Source: Acetobacterium sp. | GTDB lineage: Bacteria > Bacillota > Clostridia > Eubacteriales > Eubacteriaceae | Direction of reading: 5' to 3' | DNA: 64,000 nt | Assembly: GCA_028692885.1 (NCBI GenBank) | Contig: JAQUWM010000008.1 | Location: 1-64,000 of the forward strand | In this document: positions 1 to 64,000 of the stretch, piece by piece | How positions within the stretch are numbered: the first letter of the stretch is position 1 | How the letters are laid out: the number at the start of each line of letters is the position of its first letter | Position numbers and translations under genes: made by a program | Notes under the pieces: generated by a model | Seen by the model: only the letters and a program-made list of their open reading frames with translations | What the model was told of the DNA's origin: nothing | Databases searched by the model: none

Positions 1-812
1 GAGAAGGACAATAGCACCGCCATAATGATATTGATAAAGATGGCCACCCCCGTTTTCATTGTTCCATAACTAAGGGAGGCATAGCTGCCCGTGCCTTCCG
101 GCATAATCGTTTTTATTTCTTTAATATACTCCGATTCAAATGCTTCGGTGCCCTTAATATCATCGGTGATCACCGCAATGTAGCTGCATTTTGAGCCATA
201 CTCCGGTTGCGCCAGGAATTCCTGGAACTGCTGATCGCCCAGAAACAATTTATACATGCTGACATTGGAAGGACTGGCAAACATCAAATCTTCATAGAAA
301 CCGGCGATCTCAAACTCGGTACTAGCATCATCCACGGTCAGTTTTAGGGTATCCCCGGTTTGATAGCCATTGGCTACTTTTAAAACATAGGGGACAATGA
401 CGCCATTTTTCGGCATATTTTCGGCCTGATCAATAATCTTTACCTGGGATATCTCCCGGGCGGTATCCAGATTTAGAAAGACCGCCGGGATGCTGTTGGC
501 CTCTTCCCCAGTATTGATATTCTGAAATGAGGACGACATCGACATCATTCCTTCTTCCCGTTCACTGTAGGAATAGGCTTCAATAGACTGATAAATTTCT
601 TGAATCTCCTGATCGTAGGTGCCATCGGTAATTGAGATCAGGTGGGCCCCATTGGTTTCGGCATTTTTTTCATCAATAAAGGTGTCCATATTGGATAACA
701 CGCTGATGCCCACATAGAGAAAAATAGTGGCAATCGCAATCAGGATGATCAGGGTGGCTGTCGCCACCTTGGCCTTCTTGATATTGTTGGTCGCAATCAT
801 CAGAATGTTCAT
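1..812 (-). CDS. ABC transporter permease, FtsX/MacB-like (partial, runs off left edge)
   Basis: Minus-strand reading from ATG at 812 (MNILMIATNNIKKAKVATATLIILIAIATIFLYVGISVLSNMDTFIDEKNAETNGAHLISIT...), directly downstream of an ABC ATPase; open to window edge. Confidence 0.85.
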   Translation of the reverse strand, partial: MNILMIATNNIKKAKVATATLIILIAIATIFLYVGISVLSNMDTFIDEKNAETNGAHLISITDGTYDQEIQEIYQSIEAYSYSEREEGMMSMSSSFQNINTGEEANSIPAVFLNLDTAREISQVKIIDQAENMPKNGVIVPYVLKVANGYQTGDTLKLTVDDASTEFEIAGFYEDLMFASPSNVSMYKLFLGDQQFQEFLAQPEYGSKCSYIAVITDDIKGTEAFESEYIKEIKTIMPEGTGSYASLSYGTMKTGVAIFINIIMAVLLSF

Positions 813-813
813 G

Positions 814-1572
814 CTACCAGCCCATGCTTTCCAGAAATTCCCGGAGGATTTTATGGCGGTTCGGATCATCCTTGACATAAGCGCCCAGATTCAGCTCGTC
901 GATGATGACCCCATCTTTTAAATACAGGATGCGGTTAGCCCGGCGGGCCGTTTTGATATCATGGGTCACCATGATGATGCTTTGACCGGAAGCGTTCATC
1001 TCGGTCATCACATCCAGCACATTGATGGCATTGGTCGAATTGAGCGCCCCGGTGGGTTCATCCGCAAAGACGATTTCCGGTGCATTGATCAGCGCCCGGA
1101 CAATCGCCACCCGCTGGGCTTCGCCGCCGGAAAGCTGGGACGGATATTTATGATAGCAGGCATCACTTAACCCCACCTGCTGGAGCAGTTCCTTGGCTCG
1201 AGCAGCAATGGCCTTTTTATCGCGGCTGACCAGCAGCCCCGAGATCATAATATTATCGAGCACGGTCATGGTATCATTGAGATAGATCTGCTGAAAGACA
1301 AAGCCGCAATGCTTTCTCCGAAATACTGCCAGCTTGTCATTGGAATAGTTAGAAATCGCTTCGCCTTTAAAATCGATGGTTCCCAGGGTCGGCTTGTCCA
1401 TCCCGGAAAGGGCATAAAGCAGGGTCGATTTTCCCGAACCCGAGCTCCCCATGATGACGGTAAAGTCACCGGCTTTGATTTCGATGTTAAGATTTTTTAA
1501 AACGTGCTGCATGATGCTGCCGTTTGAATAGGTTTTACTGAGCATTTCTGCTTTTAGAATTGTGTTTGACAT
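814..1572 (-). CDS. ABC transporter ATP-binding protein (MacB/BceA-like)
   Basis: Walker A GSSGSGKST, signature LSGGEAQRVAI, Walker B IVFADEPT; start MSNTILKAEML after an SD-like GGGAGGAACG. Confidence 0.93.
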   Translation of the reverse strand: MSNTILKAEMLSKTYSNGSIMQHVLKNLNIEIKAGDFTVIMGSSGSGKSTLLYALSGMDKPTLGTIDFKGEAISNYSNDKLAVFRRKHCGFVFQQIYLNDTMTVLDNIMISGLLVSRDKKAIAARAKELLQQVGLSDACYHKYPSQLSGGEAQRVAIVRALINAPEIVFADEPTGALNSTNAINVLDVMTEMNASGQSIIMVTHDIKTARRANRILYLKDGVIIDELNLGAYVKDDPNRHKILREFLESMGW

Positions 1573-1728
1573 ACGTTCCTCCCGATTGACTAATTGGATC
1601 TTTATCCCGAAGATAAAAGACCATGGTCGGCTTTTGCTTTCCATGGCCTAATTATATTTCATATGTTCTTAACCGGTCTTTTGCCAACTCTTATTAAATT
1701 CTTATCTGTTTCTTAAATGGAAAGATCA

Positions 1729-3039
1729 TTACACCACCTTGATACCCAGTTCCACCGTGAACCCATCCTCATTATAACAGCGGATGCTGCCGCCCATGGC
1801 GGCCATAAACTGCCTGGCCAGATAGAGGCCCAGCCCGGAGCCCGGGGTGTTTTGGATCGATTCCCCGGAACCCCGAAAAAATTTTTCACACACCAGCGGA
1901 CATTCATCGGGATCTACCCCCGCCCCATAATCTTTGATTTTTATGGTTAGGTTTTTGGTTGTTTTGTCCAGATCAAACCAGATGTCGATATCGGTATTGG
2001 CATATTTATACGAATTGCTGATGATATTGTCAATCACCTGACCCAGTCGCAGTGGATCACAACAAATCAGACACTCCGCCGAATCATTTTTAAAGCGGAT
2101 TTTCCCAAAATTATCGATTTCCTTGAACATCTGGATGATCACGGTGCTGGGTTGCTCGCTGACATTGACCTTCAGCATTTCCAGTTCTTCCAGGGTGGCA
2201 TGGAAGAGATTGCTGATTAGCGCGTCAATGATGTCGGCTTTGGCATCAATCACCGCAATTTTTTCGATGCTTTCGGTAATGGTCGTTACTGCCGTTGACC
2301 CCGGCAAATCCTCAGTTTTCACAGTTGCCAGCTTGATCTCAAGTAACTCACAGATGGCTTTAATGGTGGCCACCGGGGTTTTAATGTCATGGGACAGTTC
2401 TGCCACCAGCTCTTTCTTGCTGATATTGGCCTGATATTCGCCCTGCCGGGCCTTTCTCAGCTCTTCCCGCATCAGATCAAAACTTTCAGTGAAAGCGCCA
2501 AAGTAATTGCCCCGGTCCATCGGCAGCCGGAACTCCAGATCACCGTCGGCAATTTTTCGGGCAAACTCTTTCAGCACCCCAAAGGGCCGAAGAATCGCAG
2601 TATGCACCAACCCTAAAACCAGATAAACCATGATCAATACCAGCCCAAAGGTAAGGGTCATCATGACCGTCAGATTTCTTTTCATGGTCGCTTCTTCACT
2701 ACCGTCGGTCAGAATGATGATCTTCCCCAGCATTTCTTCCTGGCCATCCGCTGCGGTTCCGGTCAGATCAATAATCGTCTGACGATTCCTGATACCATCA
2801 TAAAGAAGGGCCTGATAGTTTTCATCCGTCACCAGGGCGATCTGATAGGACAGTCCCCCATTCGCACCAGATTTTTTTGTATCGCCAGCGTGCCAGTCTT
2901 GTTCGATAGTTTTAGCGACCTGGTTAATCTCGGTAATATCGACCCGATTGATCTGGCTGGTATTGATGCTGGTGATTGCGGCCAGGTAACCGGCCATCAT
3001 GATCACGGTAAACAGAATCATCATATTTCTTATTTTCAT
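1729..3039 (-). CDS. Sensor histidine kinase
   Basis: HAMP-like region, H-box ELSHDIKTPVATI, N box NIISNSYKYA, G box GSGLGLYLARQF. Confidence 0.92.
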   Translation of the reverse strand: MKIRNMMILFTVIMMAGYLAAITSINTSQINRVDITEINQVAKTIEQDWHAGDTKKSGANGGLSYQIALVTDENYQALLYDGIRNRQTIIDLTGTAADGQEEMLGKIIILTDGSEEATMKRNLTVMMTLTFGLVLIMVYLVLGLVHTAILRPFGVLKEFARKIADGDLEFRLPMDRGNYFGAFTESFDLMREELRKARQGEYQANISKKELVAELSHDIKTPVATIKAICELLEIKLATVKTEDLPGSTAVTTITESIEKIAVIDAKADIIDALISNLFHATLEELEMLKVNVSEQPSTVIIQMFKEIDNFGKIRFKNDSAECLICCDPLRLGQVIDNIISNSYKYANTDIDIWFDLDKTTKNLTIKIKDYGAGVDPDECPLVCEKFFRGSGESIQNTPGSGLGLYLARQFMAAMGGSIRCYNEDGFTVELGIKVV

Positions 3040-3089
3040 GCATTTCCTCAACTAAGCAATTCATTATGGCCGCGAGAAGAGCGCCGGGG

Positions 3090-3824
3090 CTATTCGTTTT
3101 CCCGGGACTCAAATATATATCCGGTGCCCCAGATGGTTTTAATCAGCCTTGGCTGGTTGGGATTTTCTTCGATTTTTTCGCGAATTTTCCGGATATGGAC
3201 ATTCAGAGTGCCATCACTGAAAAACGCATCCCCCCAGATTTTGGCAAACAACTCATCTTTGGCAATCACCCGGTTTTTATTTTCATAAAGGTATAAAAAC
3301 AGCTTGAATTCCTTGGTTTTGAAACCCACATCTTTTTCATTGCGATAGACCTTCATGGCATCCTTATCAATTCTCAGGTTGCCGCAACGGTCCTGCACTT
3401 CTAATTGCGCACAGACCACATCACTGCTCCCGGCTTTTTGCGCCACCCCATCATAGCGTTTGATGATGACCTTCACCTTAGCCAGCAGAACGCTAAGGGA
3501 ATAGGGCTTTTTAATATAATCATCCCCGCCGATATTCAGCGCAATCAGGACATCATCATCACTCTGCCGGGCACTGATAAAAAGAATCGGCACATCAGTA
3601 TTTTTTCGGAGTGCTTTACATAATTCAAAACCACTGTCATTTCCCAGATTGATATCCAATAAAATCAGTTTAACCTGATTGTTCTCCATAAAAAAAACGC
3701 AATCCTCAGAATTAGTCACAACGGCGCAGCTCAGGCCAAACATTTCAAAATATTCACAGGTCGCTTTCGCCAGTTCAACTTCATCATCGACAATTAAACA
3801 ATCCCAGTTCACACGTACTCCCAT
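3090..3824 (-). CDS. Response regulator, OmpR/PhoB family
   Basis: Receiver domain (DCLIVDDEVELA, LILLDINLG, KKPYS) and C-terminal winged helix. Confidence 0.93.
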   Translation of the reverse strand: MGVRVNWDCLIVDDEVELAKATCEYFEMFGLSCAVVTNSEDCVFFMENNQVKLILLDINLGNDSGFELCKALRKNTDVPILFISARQSDDDVLIALNIGGDDYIKKPYSLSVLLAKVKVIIKRYDGVAQKAGSSDVVCAQLEVQDRCGNLRIDKDAMKVYRNEKDVGFKTKEFKLFLYLYENKNRVIAKDELFAKIWGDAFFSDGTLNVHIRKIREKIEENPNQPRLIKTIWGTGYIFESRENE

Positions 3825-3951
3825 CTCCCGACCTGGTCGGGAACGCTTTCGATTTGATTATTTTAATAATCCTTTGTTAAATGATACCATTATTCAGGTG
3901 AAATTGCATCTGGTTTGATTTATACTAGCAGGATTCAATTGCTTTCTTCGA

Positions 3952-3996
3952 AAAAAAAGACATGTCCTTCCATTGGAAGGAGCATGCCTTTTCTTT
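3952..3996 (-). terminator. Rho-independent terminator of the 4030-5526 gene
   Basis: AAAGGCATGCTCCTTCCAATGGAAGGACATGTCTTTTTTTT on the minus strand. Confidence 0.7.
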
Positions 3997-4029
3997 ATTT
4001 CTCTAATTGCTTGTTAATAAGCTGTTCCA

Positions 4030-5526
4030 CTATTGCGGTTTTTGACCGCCCTGGGGTTGACCTTGACCGCCCTGTCCGGGTCCACCCATTCCCGTTTGGC
4101 CGTTACTGGTGACGATCCCGGTCAGCGGGATTTCCACGTTTTGGCTGCCGCAGGTCAGGGTATAGGTTGAGCTCTGGGCCAGATCCGGACTGCTGATCAC
4201 CACCGATTGATAGGTTTTATCCGGGGTGTATGTTACTACAGTCTTGCCGCTGGCATCGGTCAATTTTATTTCAGTCCCGGCTGCACAGCTTGATGTGAGG
4301 TTGTAAAGCAAGGATGCCTGAGTTGAGGTTTCGGAAAACGACTGAGCCATTCCGGTACTGCCGGCAATCACAACGGTTCCGCCACTGACATCGGCAGTGC
4401 CATTATAATCCAGGGCACCATTGCCGCTGTTGGTGGGGCCGCTGACATTAACAGAGCCTCCTGAGATGTACAGCGAGCCGTTACTGTCAAGTCCGTCACC
4501 AGCCGCATTGACGCTGATGGTGCCACCGGAAATTGAAACATAGACGTTCGCATCATTTTCCATGGCCGCACCACCGCCTTTTCCGCCGGTGTCTGTTTCC
4601 GCGGCACTGGCACTGGCACCATTAAACCCGTCATCCGATGAAATCAGGTCAATGGTTCCGCCTTCTACAATGATCGCTGTCCCTTCAATCCCCTCGGTGC
4701 TGTTTTTAATGGTGATCGTCCCGCCGCAAATGTAAACATAACCTTTTGTGGCATCGTCGGCGTTCTTTGAGGTAATCCCCTTGCCTGCTGACGAATCGAT
4801 GGTAATGGCGCCATCTTTGATTTTGACACTGTTTTTACCGCTAAGCGCATCATCAGCTGAAGTGATATTATAAGTACCCCCGGTAATAACCAGATCATCC
4901 TTTGACACAATCCCATGATTATTGTTTGTTGTAATATTCAGGGTCCCTTCGCCATTGATGGTCAAATCCGCTTTGCTGAAGATCACCCCATCGACCGTAT
5001 TATCATCGGTCTGGACATAGGCACCACCATCAGTTAAGGTATTGACCGTATTGGCATTCAAGGTGACAAAGACCTTGTTGGCACTTTTTACATAGATCGG
5101 GGCATTATCGGCACAATTGATGGTCGCACCACTTAGCACAATCTGAATTTTATCGGTATCGGCTGCTGCTACGACAATCTGCCCGTCAGTTAGATTTCCG
5201 GTGACCACATAGGTCCCTTCTTTGGTGATTGTCAGAACCCCGTTACTGGCGCTGGCGCCGTCACCAGTTACCTGGATATTGCTACCATCCAGGGTAACCT
5301 GAACTGCGGTCGCGTCGTCATAGCTTGTTTCCAGATCACGGTCGGTAAATTCTGGATCAACAACAATTGTCGAGGTGGGTGATACCACCGCACTTAATAC
5401 CGCAGTGGTCTCTGTTACTGCCTCGGCGGTCGTTTCTGCCGTTGTTGTTGCCGAATTTGAACTGCATCCAGCCAACAATACCATCATGATTAATAAGAAT
5501 GGTATCAAAATCTTAAGTCTTTTCAT
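4030..5526 (-). CDS. Carbohydrate-binding domain-containing lipoprotein (DUF4353-like, repetitive beta-structure)
   Basis: Lipobox LLAGCSS; repeated VTGGTxxI/ISGGTISV motifs typical of this family. Confidence 0.8.
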   Translation of the reverse strand: MKRLKILIPFLLIMMVLLAGCSSNSATTTAETTAEAVTETTAVLSAVVSPTSTIVVDPEFTDRDLETSYDDATAVQVTLDGSNIQVTGDGASASNGVLTITKEGTYVVTGNLTDGQIVVAAADTDKIQIVLSGATINCADNAPIYVKSANKVFVTLNANTVNTLTDGGAYVQTDDNTVDGVIFSKADLTINGEGTLNITTNNNHGIVSKDDLVITGGTYNITSADDALSGKNSVKIKDGAITIDSSAGKGITSKNADDATKGYVYICGGTITIKNSTEGIEGTAIIVEGGTIDLISSDDGFNGASASAAETDTGGKGGGAAMENDANVYVSISGGTISVNAAGDGLDSNGSLYISGGSVNVSGPTNSGNGALDYNGTADVSGGTVVIAGSTGMAQSFSETSTQASLLYNLTSSCAAGTEIKLTDASGKTVVTYTPDKTYQSVVISSPDLAQSSTYTLTCGSQNVEIPLTGIVTSNGQTGMGGPGQGGQGQPQGGQKPQ

Positions 5527-5805
5527 TGAATGTTTTCCTCTCTTTTCTTTGCTAGACTTTTTGAAGCGTTTATCTTGATATCCCCGTGATTGGCAAACAA
5601 TCAGGGATAAACTCAGCATCTCAGTGAGAATCTGATGAAAATCTGAGGTGCCGCCTCTTTTTTCTTATTATAGACGGGTTATGTGACGGCTATATGGATA
5701 AAGGCTGTTTTTTTATTGAAAGACCCGATTTTATTTTGTGTCGTTGGCTCAATTTTAGGTCTAAAATTCTGGACGATTCTTATTTTGTTTTTTTGCAAAG
5801 CTAAC

Positions 5806-5834
5806 TTGACATTTTATGCAAAGCGAACTATACT
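5806..5834 (+). promoter_or_regulatory. Sigma-A-like promoter of XRE regulator gene with TGCAAAG iterons
   Basis: TTGACA-17-TATACT; TGCAAAG at 5794, 5817 and 5840 (23-bp period). Confidence 0.7.
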
Positions 5835-5876
5835 AATAATGCAAAGTATGCTATGCAAATTAATAGAAGGTGCAAA

Positions 5877-6083
5877 ATGAAAACACGAATCAAAGATTTA
5901 CGAAAAGAGCGAAAACTATCCCAAGAAGAACTGGCACTGGCAGTGGGAACGACCAGACAGACCATTACCTCCATCGAAGTGGGCAAATATACTGCTTCGC
6001 TGGTGCTGGCCTATAAAATCGCCCACTATTTCGGGCTGACCATCGAAGAAGTTTTTGACTTTTCAGAAGAAAATGAATTTTAG
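5877..6083 (+). CDS. XRE-family HTH transcriptional regulator
   Basis: MKTRIKDLRKERKLSQEELALAVGTTRQTITSIEVGKYTASLVLAYKIAHYFGLTIEEVF. Confidence 0.93.
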   Translation: MKTRIKDLRKERKLSQEELALAVGTTRQTITSIEVGKYTASLVLAYKIAHYFGLTIEEVFDFSEENEF

Positions 6084-6094
6084 GAGGCAGGATC

Positions 6095-6550
6095 ATGGAA
6101 AAATTTAGAACAACGGTTAAACGAAGAATTGCCATTTCTTCAGGAATGACATTTATTGCGATGGTGTTGGGAGGAATTAATATTTATTCAATAATTATTA
6201 CAGACCACTCAAGCGCAACACACTCTGATGGTTTTGTGGCGGGATTCCAGTTTGGTCTGATCGTAAGCATTTTCGGGCTGGCGGTATTTGATATCATCAA
6301 GTTGAGCCTGGCGATCAATGATGAGACCAAGCTGAGAATATTGTACAACAAGGAACATGACGAGCGGCTAATCGCAATCCGCAATAAAGCCGGTGCACCA
6401 ATGATTGTAATTACTTCCATCATGATGATTATTGCTGCCATTATTGCCGGGTATTTTAACATTGTCGTTTTTTATACCCTGATCGTCGCCGTAGCCGCCC
6501 AACTGTTGGTCAGTGCCATGGTTAAGCTTTATTGTATGAAAACCATGTAA
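6095..6550 (+). CDS. Integral membrane protein, DUF2178-like
   Basis: Four predicted TM segments, downstream of XRE gene with SD; family assignment from memory. Confidence 0.65.
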   Translation: MEKFRTTVKRRIAISSGMTFIAMVLGGINIYSIIITDHSSATHSDGFVAGFQFGLIVSIFGLAVFDIIKLSLAINDETKLRILYNKEHDERLIAIRNKAGAPMIVITSIMMIIAAIIAGYFNIVVFYTLIVAVAAQLLVSAMVKLYCMKTM

Positions 6551-6564
6551 GGGGTGGGTAGCCA

Positions 6565-6753
6565 ATGATGAAGAAAAGCCGTTTATTTCCAGTGACCGTT
6601 ATGGTCATGCTTCTCTGCCTGGGATTGATGGCCATTAACTGGCTGATCCTGCCCCTGCCTAATTGGGCCGTACGCAGCATTGGTTTAATGATGCTGGCCG
6701 ATCTGCCGATGCTGGTTTATTCCCGAATAAGATTTGTGCAGAACCATCAATAA
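6565..6753 (+). CDS. Small membrane protein
   Basis: 62 aa, two hydrophobic segments, in operon with XRE gene. Confidence 0.6.
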   Translation: MMKKSRLFPVTVMVMLLCLGLMAINWLILPLPNWAVRSIGLMMLADLPMLVYSRIRFVQNHQ

Positions 6754-6772
6754 AAGAAATGGAGCTCGTGAT

Positions 6773-6988
6773 ATGAAAACAGATATGAGAAAAGAACTGA
6801 AAATTGGAATCCTGCTATTTGCCGTTTTTAATCTTATCAATTTTTTCACCAAAAATATGCTTCCGGAAATACCAGCATTGCATTTTATCCTTGGTGGACT
6901 GGTAGGACTGGCTCTTTGTCAGATAATTATTGGTATTTTACCTGAATCTACTTACTTGAAACTGAAGAATTTTAAAAAGAATTGCTAA
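6773..6988 (+). CDS. Small membrane protein
   Basis: Hydrophobic segments; followed by terminator; operonic. Confidence 0.65.
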   Translation: MKTDMRKELKIGILLFAVFNLINFFTKNMLPEIPALHFILGGLVGLALCQIIIGILPESTYLKLKNFKKNC

Positions 6989-6992
6989 ACGA

Positions 6993-7026
6993 AACCCTCA
7001 ACAAAACAAATTGTTGAGGGTTTTTG
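6993..7026 (+). terminator. Rho-independent terminator
   Basis: AACCCTCAACA...TGTTGAGGGTTTTT. Confidence 0.85.
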
Positions 7027-7173
7027 TCTAAAATTAAATAAAAAGGCCCATTTCGTTTTTTAGACTATGAATAGTTTTTTGTAAAACTGGCATATATCCG
7101 ACAGAATCGGCCAATCAGTCCCATCAAACCCTGTTTTTCCCTATTCGTCTCGCGATGATTGCAACAAACTGAC

Positions 7174-7509
7174 TTATTCTGTTTCAAAGCTGGTTTTGCA
7201 TTTTGGGCAGCGGACGCTGATTTTCCCCTTATCACTGGGAACCCGCAGCTTAGCCTGACAGTTTGGACAGGATACCACCCGATGATCGACCAGTTTCAGA
7301 ATTTTTTCTTTATCCAATCCCACCACTGCATCATTGCCAATTAGAAAAGTGGGAACCCCTCGAATACCCCGACGGGTCATTTCATTTTGGGCCTCCGCAT
7401 CATAATTAACGTCCTTTTCAACAAACTGAATGTGATTCTGCTTGAGAAAAGCCTTTGCCGTTTTACAGTGTGGACAGGTCTGTGTTGTAAATAAGGTTAC
7501 ATCTTTCAT
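7174..7509 (-). CDS. Glutaredoxin/thioredoxin-fold protein with C-terminal zinc-ribbon
   Basis: TTQTCPHCKTAKAFL active site; CPNC...CPKC C-terminal zinc ribbon. Confidence 0.85.
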   Translation of the reverse strand: MKDVTLFTTQTCPHCKTAKAFLKQNHIQFVEKDVNYDAEAQNEMTRRGIRGVPTFLIGNDAVVGLDKEKILKLVDHRVVSCPNCQAKLRVPSDKGKISVRCPKCKTSFETE

Positions 7510-7803
7510 TACTATCACCTGATTTCTTTTTATACTTACTTGATTTGTTTATTAAGATGCTTCATCTTAACAGATACTTACCCGATTCTCTGTAATTTCA
7601 TCACTGAGAGAATAAAATAATGAAAATCCTCAAAAACAAAAACAGCCTGACAAACTGAACTATTCCTGATGGCTTTTATTTTTAGTTTTTTTTATTAATC
7701 ATCATCAACTGCTTACCGTTTTTTCGTCAGTCAGAAATCACAACTCAGCTTTTATATTCTCCAATCATTTTCACTTGCCACTAACGCCTTGTCTATTCAA
7801 CTA

Positions 7804-8383
7804 TTACGACTTGATCAGTGCTTCCACTTGGATTAGAAACTCCCGCAGCGATCGCGCCCGGTAATCAAGTCGTGGTTTGATCAGATCATTGCCGCAGGGG
7901 GTCAATATAACCATATTTACCGTTTTTCTTGACTTCGGCGATTTCATGAACAAAATAATTGGCATTCTGATAGATAGGCTGGATCGTCACCTTTCCAGTT
8001 TCATACTCACAATAACCACACCAGTAATTTTCCTCCGGTTCGATTGCACGATATTAGACATATTCCAGGGTGCCTCCCGTACAAACGGGTGCCTTTAGCG
8101 TGTTTTCAATGAACAATTTCGGTTCAATAAAATTTCCCTTTTCATCCTTCGTTACATAAAATAACACCATCCCATTGACATCACCAAACTGGAATGAATC
8201 CCGTCTCAAAATTTGACCCGGTGCCCCATGTCCAATCATTTCGACCTTTTGAAACACGCCATCTGCCGTTACTGATACACCCCCCTGCCATTGAAGTGCG
8301 GCATGCTTCCCATTAATTATCATGCAGGGTATTTCTGTTACGGGTATTATTTCCGGTACGTTCAAAGTTCTTTCAGGTTTCAT
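7804..8383 (-). pseudogene. WG-repeat-like protein broken by an in-frame TAA and a frameshift
   Basis: Reading continues in frame after TAA at 8054-8056 (YRAIEPEENYWCGYCEYETGKVTIQPIYQNANYFVHEIAEVKKNGKYGYIDP) then shifts at G5 run 7897-7901 to CGNDLIKPRLDYRARSLREFLIQVEALIKS*. Confidence 0.7.
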
Positions 8384-8612
8384 CTTGGATAACCTCCTTA
8401 CCATCACATGGTTTTAAATCGCTGACCAGACCAGCCTTAACCGTATACTGCTAAACCCATTATAACAGCGGGCTTTTTCTCAAAAGGCCAATAGTCTGAA
8501 ACAGCAACCGGAATAATCCTGTTTTTGTATTAATTAGTGCGAATTTAAACAGCCGCCGAAAGATCTTGGTTGATCTTCCGACGGCTGTAAGTAAGAACCC
8601 CTCTGAATACTT

Positions 8613-8915
8613 CTAATCGTTGAAAAAAGAGCAAAAATCGTAATGATAATATTTAAATTCGTCATTATAACCGATGGTTAGACCTAGCCTTCGCAATTCT
8701 TTGAAATCCCGATACATGGTGCTGCGACTGCAATCGGGAAAGGTTTTCTGATACCAGTCCACGTAAGTGTAATACTGTTTGTTTTGATTGCTTTCTGGAA
8801 ATCCAGCATGACAGGACAAATAATCCTCCGGTTCTTCCATCGCCCATAGATACTCCCAATCTTCTTCATAGCCAAGTTTTTCATAAAAAGGGATATCCTC
8901 ATTTTCAATAAACAA
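8613..8915 (-). CDS. Hypothetical protein with possible HTH region (probable gene fragment)
   Basis: TTG start, stop codon directly upstream, overlaps truncated MBL-fold gene. Confidence 0.4.
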   Translation of the reverse strand: MFIENEDIPFYEKLGYEEDWEYLWAMEEPEDYLSCHAGFPESNQNKQYYTYVDWYQKTFPDCSRSTMYRDFKELRRLGLTIGYNDEFKYYHYDFCSFFND

Positions 8916-9576
8916 AACGATATTTGCCTACCGGTTGATTGCTCGACTGCATCAGTTCATGCGCCTTCTTCTCGATCTGGTCTTCGGTTGCCAGTGCCTC
9001 CGTGCTTCGGCTCATCATCGTACCTTCAATTAGCAGGGCATCGATTTCGGTTGGCAGGTGATTCTTAAAATACGCTGTGGCCTTTGCCTTTTTCCCGTGA
9101 TCCCGAAAATCCCCGGTGTACACCACCGATTTTCCCCCAGCTTCAATAACAAAGCCATAAGCATCGTAGCCGGAATGATCGACCAGATAGGGACTAACGG
9201 TGAAATCACCGATTATCAGAGAGTGGCTGCTGTCAAAAAAGATGGTGGGATTGGCCAATGCATTGCCCCCGATAAACAGTGCCGTGGTATTATAAATATG
9301 CAAAGCCGCTTTCCCGATATAAACTGGGATCTTCGAGTTGACCTGTCCAATTAAACCGACATGATCCCCGTGGCTATGAGAAATCAGCACTGCATCCACA
9401 ACCTTTTTATCGATTATGGCCTTTACCCCTGGCAGAAGTTCGGTGTCGACGGGAATGGTTTCATCAAGACTGGGCAGCGCTTTGCCAATGTCCAGGAGAA
9501 TACAGGTGGTTTTTGTGGCCAATTCAATACAGCTGCCGCCAATTTGATGGGCTCCGCGGTGGATGGTGATGTTCAT
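8905..9576 (-). pseudogene. MBL-fold metallo-hydrolase, apparently C-terminally truncated
   Basis: SHSHGDHVGLIG, VDHSGYDAYGF, YTGDFRDHG; ends abruptly SSNQPVGKYRFVY* where beta-CASP-type relatives continue. Confidence 0.65.
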
Positions 9577-9605
9577 CGGTGACACCTCTGCCTTTCATTT
9601 ACTTT

Positions 9606-10652
9606 CTATTTCGGCCAGTCTGATTCAGTCACTTTTATAATCATCTCTTGTTTTTTTCCATCCTTTAAGGCCAGGAATTTAACCAAATCACCATCCTCTG
9701 ATCCAATCACTTTTAAGCGGTCATAGATTATGGGAATAATTGGTTCTCCATGGATATCTAAAAAGCCCTTCTTCTGATATTTTGCCACAAAAAAATAATG
9801 CCCAGTTTTGTATCCAATTTCAATTGGCAAATACCCGACCTTATCGTAAATAACGGGCAATATTACTTGATTGTTAAGATTAACAACCCCTGTCTTCTGG
9901 TTTTTTGAAACCATCAATGCGGGTTCACAATTTCGGCATCTCTTTATTTTTAATGCTTCAATGCGATCATAAACAGCTGGTAGTACCATTTCCTTTTGCA
10001 TATTATATAAGCCGAACTGCTCATCTTTCATGACTTTGATATACAGATAATTGCCGATCGGTATCATTTCAAAACCGCCATTTTCACCTACCCGATCATA
10101 AATGGCTGGTATCAGCACATTGTTTTTTCTGTCGATCATACCCTGCTTACCATTTTCTTCAATCACATAATAAAGATTATCTTCATCGCAATAAGGGTCG
10201 CCATCAAATCCGGCATTGATCAGATTTTCATAGACAATTGGGATCTCAACCTCATTTTTTGTATTCAGTACCCCTTTCTTGTTATTTTTGGTGACCAGAA
10301 AAAAATGTTGCTCAAAAACACCGCCATCATGCAGATCGTAGACATCCTCAATCTCATCATACACAATCGGAATGCATACTCTGTCGCCACTCATTACAAC
10401 ACCCATCTTGCTATTTTTTGTTACAATAAAACACCGTTCCTGTTCATTGTGATACCATGCCATTTGGGGAAGAACTTGAATTGAATCATATTGATTAGCC
10501 AGAATCTGGTTCTCATTTTTAGTGGCAAGACCTTTCTTTTTATTTTTTGTTAACAGATAAAAAGACTCGCCGCTCGTATTGAGGTAATCGTGATCATCCC
10601 GTAGTTCTTCCACCTCGTCATATTCAGGTAGAAACACTTTTTTATTTCTCAT
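9606..10652 (-). CDS. WG (KWG) repeat-containing protein
   Basis: At least six KxGxxxxxNxxxIPxxYDxI repeats. Confidence 0.85.
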   Translation of the reverse strand: MRNKKVFLPEYDEVEELRDDHDYLNTSGESFYLLTKNKKKGLATKNENQILANQYDSIQVLPQMAWYHNEQERCFIVTKNSKMGVVMSGDRVCIPIVYDEIEDVYDLHDGGVFEQHFFLVTKNNKKGVLNTKNEVEIPIVYENLINAGFDGDPYCDEDNLYYVIEENGKQGMIDRKNNVLIPAIYDRVGENGGFEMIPIGNYLYIKVMKDEQFGLYNMQKEMVLPAVYDRIEALKIKRCRNCEPALMVSKNQKTGVVNLNNQVILPVIYDKVGYLPIEIGYKTGHYFFVAKYQKKGFLDIHGEPIIPIIYDRLKVIGSEDGDLVKFLALKDGKKQEMIIKVTESDWPK

Positions 10653-10872
10653 CTATTGATCTCCTTGCTTGAAAACATATTAGGTGTTTGCAAAACTCAA
10701 TAAATCCTTTGGATAAGGCATTTCTTGTATAGTATATTTATACAGCTCCTCACCAAATCAGATTATATTTATCCAAAATAGTTCTGGAACGACTTATTTA
10801 CGTCAGTTTTTATAATCAGTTTCGCAATTACCTACTTAATCTTTATCTGCCACCGATCCAACTACCCAACCC

Positions 10873-11392
10873 TTACAATTTTAGTGTAAGCCGATTTACC
10901 ACTTCATCAAGCATCATGACCAGATCCTGGTATTGTTCATTTTCGATTAACGTCGCCATTCCCTTTGCCCAGTCGGCCAGCTGATCCTTCCCTTAAATCC
11001 TCCAGCACTCTCGTAACAAACTCCGCAATGTTGACAAGTTTATCCTTTGACACAATCGTGCGCATATTCACTGCCCACTTTATCCCTTCCCATTCCATTT
11101 CAACCGGTTCGATGATAATCTTTTTGCCCTCCCGATCAGGCAAATCAAAGGACACTCTGATTTTGCTAGTCTCCTCTTTGAGATCGGCAATGAACTCATT
11201 GATGTAGTTGGTTCGCTGTTGTTGGTGGAGCAGATTCAGTGCCGCTTCATAACTAAGCACTGGCCGACTGATCAGCTTTTCCCCATCAATCAAAACCCCA
11301 TACTGATCGCCTTTAACGATCAGCACATAGCTGTAAATCTTAATGCAGTCGACAAATTCATAGCGTTCACCAACGACTTGATAGCTGTCCAA
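10873..11392 (-). pseudogene. Hypothetical protein with 3' frameshift
   Basis: Annotated frame ends ...LREGSAGRLGKGNGDVNRK*; adjacent frame gives QLADWAKGMATLIENEQYQDLVMMLDEVVNRLTLKL*. Confidence 0.55.
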
Positions 11393-11887
11393 TTCTGCTT
11401 TGGGTTTAAATAGAATGAATCAACGGAAAAAAGATACCTGGGGGATTTGATGTTATGGAAGTTTTAATATTAGTAGTATAACATTTTAAAAAAACGGGAA
11501 AAGACAATAGTATGATACTGAAGATGATGATTAAGGAGTGGAGCCGGTAATAGAAACAGCATCAGCCATTTCTATCGCATTTTTTTGAATACACATGCTG
11601 TATTTTGTTTTCAAAGACCCTTATTCTAGAATTTACAGTTGCGTTGCTTGGATTAATTGTAGTATAACAAATGATGGTGGACATATTTGGTACAGGTGAA
11701 GCAATTATTGAAATTATTTCGATCTTTTTTTAATTTTTAATCAAACAACTGTGATTTATCTTATTGCGATCAATTTTACCAGCCTTTAAACTAACCACTA
11801 CGTATAATCTGATCTACAAAAAATCCTCCCTCTTTACAGTCATTTCCTACTGATTGAGGGGGGGATTTTTATTTCGCTGATATTTCT

Positions 11888-12298
11888 TTACACAATCACC
11901 CGAACCGCAAAGGTCTCTTTGCACTCCGGACATTTGGCCATATGTTTACCCCGCTTGATCGGCAATTTCAGGGTCTTCTGACAATGAGGGCATTTCCGGT
12001 AACGATAACCTCGGATATCTTTGATTCGCCGAAAAAAGATCCGCCCCGCTTTTTTAACGGGGTTCCACAGCTTCAGGAATTTTTCGTTTTCCATCCGCCG
12101 CCGACTGATATTTCGGGAAAACCCGCGCAACACCATCAGCAGGATCAAGCCGTTTGACAAAATCATCAGGATCGTTGAATGAACCATCATATTGATCAGC
12201 ATCAGCCCCAGAGCCATAAATAACCCAACATAATAGAGCTGATCAATACCGTAACGACCGACCATGAAGCGGATCAGCTTATTTTTTAAACTTTCCAT
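11888..12298 (-). CDS. Membrane protein with C-terminal zinc ribbon
   Basis: Two TM helices and CPHC...CPEC; adjacent to DnaJ-domain gene. Confidence 0.65.
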   Translation of the reverse strand: MESLKNKLIRFMVGRYGIDQLYYVGLFMALGLMLINMMVHSTILMILSNGLILLMVLRGFSRNISRRRMENEKFLKLWNPVKKAGRIFFRRIKDIRGYRYRKCPHCQKTLKLPIKRGKHMAKCPECKETFAVRVIV

Positions 12299-12330
12299 TG
12301 ATTGTCTCCCAATCTGTTTACACACAGGTT

Positions 12331-13050
12331 CTAAAATATTAATCCCAAAAATGAAAGCAAGAACTGAATCGCGTAAAAGCCAATAAACAGCTTGATAATG
12401 GTGCCCAGCGGTGAAAAATTTGATGATCGCCGACCAGATCTTCCAAACCAGCTACGTCTACCACCTAATTGGTTCAGCAAATTTTGATATTTTTCATTGT
12501 CCGGTTCCATCTCAACAGCCATTTTGGCATGTTCAACGGCAATATCCCGGTAACCCAGGCCATAGTTGGCGATGGCACTATAAAAATGCCATTGAGCGCT
12601 GCGATCTGACAGATGATTGAGGACATTGAGTGCTTCCTCGTAATTCCCTATATTGATATGGTTTGCTGCTGCTTCAAAACTGTAGGCCTGCCGCTGGCTG
12701 GAATAAGCTCTAAAAATCCACGCAAAGGGATCAAAACCTTCAAACGGATCGGCCTGACCGGTACGACCATCGCTACTGGCATAGCGATAGGTATAGGTTC
12801 TGGTTTGCCCCCAATTACCTTGTGAATACGGATTGGCAGTGCCATAGGCATTCCCATAAGCAGGATTCGCCTTGCCGCTCTTGATCAAGTCATAGGCAGC
12901 ATTGACCTCGCTCATTTTCCGGGCTGCTTCCTGATCTCCCGGATTTAAATCCGGATGGTATTGCTTCGCCCGTTTTTTATATGCTTTCGAGACGTCCTCA
13001 TCGCTGGCATCGTGAGGGACACCTAAAACTTGATAGGGATCCAAATTCAT
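12331..13050 (-). CDS. DnaJ (J-domain) protein with TPR-like region and C-terminal TM
   Basis: MNLDPYQVLGVPHDASDEDVSKAYKKRAKQYHPDLNPGD (HPD motif). Confidence 0.92.
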   Translation of the reverse strand: MNLDPYQVLGVPHDASDEDVSKAYKKRAKQYHPDLNPGDQEAARKMSEVNAAYDLIKSGKANPAYGNAYGTANPYSQGNWGQTRTYTYRYASSDGRTGQADPFEGFDPFAWIFRAYSSQRQAYSFEAAANHINIGNYEEALNVLNHLSDRSAQWHFYSAIANYGLGYRDIAVEHAKMAVEMEPDNEKYQNLLNQLGGRRSWFGRSGRRSSNFSPLGTIIKLFIGFYAIQFLLSFLGLIF

Positions 13051-13180
13051 TGTGATTCCACCTTATCTGCAAATTTATTTTTAAAATTAATTGTAGAATG
13101 ATTGTACCGCTAAATGTTTAGGTTTTGTTTAAACAATTGAAAGAAAGTATTTCGCTGGATCATTGTTCCCCATAAATAGA

Positions 13181-13230
13181 AACTGCCACTAAAAGATGAC
13201 GGCCTTATCGTCATCTTTTAATGGCAGTTA
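13181..13230 (-). terminator. Hairpin terminator
   Basis: AAACTGCCACTAAAAGATGACGGCCTTATCGTCATCTTTTAATGGCAGTT. Confidence 0.65.
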
Positions 13231-13250
13231 ACATATCAAATCGCTGTCAT

Positions 13251-13838
13251 TTATTCCTGCTGTGACAGAATCCCGATGGTGGACCGCCCCGGCAGCACAA
13301 AATAATTATCTCCCAGAGTCACACCGATTTTGGCGGTTTCACCGGCAAATAGGTCAAAGAGCCGTTTCTGTTCCACTGTTGACCATTCTTCACCGTTGCC
13401 GGGAACGTAGTCCTGAATCGACCGCCAACCCGTTGCTTCCTTGACCGTATCTGCCACAAACACTTTGCCGGTATTAACTAGCAAATTCATGACCTCATCA
13501 ATCATAAAGAGATCCATGGAATCCTTCAGAGTTTTGGCGTAATCATCCAGCTCGGTACCGACGGTAACAATATAGGGAAAAACCAAATCCCCCTGCTTGA
13601 CATAACCCCTGAACAGCTGGCTTTCAAAGGGCACGCCATTGATTTTAACCGATGTATCGGTTTTTTCAGTGACCTCGGCTTGAAAGTAAATGGCTTTAGG
13701 CCTGGCAATCTGCTTAACCATTTCATAAATCGGCTCGAGAATATCCAGCATCGCTTCGTTTCCTCTTAAATGCAGTTCTTTATCCAGGGTTTCGCTATCG
13801 TAGGAAAAGGGAAATTTTCCAAAAATTTTATAGTTCAT
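13251..13838 (-). CDS. Vitamin B12-dependent methionine synthase activation-domain-like protein
   Basis: YVPGNGEEWSTVEQKRLFDLF...VLPGRSTIGIL pattern resembling the MetH activation domain. Confidence 0.7.
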   Translation of the reverse strand: MNYKIFGKFPFSYDSETLDKELHLRGNEAMLDILEPIYEMVKQIARPKAIYFQAEVTEKTDTSVKINGVPFESQLFRGYVKQGDLVFPYIVTVGTELDDYAKTLKDSMDLFMIDEVMNLLVNTGKVFVADTVKEATGWRSIQDYVPGNGEEWSTVEQKRLFDLFAGETAKIGVTLGDNYFVLPGRSTIGILSQQE

Positions 13839-13967
13839 TTTGCTTTCTCCAATCTTTTTTATGATTATACCCATCTCACAAGCGAATATTAAATACAAAT
13901 AATTTTTTTATGTAATACTACTACTTATCTCCTTGGACAAAGCAATTCTTGCTTCACTGGATCTGAC

Positions 13968-15575
13968 TCATATCGAAAAAAACGGCAAATCGCCAAACAT
14001 CGATATCTGGGACGACCCATCATTACGAGAATTGTCATACCAGTTATGCCCCTTGAGTCCCCCGGATGGATAGGTGTTATGAACTTTCTTAAGTGTTTCT
14101 CTGATTTTTTGGGTCCAGCTGATCTCAAACTCGCGCAAAAAATCAAGTGCTTTATCTAAAAATTCATCTTCATCACAACCAATTCTGACAAAATCTTCGA
14201 TGTCCTCGACGATACAATCAGCTAAAGTAAGTCCCCAGGCATACGGCTTCAATTCCCGGACCAACCGTTTGCACCAGATGGTTGTTTCCGTGCGATCCCG
14301 GATCAACCCGATACAGTATTTCTGATCAAATTTTTCATATCGGCTAACCTTATATTTTTGCCGATTGTCAAGCACCTGTTGACTGATTTCTTTTTCCTCG
14401 TACCAGCTGTAATAGTGATTCCCCGCTTTATCTTTGTAACAAAACAGTCTTTCCCAAAATAAATTCTGTTTTACCAGGAATTGCTCAAAATAGACTTCAT
14501 CCACTTCCCATTGAGCGCAATCGGATACCAAATATCTGAAGTCTTCCTTTTCAATGACCGCATAAAGTCTTAATAACGCCCGAAATATCTGCTCCACCTG
14601 ACATTCTTTTTCAAGCTCCCGCTCCTGCATCTGATGTTCAACTGCAGCCTTGAGGGCATCAATATCCTCAACGATTTCAAAATAGAAGATTTCTTCTGCT
14701 GAGATTCGAATCAGCCCCAATGCCTGTAAATGCCATGCCGGACTTGACACATAATAGCCTTTCATCAGTCCCCGGTAATCCTTTTTAAGCAGCCTATGTA
14801 AAAATTCAATATCTTCCGCAGTTAGAATACCCAAAAAATTCTCCGGCTTTTGACCATAGTGATTTGCTAAGGCCTTGGCATTTTGCTGCTGTTCCTCCGA
14901 TACTTTTAGTGTCAACGCCGCACATAACCGCTCCAGCTTCTTACTTTCAGTCTGCTGCAGAACCTCTTCCATGGTCAATTCACATTTCTCAACCTGGTAC
15001 AAATCGTCCTGATAAAGAATTTCTGTTTTCAAACCTGATATCTTCCCCAGTTGGAGAAGATCCTCCTCCAATCCAAAATCAATGATACCGGTTATATCGC
15101 CAATCTTTCCCGCCACTTTCTCCGTAGAACTGTTATTTTCATAAAAAGAGCTTTCATCATCGTCCTCTTCATCCCAATATTCATATTGTTCTAATTCTCC
15201 CTGGCTCTCAATTATTTTTTTGTTAACCTTGGTCTCAGACTCTATTATTTTTGAAACAGCCACGTTAAATTCCCATTCATCACCAAAATCAAAGAGAAAG
15301 AGCATTTTATTTCTCGGCTTCAAGCCCAGTTCCCCCAGCTTTACCCGGGCTGCACTTCTGCCCCCGCATTCGCTTCCCGGAGCATAGAAACCGTCTTGAT
15401 CATATTTCTTTCGCTTTAAGCTAAACATATAGAGGTGCTCATCATCAAAGCCAAACGCAGCGATAATAATTTCCTGCAAACGAGCTAGAGTCGTGTTTCC
15501 ACTGACTTCAATAATGCGATAGATCTCCTTTTCATATTTAGGCGATACCCTTAATTTATATTTCATTTCCTTCAT
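13968..15575 (-). CDS. Plasmid pRiA4b ORF-3-like family protein
   Basis: N-terminal YKLRVSPKYEKEIYRIIEVSGNTTLARLQEIIIAAFGFDDEHLYMF...FDFGDEWEF. Confidence 0.8.
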   Translation of the reverse strand: MKEMKYKLRVSPKYEKEIYRIIEVSGNTTLARLQEIIIAAFGFDDEHLYMFSLKRKKYDQDGFYAPGSECGGRSAARVKLGELGLKPRNKMLFLFDFGDEWEFNVAVSKIIESETKVNKKIIESQGELEQYEYWDEEDDDESSFYENNSSTEKVAGKIGDITGIIDFGLEEDLLQLGKISGLKTEILYQDDLYQVEKCELTMEEVLQQTESKKLERLCAALTLKVSEEQQQNAKALANHYGQKPENFLGILTAEDIEFLHRLLKKDYRGLMKGYYVSSPAWHLQALGLIRISAEEIFYFEIVEDIDALKAAVEHQMQERELEKECQVEQIFRALLRLYAVIEKEDFRYLVSDCAQWEVDEVYFEQFLVKQNLFWERLFCYKDKAGNHYYSWYEEKEISQQVLDNRQKYKVSRYEKFDQKYCIGLIRDRTETTIWCKRLVRELKPYAWGLTLADCIVEDIEDFVRIGCDEDEFLDKALDFLREFEISWTQKIRETLKKVHNTYPSGGLKGHNWYDNSRNDGSSQISMFGDLPFFSI

Positions 15576-15783
15576 TTGTCCACTCCCATCTTTTCGACCA
15601 CTTGATGTCTTTATTATACACATTTTCTGAACTCATGCATCCCCATTTTTATCCCAGTCGCTTCTTTTTATCAACACCAATCTAATTATTTATTCTAAAC
15701 GAATCGAATCTATGATAAAATGATTTCACCAACTTTTGTGAAATCCTTTACAAAAGTAAAGTAAACTAAAGGAGAACCACGTA

Positions 15784-17358
15784 ATGAAAAGAAAACTGCT
15801 GCCCATATTACTCGTCTTAGCTCTGCTGTTAAGCGGCTGTGCAACGACCGATTCCAGCAAAAGCAATCCCGATCCCCTTTCTGATGCAACCGCTTCGCTA
15901 CAGAAAGAAATGGACGAGATCCAGACGATGCTGGAAGAAATTGGAACTTCCGTCGGACAAAGCCCTGCCAGTGATGAAAAAGCCTATACCCTCCTGAATG
16001 AAAAGCTCAATAGTAAGCCTTATTTCTTCGATATTCTGGTAAGTGATGCCGATTCCAATGTAACCCAGGTTGCTACGAAGATGGACAGCCCCTTTATTGG
16101 TCTCAATTTAAAAAGTATCAACCGTCATCCCGAACTGTTTGTCAATACCCCGGCGATGGTCATTAAGCCTCACATCTCCAGCGATGACTCCCCCTATCTC
16201 TACGCTTCGGTGCCGATCAAAAATGGCGGTTGGGTGATTGCCTACATTGATCCCTATACCTTCGGGGCTGAACTCAGCAAATTGACGATCGGACAGAACC
16301 TGGACCTTGGCGTCATCGATACCAACGGAACCAATGTCTACACCAGCAATATGACCGAAATCGGCAAGAATATCTTAACCGATCCTATTTACAGCAGTTT
16401 TGTTGAACTTCAGACCCTAATTAAAAATAAAATTATCCCCAATACCCAGGGCGAAGGAACCTATACCTATAATGCCGCTGGTACCAATGAGCCAGTGGCA
16501 AAGCAAGTAAAATGGGACACTGTTAACGCCTTTGGCTCGGAGCTACGGATTTATGTCAATTCCGAACCCGGTGCCGGTGAACCCGCAACCACCGATGGTG
16601 ACCTGCGCCAGTTTACCGACGAGGAATTATCCTGGCTGGATACTGCCAGCACCTTTATCTATGATGAATTTACAAATCTTGAAACACTCACTAAAACGGC
16701 GGTAACCGTCTATCAACAATCCGGTGAAAGCAGCGAATCCTTCTCAAGCGCTTTAGCAGCCATCTCAAAGGATAGTCCGATCGCCAAGAACGTGGTCTTT
16801 GTCAATAATGAAAACATCATTACCAACGCCTACCCCACCTATTTTAAGGGTATTTCCTTTGATCTTTATGACAAAAACATTCCTGCCATCAGTCTGAATA
16901 AACAACCTTTTATCACCGAATTGACCATTGCCGATCATCAGTCTCCGGCGACGCAGCTTTTGGCTTTTGTCACTCCCGTGGAGAAGGATGGCCAGATTTC
17001 CGGCTATATTGTGGCCCAGGTCCGACTCTATGATTTTGCTGCCTATCTGACCAATCTGGAAAATATTGGCAAAAATGTAAACTTCATGCTGGTCAATAAC
17101 GATGGCACCATTTTGTATGATGGCGACATCACCGAAATTGGCATGAACACTTATGAAGACGACCTCTACTCTGAAGGAAGCCTCAGTGACTATATTCATA
17201 ATGAGTTCAAAGCAAACCGGGAGGGTCAGTCCCAGTACGAATTTTATGGCGCCGGGATGACGGAAATCATTCCCAAACGAGTTGTCTGGAAAACCATGAC
17301 CTTCATGTGGAACGACTTTAAACTCAGCATGAATTCCGAATGGAAACCGGCAGAATAA
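15784..17358 (+). CDS. Cache-domain lipoprotein (double Cache-like sensor)
   Basis: Lipobox LLSGCAT; two PDC/Cache-like halves (LKSINRHPELFVN..., FKGISFDLYDKN...). Confidence 0.75.
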   Translation: MKRKLLPILLVLALLLSGCATTDSSKSNPDPLSDATASLQKEMDEIQTMLEEIGTSVGQSPASDEKAYTLLNEKLNSKPYFFDILVSDADSNVTQVATKMDSPFIGLNLKSINRHPELFVNTPAMVIKPHISSDDSPYLYASVPIKNGGWVIAYIDPYTFGAELSKLTIGQNLDLGVIDTNGTNVYTSNMTEIGKNILTDPIYSSFVELQTLIKNKIIPNTQGEGTYTYNAAGTNEPVAKQVKWDTVNAFGSELRIYVNSEPGAGEPATTDGDLRQFTDEELSWLDTASTFIYDEFTNLETLTKTAVTVYQQSGESSESFSSALAAISKDSPIAKNVVFVNNENIITNAYPTYFKGISFDLYDKNIPAISLNKQPFITELTIADHQSPATQLLAFVTPVEKDGQISGYIVAQVRLYDFAAYLTNLENIGKNVNFMLVNNDGTILYDGDITEIGMNTYEDDLYSEGSLSDYIHNEFKANREGQSQYEFYGAGMTEIIPKRVVWKTMTFMWNDFKLSMNSEWKPAE

Positions 17359-17405
17359 AAACAGCTTATTTTTCTTAATTTACGATTGACATTTCTAAAA
17401 AAAAG

Positions 17406-17447
17406 ATTTACAATACAGTTGAGCAGTTATTCAACTGTATTGTAAAT
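17406..17447. promoter_or_regulatory. Perfect inverted repeat, probable ArsR/SmtB operator
   Basis: ATTTACAATACAGTTGA-8-TCAACTGTATTGTAAAT immediately upstream of arsR-family gene. Confidence 0.8.
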
Positions 17448-17467
17448 CAGATCGAGAAGAGGGACAT

Positions 17468-17833
17468 ATGGGTACCTATACTGGAGATATCGACAGATGT
17501 GACTGTCATACTATTCACGAAACCGTCGTAAACGATGTTCGTGATCACATGCCCAATGAAGATGATCTCATTGATCTTGCCGATCTGTTTAAAGTTTTTG
17601 GAGATTCCACCCGGGTAAAAATTCTCTGCGCGTTATTTCAGGCGGAGATGTGTGTCTGTGACATCGCTGTTCTTCTGGGGATGACAAAATCCTCTATTTC
17701 GCATCAATTGAGAGTGCTCAAACAATCGAAGCTCGTTAAAAACCGCAAGGATGGTAAGGTCGTTTACTACTCACTTGCTGATGATCATGTCAAAACTATC
17801 TTTGATCAAGGTCTGGCCCATGTTACCGAATAA
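17468..17833 (+). CDS. ArsR/SmtB-family metalloregulator (CadC-like)
   Basis: FGDSTRVKILCALFQAEMCVCDIAVLLGMTKSSISHQLRVLKQSKLV; N-terminal Cys/His; C-terminal DDHVKTIFDQGLAHVTE. Confidence 0.92.
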   Translation: MGTYTGDIDRCDCHTIHETVVNDVRDHMPNEDDLIDLADLFKVFGDSTRVKILCALFQAEMCVCDIAVLLGMTKSSISHQLRVLKQSKLVKNRKDGKVVYYSLADDHVKTIFDQGLAHVTE

Positions 17834-17919
17834 GTTTACGGTTTGTTTGCTTCCCAATTAAATCCAACTCATCATAAGCTGCTGTCTGACGATAGCAACT
17901 TATATTTTTACTCAAACAG

Positions 17920-17938
17920 TTGAACAGTCGTTCAATTG
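17920..17938. promoter_or_regulatory. Second copy of the ArsR-type operator upstream of the metal ATPase
   Basis: TTGAACAGTCGTTCAATTG, matching TTGAGCAGTTATTCAACTG at 17419-17437. Confidence 0.7.
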
Positions 17939-17975
17939 TTCAACTAACTTTTCAATCACGAAAGGAGCCTTTATC

Positions 17976-20318
17976 ATGGCTATTAGAAAATTTCAACTCG
18001 AAGGCCTTTGCTGCGGCAACTGTGCAGCTAAAATCGAGCGGGACATCCGTAATCTCGATGGTATCTCGGCCGCTGCTGTCGATTTCGTATCAAAAACCCT
18101 GACCATGGAGGTAATTGATATCGACCGCACCAATAGTCTGATTGCCCAGGCTGATGCAATCATCAAGCGACATGATTCTGATGTGGTAATGAACGAACAG
18201 GAAATTCTCCAGCCGGGGCAGAAAAACATCTATCTGCTGGGATTATGCTGTGGTGATTGCGCCCGGAAAATCGAGACTCAAGTTAACCGTCTGGACGGCG
18301 TAAAACAAGCCCGGCTTGACTTTGTTTCGCAAAAACTAACCATTGAAGCCGATGATAAAAAGCAATTACCATCGATCATTCGTCAGGCTTCCCAGATTGC
18401 TAAGGACACTGAACCAGCTATTACAATTTCCTACACCACTCAAAAACCGGTCGCTGAAAAATCGGATCGCCTGAGGAAACAGTTGCGCCGTGCTGCGATG
18501 CTTGTCGGAGCTGCTCTTTTTGCCGGAGGGTTACTGCTTGATTTAGCACCAACCATCGAGCTCCTTGTTTTTTTAGGCAGTTATCTATTGGTCGGCGGTG
18601 ATGTGCTGCTCCGGGCACTCAAAAATATTGCCCGCGGACAGGTCTTTGATGAAAACTTTCTGATGAGTATTGCCACCATCGGTGCCTTTGCAATTGGTGA
18701 ATACCCTGAAGGGGTTGCGGTTATGCTCTTTTATCAGGTTGGCGAGGCCTTCCAACGCCTTGCCGTTGAGCGCTCTCGCAAATCGATTACCGCCCTCATG
18801 GATATCCGGCCTGATTTTGCCAATTTAAAAATCGGAAGTGATCTGCAAAAGGTTATCCCGGACGAGGTTGGTCTGGGCGATATTATTGTCATTAAACCCG
18901 GTGAAAAGGTTCCTCTGGATGGACGGATCATCGAGGGTAGCGCTGCCCTGGATACCTCCGCGCTAACGGGCGAATCGCTTCCTCGTGACGTGGTTGCTGG
19001 CGATGAGATTTTGTCTGGTTCGATCAATAAAAACGGGCTTCTGACGGTTGTGGTGACCCACGAATTTGGGGAATCGACGATTTCAAAAATTCTCGATCTG
19101 GTTCAGAATGCCAGCAGCAAAAAGGCACCCACCGAAAACTTCATTACCAAATTTGCCCGTTACTACACCCCAGTTGTTACCTTATCTGCGCTCGCTCTGG
19201 CGATTCTACCGCCACTGCTGATTCCCGGTGCCACCTTTGACGAATGGCTGTATCGGGCGCTGGTTTTTCTGGTTGTCTCCTGTCCCTGTGCCCTAGTCAT
19301 TTCGATTCCCTTGACGTTCTTCGGGGGGATTGGTGGTGCTTCACGGAATGGGATTCTAGTCAAAGGCGGTAACTATCTGGAAGCCCTCAACAACGTCGAT
19401 ACGGTTGTTTTTGATAAAACCGGCACCCTGACCAAAGGCGTTTTCACGGTCACTAAAATGGTTCCGACCGCCGCTTTTTCTCAAGATGACCTGCTTTTTT
19501 ACGCTGCCCACGCCGAAAGCTTTTCCAATCATCCGATTGCCCTGTCTATCCAGAAGGCGTATGGAAAAGCAATTAACGGCGAAATTCTGTCACAACAGGA
19601 AGAGCTTCCCGGGCTGGGCATCAGCGTCGTCATTGATGGCAAAAAGGTGCTGGCTGGAAATAGTAAACTGATGGCTTCAGAAAACATCATCTGGGAGCCG
19701 GCTGTCAGCCTCGGTACCGTCGTCTATCTGGCCATTGATGGTATTTATGGTGGCCAGCTGGTGATTTCAGATCAGATCAAACCCGACAGCGCCCAAGCCA
19801 TTCGCGATTTAAAGGCGCTGGGCGTCAATAAAACCGTTATGCTCACCGGTGACAGCAAAGCCATTGGTGAAGCCATCGCCGCTGAAATCGGTCTGGACGC
19901 GGTTTATACGGAACTGCTTCCCCATCAGAAGGTTGAAAAACTAGAAGACCTCGAAAAAGAGAAACGGACCAAAGGAAATCTGATTTTTGCCGGCGATGGC
20001 ATCAACGATGCCCCCGTGCTGGCCCGCGCTGACATTGGCATCGCCATGGGCGCTCTGGGATCAGATGCGGCCATTGAGGCGGCCGATGTCGTGCTTATGA
20101 CGGATGAACCGTCAAAAATTGTTTCCGCCATTCGGGTTGCCCGTCAAACCCGAGCGATTGTCTGGCAGAACATCGTCTTCGCCCTCGGCGTTAAACTTGT
20201 TCTCCTGATCCTGGCCACCTTGGGATTGGCGACGATGTGGGAAGCTGTGTTTGGCGATGTCGGGGTGACCATCATTGCCACCCTCAACGCTATGCGAGCG
20301 ATGAAGCTGGTCAAATAA
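17976..20318 (+). CDS. Heavy-metal translocating P1B-type ATPase (Cd/Zn/Pb class)
   Basis: SCPCALVIS, DKTGTLTKG, GDGINDAPVLA; two N-terminal HMA-like modules with CCGNC/CCGDC. Confidence 0.95.
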   Translation: MAIRKFQLEGLCCGNCAAKIERDIRNLDGISAAAVDFVSKTLTMEVIDIDRTNSLIAQADAIIKRHDSDVVMNEQEILQPGQKNIYLLGLCCGDCARKIETQVNRLDGVKQARLDFVSQKLTIEADDKKQLPSIIRQASQIAKDTEPAITISYTTQKPVAEKSDRLRKQLRRAAMLVGAALFAGGLLLDLAPTIELLVFLGSYLLVGGDVLLRALKNIARGQVFDENFLMSIATIGAFAIGEYPEGVAVMLFYQVGEAFQRLAVERSRKSITALMDIRPDFANLKIGSDLQKVIPDEVGLGDIIVIKPGEKVPLDGRIIEGSAALDTSALTGESLPRDVVAGDEILSGSINKNGLLTVVVTHEFGESTISKILDLVQNASSKKAPTENFITKFARYYTPVVTLSALALAILPPLLIPGATFDEWLYRALVFLVVSCPCALVISIPLTFFGGIGGASRNGILVKGGNYLEALNNVDTVVFDKTGTLTKGVFTVTKMVPTAAFSQDDLLFYAAHAESFSNHPIALSIQKAYGKAINGEILSQQEELPGLGISVVIDGKKVLAGNSKLMASENIIWEPAVSLGTVVYLAIDGIYGGQLVISDQIKPDSAQAIRDLKALGVNKTVMLTGDSKAIGEAIAAEIGLDAVYTELLPHQKVEKLEDLEKEKRTKGNLIFAGDGINDAPVLARADIGIAMGALGSDAAIEAADVVLMTDEPSKIVSAIRVARQTRAIVWQNIVFALGVKLVLLILATLGLATMWEAVFGDVGVTIIATLNAMRAMKLVK

Positions 20319-20320
20319 AT

Positions 20321-20358
20321 AACAACAGCGGTGTGATTTAATCCACACCGCTGTTGTT
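20321..20358. terminator. Bidirectional hairpin terminator
   Basis: AACAACAGCGGTGTG-ATTTAATC-CACACCGCTGTTGTT. Confidence 0.8.
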
Positions 20359-20386
20359 CCATTAACAGGAAGCTGGCACTCGCCTT

Positions 20387-23371
20387 TTAACGAGCACCCT
20401 TTAACTGGTTATCATATTTTTTTGCTTCCTCAATTTTTTTCTGCAAATTGAGAATTTCTTTTGTGAGTTCCGCTCGCTCTGCTGAAAATTCAAATTCCGG
20501 TAATCCCAGATAATAGCCCTGGCCAAAATCGACTGCCATTTCAATCACCGTTGCCAGATCCTCCGGTGTTTCAATTCCCTCAGCAACAACCAAAACACCC
20601 TTGTTATGACAGAAGTCGACCAGATTCGCGACCAGATTTCGCTTGTCGATATTATTGTGAATACCCTGAATCATCTCCATGTCAATCTTGATAATATCCG
20701 GCCGCAGGGCGAGAATCCGGATCTCATTGGAATAACCACTGCCAAAATCATCCAGTGCAATCTGCATCCCATTATTTTTGATATGATCGACTTTTTTTGA
20801 TAAATTCTCAGCATTACGACTATCTTCTTCAGTGACCTCGATGACCACATTTTTAAAATAGTGACTATAGCGAGATTTGATTCTATCAAAATCCTCATCA
20901 CTCAACTTTTGACTGGGGATACTGTTGATAAATATTTTCCGATTTCCAATCGCCTCTGAGCAAGCTTCAATCGCCTCAAATGCCATCAACATGATCATCC
21001 GCTCCAATTGCCCCAGTTTGGACTGAGCTGCTGCCACGGTCAAAATCTCTGTGGGGTTTCTAAAATTATCCAGCAATGGTCGCATTAGTGCCTCATACCC
21101 GATCACTTCACCAGTTTTTAAATCAACAATCGCTTGGAAAGCAAAGCGAATCAGCTGTTCATCCAGTAGACGGTTGATGGCTTCGCGATTTTCGAGCAGG
21201 TAGGACATTTTTTGATAATATTCGCAATTGAATTCAAACAACCGTCCCTTTTCCTTATGCTTTGCCTCATACATCGCAAAATCTGACATCTTCAGTAAAT
21301 CCATTACATTATTGGCATCCTGGGGATACCAGGCAACGCCGGCGGAAAAACGGATTCGGCTTTCACTGCCGTCTGGCGTTGTCAGGAAAAAAGACTCACC
21401 GTAGGGGTACAGGTTGGTGATCAAATTTCGAGGTTCTTCCTGATTATCGTACCCATGGATATAAATGGCAAACTCATCTCCTGAAATTCGCGAGACAATT
21501 CCACCAAATTGTTCAAAATACCTGAATATCTCACTAGCCCGGATGATCAACCGATCCCCCACGTCATGACCAAAATTATCATTGATGTATTTCAGATTGT
21601 CCAGATCAATAAAGATCATTGCCCCTATTTTATTGGGCTTTTCTTTAATGCTTCGACTCGCCTCCCGCTTCAAAGCGGTATTGCTGAATAGTTTTGTCAG
21701 CGCATCATAATCCAGCTCATTGGTTAACCGGTGTTTTTCTTCGATGTCCTCAGTTACGTCTTGAATAACTCCCACCACACCGGTTGGCGACTTGGCTTCC
21801 AGAATCCTTAACCACATCTGTTTCTGGGTATAATCGTCATAGTAATCGTAAATATTCTCCTGACCACTTAAGGGTTTTTGGGTCAGCTTTTCAAAATATT
21901 TCTGCCAGTCTTCTTTGAGAATCAGACTGCCCGGATCGAGGTGCAGCAACCAATATAAAAAATCGGTGAGAATCACATATTTGTTGCTGTTCATTACTTC
22001 ATAACCACCGATCGGCAATAAACTTAGTTCCAGTATTTTTGATGTCGTTTTTGAGACATTCACCAGGCTTTGATTCAACAACTCCACAGCTGAGGTTAAA
22101 TCATCAATCTCCCGCATTCCGGTTGGTTTAAAATTAATTTCATCATAGGGCGAAAGTTCCTCGACATATTTTGACAGTCTGGAAATCTTTCGGGTAAAAA
22201 AGTAAACCAGAACAAAAACTGCTGTAAAAGCCAGGGTAGTTGTCAACAGAACGCTGTAAAGCAAATTGGCTCTGACCGATGCTGAGTTTTCAGACAATAC
22301 ATCACTGGGTACAAAACAGACCAAGGTCCAATTTTGATCGACAAAGGGTGAATTCTCACTATAGACCTTCAACTCCCGGGCCGAACCAACCATTGATCCC
22401 AAATCATCCAGTTTTGTTTCAAAAACCCCTTCATCCTTTTGTTCTTTTAATTGTAGCTTTTCGCCGTTTTTTAGGTAAGTCTTGGCCAGAACGCCACTCG
22501 GAATAAACCAGTCAAGATCCAATACCTGATCGTTCATTCCCGCAATCACATAAAAACTGTTATGATACAGAAGATCCGAGTCTGGCAGATAGGCTTGGGA
22601 AAAATAGGGCAGATCAATCTCAATGCCAACGACCCCATAACCATTGCCGTCCTCATCCAATATCGGCATCGTGTAGCAAACCACCTGCTGATTGTCCTTG
22701 AGCAGGTCCTGTGGCGTTGACCAATAGCCATAGCGTTCTATTTCAGAACCTTTAAATTCATGACTTGCCCAAATTGGTTTTTCATAAAAATCAAAATATC
22801 CGGTCTCCCCTTCGGAGCGCATATCCAAATTCCATCGAATGCTGGTTGCCATGGTGTATTGTCGGGAAACCGCCATCGGTCCAATTTCCAACAATAAGCT
22901 CGGTGCCTCGCTGTTATTTGGGGTTGAGTTTCTGATATATACAGCCGAATGGGCAGACGTATCCGACTTGTTTGAATTGGATCCATTTAAAACAAAAAAA
23001 GCGCCAGTAACCCGATTCTGTTTTAATATAGAAACCAGTGTGTCACTCGCCATCAGCGCTGCCTCATTATAGGCGGCATCATTAAGATAGATACTTTCTG
23101 GCGTGGCACCCTGATTTTTCGCTACTAAAATCAGTTCTGAATTTAATCTTTCTGTCTCCTCGGCGATCTCTTCAATCGTCTGACCAATTGATCCATTGAA
23201 GGTCTCCGTTCGGGTTTTAGTAGTATTGTTCAGCAGCCGGATGGCTTCTGCATCCAACATGAAAAACACCTGAGATACCCATAGAGCCGATATTAAGGCA
23301 AGGCTTTGAAAGATAACAATCAGTGCCAGTAAAATATTTAGCTGTTTTCGGAGTGTCCAGGTTTTTTTCAT
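20387..23371 (-). CDS. Membrane Cache-GGDEF-EAL protein (c-di-GMP turnover)
   Basis: N-terminal TM and extracellular Cache-like region; RISGDEFAIYI (GGDEF), YEALMRP and LDDFGSGYSN...KIDMEMI (EAL). Confidence 0.93.
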   Translation of the reverse strand: MKKTWTLRKQLNILLALIVIFQSLALISALWVSQVFFMLDAEAIRLLNNTTKTRTETFNGSIGQTIEEIAEETERLNSELILVAKNQGATPESIYLNDAAYNEAALMASDTLVSILKQNRVTGAFFVLNGSNSNKSDTSAHSAVYIRNSTPNNSEAPSLLLEIGPMAVSRQYTMATSIRWNLDMRSEGETGYFDFYEKPIWASHEFKGSEIERYGYWSTPQDLLKDNQQVVCYTMPILDEDGNGYGVVGIEIDLPYFSQAYLPDSDLLYHNSFYVIAGMNDQVLDLDWFIPSGVLAKTYLKNGEKLQLKEQKDEGVFETKLDDLGSMVGSARELKVYSENSPFVDQNWTLVCFVPSDVLSENSASVRANLLYSVLLTTTLAFTAVFVLVYFFTRKISRLSKYVEELSPYDEINFKPTGMREIDDLTSAVELLNQSLVNVSKTTSKILELSLLPIGGYEVMNSNKYVILTDFLYWLLHLDPGSLILKEDWQKYFEKLTQKPLSGQENIYDYYDDYTQKQMWLRILEAKSPTGVVGVIQDVTEDIEEKHRLTNELDYDALTKLFSNTALKREASRSIKEKPNKIGAMIFIDLDNLKYINDNFGHDVGDRLIIRASEIFRYFEQFGGIVSRISGDEFAIYIHGYDNQEEPRNLITNLYPYGESFFLTTPDGSESRIRFSAGVAWYPQDANNVMDLLKMSDFAMYEAKHKEKGRLFEFNCEYYQKMSYLLENREAINRLLDEQLIRFAFQAIVDLKTGEVIGYEALMRPLLDNFRNPTEILTVAAAQSKLGQLERMIMLMAFEAIEACSEAIGNRKIFINSIPSQKLSDEDFDRIKSRYSHYFKNVVIEVTEEDSRNAENLSKKVDHIKNNGMQIALDDFGSGYSNEIRILALRPDIIKIDMEMIQGIHNNIDKRNLVANLVDFCHNKGVLVVAEGIETPEDLATVIEMAVDFGQGYYLGLPEFEFSAERAELTKEILNLQKKIEEAKKYDNQLKGAR

Positions 23372-23650
23372 GGCAATTTCCTTATCAACGATTTCTTTTT
23401 ATGCTGCTATTTTTTATTATCGGCAATTTCCAGCTTAAAAAACTGTTAATGCTGACGTGTTTGTTATCAATATTTTAGCAGAGGTTTGTCTTAATGAAAA
23501 GAACTATTCCGAAAATGAGGGTGATTCTTCAATTTTGTTTAATTGCTTTATCCTATCGATTTCTATTCTTCCGTCAACTTTTAACTAAGACCTTTAATTG
23601 CTAGATAAGTCGAATTAAAGATTTTTGTAAATCAAACTAGCAATTGCGCA

Positions 23651-23695
23651 GTGTACGAGCGAGGGTCTGACCCCTTGATTATCACGGATCGTCCC
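23651..23695. repeat. Dispersed 45-bp intergenic repeat, copy 1
   Basis: GTGTACGAGCGAGGGTCTGACCCCTTGATTATCACGGATCGTCCC; 37/45 identical to 29018-29062. Confidence 0.8.
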
Positions 23696-23762
23696 TTGTT
23701 AAATATTTAATTGAACGTATATACACTATTTTTCAATCTGATTTGATCAATTTACTACAAAT

Positions 23763-24336
23763 AAAAAAACGCTACCCATTTTTAAGTGGCGTTTGTGAAT
23801 CAATAACAAGACTAGAGCCGATTCCACATTTTATTCTGTAGAACCGGCTCAGTCCAAAATCTCTGTTGTCATCCGTTTGGATTCCTCCTATTGATTTTTT
23901 ATCAAAAATCTTCTTTTTCACTTTTCAATGTAAATTTGATCAACCGTTGTGTTACTTTTAAGATTTGTTTTGTTTTATACTCACCAGATGCTTATTTACT
24001 TGATTTTTTACTTGTTATTTTTGGTTGAGAACGTTTTCTCATTTCCAACTTTTCTTTGGATCTGGCTTTTAGAAGCCGTGAAAACTTTTCTTACTTCATT
24101 CAATATCGTTCAGCGATCGTTCATTTAATTCTTGTGAGTTTACCTGCATTTCCTAATTTCATCTGAATCTGTTTTTTGTTCAAATTCTTCTTGCCGTTAA
24201 TTTAATTGATTCTTCCTTATCCAGTTTTTACGCCGGTTCTGGTTGTTTCTCTTAATCTAATTGGCTGGTTGACTCATTTTTACTTTTCAATGATCGGGAT
24301 CATTAATTATGAAAAGAATTAGGTGATCTTTGATTT
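23763..24336 (-). ncRNA. Candidate ~570-nt non-coding RNA
   Basis: ORF-free interval with its own promoter, several perfect small hairpins, a long GAGCCGGTTCTAC/GTGGAATCGGCTC stem and a terminal hairpin followed by T7. Confidence 0.55.
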
Positions 24337-24342
24337 AGTTAT

Positions 24343-24370
24343 ATTATAGCACCTTTTAGAAATAAGTAAA
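24343..24370 (-). promoter_or_regulatory. Promoter for the candidate ncRNA
   Basis: TTTACT-16-TATAAT on the minus strand. Confidence 0.6.
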
Positions 24371-24380
24371 TAGTTTTTTT

Positions 24381-24432
24381 GTAAACGTTTGTATTTATCT
24401 TGTGAATTAAGATAACCACAATGTAAACGTTG
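24381..24432. promoter_or_regulatory. Two GTAAACGTT sites 42 bp apart flanking a TTATCTT-7-AAGATAA inverted repeat
   Basis: GTAAACGTTT 24381-24390, TTATCTTGTGAATTAAGATAA 24395-24415, GTAAACGTTG 24423-24432. Confidence 0.5.
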
Positions 24433-24545
24433 TGCTGACATGCGGTATCAGTGATCGGCTTTTCTTAAATCAACTTTTATTTTAGGAATTATTATGCTTT
24501 TATACCCAACCTTAACCGTCGCAGCATTCTTGCTTAACGCCACAG

Positions 24546-25472
24546 TTAATCTAAAAAAGCCCGCTTCAATGCATCAACTCGCCTGATTAAGCTCCCTTTC
24601 ACAATTTCGCTTTTTTCTGCTATTTCAAACCCATGGATGGTCCCTCTGGTCTGGTTCAATTCTACAAAAACCCTGCTTTCTTGCAGCGCTTCGGTGAAAA
24701 GAATCCCTTCGTCACGGAGACAGTCAAACTCCGCGACTTCAACATAGGCGGCCGGCAGGTTGTCAAAGGATGTCGCTTCCATCGGGGAAGCGTAGGCCTT
24801 GTCGCAATGGCTCTGATCGCCTAGATAAAGTTGCCACATTTTTTGATTCTGTCGCGCATTCCAAAGCGGTGTATCGACAAATTCCTTGATCGAAGCGGTG
24901 ATCTGGCGGGCATCGGTAACAGGATAGATGAGCATCTGAAAGCAGATTTTTTGCGCCTTTCGATCCCTGGCCATCAGACAGACTGCTGCCGCCAGGGCTC
25001 CACCGGCACTGTCACCCCCGACTGCAATTCTTTCTGGATCAACGCCGATTTCTTTGCCCTGTTGATAGACCCATTCAAAGGCGGCATAACAATCTTCCAC
25101 CCCAACCGGGAATGGATGTCTGGGTGCCAACCGATAATCAACAAACACGACCTTGCAGGGGGTTCGTTTGGCATATTCACAGATCAAATACTTATGAAAG
25201 GCGGCTGACTTCAGTACGAAGGCTCCACCATGCAGATAGATCAGGCAGGGCAGCGGTTCCTCGATGTCTTCCGGTTCATAAATAATGATCTCAACCGGTT
25301 CATTTTGATAACCAGCGATTTTTTTTCTGATCTCACGGATGCCGGGCTCGGGTGCGCGCTTGTTGAAACTTCGTTCAATGATGCCATTCATCAGCGGCAA
25401 TAAACCGGGCGATATGGGTGTTTTTATCTTTTCATATTTTTTGAAATCCGGATGAATTGGATATTTCGTCAA
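24546..25472 (-). CDS. Alpha/beta hydrolase (HSL-like esterase/lipase)
   Basis: HGGAFVLKS oxyanion motif and GDSAGGALAAAV nucleophile elbow. Confidence 0.92.
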   Translation of the reverse strand: MTKYPIHPDFKKYEKIKTPISPGLLPLMNGIIERSFNKRAPEPGIREIRKKIAGYQNEPVEIIIYEPEDIEEPLPCLIYLHGGAFVLKSAAFHKYLICEYAKRTPCKVVFVDYRLAPRHPFPVGVEDCYAAFEWVYQQGKEIGVDPERIAVGGDSAGGALAAAVCLMARDRKAQKICFQMLIYPVTDARQITASIKEFVDTPLWNARQNQKMWQLYLGDQSHCDKAYASPMEATSFDNLPAAYVEVAEFDCLRDEGILFTEALQESRVFVELNQTRGTIHGFEIAEKSEIVKGSLIRRVDALKRAFLD

Positions 25473-25679
25473 CGTAATCCTCCTATTATTTTTTAAGGTT
25501 CGACGATTTATAATGTAATTTGATTATGCCACTCTGAACCCATGCGTAATTGCTTTTAATTATTGTATCATATCTTTATAGCAAAGAAACAGGAAAACCG
25601 CAATTTGCTTCAAGCGGTTTCTTTTTTGTTAGAGCCTTTCTGTCTGACCAATGACTACCGCTGCGCTGCTTAATGACCA

Positions 25680-26306
25680 TTAAAAAGTGAACAGACCCAG
25701 ATGTTCCCCCAAAATTTTCAGTCCAATCAATATCAAAATGATCCCACCTGCCAGCTCAGCATTTTTCTTAAAACGGGTTCCAAAACTATGCCCAATTTTT
25801 ACGCCAATAACCGACAAAATCAGGGTCACGCTTCCAATGGATAAAATTGTCGGGATAATGTCAACCCGTAAAAATGCAAAGGATACCCCGACTGCCAGAG
25901 CATCAATGCTTGTGGCAACGGCCAAGGGAAGCATTTGGCGAGGACCTAGAGAGACTTCTTCAGAGCATTGATGCTGGGAATACAGACCTTCTGAGGAATG
26001 TTTTTGTTCAGCTGAAAAATTCGGACACGCTTCTTTCTGAAAACTGTCACGGATCATTTTTATGCCAATGATACTAAGCAACACAAAGGCAATCCAATGA
26101 TCATAAGCAATAATTTTTTGATTAAACTGTGATGCAAAAAGATAACCAATCAATGGCATCGCCGCCTGAAAAAAACCAAAATATAACCCAATAATCAGGG
26201 ACTTCCTGAGTTCAGCTTTTTTCAGTTTTAATCCAGTACAGACAGAAACAGCAAAAGCATCCATCGAAAGGCCAATCGCAACCAGTAACAACTCGGGAAA
26301 ACTCAT
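25680..26306 (-). CDS. mntP: Manganese efflux pump MntP
   Basis: LLVAIGLSMDAFAVSVCTGL and ATSIDALAVGVSFAF repeats characteristic of MntP. Confidence 0.92.
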   Translation of the reverse strand: MSFPELLLVAIGLSMDAFAVSVCTGLKLKKAELRKSLIIGLYFGFFQAAMPLIGYLFASQFNQKIIAYDHWIAFVLLSIIGIKMIRDSFQKEACPNFSAEQKHSSEGLYSQHQCSEEVSLGPRQMLPLAVATSIDALAVGVSFAFLRVDIIPTILSIGSVTLILSVIGVKIGHSFGTRFKKNAELAGGIILILIGLKILGEHLGLFTF

Positions 26307-26510
26307 AAAGAAACTCCTTAAACAAAAATTTTATGAATAAAAAACCCAGGTATCGCCATTAAAAGCCTTTACCTGGGTTTATACAAAACAATCACGAGCT
26401 GTAAAAGTTATCCATAACGCTTTTTTTAAGACAAGCCAGATCACAATGACCAGTATGTTGGCTTGCGGCACATGTTATGCTAAATGCTCCCTCATCGGTT
26501 TCAATTCATC
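26307..26510 (-). promoter_or_regulatory. Structured 5' leader of mntP (attenuator/candidate riboswitch)
   Basis: ~200-nt untranslated leader ending in a strong hairpin plus T-run just upstream of the start codon. Confidence 0.55.
26339..26380 (-). terminator. Intrinsic terminator in mntP leader
   Basis: AAACCCAGGTAAAGGCTTTTAATGGCGATACCTGGGTTTTTT. Confidence 0.8.
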
Positions 26511-26710
26511 TTTCTATTATAATATGACCCCATGATTCTGTCAATTTGTAATCAACGATTCACAATCACCAAAATGAGTACACTGAGTCGACCGCCCAAA
26601 TACTAGCAAAGCAGCTTAAACCAGTATTTTGATTATCGTTTCGATTAATGATTTGATCTGCTTACTATCCAATGAAGCCTCATTAAAATCCCGGCAATAG
26701 GCTGTAATCT

Positions 26711-27598
26711 CTATTTGATCGACGCACTATAAATCGATTGAATCGATTCATCTAATACCGTGTTAAATTCTTCTTCACTTTGATTAACATTGAGTCCTTC
26801 CGTTAAGGCCCTTGAGAAACTTGCAATCAGTTTAGGATTTTTTGCCAGTTTTTCATTTGCCACTTCTCTTGAATATCCGCCAGAAAGAGCTACAACTCTG
26901 ACAACCTTGGGATCCCGGATGATCTCTTCGTAAAAATTATCAACCTCTGGGATCGTAAACTTAAACATAACCTGACAGTTTTTATCCAAATTTTTCAGTT
27001 GTTCAAGAACTTCCTGTTTGAGCATTACTTCTGCTGCGGCTTTATTGGGTGTATGAATATCAACCTCTGGCTCTAAAATCGGAACAAATCCTGCCGCTGC
27101 AATGATCTTACCGACTTCAAATTGTTGATCAACGATAGCTTTTATCCCCGTTTGGTTGGCTTCTTTTATGACTGAACGCATTTTCGTTCCAAAGATATGA
27201 CGATCTTTCGCCCGCTCCAGCAATTTATCAAGGTCAGGAATGGGTTTCATTAATTGAACCCCATTCGCTAAATCCAATAGCCCCTGATCTACCTTTAGCA
27301 TTGGCACAATACCTTTTATTTCCCAAAGATAATCGGCACTGTATTTTCCATCTACTTCTAAGTCCATTGTTTTTTCAAATAGGATCGCCGCCAGTATCCG
27401 ATCTTTGCCAAACGATGGACTTTTCATAATTCTTGATCGCATTTCATGAACTTTTTGAAACATCGCTGTTTCATTTGCATAAGCATCTTCTAGAACTCCA
27501 TAAATCGCCAGCGCCTTTGGTGTGCTGCCACCGCTTTGATCAAGCGCCGCAATAAAACCATTATCATTTTTCATTCGTTCCAACTGTAACATATTCAT
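26711..27598 (-). CDS. Class I fructose-bisphosphate aldolase
   Basis: [28 protein letters not shown]..., [32 protein letters not shown]. Confidence 0.93.
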
Positions 27599-27754
27599 AA
27601 AATAGGCCTCCGTTTATTACATATTTTAATTGTATCATGCCCTTTTGAAAGCTTATAAAAGCATCCTAAAGTTATTTTTTTAATATTTTTGTTGTGCCCC
27701 AGCGCATTTCGTCAATTATTTACACTTCTTGGCGCTTAGTTTTAGCCGTCACTC

Positions 27755-28267
27755 CTAGTAATTTTCTTTTCTTACTTCTTTATTATTATTGAGCTTGTTT
27801 AACAGTTTTTCTACTGCTTCCAGCGGAAAGTCCTTTGGTGGATTTTTAATCATCGATTCCAGTAAATTTCTCACTTCATCACTTTGGGGAAGCATATACC
27901 CCGATTCTCTTAACAAATCTTCCGCCATGATTCTGTTGGATTTAGAAATCACCTCAGCAAATTGCCGGGTAATTATACTATCGCTTGATCTGGCGATAGC
28001 CGCAGTAATACCTTCCTGCTGAACCTTACTTTGAGCTAAAATGCGCAACGCATTAACGACACGATCCTCCTTTGGCTGCTGCGGAGGATAGTCATCAGGC
28101 AAAAGTGAAATCGCTCCGGATGGACATGCATCGGCACATATTCTACAACCTTTTATACATTTATCTACGTCAATGATACTATTTTCAGTATCCGTTGCTC
28201 CAGTTGGACAGACATACAGGCATACACAATCTTTTGTACATAATCTAATATTTCTTACTGCCGGCAT
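27755..28267 (-). CDS. 4Fe-4S binding protein
   Basis: Cys-rich N-terminus CTKDCVCLYVCPTGA and CIKGCRICADACPSGAI. Confidence 0.85.
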   Translation of the reverse strand: MPAVRNIRLCTKDCVCLYVCPTGATDTENSIIDVDKCIKGCRICADACPSGAISLLPDDYPPQQPKEDRVVNALRILAQSKVQQEGITAAIARSSDSIITRQFAEVISKSNRIMAEDLLRESGYMLPQSDEVRNLLESMIKNPPKDFPLEAVEKLLNKLNNNKEVRKENY

Positions 28268-28271
28268 CTTC

Positions 28272-28937
28272 TTAGCCCCTTCCTATCTGTGACATCTTAA
28301 AATTGGGAACCTTACATACCGGGCAAATTTCAGGCAGATCATTTCCTAAATAGACAAAGCCGCAAATATCACAAACGTAAATCTTTGTCTTTTCAAGCAT
28401 TGCGTCCCCTTCCTCTGAATATCGGTCAAGAAGGGAATTGACCATCCGGCTTACCTTTTCGCTCCATACAAGGGATCTTAATGATCCTCTATCCGCTTTT
28501 TTTGTTGCTACAGCATTTGCTTTTGAATAACCATCTTGCAAATCAGATTTTAGCAGCTTGGCGATATCAGCAAAGCTTTTTCCACTTTCTGAAACAACCT
28601 TGCTGTTGTAATAATCGGCCAACTGATAGAATAAATCCATTTCTTCCGTTAACTGTTGTTTCTCGCAACCCTTGGCAAGATTTGAACAGAGTGCACTAAG
28701 TTCACCCACCGAAAGTTCGCCTAAACTTTCCAAGTATTCTTCTTCGTCAGTTGGCGGAGCAGAAGCCGTTGCCACTTCCTTAACTTCCTCAAATACCGCC
28801 TTTGGTGCGCCACACCATGGGCACATAAACTGATCGGCAACCTGTTCCCATTTCGTTCCCGGTGCAATACCTTTTTCCGCCAATCCTGTCGCTTCATCAT
28901 AGATGAAACCACAGACTGAACATTTAAATTTCCTCAC
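28272..28937 (-). CDS. Rubredoxin-domain protein with second C-terminal rubredoxin-like site
   Basis: CSVCGFIYDE...MCPWCGAPK at N-terminus; CDICGFVYLGNDLPEICPVCKVP at C-terminus. Confidence 0.85.
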   Translation of the reverse strand: MRKFKCSVCGFIYDEATGLAEKGIAPGTKWEQVADQFMCPWCGAPKAVFEEVKEVATASAPPTDEEEYLESLGELSVGELSALCSNLAKGCEKQQLTEEMDLFYQLADYYNSKVVSESGKSFADIAKLLKSDLQDGYSKANAVATKKADRGSLRSLVWSEKVSRMVNSLLDRYSEEGDAMLEKTKIYVCDICGFVYLGNDLPEICPVCKVPNFKMSQIGRG

Positions 28938-29017
28938 TTGTCCACCTGCTCCTTTTTATTTTTTAAGCTATATCAATTGAATTATCGGATCTTACAAATA
29001 AAACTGACAATAACCCC

Positions 29018-29062
29018 GTGTGCGGGCGGGGGTCTGACCCCTTGGTCATCATGGATCATTCC
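29018..29062. repeat. Dispersed 45-bp intergenic repeat, copy 2
   Basis: GTGTGCGGGCGGGGGTCTGACCCCTTGGTCATCATGGATCATTCC. Confidence 0.8.
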
Positions 29063-29232
29063 TACGTTACACTATTTAGTGCAACTTATCTATTCTTTGC
29101 TCAGTGTCTTTAAATTGAAAGAGGCAACCTAATTGCCTCTTTCCGATAAACGCTATCCGCTTTAAATAATCAACACTTCCTCGCTTTTATCTCAAAATAC
29201 AATTCCTTTATTTTAGCGCTTCTCTTTCTTAT

Positions 29233-31458
<2,226 letters not shown>

Positions 31459-31792
31459 CTACATAAAGTTGAAAAAACTATTACAACGGATCAATTGCTC
31501 TTAATCAATATAACCCAAGCCGATATATTATATTTATCCAATAATACTTGTCATAACCCGTCTATTCGAGTAAAACAGAAAAAACTCACAAATTCTAGTT
31601 GATTCAGGGCTCAAAAACCATATAAAACGCAAACAATAATCAAAATCGCAAATTTTACAACCAAAATCTTTAATCTGCAGAAAGATATCCTACCTCCAAT
31701 GACACGCTTGCGACCATTTTTTATTTCCTGTTGCCTTCGCAACTGAAAACGTTTACCTTCTTGCCATGAAGCTATCTAAAAGGCTAAGATAA

Positions 31793-31822
31793 GAATCCGA
31801 TCGCAACCTGAGGATCGGATTC
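31793..31822. terminator. Hairpin terminator
   Basis: GAATCCGATC-10-GATCGGATTC. Confidence 0.6.
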
Positions 31823-31873
31823 GTTCAAACTTTATAAGATTTTGAGAATTTTTCATTATCCTTTTACGGGAAT

Positions 31874-32083
31874 TCAGGAGTTCTGTTTTTTCATTTTTTC
31901 TTTCATTTCCGCAACCGTTTCACCAGCAAAGCCCAGACTTTCATCTTCAAATTCTCTAATTGTGACAACAAAAAACTTACTTGGAACCTTGGTTACTTCT
32001 GAAGCAACCTCAGTAAATTTGTGAATCAATTCTCGTTTTTGCTCTTTTGTTAATTTTCCGCCTTCTAATGTTATAATTGGCAT
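31874..32083 (-). CDS. 4-oxalocrotonate tautomerase family protein
   Basis: 69 aa starting MPIITLEGGKLTKEQKRELIHKFTEVASEV (N-terminal Pro). Confidence 0.88.
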   Translation of the reverse strand: MPIITLEGGKLTKEQKRELIHKFTEVASEVTKVPSKFFVVTIREFEDESLGFAGETVAEMKEKMKKQNS

Positions 32084-32459
32084 CTCATCATCTCCTTCTT
32101 TTTTTCATTCACATTTTTAATCGCTTATTATTTGCATGAACCACATAAAACCTATCAAATCCCATCAAACCAAGACTTTCTAGGCATTCCTGATTTTCAC
32201 CCATTGGGTAAAAACAAAAATCTGAAAAGAACACCCATTTATGTTCAATTCTAGACTGATCAGATGGATTGTTTTGAGTTATCATAGCGGCATGCACCTT
32301 TCCGGCCTAATTTTTGTTTGGTTTGCCTTTTCTTTATAATCAGTACACCCGGTGCATTTTTGCTGTCAAATTCTATTTTCAGACCTTTCTAGATGGCTTT
32401 GTTTAATAACTCTGCGATATTTTTCAGTTCGGCAGGTTAAACAAACATTCTAGATTAAA

Positions 32460-32855
32460 CTATTTTGTTTTGAGAATATCGCGAATTTCTTCAAGCAAAA
32501 GCTCTTCTTTACTCGGCACTTCAGTAACAATCACTACCTCAGGCTCTTTTTTCCTTCTAAATGTAAACAGTTTAATAATCATAAAAATAGAAACTGCAAT
32601 AATTAAAAAATCAACCATTGATTGAATAAATGCGCCATAGCGAATGGCTACTTCAACAACCTCTCCACTTGCAGGGATAATGATCAGTTTCAAATCTTCA
32701 AAATTAACCCCACCTAATAGAATCCCAATTATTGGCATTAAAATATCATCAACCAATGAAGTAACTATTTTCCCAAACGCTGCGCCGATGATAACGGCTA
32801 CAGCAAGATCCATAACATTACCTTTTAAAGCAAATTCTTTAAATTCTTTTAGCAT
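32460..32855 (-). CDS. mscL: Large-conductance mechanosensitive channel
   Basis: MLKEFKEFALKGNVMDLAVAVIIGAAFGKIVTSLVDDILMPIIG. Confidence 0.96.
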   Translation of the reverse strand: MLKEFKEFALKGNVMDLAVAVIIGAAFGKIVTSLVDDILMPIIGILLGGVNFEDLKLIIIPASGEVVEVAIRYGAFIQSMVDFLIIAVSIFMIIKLFTFRRKKEPEVVIVTEVPSKEELLLEEIRDILKTK

Positions 32856-33089
32856 ATAAAACCTCCTGTTTTAATGTGTCTTCACTATTTTTCAGTCCGA
32901 CAGCGCCACTACACCACCTAATCATTCTTATTATATAGTATTTAAAAACTTATTTCTATCTTTTTTGAACCCGTCATAACTCGGGCGTGACAAACGAAAC
33001 GCCCCTTTGACAGCCTGTCAGGGATCAGCTCTATCGGGGGGGTGGCCAGAATTATTACGAAATCAATATCGACTAGCTTCGTAAATATA

Positions 33090-33123
33090 AACGTCACAGA
33101 TTTATGTAAACCTGTGACGTTTA
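33090..33123 (-). terminator. Hairpin terminator after alkaline phosphatase gene
   Basis: AAACGTCACAG-ATTTATGTAAAC-CTGTGACGTTT. Confidence 0.65.
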
Positions 33124-33191
33124 TAAGATGTGTGTTTTATTTACTGCGATGATTCGATCAACAATGTCTGGTTATCCTTCAGATTTCCACT

Positions 33192-35027
33192 CTAATTAAT
33201 CAAGTTTCGGATCGCCAGAGCTATTTCTGAGTTATCCAGATAAGCACCCTTTAATGGATCGGAACCATTAGCATAGCTCTTTAATAACTCCGCTCCAGCT
33301 CCTTTGGCAAAGAAAGGAACCAGTTGGTTGGTATGATCTTTGCTGTTCCAGGCCATGGTGGGCATCACGCCTTTACCATTATTCACAACCTCGTCATATA
33401 CACCAGCGGTACCAGTAAGATATCCGGTTTCATGATCGCCAGTGACAATAACCAGTGTTTCTGACCAGTTGCTATTGGTTTCAACCCAGTCACAGACGGC
33501 TTCGACGGAGTTGTTAAAATCAATTTCTTCCTCAATCATGCGTCCACTTGAATTGCCATGGCCGGCCCAATCAATGGCTCCACCTTCAACCATCAGAAAG
33601 AAGCCTTCTTCGTTGTTGTCCAAAACATTCAGTGCACCCTTTGTCATCACGTCCAGGGTTGGCACATTATCATTAACTGCGACGGCAAACGGTTCCGCCG
33701 CCAAATCGCCAGATCGATTGTACTGAAGGGTTTCATACACTTCCGGTACCCCAATGACTCGCTCTGGTGTATTTCCCATCTGGAGCGTTTCAAAGGCTTC
33801 TTTTGTCTGAATCAGATTCCAGTTTTCAATTACGCCATCCCCATCGGTATCATTTCCCAGATTTCCGGCAACCAGATTATCCCAGGTATCTTTTCCGCCG
33901 ACATATTTATAATTTTTGTCTTCAACCGTTGTTTGACGTTCGCCATTGTTGTCATACAGCGGATGTCCGGCCCCCATAATGACATCGGTTTTACTATCAT
34001 TAATCATTTCGTTAGCAATTTCGCTGTAATTTTGTCGGCTGGCGTTATGAGCGATAAAACTAGCTGGGGTGGCATGACTGAACTCAACCGAACTGATGAC
34101 CCCAGTGGACTTATTTAGAGCTTTAAAATCTTCGCTGATATTAACCAGATTCTGTTCGCTTTCGTCAACACCAATGGCCGCATTATAGGTTTTAGTTCCC
34201 GATGCCATTGCCGTTCCAGCTGAGGCTGAATCAGTCGGATATTTGGTAGCTGTATCAAAGCTATTCCAGAAAGTTTGCGGATTATAAATACTAACCAAAT
34301 CATCCTCGGCACCCAACTCATTGTGTGAATAGGTGCTCATATACACGTTGGTCGGAAATTGTTCGTAAATCTGAGCTACCGCTTTTCCCTCGGTATAATA
34401 ATTCGTCGCCAGGATCTGGTTGTCTCCGCAACCATCTGAGATCATTAAGATCACATTTTTAATCGATCCGGTATTAACCGGCGCCGGTGATCCCTTCGGC
34501 AAAACCACAACCTTGATCCCTTCCAGACGATAGCCTTTGCCTTCTGTCCCAGACAGTTCTCCATTCTTAACCCAGTTCATCCAGCCGGTATTTTCAACAT
34601 GAACCTGATAATAAATATCATAGTTACTGGCTTCGGTTCCGGTCAGTTTGATGCGGATGGCTTCCAGTCTTAGTGACTCACCTTCGGTTCCACTGGTAGT
34701 CCCATCTGTGACCCAGTCCTGCCATCCCTCATTTTGTACGTGGGTCTGATAGCTAATCCCCAGATTCTTGATGTCGCTAATTTTGAGTTTAATGCCTTCC
34801 AGACGCAAAGATTTTCCGGTGGTACCACTAAGTGATTCTTTTGATTTCCAATCCTGCCAGCCCACATTTTGAATCTGCGTCTGATAACTGCAATTCCCTT
34901 CAAATACCAGCGACCCGCCACTTGCGTTGCCCGTCACTTCTTCGGCCAACACCCCGGTGGACATCTGCATCCCCAACATTGCGGCAATTGATAAAACTGC
35001 CATTCCCCGCTTAACTGTTTTTTTCAT
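33192..35027 (-). CDS. Secreted alkaline phosphatase with three N-terminal ChW (clostridial hydrophobic W) repeats
   Basis: Signal peptide; three GWxxWxxxGxxSGTEGxxxRLEGIxI repeats; ISDGCGDNQ, TDSASAGTAMASG, VTGDHETG. Confidence 0.93.
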   Translation of the reverse strand: MKKTVKRGMAVLSIAAMLGMQMSTGVLAEEVTGNASGGSLVFEGNCSYQTQIQNVGWQDWKSKESLSGTTGKSLRLEGIKLKISDIKNLGISYQTHVQNEGWQDWVTDGTTSGTEGESLRLEAIRIKLTGTEASNYDIYYQVHVENTGWMNWVKNGELSGTEGKGYRLEGIKVVVLPKGSPAPVNTGSIKNVILMISDGCGDNQILATNYYTEGKAVAQIYEQFPTNVYMSTYSHNELGAEDDLVSIYNPQTFWNSFDTATKYPTDSASAGTAMASGTKTYNAAIGVDESEQNLVNISEDFKALNKSTGVISSVEFSHATPASFIAHNASRQNYSEIANEMINDSKTDVIMGAGHPLYDNNGERQTTVEDKNYKYVGGKDTWDNLVAGNLGNDTDGDGVIENWNLIQTKEAFETLQMGNTPERVIGVPEVYETLQYNRSGDLAAEPFAVAVNDNVPTLDVMTKGALNVLDNNEEGFFLMVEGGAIDWAGHGNSSGRMIEEEIDFNNSVEAVCDWVETNSNWSETLVIVTGDHETGYLTGTAGVYDEVVNNGKGVMPTMAWNSKDHTNQLVPFFAKGAGAELLKSYANGSDPLKGAYLDNSEIALAIRNLIN

Positions 35028-35577
35028 AACTCTCCTTTTCACCATTGTTTTTTGCCATTTGCGATAACCCTGACCCTTTGCCCTCACTGGGTCTTACTTA
35101 ATAATCTATATAAATTCTCGATCCTGCCAATCACATCTATAAATGGCTAAACAGCGATGCGATAAGGCCGGATGAAAATTAATGATAATTGTCCCTTTAA
35201 AACAAAGTATATCCCATCAACTAAAAGCTTAATTGTTAACTTTGTAAAAAGAAGGTTAATATCCTGGTTTTTCCCATGCGTCGATACAAAACGTTTCCGC
35301 TAATACAGATATTAGTTGAGCTTACATTATCCTTCTGAAAACTTGTACAGATCACCGGTATAATCCCTTGTCACTCCCTGTCTAACCTTATATAATGTTG
35401 TCTGTAATCATAAAATTCAAACGACATTATCCTGATTGCTGCATAATCTACAAATGGGATAGCACGCAAATAACCACCTCAACTTCTCGCATAATAAAAG
35501 CTAACTCGCTAATTTAGGCATGAAAAGAGAGGACAGATAATCTTGAAACTGTATAATATTAATAAGGAGCTGAACAA

Positions 35578-36426
35578 ATGGAGTGGATTGCAAGACTGAA
35601 TAGCGCTATAAATTATATTGAGGAGAATATTACTGAGGAACTTGACTATGAGCAAATCGCGACCATTGCTTGTTGCTCAACCTATCATTTTCAACGGATG
35701 TTTGCCTATATGGCAAATGTGCCTCTATCGGAATATATCCGCCGCCGGCGAATGACACTGGCAGCCGTTGATCTTCAGGGTAGCGAAGAAAAAATCATTG
35801 ATGTGGCTTTGAAATATGGCTATACTTCTCCGACCGCATTTAACCGAGCGTTTAAAAACATTCACGGCGTTGCCCCTTCGCATGTTAAAGAAGGGGGCGT
35901 TGAGCTCTGTGCCTATCCGCCCATCAGCTTCAAAATTACAATTAAAGGAGTTACGGAAATGAATTACAGAATTGAACCAAAACCAGCTTTTCGAATTGTT
36001 GGCACGGGACAGCCCTTGCACAAGGAAATTGAAAAAAACTTTGAAATTGTGCCGCAAATGTGGCAACAGGCGACCACCGATGGAACGATTCCGAAATTGG
36101 CGGCGCTGATGGATCAACAGCCAATGGGTTTACTGGGGGTCAGTGTCTGCAATGACAGCGAGGACTGGAAGTATTTTATTGCGGTTGCCAGTACCAAGGA
36201 CATCGATGACAGTTTAACGGAATATACGGTTCCTGCTGCCACATGGGCGATCTTCGCTGGCAGTGGAACAAACCTGTCCATTCAAGAATTAGAACAACGG
36301 ATTGTCACCGAGTGGCTCCCAACCTCAGGGTATGAATACGGCAATGCCCCGGACATTGAAGTTTATATCAATGCCGATCCCGAAAATGCCCAATATGAAG
36401 TTTGGATCCCGGTTATTAAAAAATAA
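35578..36426 (+). CDS. AraC-family regulator with GyrI-like effector-binding domain
   Basis: N-terminal AraC HTH (FQRMFAYMANVPLSEYIRRRRMTLAA...), C-terminal GyrI-like domain. Confidence 0.92.
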   Translation: MEWIARLNSAINYIEENITEELDYEQIATIACCSTYHFQRMFAYMANVPLSEYIRRRRMTLAAVDLQGSEEKIIDVALKYGYTSPTAFNRAFKNIHGVAPSHVKEGGVELCAYPPISFKITIKGVTEMNYRIEPKPAFRIVGTGQPLHKEIEKNFEIVPQMWQQATTDGTIPKLAALMDQQPMGLLGVSVCNDSEDWKYFIAVASTKDIDDSLTEYTVPAATWAIFAGSGTNLSIQELEQRIVTEWLPTSGYEYGNAPDIEVYINADPENAQYEVWIPVIKK

Positions 36427-36557
36427 CCAAATGTGATGCAAATCGCTGCTAAACCATTTGGCTACCCTTCTGGAACATTGGCACTGCCATAGCAGAAGGA
36501 TGGCTCACTATTTCGCTGTGGATAAGACCATGGTTTATGACTTTGCTCGCATAATAT

Positions 36558-37127
36558 TCAAACCCTCAACTCACCACGAAAACCTCTGACCCCATAGTAA
36601 GAAGGAGCGCTGTTGTGATAGATGAAAACGTGGTCGTAACGACGATCGCCAAAGAGCGCCCCGCCAAGTTTTCTGATCTCAGGAGGTGTTTTTACCCAGC
36701 TTGACGTTTTGGTATCAAAGCTCCCCAGTTTCTGCAATTCCCGGTATTGTTCTTCAGTTAAAAGCTCAATGTCCATGGCAGTTGCCATATCAATGGCACT
36801 ATTCTCCGGTTTATGTTCTTTCCGTGAATCCAACCCTTCACGATCGTAACAAACATTTCTACGGCCTTTGGGACTTTCTGCCGAGCAATCATAAAAAATG
36901 TATTCCTTCGTATCCTGATCATAGCCAACTACATCCGGTTCACCGCCGGTTTTTTCCATTTCATTGAGTGACCATAATTTTTCTGGCTTAATTTCCAGGT
37001 TTGTCTGAATCTCAATCCAGGTTAAACCCTGATGACGGTTCATATTTTTCTCGAAACGGGCGCTCAAAAGGCTGAGTAGCTCTTCACGCTGTTGCGAGGG
37101 CAATTCCCTTTTTATATTTTTCATCAC
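36558..37127 (-). CDS. DUF4256-family protein
   Basis: GGEPDVVGYDQDTKEYIFYDCSAESPKGRRNVCYDREGLDSRKEHKP. Confidence 0.85.
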   Translation of the reverse strand: MMKNIKRELPSQQREELLSLLSARFEKNMNRHQGLTWIEIQTNLEIKPEKLWSLNEMEKTGGEPDVVGYDQDTKEYIFYDCSAESPKGRRNVCYDREGLDSRKEHKPENSAIDMATAMDIELLTEEQYRELQKLGSFDTKTSSWVKTPPEIRKLGGALFGDRRYDHVFIYHNSAPSYYGVRGFRGELRV

Positions 37128-37278
37128 GAAACCTCCTTGAAATTACCAAAATTTTCTATTGAAATGCCACGTTGACATTTAGTTTTTACTGTACCGCTAG
37201 CTATGTCTGCATATTAAATTGATTAAAATGGATTTTTTCATACTACAATCATGATCGCTTTTTACGACGAATATTACT

Positions 37279-37638
37279 TTACCCAAGTTTCCTCAGCGCT
37301 TCTTCCACATCTGATACAAAATACAGATGTTTGCCCTGATTGGATTCATAAATAAAATCATGGAGTGCCTTGCTTGTATACTCCGAAAAATCACCAATGA
37401 TTGCCAGTCGGATGCTGTAATTTACATATTTCTGGATAATTTCACCGGCAAGCCGGGTTTTTAAATCAAAGAAATCTTCTGTTAATGCCTCTTTATCTAT
37501 AATGATCGCATCACATTCGGTTTCATAGCGAACCGTTGCCATTAAGTCCAGTGCGGACTGAACATCGGTCAGGATCGGTGTGCTTGTATGCACATAGGCA
37601 ATGTTCTGGCCGTTGTTGTTTAGTGTTTCTATTTGCAT
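37279..37638 (-). CDS. DUF4180-family protein
   Basis: ECDAIIIDKEALTEDFFDLKTRLAGEIIQKYVNYSIRLAIIGDFS. Confidence 0.85.
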   Translation of the reverse strand: MQIETLNNNGQNIAYVHTSTPILTDVQSALDLMATVRYETECDAIIIDKEALTEDFFDLKTRLAGEIIQKYVNYSIRLAIIGDFSEYTSKALHDFIYESNQGKHLYFVSDVEEALRKLG

Positions 37639-37870
37639 ATTTTCCTCCGTTTTTTTAAATTTCGTTTGGCATAGACGTTTGTCTTTAGGTTATGTTAATG
37701 TAAATTTTGATGGTAATCAATGGCATGGTGATTTCATTCTTACGTTTTAATTCGTATCGTTACCTTTGCTATTTTTTTAATTCAACCGAACGTAACATGG
37801 AGCTGTTGTACCAAGATGACCTTTACGCCCGCTGCACCGCCTTCAACAGATTAGACCCGCCTGACTAAGA

Positions 37871-38689
37871 TCAATCCCAATTGCTCGGTCGGTATAAATT
37901 CGACGGAAGTTTGGTTTTAGCATTGCCCTGGGCAGCGTTGATCTGCATTTGTGTTAAAAAAAGACTGCCGCTTAAGTCGGTATTTTTGATGTTTGCGTCC
38001 CGCAAATCGGCACCCAGAAAATTAGTTTCTTTCAGGCTGCAGCCTGAAAGATTTGCCGCAATCATCAATGCCATACTAAAATCTCGGCCATTAAGATTAA
38101 CCCGTTTAAAGTTTTTACCAAAATAATCTTTGCGCTCCATTTTATCAAAAGAATCGGCCGCCAGTTGCTTACTTACCTTTTTTAGCACCTGGTTAACACC
38201 GGTTTGATAGTTTGTTAGATCAATTTGCAGAATTTCAGCCGGAGCCGATGCGGTCATTTTAATGTTTTCGACAATCAGGGCATCAACCTCTGCGCTGACC
38301 CGTTTATCCGTGACCAAAGACGACGCCTCTAATAAATACCAGGCCATCTGATGAAGTTGAAAAACAATCATAAAAACCCGAAAGATTTCATTTGCCTTTT
38401 CCGGATTGATTTTCCAATTTTCATTGGCATAACTGCTTTGGGTCACTTTTTGACCGGCTCCAAAACAATCATATGCCAGACAGCCTTTCATCTTTTTGTT
38501 GGCCAGCTGTGCATGGATATCACAGCAAAAGTCTGCCATTAAGTGTTTGCAGGGCACCCCGGCTTGCTTATTATCGGGAAACCCATCTGTTTTCATACAA
38601 TATAAAGCGACACAACATAGACCACTGCATTTTTCACAATCAATGCGCAGCGCCGCCGCTAAATCAGCGTATTTACTATTATTCTTCAT
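37871..38689 (-). CDS. Pentapeptide-repeat protein with Cys-rich N-terminus
   Basis: CEKCSGLCC...C N-terminus; ANLSGCSLKETNFLGADLRDANIKNTDLSGS. Confidence 0.88.
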   Translation of the reverse strand: MKNNSKYADLAAALRIDCEKCSGLCCVALYCMKTDGFPDNKQAGVPCKHLMADFCCDIHAQLANKKMKGCLAYDCFGAGQKVTQSSYANENWKINPEKANEIFRVFMIVFQLHQMAWYLLEASSLVTDKRVSAEVDALIVENIKMTASAPAEILQIDLTNYQTGVNQVLKKVSKQLAADSFDKMERKDYFGKNFKRVNLNGRDFSMALMIAANLSGCSLKETNFLGADLRDANIKNTDLSGSLFLTQMQINAAQGNAKTKLPSNLYRPSNWD

Positions 38690-38832
38690 CCTATCCCACC
38701 TATTAAATAGTCCGATCCTTTTATCGATCAGATCTTATTATACCGTATCCCCTGAACTGATCACAACCGGTTTCATCGTGTTTCCTCCTGATCGGTCGAT
38801 TATGTTTGCTTTTTTATTATACCGTGCAATTG

Positions 38833-38861
38833 TTGACAGCAGTATGGCAACAATCTATAAT
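38833..38861 (+). promoter_or_regulatory. Sigma-A promoter with overlapping inverted repeat upstream of WYL regulator
   Basis: TTGACA-17-TATAAT; ATTGTTG-12-CAACAAT at 38829-38854. Confidence 0.75.
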
Positions 38862-38893
38862 GATAATAATAAATTTGGGAAGGCGGCGATCCG

Positions 38894-39826
38894 ATGAAAG
38901 TTGACAGGCTTGTTAGCATTATTATGATACTCCTTGATAAAAAGCGTATCGGCGCACAGGAGTTAGCCGATCTGTTTGAAGTTTCACCCCGCACAATCTA
39001 CCGCGACATCGACACGATCAACATGGCGGGTATTCCTGTTCACGGAGCATCGGGAGTGGGCGGCGGCTTTGAAATTATGCCGCAATACAAGATTGATAAA
39101 AATGTTTTTTCGACTGCCGACCTTTCCGCTATCTTGATGGGGCTTTCCAGTCTTTCTAATATGATCCGAGGTGATGAACTGGTAAACGCCCTTGCGAAAG
39201 TCAAGAGTTTTATCCCTGCCGACAGAGCGAAAGACATTGACTTAAAAGCAAATCAAATCGCTATCGATTTAAGTCCGTGGATGGGCAACCGGAACATACA
39301 ACCCTATTTAGAACTTATCAAAACAGCTTTACAGGAAAGCAAGCTACTTTCGTTTGAATATGCAGACCGCTACGGAAATAAAACCGCACGAACAGCCGAG
39401 CCGTATCAGCTTGTATTAAAAAGTAGTCATTGGTACTTACAAGGGTATTGCCATAAAAGAAATGATTTTCGCTTGTTTAAACTATCTCGCACATCAAACC
39501 TACAGATACAAGAGGAATTTTTTACACCACGAGATTATCAAAAACCGCAATTAGATTTTACTGATATTTTGGTAACGATGCAAACAAGAATCAAAATTCG
39601 TATTCATAAATCTGTCATGGACCGGGTCCTTGATTATTGCTCTTATGAACACTTTTCGCCAGACGGTGATGAGCATTTCATTGTTAGTTTTCCTTTCATA
39701 GAGAACGAATACCATTACAGTATTCTTTTCAGTTTTGGGGATAAATGTGAGTGTTTAGAGCCGTTACATATCCGCACCGAAATGAAGCGTAGAATACATG
39801 ATATAGCTACCCTATACAAAAGTTAA
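38894..39826 (+). CDS. YafY-type HTH/WYL-domain transcriptional regulator
   Basis: LLDKKRIGAQELADLFEVSPRTIYRDIDTINMAGIPV; WYL region SSHWYLQGYCHKRNDFRLFKLSR. Confidence 0.93.
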   Translation: MKVDRLVSIIMILLDKKRIGAQELADLFEVSPRTIYRDIDTINMAGIPVHGASGVGGGFEIMPQYKIDKNVFSTADLSAILMGLSSLSNMIRGDELVNALAKVKSFIPADRAKDIDLKANQIAIDLSPWMGNRNIQPYLELIKTALQESKLLSFEYADRYGNKTARTAEPYQLVLKSSHWYLQGYCHKRNDFRLFKLSRTSNLQIQEEFFTPRDYQKPQLDFTDILVTMQTRIKIRIHKSVMDRVLDYCSYEHFSPDGDEHFIVSFPFIENEYHYSILFSFGDKCECLEPLHIRTEMKRRIHDIATLYKS

Positions 39827-40014
39827 TACATGCAACCTGTCTTCCCGGATTAACTTAACGAGAATACCTGTAACCCGCATCAATAAGGGATACTTGCCTC
39901 GTTATGCGATTTTAACATAACGAGGCAAAATAACATTGAAAAGTCCCTCTAAACCTTAGTATAAAGGGTTTTCAAAATTCCTCGTTACGTGTTTCCGGGA
40001 ATGCAGGATGCAAT

Positions 40015-40048
40015 AAAAAGGGCAAGACAGACGCCTTGCCCTTTTTAT
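40015..40048. terminator. Hairpin terminator
   Basis: AAAAAGGGCAAG-ACAGACGC-CTTGCCCTTTTT. Confidence 0.75.
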
Positions 40049-40070
40049 TCCGTTCCAACTATCAAACCGA

Positions 40071-40343
40071 TCAATGGACGGGTAGTATTTTTTTCATGTG
40101 GATAACTCTGGAAAAACCAGAACCTGAGGTAAATAAGCTAGTGTCTTCAACTTCCACAACAGCGAAGCCAAATTTTTCATATAACTTTTGCGCTTTCGGA
40201 TTTGTATCAACGACCTCTAAGATAACACTTTTGCGATTAATTGACTTAGCAAAATCAATAGTAGCATTTAATAGTTGCGTTCCAACCCCCATTCCACGTG
40301 CTTTACTTGAAACAACGATTGGACTATTGACACCGTTCGCTAC
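40071..40343 (-). pseudogene. GNAT acetyltransferase, 5'-truncated
   Basis: ANGVNSPIVVSSKARGMGVGTQLLNATIDFAKSINRKSVILEVVDTNPKAQKLYEKFGF; stop codons directly upstream. Confidence 0.7.
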
Positions 40344-40384
40344 TATGTGTTACTATGTAGATGTAGTAAGTATTACAGAATAGC

Positions 40385-40726
40385 ATGGAGGTGATTGTGC
40401 TGGAAAATTTAACGGAAATGTTCAAAGGCCTACTTGAGGGTTGTGTCCTAGAAATTATTGGCTGTGGCGAAACCTATGGCTATAAAATCACGCGACAGTT
40501 GAATGCTCTGGGTTTCACAGATGTTGTAGATGGGACGGTCTACACCATTTTAGTGCGACTTGAAAAAAATAAACTTGTTGACATCGAAAAAAAAACATCT
40601 GATATGGGGCCGCCGCGCAAGTTTTATGTGCTCAACGATGCTGGGCGTAAGGAACTACAGAAGTTCTGGGAAAAATGGGCGTTCGTATCCTCAAAAATTA
40701 ATGCGTTAAAGGAGAATAAACAATGA
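40385..40726 (+). CDS. PadR-family transcriptional regulator
   Basis: GCGETYGYKITRQLNALGF...DGTVYTILVRLEKNKLV. Confidence 0.92.
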   Translation: MEVIVLENLTEMFKGLLEGCVLEIIGCGETYGYKITRQLNALGFTDVVDGTVYTILVRLEKNKLVDIEKKTSDMGPPRKFYVLNDAGRKELQKFWEKWAFVSSKINALKENKQ

Positions 40727-41070
40727 AATTTTGGGAAGAAATCACCGGTAACGACATGACTAAAGAATTCAAAACTTTTGAATCGCAAGCCAAAAAGCTG
40801 CCGGCTGATTATCAAACGGCATGGGAAAAGATTAAAGCCAATCTTTGGCCGCACTCAGATTTTACCGGTCGCAACCTCATGCCAATTCTAGACGGTGTAC
40901 TTGGTCTGCTCGAAGAAACGGCGGCGGACGGTCAGAGTGTCCAAGAGGTTTTGGGTGACGATATCAAGAGCTTCTGTTCAGCACTGATCGGCGAAGAAGG
41001 GACAAAGTCTTTTCGCGACAAATGGCGAGCACAACTCAACAATACGATCGAAAAAAAATTAGGTAAATAG
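40723..41070 (+). CDS. DUF1048-family protein
   Basis: Operonic with padR; LPADYQTAWEKIKANLW...LGDDIKSFCSALI. Confidence 0.85.
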   Translation: MKFWEEITGNDMTKEFKTFESQAKKLPADYQTAWEKIKANLWPHSDFTGRNLMPILDGVLGLLEETAADGQSVQEVLGDDIKSFCSALIGEEGTKSFRDKWRAQLNNTIEKKLGK

Positions 41071-41079
41071 GAGGCTAAA

Positions 41080-41409
41080 ATGAGAATCCAAGATATCATA
41101 GAAGGTAAAAAAGAGTGGCGGGCGCACATGGCACGTGTCAAAGCACTGCCGCAAGATTATCAGATTGTTTATAAAGAGATTCAGAAATATCTCTTTAAGG
41201 TCGGCCCTGTTGAGCTAACCGAAGGGATAGAATTACTCTCGGGAATTGTCGATCTTTTTGAAGAGGGCGCGGTTCCGGAGAAAGGTGTTCTTAAAGTGAC
41301 AGGCCCCGATGTAGCCGCTTTCTGCGACGATCTAATCAAAGATTCAAAAACTTACGCTGACATCTATCAAGCATCTGTTGCCCAGAAAGTCAACGATGCC
41401 ATTAAATAG
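41080..41409 (+). CDS. DUF1048-family protein
   Basis: LPQDYQIVYKEIQKYLF...TGPDVAAFCDDLI; paralogue of upstream gene. Confidence 0.85.
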   Translation: MRIQDIIEGKKEWRAHMARVKALPQDYQIVYKEIQKYLFKVGPVELTEGIELLSGIVDLFEEGAVPEKGVLKVTGPDVAAFCDDLIKDSKTYADIYQASVAQKVNDAIK

Positions 41410-41690
41410 GTAATGATATCTCTGGCCACCCTTGCGTTGTACCTCGGGATTATAATTGTCACCTACATCTTATACCCTCATCATAATTAAATGTCCACCG
41501 ATTTATAGTCTCACCAATAAGCCGAGACTATCCTGAATTTTTCAAGTACCTCAGACTGGTAATTTCATTTTGCTGGCAACAGAAAACGGGTTGCCAGTAA
41601 ACAATTAATATTGTCATTGACAACCGCTATTAATATTGTGTAAAATATAATTGTATAAAATTTACATAGATTAATTTAAGGAGAATTACC

Positions 41691-42533
41691 ATGAATATTA
41701 ATTTCCCAATCGAAAAAACTATAAAAAAGCGCTATAGTGTCAGAAATTATAAAGAACAGGCGATTGAATCCGATAAACAAAAGGCGATTGAATCATTTAT
41801 CGATTCATTAGAAAATCCCTTTGGGCCTCACATTGCGTTTCACACGCTTGATTTAAAATCCGGACCTACCGCCCAAAAGCTTGGTACCTATGGCTTGATA
41901 AAAGGCGCCAGCCGCTATATTGGTGCGACAATCACCCTAGAACCGATGGCATTGGAGGCTTTGGGGTATGAATTTGAAGCCTTAGTCCTTTATTTAGCCG
42001 ATCTTGGTCTGGGTACTTGTTGGCTGGGTGGCACTTTTAACCGTCAGAGCTTTTCTAATGCAATGAAAATAGAAGCCGGTAAGATTTTCCCGATCATAAC
42101 CCCCTATGGCTATGCGGCAGACCACAAGCATTTTAAATAAAAGGCCATGCGAAAACTGATCAAAGCTGATCAACGCAAAGAATGGAACCAATTGTTTTTT
42201 TCTGATGACTTCCAGTCCCCGCTTTCAGAAGCTGCTGCCGGTGATTTTGCCTTCGCCTTGGAAATGGTGCGATTAGGACCCTCTGCATCCAACAAGCAAC
42301 CCTGGCGAATTTTATTAAACGATGGTGGCTGTCATTTTTATGAGTATAAAGAACCAGGCTACAGCAAAGCCTTTGGCTACGATATTCAACGGGTCGATAT
42401 GGGCATTGCTGCCGCACATTTTGATTTTGCCATGAAAGAAAGAAATATTGATGGTCATTTTGTCACCTCAGCACAACTCGAAATTGACTTGCCTAAGCAC
42501 GTGGAATATGTCTTCTCATGGATCAGGGCATAA
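41691..42533 (+). pseudogene. Nitroreductase-family protein split by in-frame TAA
   Basis: ORFs 41691-42140 and 42147-42533 are in the same frame separated by one TAA at 42138-42140; the 50982-51830 paralogue is continuous. Confidence 0.8.
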
Positions 42534-42594
42534 TAATCCGGCTGTAGACATCGCAACTGTGATTGTATGACGTGGGGCCGTTTTGTTTGTCATG

Positions 42595-42830
42595 CTACTC
42601 ACAATCCGATATATTGTTTTTATTCAATAAGCTTTGTGATAATTTAATCCCCTCTTCAATAATTGCTACCGACTTAGAACGATGATTTCCCTGTCTGACG
42701 TAATCTTCCTCATCCAGTTCATTAATAATATCAAAATCATAACCTTTCCAGGTTATGTCCAGATTCGTCCCGAAGCGGTCGCTTACATTAAACCGCGTTA
42801 ATATATCAATACCATTGCCAATTCTTTAAT
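42595..42830 (-). pseudogene. DUF6429-like fragment absent from ORF track
   Basis: Start-less reading RIGNGIDILTRFNVSDRFGTNLDITWKGYDFDIINELDEEDYVRQGNHRSKSVAIIEEGIKLSQSLLNKNNISDCE*. Confidence 0.5.
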
Positions 42831-42857
42831 TGCGTTCTCTGGTTTGTCTTGTTCATC

Positions 42858-43280
42858 TCAATTTTCGTCCTTATCCAGTTGATCGGCGGTGACTTCATCC
42901 ATCTGACCACCAAAGAATTTATCCAACACCGCTTTAAATGTCGGATTTCCATCTACCAGATAAAACAGCGTCATTGATGATTTCAGCTTCACATCATCAG
43001 GCCGGCCAAATACCGCATTGGCATCATGAGACTCAAGCTTCAACAGTTCCCCGGAAATTTCCAGCAAACGCGAACCCAACAGCGGATCGGCCATGTATGC
43101 CTTGGCTTCTTGGCGATTCGCGATGCCATAATACCGGGCCGTTTCACTTCGGCCCAGCCCTTTAAGCTGGGGAAAAATATACCACATCCAATGGCTGCGC
43201 TTGCGGCCACTTTTTATTTCTGTTAGTGCCTGTCCATAACTTTCTTCCTGGGCTTTGACAAAACGATCAACTGTATCCAT
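42858..43280 (-). CDS. DUF1810-family protein
   Basis: RFVKAQEESYGQALTEIKSGRKRSHWMWYIFPQLKGLGRSETARYYGI. Confidence 0.92.
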   Translation of the reverse strand: MDTVDRFVKAQEESYGQALTEIKSGRKRSHWMWYIFPQLKGLGRSETARYYGIANRQEAKAYMADPLLGSRLLEISGELLKLESHDANAVFGRPDDVKLKSSMTLFYLVDGNPTFKAVLDKFFGGQMDEVTADQLDKDEN

Positions 43281-43412
43281 CGGTTGTTCCTCTCCTTTGT
43301 TTTAAGTATGCGACCTTTCATGACGACCAGATGATTTCTGCGGTGATCAGCAATCCGGCTTTTCATCCTTTCGCGATTTTGTGTTTCCTGGTTTACTCAC
43401 CCTTTGCTTTTT

Positions 43413-44423
43413 TCAGATACAAACAATCTGATTTTTACCTGTTTTTTTAGCTTCATACATGGCCGCGTCAACAATTTTAAACAGACTTTGATCTTGCCAA
43501 CTTCCCCGGGAGCAGCCGATACCAATACTTAAAGTAATCTCCGCAACTACTGCATAGCTACTATTTTGCACCGCTGTTCTGATCGCTTCACCAATATTCA
43601 ACGCCTGATCTAATTCCGTTTCCGGCATCAGGATGACAAACTCATCACCCCCCCATCGTGCCACAATATCGGTTTTCCGGGCGATTTTTTGAATTATGAC
43701 CGCAACCGATATTAATATTTCATCCCCGCTCTCATGACCGTATTGGTCATTAATGCTTTTGAAATCATCAATATCCATCAGCATCAAGGTGTAATTTCGC
43801 TTGAAGTTTTGAAAGCGCGTCTGTTCATTGAGCAAGGCTTCTTCAAAATAATGCCGGGATGATAGTTGCGTCAGACGATCCCGATTAATTAAATCAGTCA
43901 GTTCATCATAGGCTTGTTTTAAACTTTTTGTCTGTTGATCGACCATCTTTCTGAATAGGTGGGTTCGCTCTTCCAGTTCTTTTAGCGGAAAGGATTCCTC
44001 CTCTTCATGAACGTCGGTAGGAAACGATAAGTGCATGCCAACAATTCCCACTTTGTTGTCGACCCGGTGCATCACCATCAACAACCGCAAATTATTGAAC
44101 TTAACCGTTTGCTCCAGAATCTCGGTTTCCATATCCAGTTCCGCTACAACCAGAGCATTATCGGGATCAATTAATTGAAATTGCTTTTTATGAAAGCGCA
44201 CCTGAATGGGGTTAGGGGCAGATTCCATATCCTGTTGATAGAGCAATAAACCATCCCCGCGCGTATAGCATTTTTCCGCCAAACCGGTTCCAAAGCCGCA
44301 AAAATGTTCGCCAAACAGGACGGCCGTTTTTGACCAGTCCCGTTCCGTAAGATAGGCATTGATATATTGGTCGAAGTGTTTTTGGAAAGGGATAATCTTT
44401 TCATCTTCAATGGTAGCATTCAT
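43413..44423 (-). CDS. GGDEF-domain diguanylate cyclase
   Basis: ARWGGDEFVILMPE, DDFKSINDQYGHESGDEIL. Confidence 0.95.
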   Translation of the reverse strand: MNATIEDEKIIPFQKHFDQYINAYLTERDWSKTAVLFGEHFCGFGTGLAEKCYTRGDGLLLYQQDMESAPNPIQVRFHKKQFQLIDPDNALVVAELDMETEILEQTVKFNNLRLLMVMHRVDNKVGIVGMHLSFPTDVHEEEESFPLKELEERTHLFRKMVDQQTKSLKQAYDELTDLINRDRLTQLSSRHYFEEALLNEQTRFQNFKRNYTLMLMDIDDFKSINDQYGHESGDEILISVAVIIQKIARKTDIVARWGGDEFVILMPETELDQALNIGEAIRTAVQNSSYAVVAEITLSIGIGCSRGSWQDQSLFKIVDAAMYEAKKTGKNQIVCI

Positions 44424-44671
44424 AACAGACTCCTTATCGTGTCGAAAAACATTTCTGTTTTAATCCTCCGGCAAACCAATTTTTGATCAACTAAAAGTCA
44501 AGCGGCAAATACCGTGATTATCTGTTATTATAACGGTTTTTTATTTAAATGTCTTGTGATTTTTCGCGTGTACCCAGCCGCGGTAAGAACACTACTTATA
44601 TCCGTAATACCAATAAAATGGTCGTCTGAAAAAACACCCCTGGCAGATTATCTGACAGGGGCTCATTTTAA

Positions 44672-45712
44672 TTAAATTAAGTATTTCTCGATGGTAACGA
44701 GGCTGTCACAGTCCCAGATTTCATCGATGATCATTTCCAGAGTGATAACATCCAGTTGGCCAATTTTTTTCCGATAGTCAGCTGGCAAAACACCAAACTT
44801 TTTCGTTAACAGCTTCATCACTGTTTTTACCAGGGCTTTCGTCTCACCTTTTTCGATTCCTTTTTCGATTCCTCTTTCGATTCCTTCTTCACGACCTTGC
44901 TCGATACCGTCTTCATAGCCTTCTTTTCTTAACACTTCCGCCAATGTCATTGTCATTTCACTTCCTTTCGGATAATTCATATCGATTTGATAAATCATTT
45001 TTTCCAGTTCGTCTTTTGTCAGCTGGGGTCCAGCGTTAAAAACATAGCGCATAAACGTCTCGAAATACTCAATCCCAGTTTCCTGATCTTCTAGCTCATC
45101 CAGAGCCAGCGTGGCATTAAAAACGACCTTTAAAAGCTCATCACTGTTATTCTTGAAAATATCCCGGAATACCGATAATAAGATCCGCAATCGGGCTTCG
45201 CCCTTTATTTCTTCATCCGAAAAGGTTGAGAGATCATAGAGCAGATACTGATAATTGGGAATGAATCGTCGAACGTCCTCGGGGAGTTCCTCATACCCTC
45301 TGATCATCTCACCCAAACTGGTTTTGATTTTCCATTTATCCTTGCCATGATAGACCACCAAAGGGATCACCACCGGGATTTTCTGATCAAGTTCCTTTTT
45401 CATTTTCTGCTCCCAGATGCGCACCATATAGTTTAGCAGCTGAAAAGCCACACCCTTGCTGGAATAACTTTTATGTTCAAAAAGAAAGTAAACATACCCT
45501 TCTTGTTTGTTAATTGCGACTTGAAAAAGCATATCGGAAAAGACTTCCTGGAGTTCTTCATTGACAAAGCTGTCTTTTTGGAGTTCCAGGGTTTCCAAAT
45601 CGATGATCTTAAGAATACTTTCTGGCAGATAATTTTTTATAAAATCACTGGCTACTTCCACATTGGAGAAGGTCTCCTTAAAAAATTTGTCGTGGGGATT
45701 TTGTATCTTCAT
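44672..45712 (-). CDS. Rpn-family recombination-promoting nuclease / putative transposase (PD-(D/E)XK)
   Basis: HDKFFKETFSNVEVASDFIKNYLP...LQVAINKQEGYVYFLFEHKSYSS...LLNYMVRIWE. Confidence 0.9.
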   Translation of the reverse strand: MKIQNPHDKFFKETFSNVEVASDFIKNYLPESILKIIDLETLELQKDSFVNEELQEVFSDMLFQVAINKQEGYVYFLFEHKSYSSKGVAFQLLNYMVRIWEQKMKKELDQKIPVVIPLVVYHGKDKWKIKTSLGEMIRGYEELPEDVRRFIPNYQYLLYDLSTFSDEEIKGEARLRILLSVFRDIFKNNSDELLKVVFNATLALDELEDQETGIEYFETFMRYVFNAGPQLTKDELEKMIYQIDMNYPKGSEMTMTLAEVLRKEGYEDGIEQGREEGIERGIEKGIEKGETKALVKTVMKLLTKKFGVLPADYRKKIGQLDVITLEMIIDEIWDCDSLVTIEKYLI

Positions 45713-45903
45713 CAGATCACCTGCCTTTGAAATTATTATACTTGATTGACCTTTAAAACGCTATTAAAAAGAATAACCCTCACCCTGATTTCTTAGGTTA
45801 ATAACTGGCCTTATTTTTATCGATGATTACGCTGAACACTACCTTAGGATCAGGAATCTGCTGGCAGGGTAGTCCCTGATAAGTTAAGTCATTAAGGTAA
45901 GTG

Positions 45904-45994
45904 GTCGAGTAAACGCAGGTCTCTCAACTCATTGAAAGTGATTGGCTTTGCGCTCCTCACAAAACCGTGCTGGCGCAATTAACGCACACGGCTC
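45904..45994 (-). mobile_element. Group II intron 3' remnant (domains V-VI, 5'-truncated, no RT)
   Basis: Exact 34-nt domain V GAGCCGTGTGCGTTAATTGCGCCAGCACGGTTTT (45961-45994) with AGC triad; downstream segment ending TTACTCGAC. Confidence 0.75.
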
Positions 45995-46136
45995 CTCATA
46001 CTATCATTTACACTATATAGCTAAGTTCTTGCCTTAATTCGAAGATACTTACATAAATCTTAGGCTTCGGTAATGGATACCACTTCAGAAATAACACATC
46101 TCCTCAAGCTGCTGTTTATGTCCGATTTTCCTCATT

Positions 46137-46173
46137 AAAAAGAGGCGCTAATTTTAGCCAGCGCCTCTTTTTT
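46137..46173 (-). terminator. Hairpin terminator after DUF2202 gene
   Basis: AAAAAGAGGCGCTGGCTAAAATTAGCGCCTCTTTTT. Confidence 0.8.
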
Positions 46174-46197
46174 ATTACTTTTTAAATTACTCTGGCG

Positions 46198-46707
46198 CTA
46201 TTTTCCAGCTTTTCGCTGAAAGGCTACCAGATGGCTTTCGGATGCTCTTTTCAGGGATTCAAAGACGGTCCGGACAGCGTCTGGCAATTCCTGGGCCAGA
46301 AAACGATTATACATGTCGATGTTTAAAACCTCAGCCTGAACACCAATGGCATAGCTTTCCTTTAGCGATACCGGCAACACCAGATGACTGGCGGCATCAT
46401 TGACTGGAACCACAAAATCGTTGGCTTCAAATAATGGAGCCAGGGCGGCAATGTGTTTGGCTTCCGCTTTGACAATATTGGAGTACGGTCGGACCGCGCC
46501 ATACGTTTCAATGATTTTGGCATATTCTGCTTCGGCTGCATATTCATCCTGAATCGCATAGGTCAGCATTTCCTCCAGGGTCAGGTTGTCATCGGCCAAG
46601 GCTCCAGCCGCACCAAAGTCGTTACCTTCCGCCATCACAGCGCCCATGGAACCCACCAAGGTGAAAACCAGCAGCAGCACGGTCAATAATTTTGATAAAC
46701 GTTTCAT
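46198..46707 (-). CDS. DUF2202 ferritin-like secreted protein
   Basis: Signal peptide; LTYAIQDEYAAEAEYAKIIETYG...NIVKAEAKHIAAL...ESHLVAFQRK. Confidence 0.88.
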   Translation of the reverse strand: MKRLSKLLTVLLLVFTLVGSMGAVMAEGNDFGAAGALADDNLTLEEMLTYAIQDEYAAEAEYAKIIETYGAVRPYSNIVKAEAKHIAALAPLFEANDFVVPVNDAASHLVLPVSLKESYAIGVQAEVLNIDMYNRFLAQELPDAVRTVFESLKRASESHLVAFQRKAGK

Positions 46708-46994
46708 TTTTCACATCTCCTTATGATTTTTTGGCGTCTGCGAAACGGTTGTGCGCTTCGCTGCGTCTTTTTTATTTCTGAGCTCATCATAACGTGGATC
46801 TGTGTCAATCTGGTGTCAGCTAGCCCCCAGGCCATTTAAAAGCGATTTTTTCAGTTTCTTTTAAACAAACCCGATCGGGTAAAACTAGTAAGTTAGCTGT
46901 CTTGGAATAAAACAGCTGATATCTTGGCGTATATTCAAAAATTTGAATTTTCTCTTGCAATTGGTGGCTATCTGATTTACAATGTAAACAATAA

Positions 46995-47090
46995 CATCTC
47001 CGATAATAGCAAACCTGATGAAAGTCAGGGACGCAAAGCCACGGGTCTAAGGCATTTTGCTACGACAGCCGGGTTGCCGAAGAGGGCGCA
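46995..47090 (+). ncRNA. c-di-GMP-I (GEMM) riboswitch
   Basis: ATAGCAAACCTGATGAAAGTCAGGGACGCAAAGCCACGGGTCTAAGGCATTTTGCTACGACAGCCGGGTTGCCGAAG matches the GEMM core (GCAAACC, GAAA tetraloop, GGGACGCAAAGCC, CTAAGG, GCCGGGTTGCCG). Confidence 0.95.
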
Positions 47091-47095
47091 GTTTA

Positions 47096-47132
47096 TAAAA
47101 TTGTATGCCTTTTTAGGCATACAATTTTTTTT
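47096..47132 (+). terminator. Riboswitch-associated intrinsic terminator
   Basis: TTGTATGCCT-TTTT-AGGCATACAATTTTTTTT. Confidence 0.9.
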
Positions 47133-47161
47133 ATGGAGATCAGCAAGAAAGGAGTCTTTTT

Positions 47162-48316
47162 ATGAAAAAAAGATTAATTCTCGTTTTGGTCCTGGCACTG
47201 GCGCTTTCCGCACCAGCAACTGCTTTAGCTGCGCCAAAGAATTCAGACAAAGCAAGTGGTAACGCGTCCCCTAAAAAGGATATCGTTGTCACCCCTGCTC
47301 CGACTCCCGAGCCGGTGGTGGTCCCGGTTGAAACCGACGTTACTGACAGCACTGACACGACCGTCACCGCACCGGTTACCAAACCCAGTGAAGAAGGGAC
47401 CATCGAAGAAGTAACTACTCCCGGCAAAAAACCGGCCAAACCCCAACAGATCTTCAAGCAGGAACTGAACGAACAGAAAAAAGAACTGACTCAACAGAAA
47501 AGCATTTTAGCTGAACAAAAGGATGCCCTGGAAGCCGAAGTAGCAGCCCGCCTGGCGGCTGGCGATACTGCCGGCGCAGCAGCACTGCAGGCCGAGCTGG
47601 ACAGTCTCAAAACTGAATTGGCAGGACTCCAGTCACAGATCAAACAGATCATCAATCAACGCTATATGGTGGTAAAAAACATGTATAGTGACGAAGAACT
47701 GGCCCAGTTTGAAAGTGTTTCGGCCCTGATTGAAACGATGCTGGAAGACACCAAAGCTCTCGATGCCGGCAGTGTTACCATCAACAATCAGCTGATTAAG
47801 TTTGACGCTCCGGTTTACATCAAAGGCGGGGACATTATGGTTCCAATTAAGGCCATCGCCGAAAAACTGGAAGCCGAAGTAATCTTTAATGAAGAAACCA
47901 AAACGCTGACCATCACCAAAGACACTGCCGTGATCGAAATCACCGCTGCTGGCATCACCGCAACTATCGATGGCACCCCGGTGAACATCACCGATCGAAT
48001 CCAGGTAACTTGCGGCCGCACCTTCATTCCCCTCGATCTGCTGGCTGAAATCCTCAATCTGGATGTCAGCTATGACAGCGAGAATGAAATCATCGATGTT
48101 GATGTACCGGTTGACGAAACCACCGATCCGGCCACCGAAACTCCGGTTGACGATGGCACCTCTGATCCGGTCACCGAAACCCCAGTTGACGATGGCACCT
48201 CTGATCCAATCACTGAAACACCGGCTGTTGATGGCACGACCGATCCTGCCGCTGAAACCCCGGTTGTTGAACTGACTCCGGACCCCGTCGTACCGGAACT
48301 GGAACCCGTTCTTTAA
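47162..48316 (+). CDS. Secreted copper amine oxidase N-terminal-like domain protein with C-terminal Pro/Thr/Asp repeats
   Basis: Signal peptide, coiled-coil, INNQLIKFDAPVYIKGGDIMVPIKAIAEKLEAEVIFNEETKTLTI...RTFIPLDLLAEIL; TETPVDDGTSDPV repeats. Confidence 0.88.
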   Translation: MKKRLILVLVLALALSAPATALAAPKNSDKASGNASPKKDIVVTPAPTPEPVVVPVETDVTDSTDTTVTAPVTKPSEEGTIEEVTTPGKKPAKPQQIFKQELNEQKKELTQQKSILAEQKDALEAEVAARLAAGDTAGAAALQAELDSLKTELAGLQSQIKQIINQRYMVVKNMYSDEELAQFESVSALIETMLEDTKALDAGSVTINNQLIKFDAPVYIKGGDIMVPIKAIAEKLEAEVIFNEETKTLTITKDTAVIEITAAGITATIDGTPVNITDRIQVTCGRTFIPLDLLAEILNLDVSYDSENEIIDVDVPVDETTDPATETPVDDGTSDPVTETPVDDGTSDPITETPAVDGTTDPAAETPVVELTPDPVVPELEPVL

Positions 48317-48375
48317 TTCATTTAATAACGATATCTGGCAAAAGCAATTTTGCTGAGATAGATTTTCTTCTTCTT

Positions 48376-48412
48376 TGACCAACCTGAGAACTCATTTCAG
48401 GTTGGTCTTTTA
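48376..48412 (+). terminator. Rho-independent terminator
   Basis: GACCAACCTGA-GAACTCAT-TTCAGGTTGGTCTTTTATTTTTTT. Confidence 0.85.
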
Positions 48413-48436
48413 TTTTTTTGCAAAATTTGGCATGAC

Positions 48437-49549
48437 GTGAGGACGTTTCCTCATATCAAGTCACTTCTTGCAATATCCTTGATTACAGTTTTTGAATATC
48501 TGCCCATATTCGTGTTTTCATATCTGGGCGGTACCCTCGCGGATAAGTGGAATCCCAAGCGAACCATGATTGCCGGGGACTTCTTAAGCAGTATTTCGGT
48601 TATCGTTATTCTTTTACTCATCAATCAAGGTTTGTGGCAAACTGTATTTGCCGCCACCCTCGTTTCTTCAATGGTAAGTCAGTTTTCAGCCCCTTCGTCG
48701 GTAATCATGTTCAAACGAAATATTGATGAACAGCTCATCACCCCGGCGATTTCCCTATCTCAAGGACTACAATCCCTCTATCTTATCATTGGACCGATTA
48801 TTGGCACATTGCTCTATAAAGGCCTCGGCATTACCTTTTCGCTGACAATCATCGCCATCCTGTTTTTATGCTCCGCGATGGTCCAATTCTTATTGCCAGC
48901 CAGCCCCAGAAAGGCTGATTATATTAAGCCCAATCTGTTAGCTCAAATGAAGGAAGGCCTGGTCTATATCGGTAATGATAAAGGGTTAACGGTACTTTGT
49001 TCCGTGTTAGGCTTGTTTGGTTTTGCCCAAGGTCTGATTCAACCGCTGACTATTTTTATCCTGACTGATCGACTGCGCATCGAAACGGAAAGTCTCCAAT
49101 GGTTCTATTCGCTATCCGGGGTGGGGCTTCTGATTGGCGCAATTATCTCCATGTCAATCGTCAGTAAATATAAAACCAGAACGATCTTGTTTTTGGGGAT
49201 GATCGCTTTTGCCGCTGTCACCGTCGCCGAAGCGCTATCAACCGTGGTGATTCTCACCGCGCTGCTATATTTCTTATCCGGCCTAATCATCGCTTTTGTT
49301 CAAGTCGCTATCAGTGTGCCCTTGATTCAAGATGTTCAGGCCGATTATATCGGCAGAATCAACGGCCTGATTACCCCGTTGTTGATTGCGGGAATTTTAA
49401 TCGGCACCGCACTGTCAGGTGTTTTAATTAAACAACTCGCTTTGATCCCGGTGTTTATGTTATCCGCGCTTATTCTGGTCATTTGCGGCGTCATCAGCCT
49501 GGGATACCAAAGCGCACCTGAGCATGTTGAGTTTGACCGCGCACCGTAG
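48437..49549 (+). pseudogene. MFS transporter lacking N-terminal TM1 (probable 5' truncation)
   Basis: Starts at TM2 (LLAISLITVFEYLPIFVFSYLGGTLADKWNPKRTMI) without an upstream TM1 segment. Confidence 0.6.
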
Positions 49550-49575
49550 ATTCTGACCTACGATGCGCCCCCACC

Positions 49576-50013
49576 TCATATGCTACTGTCGCTTCCGCCT
49601 TCACCAATTACAATTTTTTTGGTAAAATATGTATGCCTGATATCTGCCGCCTGCTCAACCCAATTGTCCAGGCCTATTTTTTTCATCAGGCAAAGGTTAT
49701 ACAATTTTATATTCTGGGGAAATTTTCCGGCTCCGTCTGCCAGAGGCATCAGATATTTACACGGAAAGTCAACGCAATTGAAGCAATAGTCAACGCCCTT
49801 TTGTTTAACACAATCAAGTGTTTTGCAACTTTTCCCCTGCATTTTTAAAAGCAGACAGATATTCCCTTGCGTACAGCCTTTACAGGTTATTTTTTCGGCC
49901 GGTATTTTCGTTGACTCTGACAATCTTTTCTGAAATTGATCAGTCACATTATCCTCGTACATTTCACAGTTAAAGCAATCAATCCCACATGGTGCAACAA
50001 TTTTTTCTTTCAT
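49576..50013 (-). CDS. DUF3795-family Cys-rich protein
   Basis: CGIDCFNCEMYE...CKGCTQGN...CKTLDCVKQKGVDYCFNCVDFPCKYL. Confidence 0.88.
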   Translation of the reverse strand: MKEKIVAPCGIDCFNCEMYEDNVTDQFQKRLSESTKIPAEKITCKGCTQGNICLLLKMQGKSCKTLDCVKQKGVDYCFNCVDFPCKYLMPLADGAGKFPQNIKLYNLCLMKKIGLDNWVEQAADIRHTYFTKKIVIGEGGSDSSI

Positions 50014-50096
50014 AATCGATATCCTCCAAATAATTATTTCAGCAATTCTGTTTAAAATTGCTTTATATTATCTTAGATACTTGTTTATAAAAAAGG

Positions 50097-50885
50097 TTAC
50101 ACAATATCAGCTGTAATTTTTTTAATTTTCTCCGATATTTCTTTTTTGTCGTATTTTTGCTCGACGGAATATAGATAAGCGATCTTTTTAAGTAATGACA
50201 GATTTTTAAAATGCGCCTTTCGTAATTCATCTGTTTTCGGCTGGTTATAGCCCGTCGGAAGTGGGAGCCGATGATCATTCATATATTTTACCCATAGCTG
50301 GCATTTACATGGCTTCTGGGGATCAATCAAACTGCATCTCATTTCAAATAACTCCTGAAGATGCTTTCTTCCTCTGAATAGCGTAACCTTAACGTTTTCA
50401 ACTGACATATCCAGGATCTCGGCTATTTCTTTGTTTTTAAGATCGGTACAGGTTTTTAGTAAAAAACATACCCGTTGGTTTTTGGGCAGGCATTTTAAAA
50501 AAGCTTGCAGACATTTTTCGCGCAGTTCATCCATCACCAAATCATCGTCAAAATCACAATTGTATTCGATGTTGTCAAAGAATTCTTTTTCGGTAACACC
50601 TAAATTTTCAGTTATTCTAACCAAGGGCAGCTTGTTTATATAGTTGAAATACTTGTAGCACTCGTTTATAACAATCCGGTATAGCCAAGTGAATAACTTT
50701 GATTCTCTCCTGAATTTATCTAAATTTTTATATGCATTTAAAAACGAGTTTTGAAGAACATCCTCAGTATCCTGCTGATTATCAATCATTCTGAATGCAC
50801 AGGCATATAATTTATCATAATCCCGGATGATCAGGTTCTCTAGTTCGATCTGTAAATCGACGTAATCAGAATTGTTACTCATCAT
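50097..50885 (-). CDS. ECF-type RNA polymerase sigma factor with C-terminal extension
   Basis: Sigma2 YACAFRMIDNQQDTEDVLQNSFLNAYKNLDKFRRESKLFTWLYRI; sigma4 LLKTCTDLKNKEIAEILDMSVENVKVTLFRGRKHL; tail CSLIDPQKPCKC. Confidence 0.92.
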   Translation of the reverse strand: MMSNNSDYVDLQIELENLIIRDYDKLYACAFRMIDNQQDTEDVLQNSFLNAYKNLDKFRRESKLFTWLYRIVINECYKYFNYINKLPLVRITENLGVTEKEFFDNIEYNCDFDDDLVMDELREKCLQAFLKCLPKNQRVCFLLKTCTDLKNKEIAEILDMSVENVKVTLFRGRKHLQELFEMRCSLIDPQKPCKCQLWVKYMNDHRLPLPTGYNQPKTDELRKAHFKNLSLLKKIAYLYSVEQKYDKKEISEKIKKITADIV

Positions 50886-50981
50886 TATCACGATGTTTCC
50901 AATGGAAACAAACCTCCTTTTTTGAATACTCGGCATTTGCGAAATGCCACAAATCATTCTGACCGTTCGCCTGCCTTCAGG

Positions 50982-51830
50982 TTACGCTATTAAAATCTTC
51001 CAAATCGCTCTGCCGGCGTCTTCACTGACCTTTACAGTCGGCTGCCAGCCTCTGTCAAGTAGTCCAAGCCAGATATGGCATGCACAGATGCCAATATCGA
51101 CATTCGGGTGTTCCCATTTAAAGTGCTGGTATCCCGGTGGCATCGCAACGGTGATCGTATTGAAGGAATCTTCAAAGCCGAACCGCCACATTTGGGCATT
51201 TCCAGCCGAAGGCGCTTTTCGACCCAAGTCCAGCGTATACAATATGTCATCTGACAGATGACAAAAATCATCCTGATTCTCAAGCAACTCAATAATTTCT
51301 TTCCGTTTATGGCTGATCGTCTTTTCTGTGATCCGGTCCATCAATCGCAATCCGCTGTCCTCATAATAACCAAGTGGCGTGATGCAGATCGCCCGCACCC
51401 CAGTGGTCTCACCTCTTGAATACCCAAACCCCTTGTTTGCTTCTTTTAACTGGTCAGGTGATTGCAAATGGGGCATCAAGCGTTCAAGCTCTGCCAGTTT
51501 GTAGTGCCCATACCAACAAGTCGAAAGGTTCTTACTCTGGGCGTAAAGAATCAGCAACTCCCCGACGAAACCCGCCTGTGAAATAGAGATGGCATCGGTT
51601 TCGGTCACAAACGCAATGTTATCTGGTGGTGATTTCATCAGCGGATAGAGCACTTTTGTTGGATCGGCACGAAAGAATCGGATCGCAACGTGATGATCAA
51701 ACGGAATCGGCATTGCCCTGGCAAAGTTTTTGATTGCGTCCATGACGTCTTGATCAACCGGTTTCATTTGATAACTGCGTGCTGATCGCCTGGTATCGAT
51801 CGTACTTTTAATCGAAAACGTAATTGACAT
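50982..51830 (-). CDS. Nitroreductase-family protein
   Basis: STIDTRRSARSYQMKPV...GFVGELLILYAQSKNLSTCWYG...APSAGNAQMWRF; SD GGAGG before ATG. Confidence 0.88.
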   Translation of the reverse strand: MSITFSIKSTIDTRRSARSYQMKPVDQDVMDAIKNFARAMPIPFDHHVAIRFFRADPTKVLYPLMKSPPDNIAFVTETDAISISQAGFVGELLILYAQSKNLSTCWYGHYKLAELERLMPHLQSPDQLKEANKGFGYSRGETTGVRAICITPLGYYEDSGLRLMDRITEKTISHKRKEIIELLENQDDFCHLSDDILYTLDLGRKAPSAGNAQMWRFGFEDSFNTITVAMPPGYQHFKWEHPNVDIGICACHIWLGLLDRGWQPTVKVSEDAGRAIWKILIA

Positions 51831-51841
51831 TTGCGGTACCT

Positions 51842-51996
51842 CCATAATACCGGGCCGTTTCACTCCGGCCCAGCCCTTTAAACTGGGGAAAAACATGCCA
51901 CATCCAATGGCTGCGCTTTTGACCACTTTTTATTTTCGTTAGTGTCTGCCCATAACTTTTTTCCTGGGCATTAACAAAACGCTCAACTGTATCCAT
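51842..51996 (-). pseudogene. DUF1810 N-terminal fragment (partial duplicate of 43126-43280)
   Basis: 155-bp segment alignable without gaps to 43126-43280; protein stops matching at RSETARYYG. Confidence 0.85.
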
Positions 51997-52205
51997 CAGT
52001 CTTCCTCCCGTCATTTTTATTTGGCAACTTTTAAGCTGATTTTATCATAATACGTTTATATACGATATCCTTTGCTCACTAAATTTAAAACAAAAGAACG
52101 GAGTTTACATGTTTTTTACATAAACATTAGGTAATCGACTTGATTATTGGATGGTTTTAGTTTAGAATTGTTATAAATTAAATATAATGACGGGAGATTA
52201 TAACA

Positions 52206-55073
52206 ATGAAATGGTTTTACAACATGAAGATCAGAACAAAGCTTTTAGCCGGATTTATGCTGGTAACAGTCATCGTCGGTATTGTCGGCTACATGGGGAT
52301 CACAAATATAAAAGCGTTGGATGCATCCAGCACGAAACTGTATGAACACGTGACGCTGCCAACCTCGGATAGCGGGAATATGGGTATTGAGTTTGGGAAG
52401 ATCAATACCCATATTAGAGATATGATCATTGCCGATGATCCCGCAATCATTGCGGCAACTGGCGATAAAATCGCTGTCAGTCGCGACAAAATCACTAAAA
52501 TATCCGAGACCTTTGAACAGAATATTCTTGATGATGAGATGCAGCAACTGTATCAGCAGTTCATCGATTCCCAAAGGGTTTATGCGACCGAGCTGGAAGC
52601 GGTGATGGCCTTGGCCCGCCAGAATCAGGACGAAGAAGCCCTTGCCCGGATCGCAACTACCGGGGTCGTTGGGATGGCCTCGCAAGCCGAACAAGATGCC
52701 CTCGAAAAAATCCACGATATGACGGTGGAGGATGGCAAAGAACTGTCCGAGGCCAATCATAACCAGACAAACGACGTCGTGACCACGATGACGGCCTTGA
52801 TGGTAATCGGCGTTCTGCTGGCTCTGTCCTTAGGTTTTTTCCTCAGTTTAGTCATCAGTCGTCTGCTTAAAAAAGCAGAATATATGATCAAAGAAATGCG
52901 GCTGGGGCATTTGGGTGCGCGGCTGAATATGAATAGCCGCGATGAAATCGGCCAGATGGCCATGGCGATGGACGGGCTGGCCGATGATCTCCAAAATGTG
53001 GTGATTGCTACCATGAACCAGATTTCCGAAGGTGATGTTTCGGCGACGATTGAAGTCAAAGATGACCAGGACGAAATCTCCCCAGCGCTTATAAAGACCA
53101 TCGCAACCATCCGGGATCTGATTAGTGAATCAACGATGCTGTCACAAGCCGCCGTGGAAGGACGTCTGAACACACGCGGTACGGCAGATGCCTTTAAGGG
53201 CGGGTTTAAAGAAATTGTTGGCGGGGTCAATAATATGCTGGATGCCCTGGTTGGCTACATCGATGTCATGCCCAACCCGGTTTTAATCATTGCTAATGAC
53301 TTTGATATTCTCTATTTGAATGATTCAGCGGCTCAGGTTGTGGGACTTGCCAAAAATGAAGCCCTTGGTCAGCCTTGTCACAGTCTCTTTAAGACATCCG
53401 ATTGCCATTCGGAAAACTGTGCCTGCACCCGAGCGATGCGTACCGGTAATGCCGCAACCAGCGAAACCGATGCGCACCCAAATGGTTTAGATCTCGACAT
53501 TTCTTATACCGGATTGCCAATTACCGATCATTCCGGGAAAATTATTGGTGCCATGGAATTCATCACCGATCTGACGGCCATCCGCGCGGAAGAACGGCGG
53601 ATGATAAAAATCTCCAACTATCAGCAAAATGAAACACAAAAATTAGTGACCGAACTCACCAAACTTTCCCAGGGGAATACCGATGTTGTCATTGAACTTG
53701 CCCCCTGTGACGCCGATACTCAAACGACCCATGAGACCTTCTTGCTTATTGGCGATTCAGTCAGTCAATGTGTAGCATCGATCAAAGCGCTGGTTCAAGA
53801 CGTTGGCATGCTGGCGCAGGCCGGTATCGCAGGCAACCTCGATACCCGGGCAGATATCAGCAAACATCAGGGCGATTTCGCCCGGATTGTTGACGGCGTC
53901 AATGCTACGCTTGATGCCGTGGTAGCGCCGGTTCAGGAAGCATCCGCGACCTTAAACGAACTGGCGCAGGGGAACCTGAACACCGGGATGGAGGGCACTT
54001 ATCAGGGCGATTATACCCTGATTAAGGACAATATGAATCAAACCGTCGACTTCCTCAAACACTATGTCAGCGAAATCACCACTACCTTAGAAGAAATCGG
54101 CCGGGGAAACCTCGATCAGCACATCACCGCCGACTATCTGGGCGACTTCCAGGCCATCAAAACAGCACTGAACGACATCACCACCAATCTCAGTGCTACC
54201 CTATCCGACATTAATATTGCCGCCAGTCAGGTTGAAATCGGCTCCCAGCAGATTTCCGATGGCGGTCAAGCCTTATCCCAGGGTACCACTGAACAGGCCA
54301 GCGCGATCCAGCAACTGACCGCTTCCATTGAAGAAGTCGCCGCAGAAACCAAAAAAAACGCCATCAATGCCAATGACGCCAATGACTTGGCATTGCAGGT
54401 TCGAAGCAATGCTGAAGTGAGCAATGATCAGATGCATCAGATGGTCGCCGCCATGGTGGACATTAACGACTCTTCAAAAAGCATTTCCAAGATTATCAAA
54501 GTCATCGATGACATCGCCTTCCAGACCAATATTCTGGCCCTGAACGCCGCCGTTGAAGCTGCCCGGGCGGGTCAGCATGGCAAGGGCTTTGCGGTAGTTG
54601 CCGAAGAAGTAAGAAGTCTGGCCGCTCGCAGCGCCGAAGCCGCCAAGGAAACGACCGGTCTGATTGAAGGCTCCATTGACAGAGTCAATGCCGGCACAAA
54701 AATTGCCGATCAAACTGAAGAAAGCCTTAAAGAGATTTTAACTCAAATCCAAAAAGTGACCGATCTGGTGGGCAGCATCGCCCAAGCCTCTAACCAACAA
54801 GCCTCTGAAATCGCCCAAATCAACCGAGGCATCGAGCAGGTATCTGAGGTCGTTCAAACCAACTCAGCCACTGCTGAAGAAAGCGCCGCCGCCAGCGAAG
54901 AGCTTTCCGGCCAGGCTGAAATGCTGAAACAAATGGTGGCGGCCTTTAAAACCAAGGATTCAAGGACATCGCAGTCAATTAGAAAAGAAACCATTTTCCA
55001 GCCCGTGAAAACCACCCGTTCACCTACGGCCGAAGTTACAATCGATTTGGATGATGACAGCGACAAATACTAG
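52206..55073 (+). CDS. Methyl-accepting chemotaxis protein (4HB sensor, HAMP repeats, PAS, MCP signalling domain)
   Basis: 4-helix-bundle N-terminus, HAMP, PAS-like region with Cys cluster CHSLFKTSDCHSENCACTR, DIAFQTNILALNAAVEAARAGQHGKGFAVVAEEVRSLA. Confidence 0.96.
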   Translation: MKWFYNMKIRTKLLAGFMLVTVIVGIVGYMGITNIKALDASSTKLYEHVTLPTSDSGNMGIEFGKINTHIRDMIIADDPAIIAATGDKIAVSRDKITKISETFEQNILDDEMQQLYQQFIDSQRVYATELEAVMALARQNQDEEALARIATTGVVGMASQAEQDALEKIHDMTVEDGKELSEANHNQTNDVVTTMTALMVIGVLLALSLGFFLSLVISRLLKKAEYMIKEMRLGHLGARLNMNSRDEIGQMAMAMDGLADDLQNVVIATMNQISEGDVSATIEVKDDQDEISPALIKTIATIRDLISESTMLSQAAVEGRLNTRGTADAFKGGFKEIVGGVNNMLDALVGYIDVMPNPVLIIANDFDILYLNDSAAQVVGLAKNEALGQPCHSLFKTSDCHSENCACTRAMRTGNAATSETDAHPNGLDLDISYTGLPITDHSGKIIGAMEFITDLTAIRAEERRMIKISNYQQNETQKLVTELTKLSQGNTDVVIELAPCDADTQTTHETFLLIGDSVSQCVASIKALVQDVGMLAQAGIAGNLDTRADISKHQGDFARIVDGVNATLDAVVAPVQEASATLNELAQGNLNTGMEGTYQGDYTLIKDNMNQTVDFLKHYVSEITTTLEEIGRGNLDQHITADYLGDFQAIKTALNDITTNLSATLSDINIAASQVEIGSQQISDGGQALSQGTTEQASAIQQLTASIEEVAAETKKNAINANDANDLALQVRSNAEVSNDQMHQMVAAMVDINDSSKSISKIIKVIDDIAFQTNILALNAAVEAARAGQHGKGFAVVAEEVRSLAARSAEAAKETTGLIEGSIDRVNAGTKIADQTEESLKEILTQIQKVTDLVGSIAQASNQQASEIAQINRGIEQVSEVVQTNSATAEESAAASEELSGQAEMLKQMVAAFKTKDSRTSQSIRKETIFQPVKTTRSPTAEVTIDLDDDSDKY

Positions 55074-55104
55074 CCGACATCATATTTATTGTCATAGGAT
55101 AATG

Positions 55105-55137
55105 AAAAAAACAGCGAACTTTGAGTCGCTGTTTTTT
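55105..55137. terminator. Hairpin terminator
   Basis: AAAAAAACAGCGA-ACTTTGAG-TCGCTGTTTTTT. Confidence 0.8.
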
Positions 55138-55367
55138 ATTGGCAAGATTTTTTTGCAAGCTTTTTTTATTTCGGGTTTCGAATCACTGGGTCGATCGATG
55201 CAAAAATCCTGACTTTCCCGTTTTTTCTGTCACCTCATAGCTCTCATTCACCATATTTCCCGACGTTTGACGGCAGAATCTGCGAAACCTCCCCTTGTCA
55301 TGTGCTTGAATATTCTCATCAAAAGAAATACAATATAAGCCCAGTAAAGTAAAGATGGTGAATCTAA

Positions 55368-56054
55368 ATGAAACGAATATTTTTAGTTGAGGACGATCAG
55401 ACCATTGCTAAAAACCTGATCCTGTTACTCCGTGCCGAGGGTTTTACCGTCACCCACGCCCCGTCTCAGGCTGACGCTTTTGCTGCGCTTGCCGGGAATA
55501 AATTTGACTTGGCGCTGGTTGATATTTCTTTGTCTGACGGTAATGGCTTTACGGTTTGCACCGAAATCAAAGCAACCGGGGATATTCCGGTTATCTTTCT
55601 AACCGCTTCCGGCGATGAGGCAAGTGTTGTTACCGGGTTGAACATGGGCGCCGACGACTATATCACCAAGCCGTTTCGGCCCCGGGAATTAATTGCCCGG
55701 ATTGGTGCTGCCGTGCGAAAAAGCGGGCGTTCGCCAGCGGCTTTTGAACTTCACGGTCTTCATGTCGATACGGCCAGTGGTCTGGTGAAAAAAAACGGCC
55801 ACGAGGTTTTTCTCTCAGCACTTGAATATCGCTTGCTGCTGGTGTTTATCAGCAACCCTAATAATATTATCACAAGGGGCCAGCTGCTTGACGAATTGTG
55901 GGACGCAGCGGGCGAATTTGTCAATGACAATACCTTGACCGTTTATATCAAGCGCTTGCGGGAGAAGATTGAGACCGACCCCACCAGCCCGCAAATCATT
56001 CTGACTGTTCGCGGAACGGGCTATCGATTGGGGGGCGAGTATGCTGCGGAATAG
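55368..56054 (+). CDS. Response regulator, OmpR family
   Basis: RIFLVEDDQTIAKNL, LALVDISLSDGNG, KPFRPREL, winged-helix C-terminus. Confidence 0.95.
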   Translation: MKRIFLVEDDQTIAKNLILLLRAEGFTVTHAPSQADAFAALAGNKFDLALVDISLSDGNGFTVCTEIKATGDIPVIFLTASGDEASVVTGLNMGADDYITKPFRPRELIARIGAAVRKSGRSPAAFELHGLHVDTASGLVKKNGHEVFLSALEYRLLLVFISNPNNIITRGQLLDELWDAAGEFVNDNTLTVYIKRLREKIETDPTSPQIILTVRGTGYRLGGEYAAE

Positions 56055-56613
56055 CGAGTTTCGGCTATTTGCCATTGTGTTCGCCTTAATCACCGCCGTC
56101 GCGATGATGCTGGGATTTGCCATCAATATGGCGGCGGGAATCCTTGTCAGCGCTGCTGCCGCCGCCTTTGGCACCGCGTTTTTCACCTTTACCAAAGCCC
56201 GTTACCAAAGTCTTGCACGGATTGCAGATCAAATTGATCAGGTGCTTCATAATGCTGACAACCTGTATATTGGTGAAGCGGACGAAGGCGAACTTTCCAT
56301 TTTACACAGCGAGATAACCAAAATGACGCTGCGCATTCGGGAACAAAACGACGCCCTGAAAAAAGAAAAAGAACATCTGGCCGATGCGCTGGCCGACATC
56401 GCCCACCAACTTCGTACCCCGCTGACGTCCGTAAATCTGATTTTGTCCTTGTTAGCGAAGAACCCTGATAAAAACGAGCGGCAAGCCTTTCTACGGGAAG
56501 CCGAGGAATTGCTGCTGCAGATGGATTGGCTGCTGACTTCGCTACTAAAACTATCCCGCCTGGACGCTGGCATTGTGGTGTTCCAAAGCGAGCCGATCGA
56601 CCACGGCCTTTGA
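56041..56613 (+). pseudogene. Sensor histidine kinase truncated after HisKA (no ATPase domain)
   Basis: DIAHQLRTPLTSVNLILSLL...LLKLSRLDAGIVVFQSEPID then out-of-frame join to permease sequence. Confidence 0.8.
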
Positions 56614-58936
56614 AAACATCGGCTACGCCACCCTTGACGGCGGTAAAAATTCGGACAAACCGTATCTTTTTATCGCCGGATTCAACGAGAAAACTTTTAA
56701 TGATTTGCCCATCAACCTGATTTCCGGCCGGCTGCCGGAAATCAGCGGGGAAATTCTCGTTTCGGCAAGCGTCGCTGCCAACGGCGGCGTTAAATTTGTG
56801 GTCGGTGATACCCTTTCCCTGGCTGTCGGCAACCGCATCAGTGGCAACGCGACTCTCGGGCAGCACGACCCTTACGCCGGGGGCGAAACGCTGGTTCCCC
56901 AAGACCAGCGAACTTACACAGTTGTCGGCCTCTACCAACGGCCCGGATTTGAAGAATCGACCGCACCAGGATATACCTTGATAACCAAAGCCGATGCCCT
57001 AGACCAGGCGGATCGTTTCAACCTCTTTGTCACACTGACAAACCCCCGCAGTGTCCAGAATTATGCCAGCAATACTACCGGAGCCGGGACTTACGTCCTT
57101 AACGATAATGTCCTGCGCTTTATGGGTCTTTCGAACGATAACGTGTTTAACCTATTTTTGTATGCGGTGGGCGGCATTTTGGTCACCATCATCATGATCG
57201 GCTCGATCTTTCTGATTTATAACGCCTTCAACATCTCATTGAACGAACGCACCCGGCAGTTCGGCATGCTTTCGTCGGTGGGTGCCACCGCCCAGCAACT
57301 GCGCAATTCGGTGCTGTTTGAGGGGCTTTGCATCGGTGCGATCGGCATCCCGATTGGCGTTTTGGTTGGTATCGGCAGTATCCGCCTGGTGATTTCCGTT
57401 GTCGCCGGAAATTTCGGCAACGTCATGTACAGTAATGTCCCGTTAACCTTGACCGTATCGATGCCCGTCATTGTCGTTGCGGCGGCGGTTAGCTTGGTTA
57501 CAATTCTGATTTCGGCCTATATCCCAGCCCGGAAGGCTGCCAATACGCCTGTGATGGAGAGTCTTCGCCAGACCAACGCGATCAAAATTGAATCCCAAGC
57601 CGTGAAAACCTCAAAACTGGCCCAGCGACTTTACGGTTTAGAGGGAACCCTGGCACTAAAGAATTTTAAACGCAACCAGAAAGGCTATCGCAGCATTGTC
57701 CTGTCACTTGTTTTAAGCGTCGTGCTGTTCGTCTCGGCCAATGCTTTTGTAACGGATATGAAACAGGCGGCCGAGCGGTCAGTCACCTTTACGACCTATG
57801 ACATCGGCTTTGCCACCGTGGACATGGACGATCGCGACATGCTGTCGCTTTACGACAAACTAAAAACCACCGCCGGTGTTTATGAAAGCTCCTATCAAGC
57901 GCTGATGAAATATTCATGCGCTGCCAAAGCAAGCGATCTTTCCGATGATTACCGGGTAAATGTGGCTTCACCGGCGCCGGATGAAACGGTTAATCTGCCC
58001 ATGGACCTCCTGTTTCTTGATGACAATACCTATCTGAATCTGCTAAACGGCTTGGGCTTACCGGCCGCGGACTATACCGGAGCAAATGCGAAACTGATCG
58101 CCGTCGCCAAAATGCCAAACCCAGACAATCAGATGGCAGAGGTTGATCAGCTTAATGATCTATTTGCACGTGCTTCGCTGAATCTTACCATTGCTCCCGC
58201 AACAAATGGCGAACCGACGACGGAACCGGGGCAAAACGTCAGCGTCACCTTTGTCGAGACGGTATCGCCAGATACACTGCCAATCCCAGGAAACACCGGG
58301 TCGGACAATTCGTTCTTTTTTACGGTAATGGCCCCCTATTCACTCAAAGCGCAGTTCGAAACCGCTGATTCTGATGTGGCTATTAAGGGCTTGACCTTTC
58401 GCTCAGAGCAGCCCACCCAGTCGACGGCTGAAATGGAAAAGATGATTCTGGGTGCCGGAATTACCGCCGATTACACCCTCTACAATACCTATAAAATGCT
58501 TGATGAGAGCCGCAATTACATCTTCATTGCCAACGTCTTCGCGTATACGTTTATCATGATGATTTCGCTGATTGCCGTGGCCAATGTGTTCAATACGATT
58601 TCTACCAATATCAAGCTGCGCCGGCGGGAACTTGCGATGCTTCGTTCGGTCGGGATGTCCGACCGCGATTTCCAAAAGATGATGAATTTTGAGTGTGCCT
58701 TTTATGGCCTGAGGGCCTTGCTTTTCGGGCTTCCCATCGCGGCCATCGCTTCCTGGCTGATTTACAAAGGGATGGTTCTCGGCGGGACGGACACGATCGA
58801 TTTTGTGTTCCCCTGGATTAGTATGGCCATCAGCGTGTTCAGCGTACTCTTTGTGGTTTTCATTACCATGCTGTATGCTGTTAGCAAGATCAAAAAAGAA
58901 AATATCATTGATGCCCTGCGGGATGATATGACGTGA
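56573..58936 (+). pseudogene. FtsX-like ABC transporter permease lacking its N-terminus
   Basis: AFENIGYATLDGG... onward collinear with an FtsX/MacB permease ectodomain and TM helices; N-terminal TM1 missing. Confidence 0.75.
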
Positions 58937-59016
58937 TTCAAAACAAAAGAGTCTCTGGAATTGGGGCTAAGTGATTCGCAATCGCCGCGAAAGGTACTTT
59001 AAAACTCAAAAAAATA

Positions 59017-59055
59017 CAAAGGCATGACAAACGAATCACCCCTTTGTCATGCCTT
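59017..59055 (-). terminator. Hairpin terminator
   Basis: AAAGGCATGACAAA...TTTGTCATGCCTT. Confidence 0.7.
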
Positions 59056-59084
59056 ATCACAAATTATCTCGGAGCTATTTTTAC

Positions 59085-59576
59085 TTACCCGAGATTAATC
59101 ATCGTAACTGAACTCCCGTGATCCCGCAGCAGCTCAACTAAGTTCTCCGTTTTCAGCCACACTGTCATGGTATTTTCATTGGGGTGAATCGCAATTGTAC
59201 GATTATTATAACGTTCATCAATAAAAACTTTAACGCTTTTATTGTCATCGTTCAAAACTCCAAATGGTGTGACTGAACCTTTTTCCAGTCCCATTATTTC
59301 CTGTAAATCCTTTTCGGAAGCAAAGCTGAGCCGGCGCGAGTCAATTATTTCCCGCAGCTTTTTCAGATCGATCTGCTTTTCTTCTTGCACCGAAATCAAA
59401 TAGAAGTGCTTCTTTTTATCATCCCGAACAAATAAATTTTTGGCTATACATTCAGCGTCAGGTAAATTTAGTTTTTTCATTTCATCAATGGTATATACCG
59501 CTTCGTGTTCAACCCGCTGATAAGAAATCTTCGTCTCATCCAATAATTTCAGTACTGCTTGCTTATTGACAAACAT
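59085..59576 (-). CDS. YbaK/ProX-type aminoacyl-tRNA deacylase
   Basis: YQRVEHEAVYTIDEMKKL...AKNLFVRDDKKKHFYLISV...LGLEKGSVTPFGVLND (as MGLEKGSVTPFGVLND). Confidence 0.9.
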   Translation of the reverse strand: MFVNKQAVLKLLDETKISYQRVEHEAVYTIDEMKKLNLPDAECIAKNLFVRDDKKKHFYLISVQEEKQIDLKKLREIIDSRRLSFASEKDLQEIMGLEKGSVTPFGVLNDDNKSVKVFIDERYNNRTIAIHPNENTMTVWLKTENLVELLRDHGSSVTMINLG

Positions 59577-59946
59577 GATGGTTCACCTTCCTTTTTTGAT
59601 CGCAGTTGATCTTTATCGATGAGCTGATTTTACCACAAAACAACAGCACGATAAGCTGTTTTTTGATTTATGCCTTGTTTTCTAGTTGTGATGTGCGCCA
59701 GCCGTGCAAATTACGGCAGCATTCCTCAAGAAATTGTTCCCTTCATAATTAAGAACAGCAATTCAGCAGATCCAGCTGGTTCCAGAAAAAACTTGAAAAT
59801 AACGGTTGAAAGCATTAGAATAAGGATGTGCAATCGACTGAGATAAATAGCATTTGATCAGCGCCTCGTTTAGAAGTCGCGCTGTCAAATACTCCGTTTA
59901 TCATCCTGTCTTGTTTGCATTGATCGACAGATTGAAAGGAGTTTTT

Positions 59947-60003
59947 ATGTTAAAACAAAATAAAACAGAGAGTGTGGCAGACCGGGAGGTTTGCAAAATC
60001 TAA
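59947..60003 (+). CDS. Possible 18-aa leader peptide MLKQNKTESVADREVCKI
   Basis: Good SD (GAAAGGAG) upstream of ATG; stop inside a strong hairpin loop (59983-60021). Confidence 0.45.
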   Translation: MLKQNKTESVADREVCKI

Positions 60004-60021
60004 TCTCTGCAAAACCTCCCG
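59983..60021 (+). promoter_or_regulatory. Stem-loop overlapping leader ORF stop codon
   Basis: CGGGAGGTTTGCA-AAATCTAATCTC-TGCAAAACCTCCCG. Confidence 0.75.
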
Positions 60022-60053
60022 TATTGTAATCAATACTTTCAGGAGGAAAAATA

Positions 60054-60470
60054 ATGAAATATTCAAATAGAGAAAAAAACATTTATCAGCGTCAACCCTG
60101 CCAGGAGAGTTTCTTCTGCCAGAATTGTGGCGGTGCCGTATCATTTACCGGTGCCGGCACCAAACATCGTAATCATTGTCCCCATTGTCTGTTCAGTCTT
60201 CACGTTGACGTGTTACCTGGCGATCGTTCGGCCGATTGCAACGGTTTAATGGAACCGATTGGTATCTGGATTCGCAAGAATCAGGAATGGGCAATTATTC
60301 ATCGTTGTCGCCGCTGTGGCCATCTCAATTCCAATCGGATTGCCGCCGATGACAACCCTCTTAAACTAATGTCCATCGCCATAGCCCCTTTGGCCAGTCC
60401 ACCCTTCCCTCTGGAAGAAATGACCCAGGTCCTCACCGGCGCCACAGGTGACAGCAATGAGCAGGATTAA
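60054..60470 (+). CDS. RNHCP-domain protein
   Basis: FFCQNCGGAVSFTGAGTKHRNHCPHCLFSLHVD...HRCRRCGHLNSNRIAADDN. Confidence 0.9.
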   Translation: MKYSNREKNIYQRQPCQESFFCQNCGGAVSFTGAGTKHRNHCPHCLFSLHVDVLPGDRSADCNGLMEPIGIWIRKNQEWAIIHRCRRCGHLNSNRIAADDNPLKLMSIAIAPLASPPFPLEEMTQVLTGATGDSNEQD

Positions 60471-61515
60471 TTTGGACGGGTACGGTTTAAATGCATCCTT
60501 ACGTCTGGAAGCCACTCATTATCCGAAACTTTTTGTCGCCCGCATTCTGTCCCAGTCCCAGGGTATCTCCCGGGTTGTTTCTGAACAGGGCGAGTTTTTC
60601 GCCGAATTGTCGGGCCGGTTGCGCTACGAAACGATTGAAGCCGCCAATTATCCGGCTGTCGGTGATTTTGTGATGCTTGATCGTCCCTCAGGAAACCATG
60701 GTCATGGCATTATTCACCATCTGCTGACCCGCAAAAGCGTCTTTGTCCGCAAAGCTGCCGGATCATCCAGTCAGGCACAGGTGATCGCCGCCAATATCGA
60801 TCATGTTTTTATCTGCATGTCCGTCAACAACGATTTTAATCTGCGTCGGCTGGAGCGCTATTTAAGTCTGGTCTGGGAAAGTGGCGCAACCCCGGTCGTC
60901 GTCCTGACCAAAATCGATTTAACTGATGATCTGTTAGCCAAATGCCGAGCGGCTGCAGCAATCGCCATTGGCGTTGACATCCTCGGTATTTCACCCCTGC
61001 AAAATGAAGGCTTTGAGGATCTCATGGCCTATTTGTCAACCGGTCAGACCGTCGCTCTACTCGGCTCATCTGGGGTTGGAAAATCAACCCTGATCAATTG
61101 GCTAAGCGGTGACCAACTCTTAGCTACCCAGATGATCCGAAATGATGACAGGGGTCGTCATACCACCACAAGACGAGAATTGATCCGGTTAGCCGATGGC
61201 GGCATGCTGATCGATACCCCGGGTATGCGTGAAATTGGCATGCTTGATGTCAAAGCAGGGTTCGACCGCACTTTTAGCGATGTGGAAACCTACCTCAACA
61301 CCTGCCGGTTTCGCAATTGCACCCACACTAACGAACCGGGTTGTGGCATTTATGCCGCTTTAAAGGCTGGTCACTTATCTGAGCAGCGCTGGCAGGCCTA
61401 CCAGAAACTGACCGCAGAAAATGACTATTTCGAGAATAAGGCAGCCTTCTTAAAAAAGAAGAAGGAAAAATTCTATCAGATCGCCCGCTTAAATCGAAAG
61501 AATAAGAAAAAATAA
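60448..61515 (+). CDS. rsgA: Ribosome small subunit-dependent GTPase A
   Basis: Circularly permuted GTPase: VVVLTKIDL, GSSGVGKSTLINWL, IDTPGMREIG, zinc-binding CRFRNCTHTNEPGC. Confidence 0.95.
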   Translation: MTAMSRINLDGYGLNASLRLEATHYPKLFVARILSQSQGISRVVSEQGEFFAELSGRLRYETIEAANYPAVGDFVMLDRPSGNHGHGIIHHLLTRKSVFVRKAAGSSSQAQVIAANIDHVFICMSVNNDFNLRRLERYLSLVWESGATPVVVLTKIDLTDDLLAKCRAAAAIAIGVDILGISPLQNEGFEDLMAYLSTGQTVALLGSSGVGKSTLINWLSGDQLLATQMIRNDDRGRHTTTRRELIRLADGGMLIDTPGMREIGMLDVKAGFDRTFSDVETYLNTCRFRNCTHTNEPGCGIYAALKAGHLSEQRWQAYQKLTAENDYFENKAAFLKKKKEKFYQIARLNRKNKKK

Positions 61516-61522
61516 TATTATT

Positions 61523-61567
61523 AAAAGACCTTGCCTGAATTGGTTATATTCTGGCAAGGTCTTTTTT
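61523..61567 (+). terminator. Rho-independent terminator
   Basis: AAAAGACCTTGCC...GGCAAGGTCTTTTTT. Confidence 0.85.
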
Positions 61568-61582
61568 ATAAAAATGCTGCGA

Positions 61583-61985
61583 TCAGGCCAAGCTTTCCAC
61601 TTCCTCCATATCGTGTGAGTAAAAAAGAACCGTCTGATTGTTACCAGCCATCTTCCGAATCAACTTCCTGATTTCATGGCTGGCCCGGGGATCAAGACCG
61701 GCTGTTGGCTCATCAAGAACGATTAGCGTCGGCTGATGAAGAGTCGTCACTAGCCAGAGCAAGGCGCTTTTGTTGACCCAGCGATAATCTGATTGCCGGG
61801 GTATTCCCGGTATCTCCCAGGTACAGGCTTCCAACCGCGTTTGCAGCTCGGTTTCACTGAGCCTGATCCGATATAGGGCCCCGAACAAGGCCAGATTCTC
61901 CCGGGCTGAATAGCCTTCGAAAAATGGCGTTGTCTGAAGTTGGACAGCCCATAAATAGTCACTGTTGCTTACGGATTGCTGAGGC
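61583..61985 (-). pseudogene. ABC transporter ATPase remnant (truncated and frameshifted)
   Basis: VQLQTTPFFEGYSARENLALFGALYRI and LIVLDEPTAGLDP in one frame; the signature LSLGQQKRLALA lies in another frame; Walker A absent. Confidence 0.8.
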
Positions 61986-61999
61986 GTCGGTGACCTCGC

Positions 62000-63082
62000 T
62001 TAATCCTGACGTAACAGCGCCTGGGTTGCACAACGCAAGGAACCGCCCTGGGCATTATGGGCGCCAAAGAAAATCGGATAAACCGTGATCCCGCGTTTTT
62101 CCAGTGCTGCTTTGATTTCATGATTGTCTTCGTTTTCATTATAGCCCATGATATAAGTATTGGCGTCAATTGGCAATCCATTAATCACAAGGTACTTCAG
62201 CTTTTCGATTCCTACTTCGATCAAATCCCAATCTTTTAAAGCTTCCGGAAGTCCCTCTATGAAGGCGTCGGGACAGACGATGGCGAGCCCCTTCCGTGGT
62301 ACCGACAGGGCACAATCCAGATGTAAAACCGTATCGCAAAGGGGCACCCTGACCACCTCGTAGTCACGTCCCAGATAATTTTTCAGCCACAAATAGCCCA
62401 TTTCGTTGGAGCCGACTGCAGCATTCTCTGAATTACCCACCAGGATGGTTTTACACAGGACCATGACGTCACCACCTTCAAGCAACGGTGCATCATTGGC
62501 ATAGTCACCCAGCAGCGGCAAATGCGGCATTGCGGCCCACTTAACCGCCGGCACATTGCATTTCTCCGTCAACAGTGGCCGGAGCCCTTCGATATCGACG
62601 CGCCGCAGCGGGGTTCGCAAATTGGCTTCGATGACCTGATTGCCGATGATAATCAGGTTATCCCGGGGGAAATCCTGTGAATAACCGTTAATCAGAGCCT
62701 CGCCGCCAAAGCATATTTTTACATCCTCTTCGCTAAGCCACCTCGGGCGATAAACCTTGACGTCAAGACTTTCTAATATTTTAACAAATTCATCATTTTC
62801 TGCCCTGAGCAGCTCAGCTTCTGTCACGCCACTTTCGGCATCAACAATGCACGCATCCCAACTTCTTCCGGCATTCTCGATGGCAATTTTCTGTTCCGCT
62901 ACCGGCAAGACCTTTAAGGCTTCCTGAAGCCATGCCGCCTGAAGCGATGGATTAAAACCACTTGCTTCACCGACGATCACTTCTTTTAAACGGCCATATT
63001 CACTGCCGATATAAACGGGCCCTTTACTCTTGCCCGTTTCATTAATTGATTCATCCTTTTGATTGGAATAATGTTGGCTCAT
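62000..63082 (-). CDS. Amidinotransferase-family (guanidino-group modifying) enzyme
   Basis: GRLKEVIVG, CFGGEALINGYSQDFPRDNLIIIGNQVIEANLRTPLRR, LHLDCALSVP, AQGGSLRCATQ. Confidence 0.82.
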   Translation of the reverse strand: MSQHYSNQKDESINETGKSKGPVYIGSEYGRLKEVIVGEASGFNPSLQAAWLQEALKVLPVAEQKIAIENAGRSWDACIVDAESGVTEAELLRAENDEFVKILESLDVKVYRPRWLSEEDVKICFGGEALINGYSQDFPRDNLIIIGNQVIEANLRTPLRRVDIEGLRPLLTEKCNVPAVKWAAMPHLPLLGDYANDAPLLEGGDVMVLCKTILVGNSENAAVGSNEMGYLWLKNYLGRDYEVVRVPLCDTVLHLDCALSVPRKGLAIVCPDAFIEGLPEALKDWDLIEVGIEKLKYLVINGLPIDANTYIMGYNENEDNHEIKAALEKRGITVYPIFFGAHNAQGGSLRCATQALLRQD

Positions 63083-63258
63083 TATGGTAACCTCCCGATT
63101 GGTTAATTCTAATTAACGTCATTATACAACGGAAAGCCCTGTCCACTCAATGCTTTTTCTATCGGAAAAGGGCGTTATGCTTCGCTTTCGCCATGGCCGT
63201 ATTCAGCAATCGGCACCGGCTCAAAGTGAAAGCAACCAAAGGACTGACCGATAGAGAT

Positions 63259-63287
63259 AAAAAAACAGTCGCAATGACTGTTTTTTT
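63259..63287. terminator. Bidirectional hairpin terminator
   Basis: AAAAAAACAGTC-GCAAT-GACTGTTTTTTT. Confidence 0.7.
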
Positions 63288-63397
63288 ATCATTAAGAGCT
63301 TTTGCTCCATATACCATTTGTCGTATCATAAACGAAGGTGCCGCCTTCGGAATTCTTTGCTCTAAAAAAGTCGCTCAGGATCTGTCTCGATACTCCC

Positions 63398-64000
63398 CTA
63401 ACTTTTATCAAGACTAAAGGATACCTTGGCCCCTTGTTCTTCACTTCTGTTTTCAATTTTTAGTGTGCCATCGTGCATTTCAACCACTTTTTTGACAAAG
63501 CTCAAGCCTAAACCATAGTGCTGATTTTTACGTGATGTGTCCTCTGTGAAAAATTCCTGGACGGCTCTTTTTAAGCCTTCCTCCGAAAAGCCCGTCCCAC
63601 CGTCTTTTATCTCAAAAACAACATGGCTTTCACGGTCTAATATCATGATATCAATTGCGCTGCCCGGAGGCGAGTGCCTGACGGCATTATCGATAAGATT
63701 GATGATTGCCCGTTTGATCAGCTCCCTGTCGATAGACAAATAATCGCATTTTGCCTCATTTTGGATATTGATCTCAATCTGCTTGCTTTTGCAGAGGGGC
63801 AAAATTGCGGTGGTCAGATCATCGATAAAATCCTTTAACTGAACCACTTCTCTGTTAAACAGCTGCGGCTCATGGTTCACAACGCCCATCAGCAATTCCA
63901 GATACTTTTCAATGCTGTTGGCTCCAGCCAGAATGTCGGTCAGCACTTCTTTATCCACCTCAGGCGACACTTCTTCGAGCAGTAATTCGGTATTGCCTTT
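63398..64000 (-). CDS. Sensor histidine kinase C-terminal part (runs off right edge)
   Basis: LIDNAVRHSPPGSAIDI, GGTGFSEEGLKR, GLGLSFVKKVVEMHDG; reading stays open past 63970. Confidence 0.92.
   Translation of the reverse strand, partial: KGNTELLLEEVSPEVDKEVLTDILAGANSIEKYLELLMGVVNHEPQLFNREVVQLKDFIDDLTTAILPLCKSKQIEINIQNEAKCDYLSIDRELIKRAIINLIDNAVRHSPPGSAIDIMILDRESHVVFEIKDGGTGFSEEGLKRAVQEFFTEDTSRKNQHYGLGLSFVKKVVEMHDGTLKIENRSEEQGAKVSFSLDKS

Follow-up and report, generated by a model that had tools for sequence, protein, structure and literature searches.

What does an intergenic interval encode when it holds no credible protein gene and its minus strand reads like a transcription unit? The interval in question (23372-24545) lies in a 64,000-nt stretch of an Acetobacterium contig, the whole of which we call the window, between genes for a GGDEF-EAL protein (20387-23371) and an alpha/beta hydrolase (24546-25472), the only two neighbours to which Pfam was applied. 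A preliminary description, made from the letters alone, had proposed a single structured non-coding RNA of ~570 nt with its own promoter and terminator. Sequence comparison supports a structured RNA gene with both signals, and amends the rest: the locus is very probably one copy of a multi-copy family whose members run from 260 to ~1100 nt, and it is probably not purely non-coding, given a seven-codon ORF near its 3' end.

The locus and its predicted parts

No ORF of at least 60 aa exists on either strand of 23372-24545, so the absence of a credible ORF noted in the preliminary description held, and a decayed protein-coding gene, which it had named as one of the findings that would refute it, was not seen. 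The 574-nt minus strand folds beyond chance (z = -5.9 against 100 dinucleotide shuffles), and purines make up 63% of the RNA (A 46%). The parts that we assign to the locus are collected in Table 1. The start of the transcript near 24336 is inferred; its end probably lies near 23803, since the long stem is the conserved terminator of the family. The first U-tract of the window copy is broken (CTTGTTATT), and for this reason the AAACGC hairpin beyond it looks like a backup terminator of this copy, not a family feature.

Table 1. Features of the RNA gene in the window, in order of transcription after the gene itself
Feature	Position	Strand	Basis
RNA gene, predicted transcript ~534 nt	23803..24336	-	blastn homologues and paralogues, fold z = -5.9, alignments
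Family-specific promoter element TACAAACGTTTACA, near-palindrome, LacI/cre-like, immediately upstream of -35	24380..24393	-	kept in aligned copies
Promoter TTTACT-16-TATAAT, extended -10 (TGC)	24343..24370	-	site scan and conservation in homologues
Long-range closing helix P1, 5' strand AUCAAAGAUC	24325..24334	-	cognate versus permuted pairing, z = -9.9
Second long-range segment, 5' strand UUCUUUUCA	24310..24318	-	duplex in cognate-pairing test
5'-module hairpin AAUGAUC-CC-GAUCAUU	24289..24304	-	in most copies, not all
Variable A-rich interior domain	23930..24288	-	alignable only between orthologues
Interior hairpin GGCUU-CUAA-AAGCC	24064..24077	-	compensatory changes among orthologues
Second long-range segment, 3' strand UUGAAAAGUG	23919..23928	-	cognate-pairing test
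P1, 3' strand GAUUUUUGAU	23901..23910	-	cognate-pairing test
Shine-Dalgarno site AGGAGG	23884..23889	-	anti-SD pairing across 97 homologues
Seven-codon ORF ATGACAACAGAGATTTTGGACTGA (MTTEILD, then stop)	23849..23872	-	length, stop, synonymous excess
Intrinsic terminator stem, contains ORF end and stop codon	23810..23854	-	covariation
Backup terminator hairpin AAACGC..GCGTTTTTTT	23763..23794	-	without counterpart in aligned homologues

A promoter-like site is, on its own, unremarkable, with 6 such sites found in our scan against 4.3 expected. We count the promoter as evidence because its region is kept in all 38 homologous copies, where the family form reads TTTACx-N16/17-TATAAT; for the apparent A. 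woodii copies, start sites are predicted just before AAATCAAAG, an inference made without transcript data. Preceding the promoter in Acetobacterium copies is TACAAACGTTTACA, one step from a cre/LacI-type operator and nearly private to the family: when we compared site positions with homologue positions, 20 of the 23 sites with at most one mismatch in four Acetobacterium genomes lay at family promoters.

Is the RNA a leader of the gene that follows? Its neighbouring genes, judged from ORFs read by eye, vary between copies, and the next downstream gene is convergent in several contexts (L003/L006/L009, L037/L032/L045, L048, L039, L040, L042); the consistent co-directional downstream gene expected of a leader or riboswitch is absent, the downstream genes being unrelated. 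Because the neighbours differ and several contexts have a convergent gene next, we infer from sequence context a stand-alone, trans-acting RNA and not a leader. As to the surroundings in the window, the gene directly downstream (20387-23371, minus strand) encodes 994 aa, with a GGDEF and an EAL domain plus a dCache match that is only weak, and is not a constant neighbour of the family; a c-di-GMP-I riboswitch (Rfam RF01051, 85 bits) occupies 46998-47081 on the plus strand.

A family with variable interiors and conserved ends

In blastn searches of the locus's own genome and 40 relatives, most genomes of its genus yielded relatives of full length with 67-87% identity; the searches also returned paralogues that have only the 5' and 3' modules in common, with an unalignable middle. 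A covariance model of the 3' module places copies in 18 of 19 Acetobacterium genomes, mostly 4-8 in each, the exceptions being one fragmentary genome with a single copy and another with none; several other genera of Eubacteriaceae have 1-3 copies. The core motif is also present in named records of A. dehalogenans, A. wieringae, A. fimetarium, A. bakii and others. In G009, apparently A. woodii, minus-strand copies lie at ~2713156-2713730, ~2715469-2715999, ~2379701-2380160 and ~538912-539345. A second model (R2), built with sequences that the first had found, extended the membership and placed single outliers in two more families of the order (G029, G039); its matches weaker than ~1e-6 were counted only where the Shine-Dalgarno-ORF module was visible by eye. 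Between species, copies keep their synteny and can be aligned from end to end, and we consider it very likely that they form a multi-copy, chromosomal RNA gene family of Eubacteriaceae.

Beyond this range the signal fades. Phylum-wide covariance-model matches at E 1e-3 to 1e-5 (L125-L133) were mostly plain terminators (the L125 locus stops at a contig end, and its match was left out of that inspection), and the plasmids, phages and viral contigs searched gave no family match. The preliminary description had not recognised OLE, ROOL, GOLLD or HEARO, and this held: the Rfam 15 covariance models (including these, raiA, 6S and tmRNA) gave no match at the locus at E up to 5, and on ten divergent homologous loci only two weak chance matches far below the gathering score.

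Two structures carry the family. The terminator stem shows two-sided changes in 14 of 16 pairs, against 6.4 in shuffles, and 94% of its cells are paired, against 27-53% when the strands are slid. The other is P1, in which the RNA 5' end, A(A)AUCAAAG..., pairs with a strand ~15-25 nt before the Shine-Dalgarno site. Cognate strands from 31 representatives pair at -14.8 kcal/mol, and permuted ones at -10.1 +/- 0.5 (z = -9.9); none of 20,000 permutations did as well, a reversed-strand control gave z = 0, and 14 of the 31 representatives pair best with their own strand over any other. A few copies in which the regex promoter finder was wrong were filtered out of this test. Divergent copies keep P1 with other letters (AUCAAAAAUCAAUG/CAUUGGUUUUUGAU in L074, UCAAUAAAUC/GAUUUAUUGA in L150). 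RNAalifold found no consensus for the 5' module alone, because its conserved partner strand lies in the 3' module. We regard both P1 and the terminator structure as very likely real.

All motifs listed in the preliminary description were confirmed where it had placed them, and conservation and covariation in relatives, the lack of which it had named as refuting, were both observed. Its promoter reading is supported by conservation. Among its hairpins, AATGATC-CC-GATCATT is kept in most copies, with a clean deletion in one ortholog group; for GGCTT-CTAA-AAGCC, covariation is limited to close orthologues, among which the compensatory variants GG..CC and GA..UC occur (alignment columns 290-304); GAGAA-AACG-TTCTC (24027-24040) is poorly conserved; and GATTTTT-GATA-AAAAATC (23893-23910) competes with a far better conserved long-range helix. 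Two roles were amended: the long GU-containing stem (23815-23850) is the conserved terminator, and the terminal AAACGC..GCGTTT-T7 hairpin, taken as the terminal structure, is no family feature. Support is best for the terminator stem and for the long-range helix between the 5' and 3' ends, and weaker for most of the small hairpins.

Between the ends lies an A-rich interior of 60 to ~950 nt, which varies between paralogues and is conserved among orthologues. Over 22 copies, interiors are on average folded slightly more stably than shuffled sequence (mean z -1.9), and some k-mers are modestly enriched (AGTAA, 45 versus 24; GGATGA, 15 versus 3.4), from which we draw no conclusion. Outside Acetobacterium an interior hairpin keeps its loop AGCAUAUAGAG[AU]C constant while its stem changes in sequence, and 11 of 13 genomic matches to the GCAUAUAGAGAC hairpin fall inside family RNA genes, the other two looking like chance occurrences in coding sequence. 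The hairpin with its covarying stem was seen in L069-L072, L074 (twice), L075, L078, L143, L150, L217 and L136.

Some members depart from the common form. The smallest (L137-L139, L153, L215) measure ~260 nt and carry MQTEPKN; they would suit structural studies. At L140 (G047:C47:26803 and 27166), and also at L075, a tandem pair of RNA genes occurs, with a separate promoter for each. The second gene begins with GTGGTACCGCG, which is the same as the T-box core motif; in L075, a search with Rfam at E up to 1 gave no T-box. The outliers L145 and L257 (G039) and L081 (G029) have the same 3' module (MTSEYNT, MTSKYST and MTSEIKN, respectively) and an interior motif, GAUUURGGAAGUAAGC, in common; DNA searches from L145 and L081 added only L257, other matches being apparently protein genes or unrelated. 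Solo or decayed Shine-Dalgarno-ORF-terminator modules were seen at L151 (~2068-2176), L152, L208, L209, L210, L213 and L212; one of them (MTMEKRS) immediately follows a protein gene, several lack a start codon and one is fused to the promoter.

The seven-codon ORF

All full-length copies have, at their 3' end, a Shine-Dalgarno site followed by an ORF, almost always of exactly seven codons, whose stop codon sits in the terminator stem. The preliminary description had listed AGGAGG and MTTEILD as one item among many; the ORF proves to be the most constant feature across genera. It is present in all 38 blastn copies, three of which our first script missed and which were recognised by eye. Among 107 distinct covariance-model hits the script accepts 97 (92 with seven codons, four with eight and one with ten) and two more were added by eye, giving 94 ORFs of seven codons and five of 8-10; the other eight hits are mostly solo modules or remnants, and in four related solo 3' modules (L208, L209, L210, L213) the start codon is lost. 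R2 was built from ORF-containing modules and favours ORF-like matches, a bias from which the 38 blastn copies are free.

Is this ORF read? In the scripted set of 97 all three stops are used (TAG 35, TAA 32, TGA 30), and on the tree the stop has changed at least 14 times, never to a sense codon. Counting single changes over a minimum spanning tree of the 68 distinct seven-codon ORFs, we found 28 synonymous to 33 non-synonymous changes in codons 2-5, against 16 to 43 expected (p = 0.0013), with no synonymous excess in frames +1 and +2. Codon 4 encodes Glu in 58 of the 68, and an in-frame 3-nt insertion gives MTTEEILD, while the genera differ widely at residues 2, 3, 5, 6 and 7 (MTTEILD, MLTESER, MKPESER, MQTEPKN). 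Upstream, anti-SD pairing averages -10.8 kcal/mol against -8.5 when shuffled (97 homologues), the function of the Shine-Dalgarno site being retained despite sequence change. Selection for translation, acting on frame, length and stop, is the likely reading; translation itself is inferred.

Ribosome tethering, its rivals and known systems

Why would a long structured RNA end in so short an ORF? We propose that the transcript would start near 24336 and that its 5' end would pair with the strand ahead of the Shine-Dalgarno site, P1 thereby closing a structured domain of variable size, followed by a fixed 3' module of Shine-Dalgarno site, seven-codon ORF and intrinsic terminator with the stop codon in the base of its stem. 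A ribosome would load at the Shine-Dalgarno site and, by analogy with mccA, translate the mini-ORF repeatedly without leaving, and would thus be parked against the terminator hairpin at the RNA 3' end. The parked ribosome would stabilise the RNA and tether the folded domain to ribosomes, the domain acting in trans, and the A-rich, pyrimidine-poor body would allow a long untranslated transcript to escape Rho. The parked ribosome is proposed because of the mccA precedent, a gene of seven codons with a strong Shine-Dalgarno site and an adjacent terminator: ORFs of 2-8 codons undergo reiterative translation without ribosome release, ~71 rounds in vitro, and for mccA the ribosome-bound terminated RNA accumulates (PMC6495379). 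In a Firmicute with runaway transcription, purine-rich transcripts escape Rho (PMC13323073).

We hold this proposal tentatively. Tethering as the role of the mini-ORF rests on analogy with one E. coli gene, without transcript or footprint data, and is less likely than not; the whole explanatory chain from family to tether, in which transcription, translation and function are all inferred, we likewise judge slightly more apt to fail than to hold. Counting against the tether, a ribosome near a terminator represses termination in E. coli, where transcription and translation are coupled (PMC4824070). In Bacillus the two processes are uncoupled, and under uncoupling a stop codon inside the terminator could merely be tolerated, a further point against the tether. 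A bolder reading, which we offer only as a possibility, is a class of minigene-anchored RNAs, in which an obligatory seven-codon ORF fused to the terminator would be translated reiteratively, with the ribosome permanently attached; ribosome occupancy might then be the working state of an RNA that either regulates while tethered to a ribosome or serves to park one, with a single dedicated promoter element in control.

The main rival, and one that remains possible, is that the gene serves to make the heptapeptide, as a signal, an inhibitor or, like MccA, a precursor, and that the long RNA is an mRNA for it, structured in its 5' part. The strict seven-codon length, strong Shine-Dalgarno site, prevalence of Glu at codon 4, synonymous excess and mccA precedent (PMC6495379) all favour it; against it, the remaining residues after the first vary widely between genera, the C-terminal Asn needed by MccB occurs in only 13 of 68 distinct ORFs, no constant neighbour gene could serve peptide modification or export, and the conserved 250-1000 nt structured 5' domain is left unexplained. 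Could the RNA instead be purely structural or regulatory, its Shine-Dalgarno site only binding the 16S rRNA 3' end and its ORF an accident? The helix evidence (P1 and the terminator) needs no translation, but the use of all three stops with no sense codon in their place in full-length copies, the in-frame insertion and a synonymous excess confined to one frame make this unlikely.

Less likely still is a cis-acting attenuator, in which a ribosome on the mini-ORF would disrupt the overlapping terminator and permit read-through into the downstream gene. The stop codon does lie in the stem, which a ribosome would open, E. coli terminators near a stop codon are repressed (PMC4824070), and in the window the next gene, GGDEF-EAL, is co-directional; however, the next gene is convergent in several distinct contexts, downstream genes are unrelated, and the window copy has a second terminator ahead of the next gene, so that we consider attenuation very improbable. 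Multiple copies with conserved ends and a variable middle would also fit a decayed gene or a small MITE-like mobile element, but these readings are all but excluded by synteny between species, full-length alignability, compensatory changes, the lack of any match in the plasmids, phages and viral contigs searched and the absence of a large ORF.

Large structured RNAs and small-ORF RNAs are both known kinds. The family resembles OLE, ROOL, GOLLD, HEARO and raiA in being several hundred nucleotides long, stand-alone or intergenic and elaborately folded, and differs from them in that no Rfam family matches it, its conserved core is smaller, its interior varies, a mini-ORF is obligatory at the 3' end and 4-8 copies occur per Acetobacterium genome. 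With mccA it shares exactly seven codons, a strong Shine-Dalgarno site, a terminator directly after the ORF and a small RNA ending there (PMC6495379), whereas it has no MccB-type partner beside its copies, no conserved C-terminal Asn, a long structured 5' domain and many stand-alone copies per genome. Membership of the microcin C family was rejected on the Asn count (13 of 68) and on neighbouring mccB, of which none recurs (neighbouring ORFs were inspected by eye, with Pfam applied to no more than the two neighbours in the window). RNAIII/hld, SgrS/SgrT and SR1 are regulatory RNAs with a short ORF and a Shine-Dalgarno site. The family is like such dual-function sRNAs in that its ORF is likely under selection as coding sequence, but their peptides have tens of residues, whereas the family's seven codons lie at the extreme 3' end and overlap the terminator. 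The Lactobacillus plantarum supermotifs (LPSMs) are also large, multi-copy, intergenic structured elements of one lineage and unknown function (PMC5643018); they differ in measuring 800-1000 nt and being confined to L. plantarum, and no mini-ORF is mentioned in that paper, a likeness and difference with no sequence comparison behind them. We found no description of an RNA family with an obligatory seven-codon ORF fused to its terminator in the literature searched, the coverage of which was incomplete.

If the mini-ORF works as proposed, the family would unite large RNAs of unknown function with release-free minigenes and would offer dozens of natural variants for testing minigene translation without ribosome release; if the heptapeptide is the product, few known conserved genes would be smaller. 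Several such genes are present in nearly all the Acetobacterium genomes examined, apparently including that of the model acetogen A. woodii, for whose strain DSM 1030 (reference CP002987) dRNA-Seq, RNA-Seq and Ribo-Seq data exist (PMC8407422; ENA PRJEB33460).
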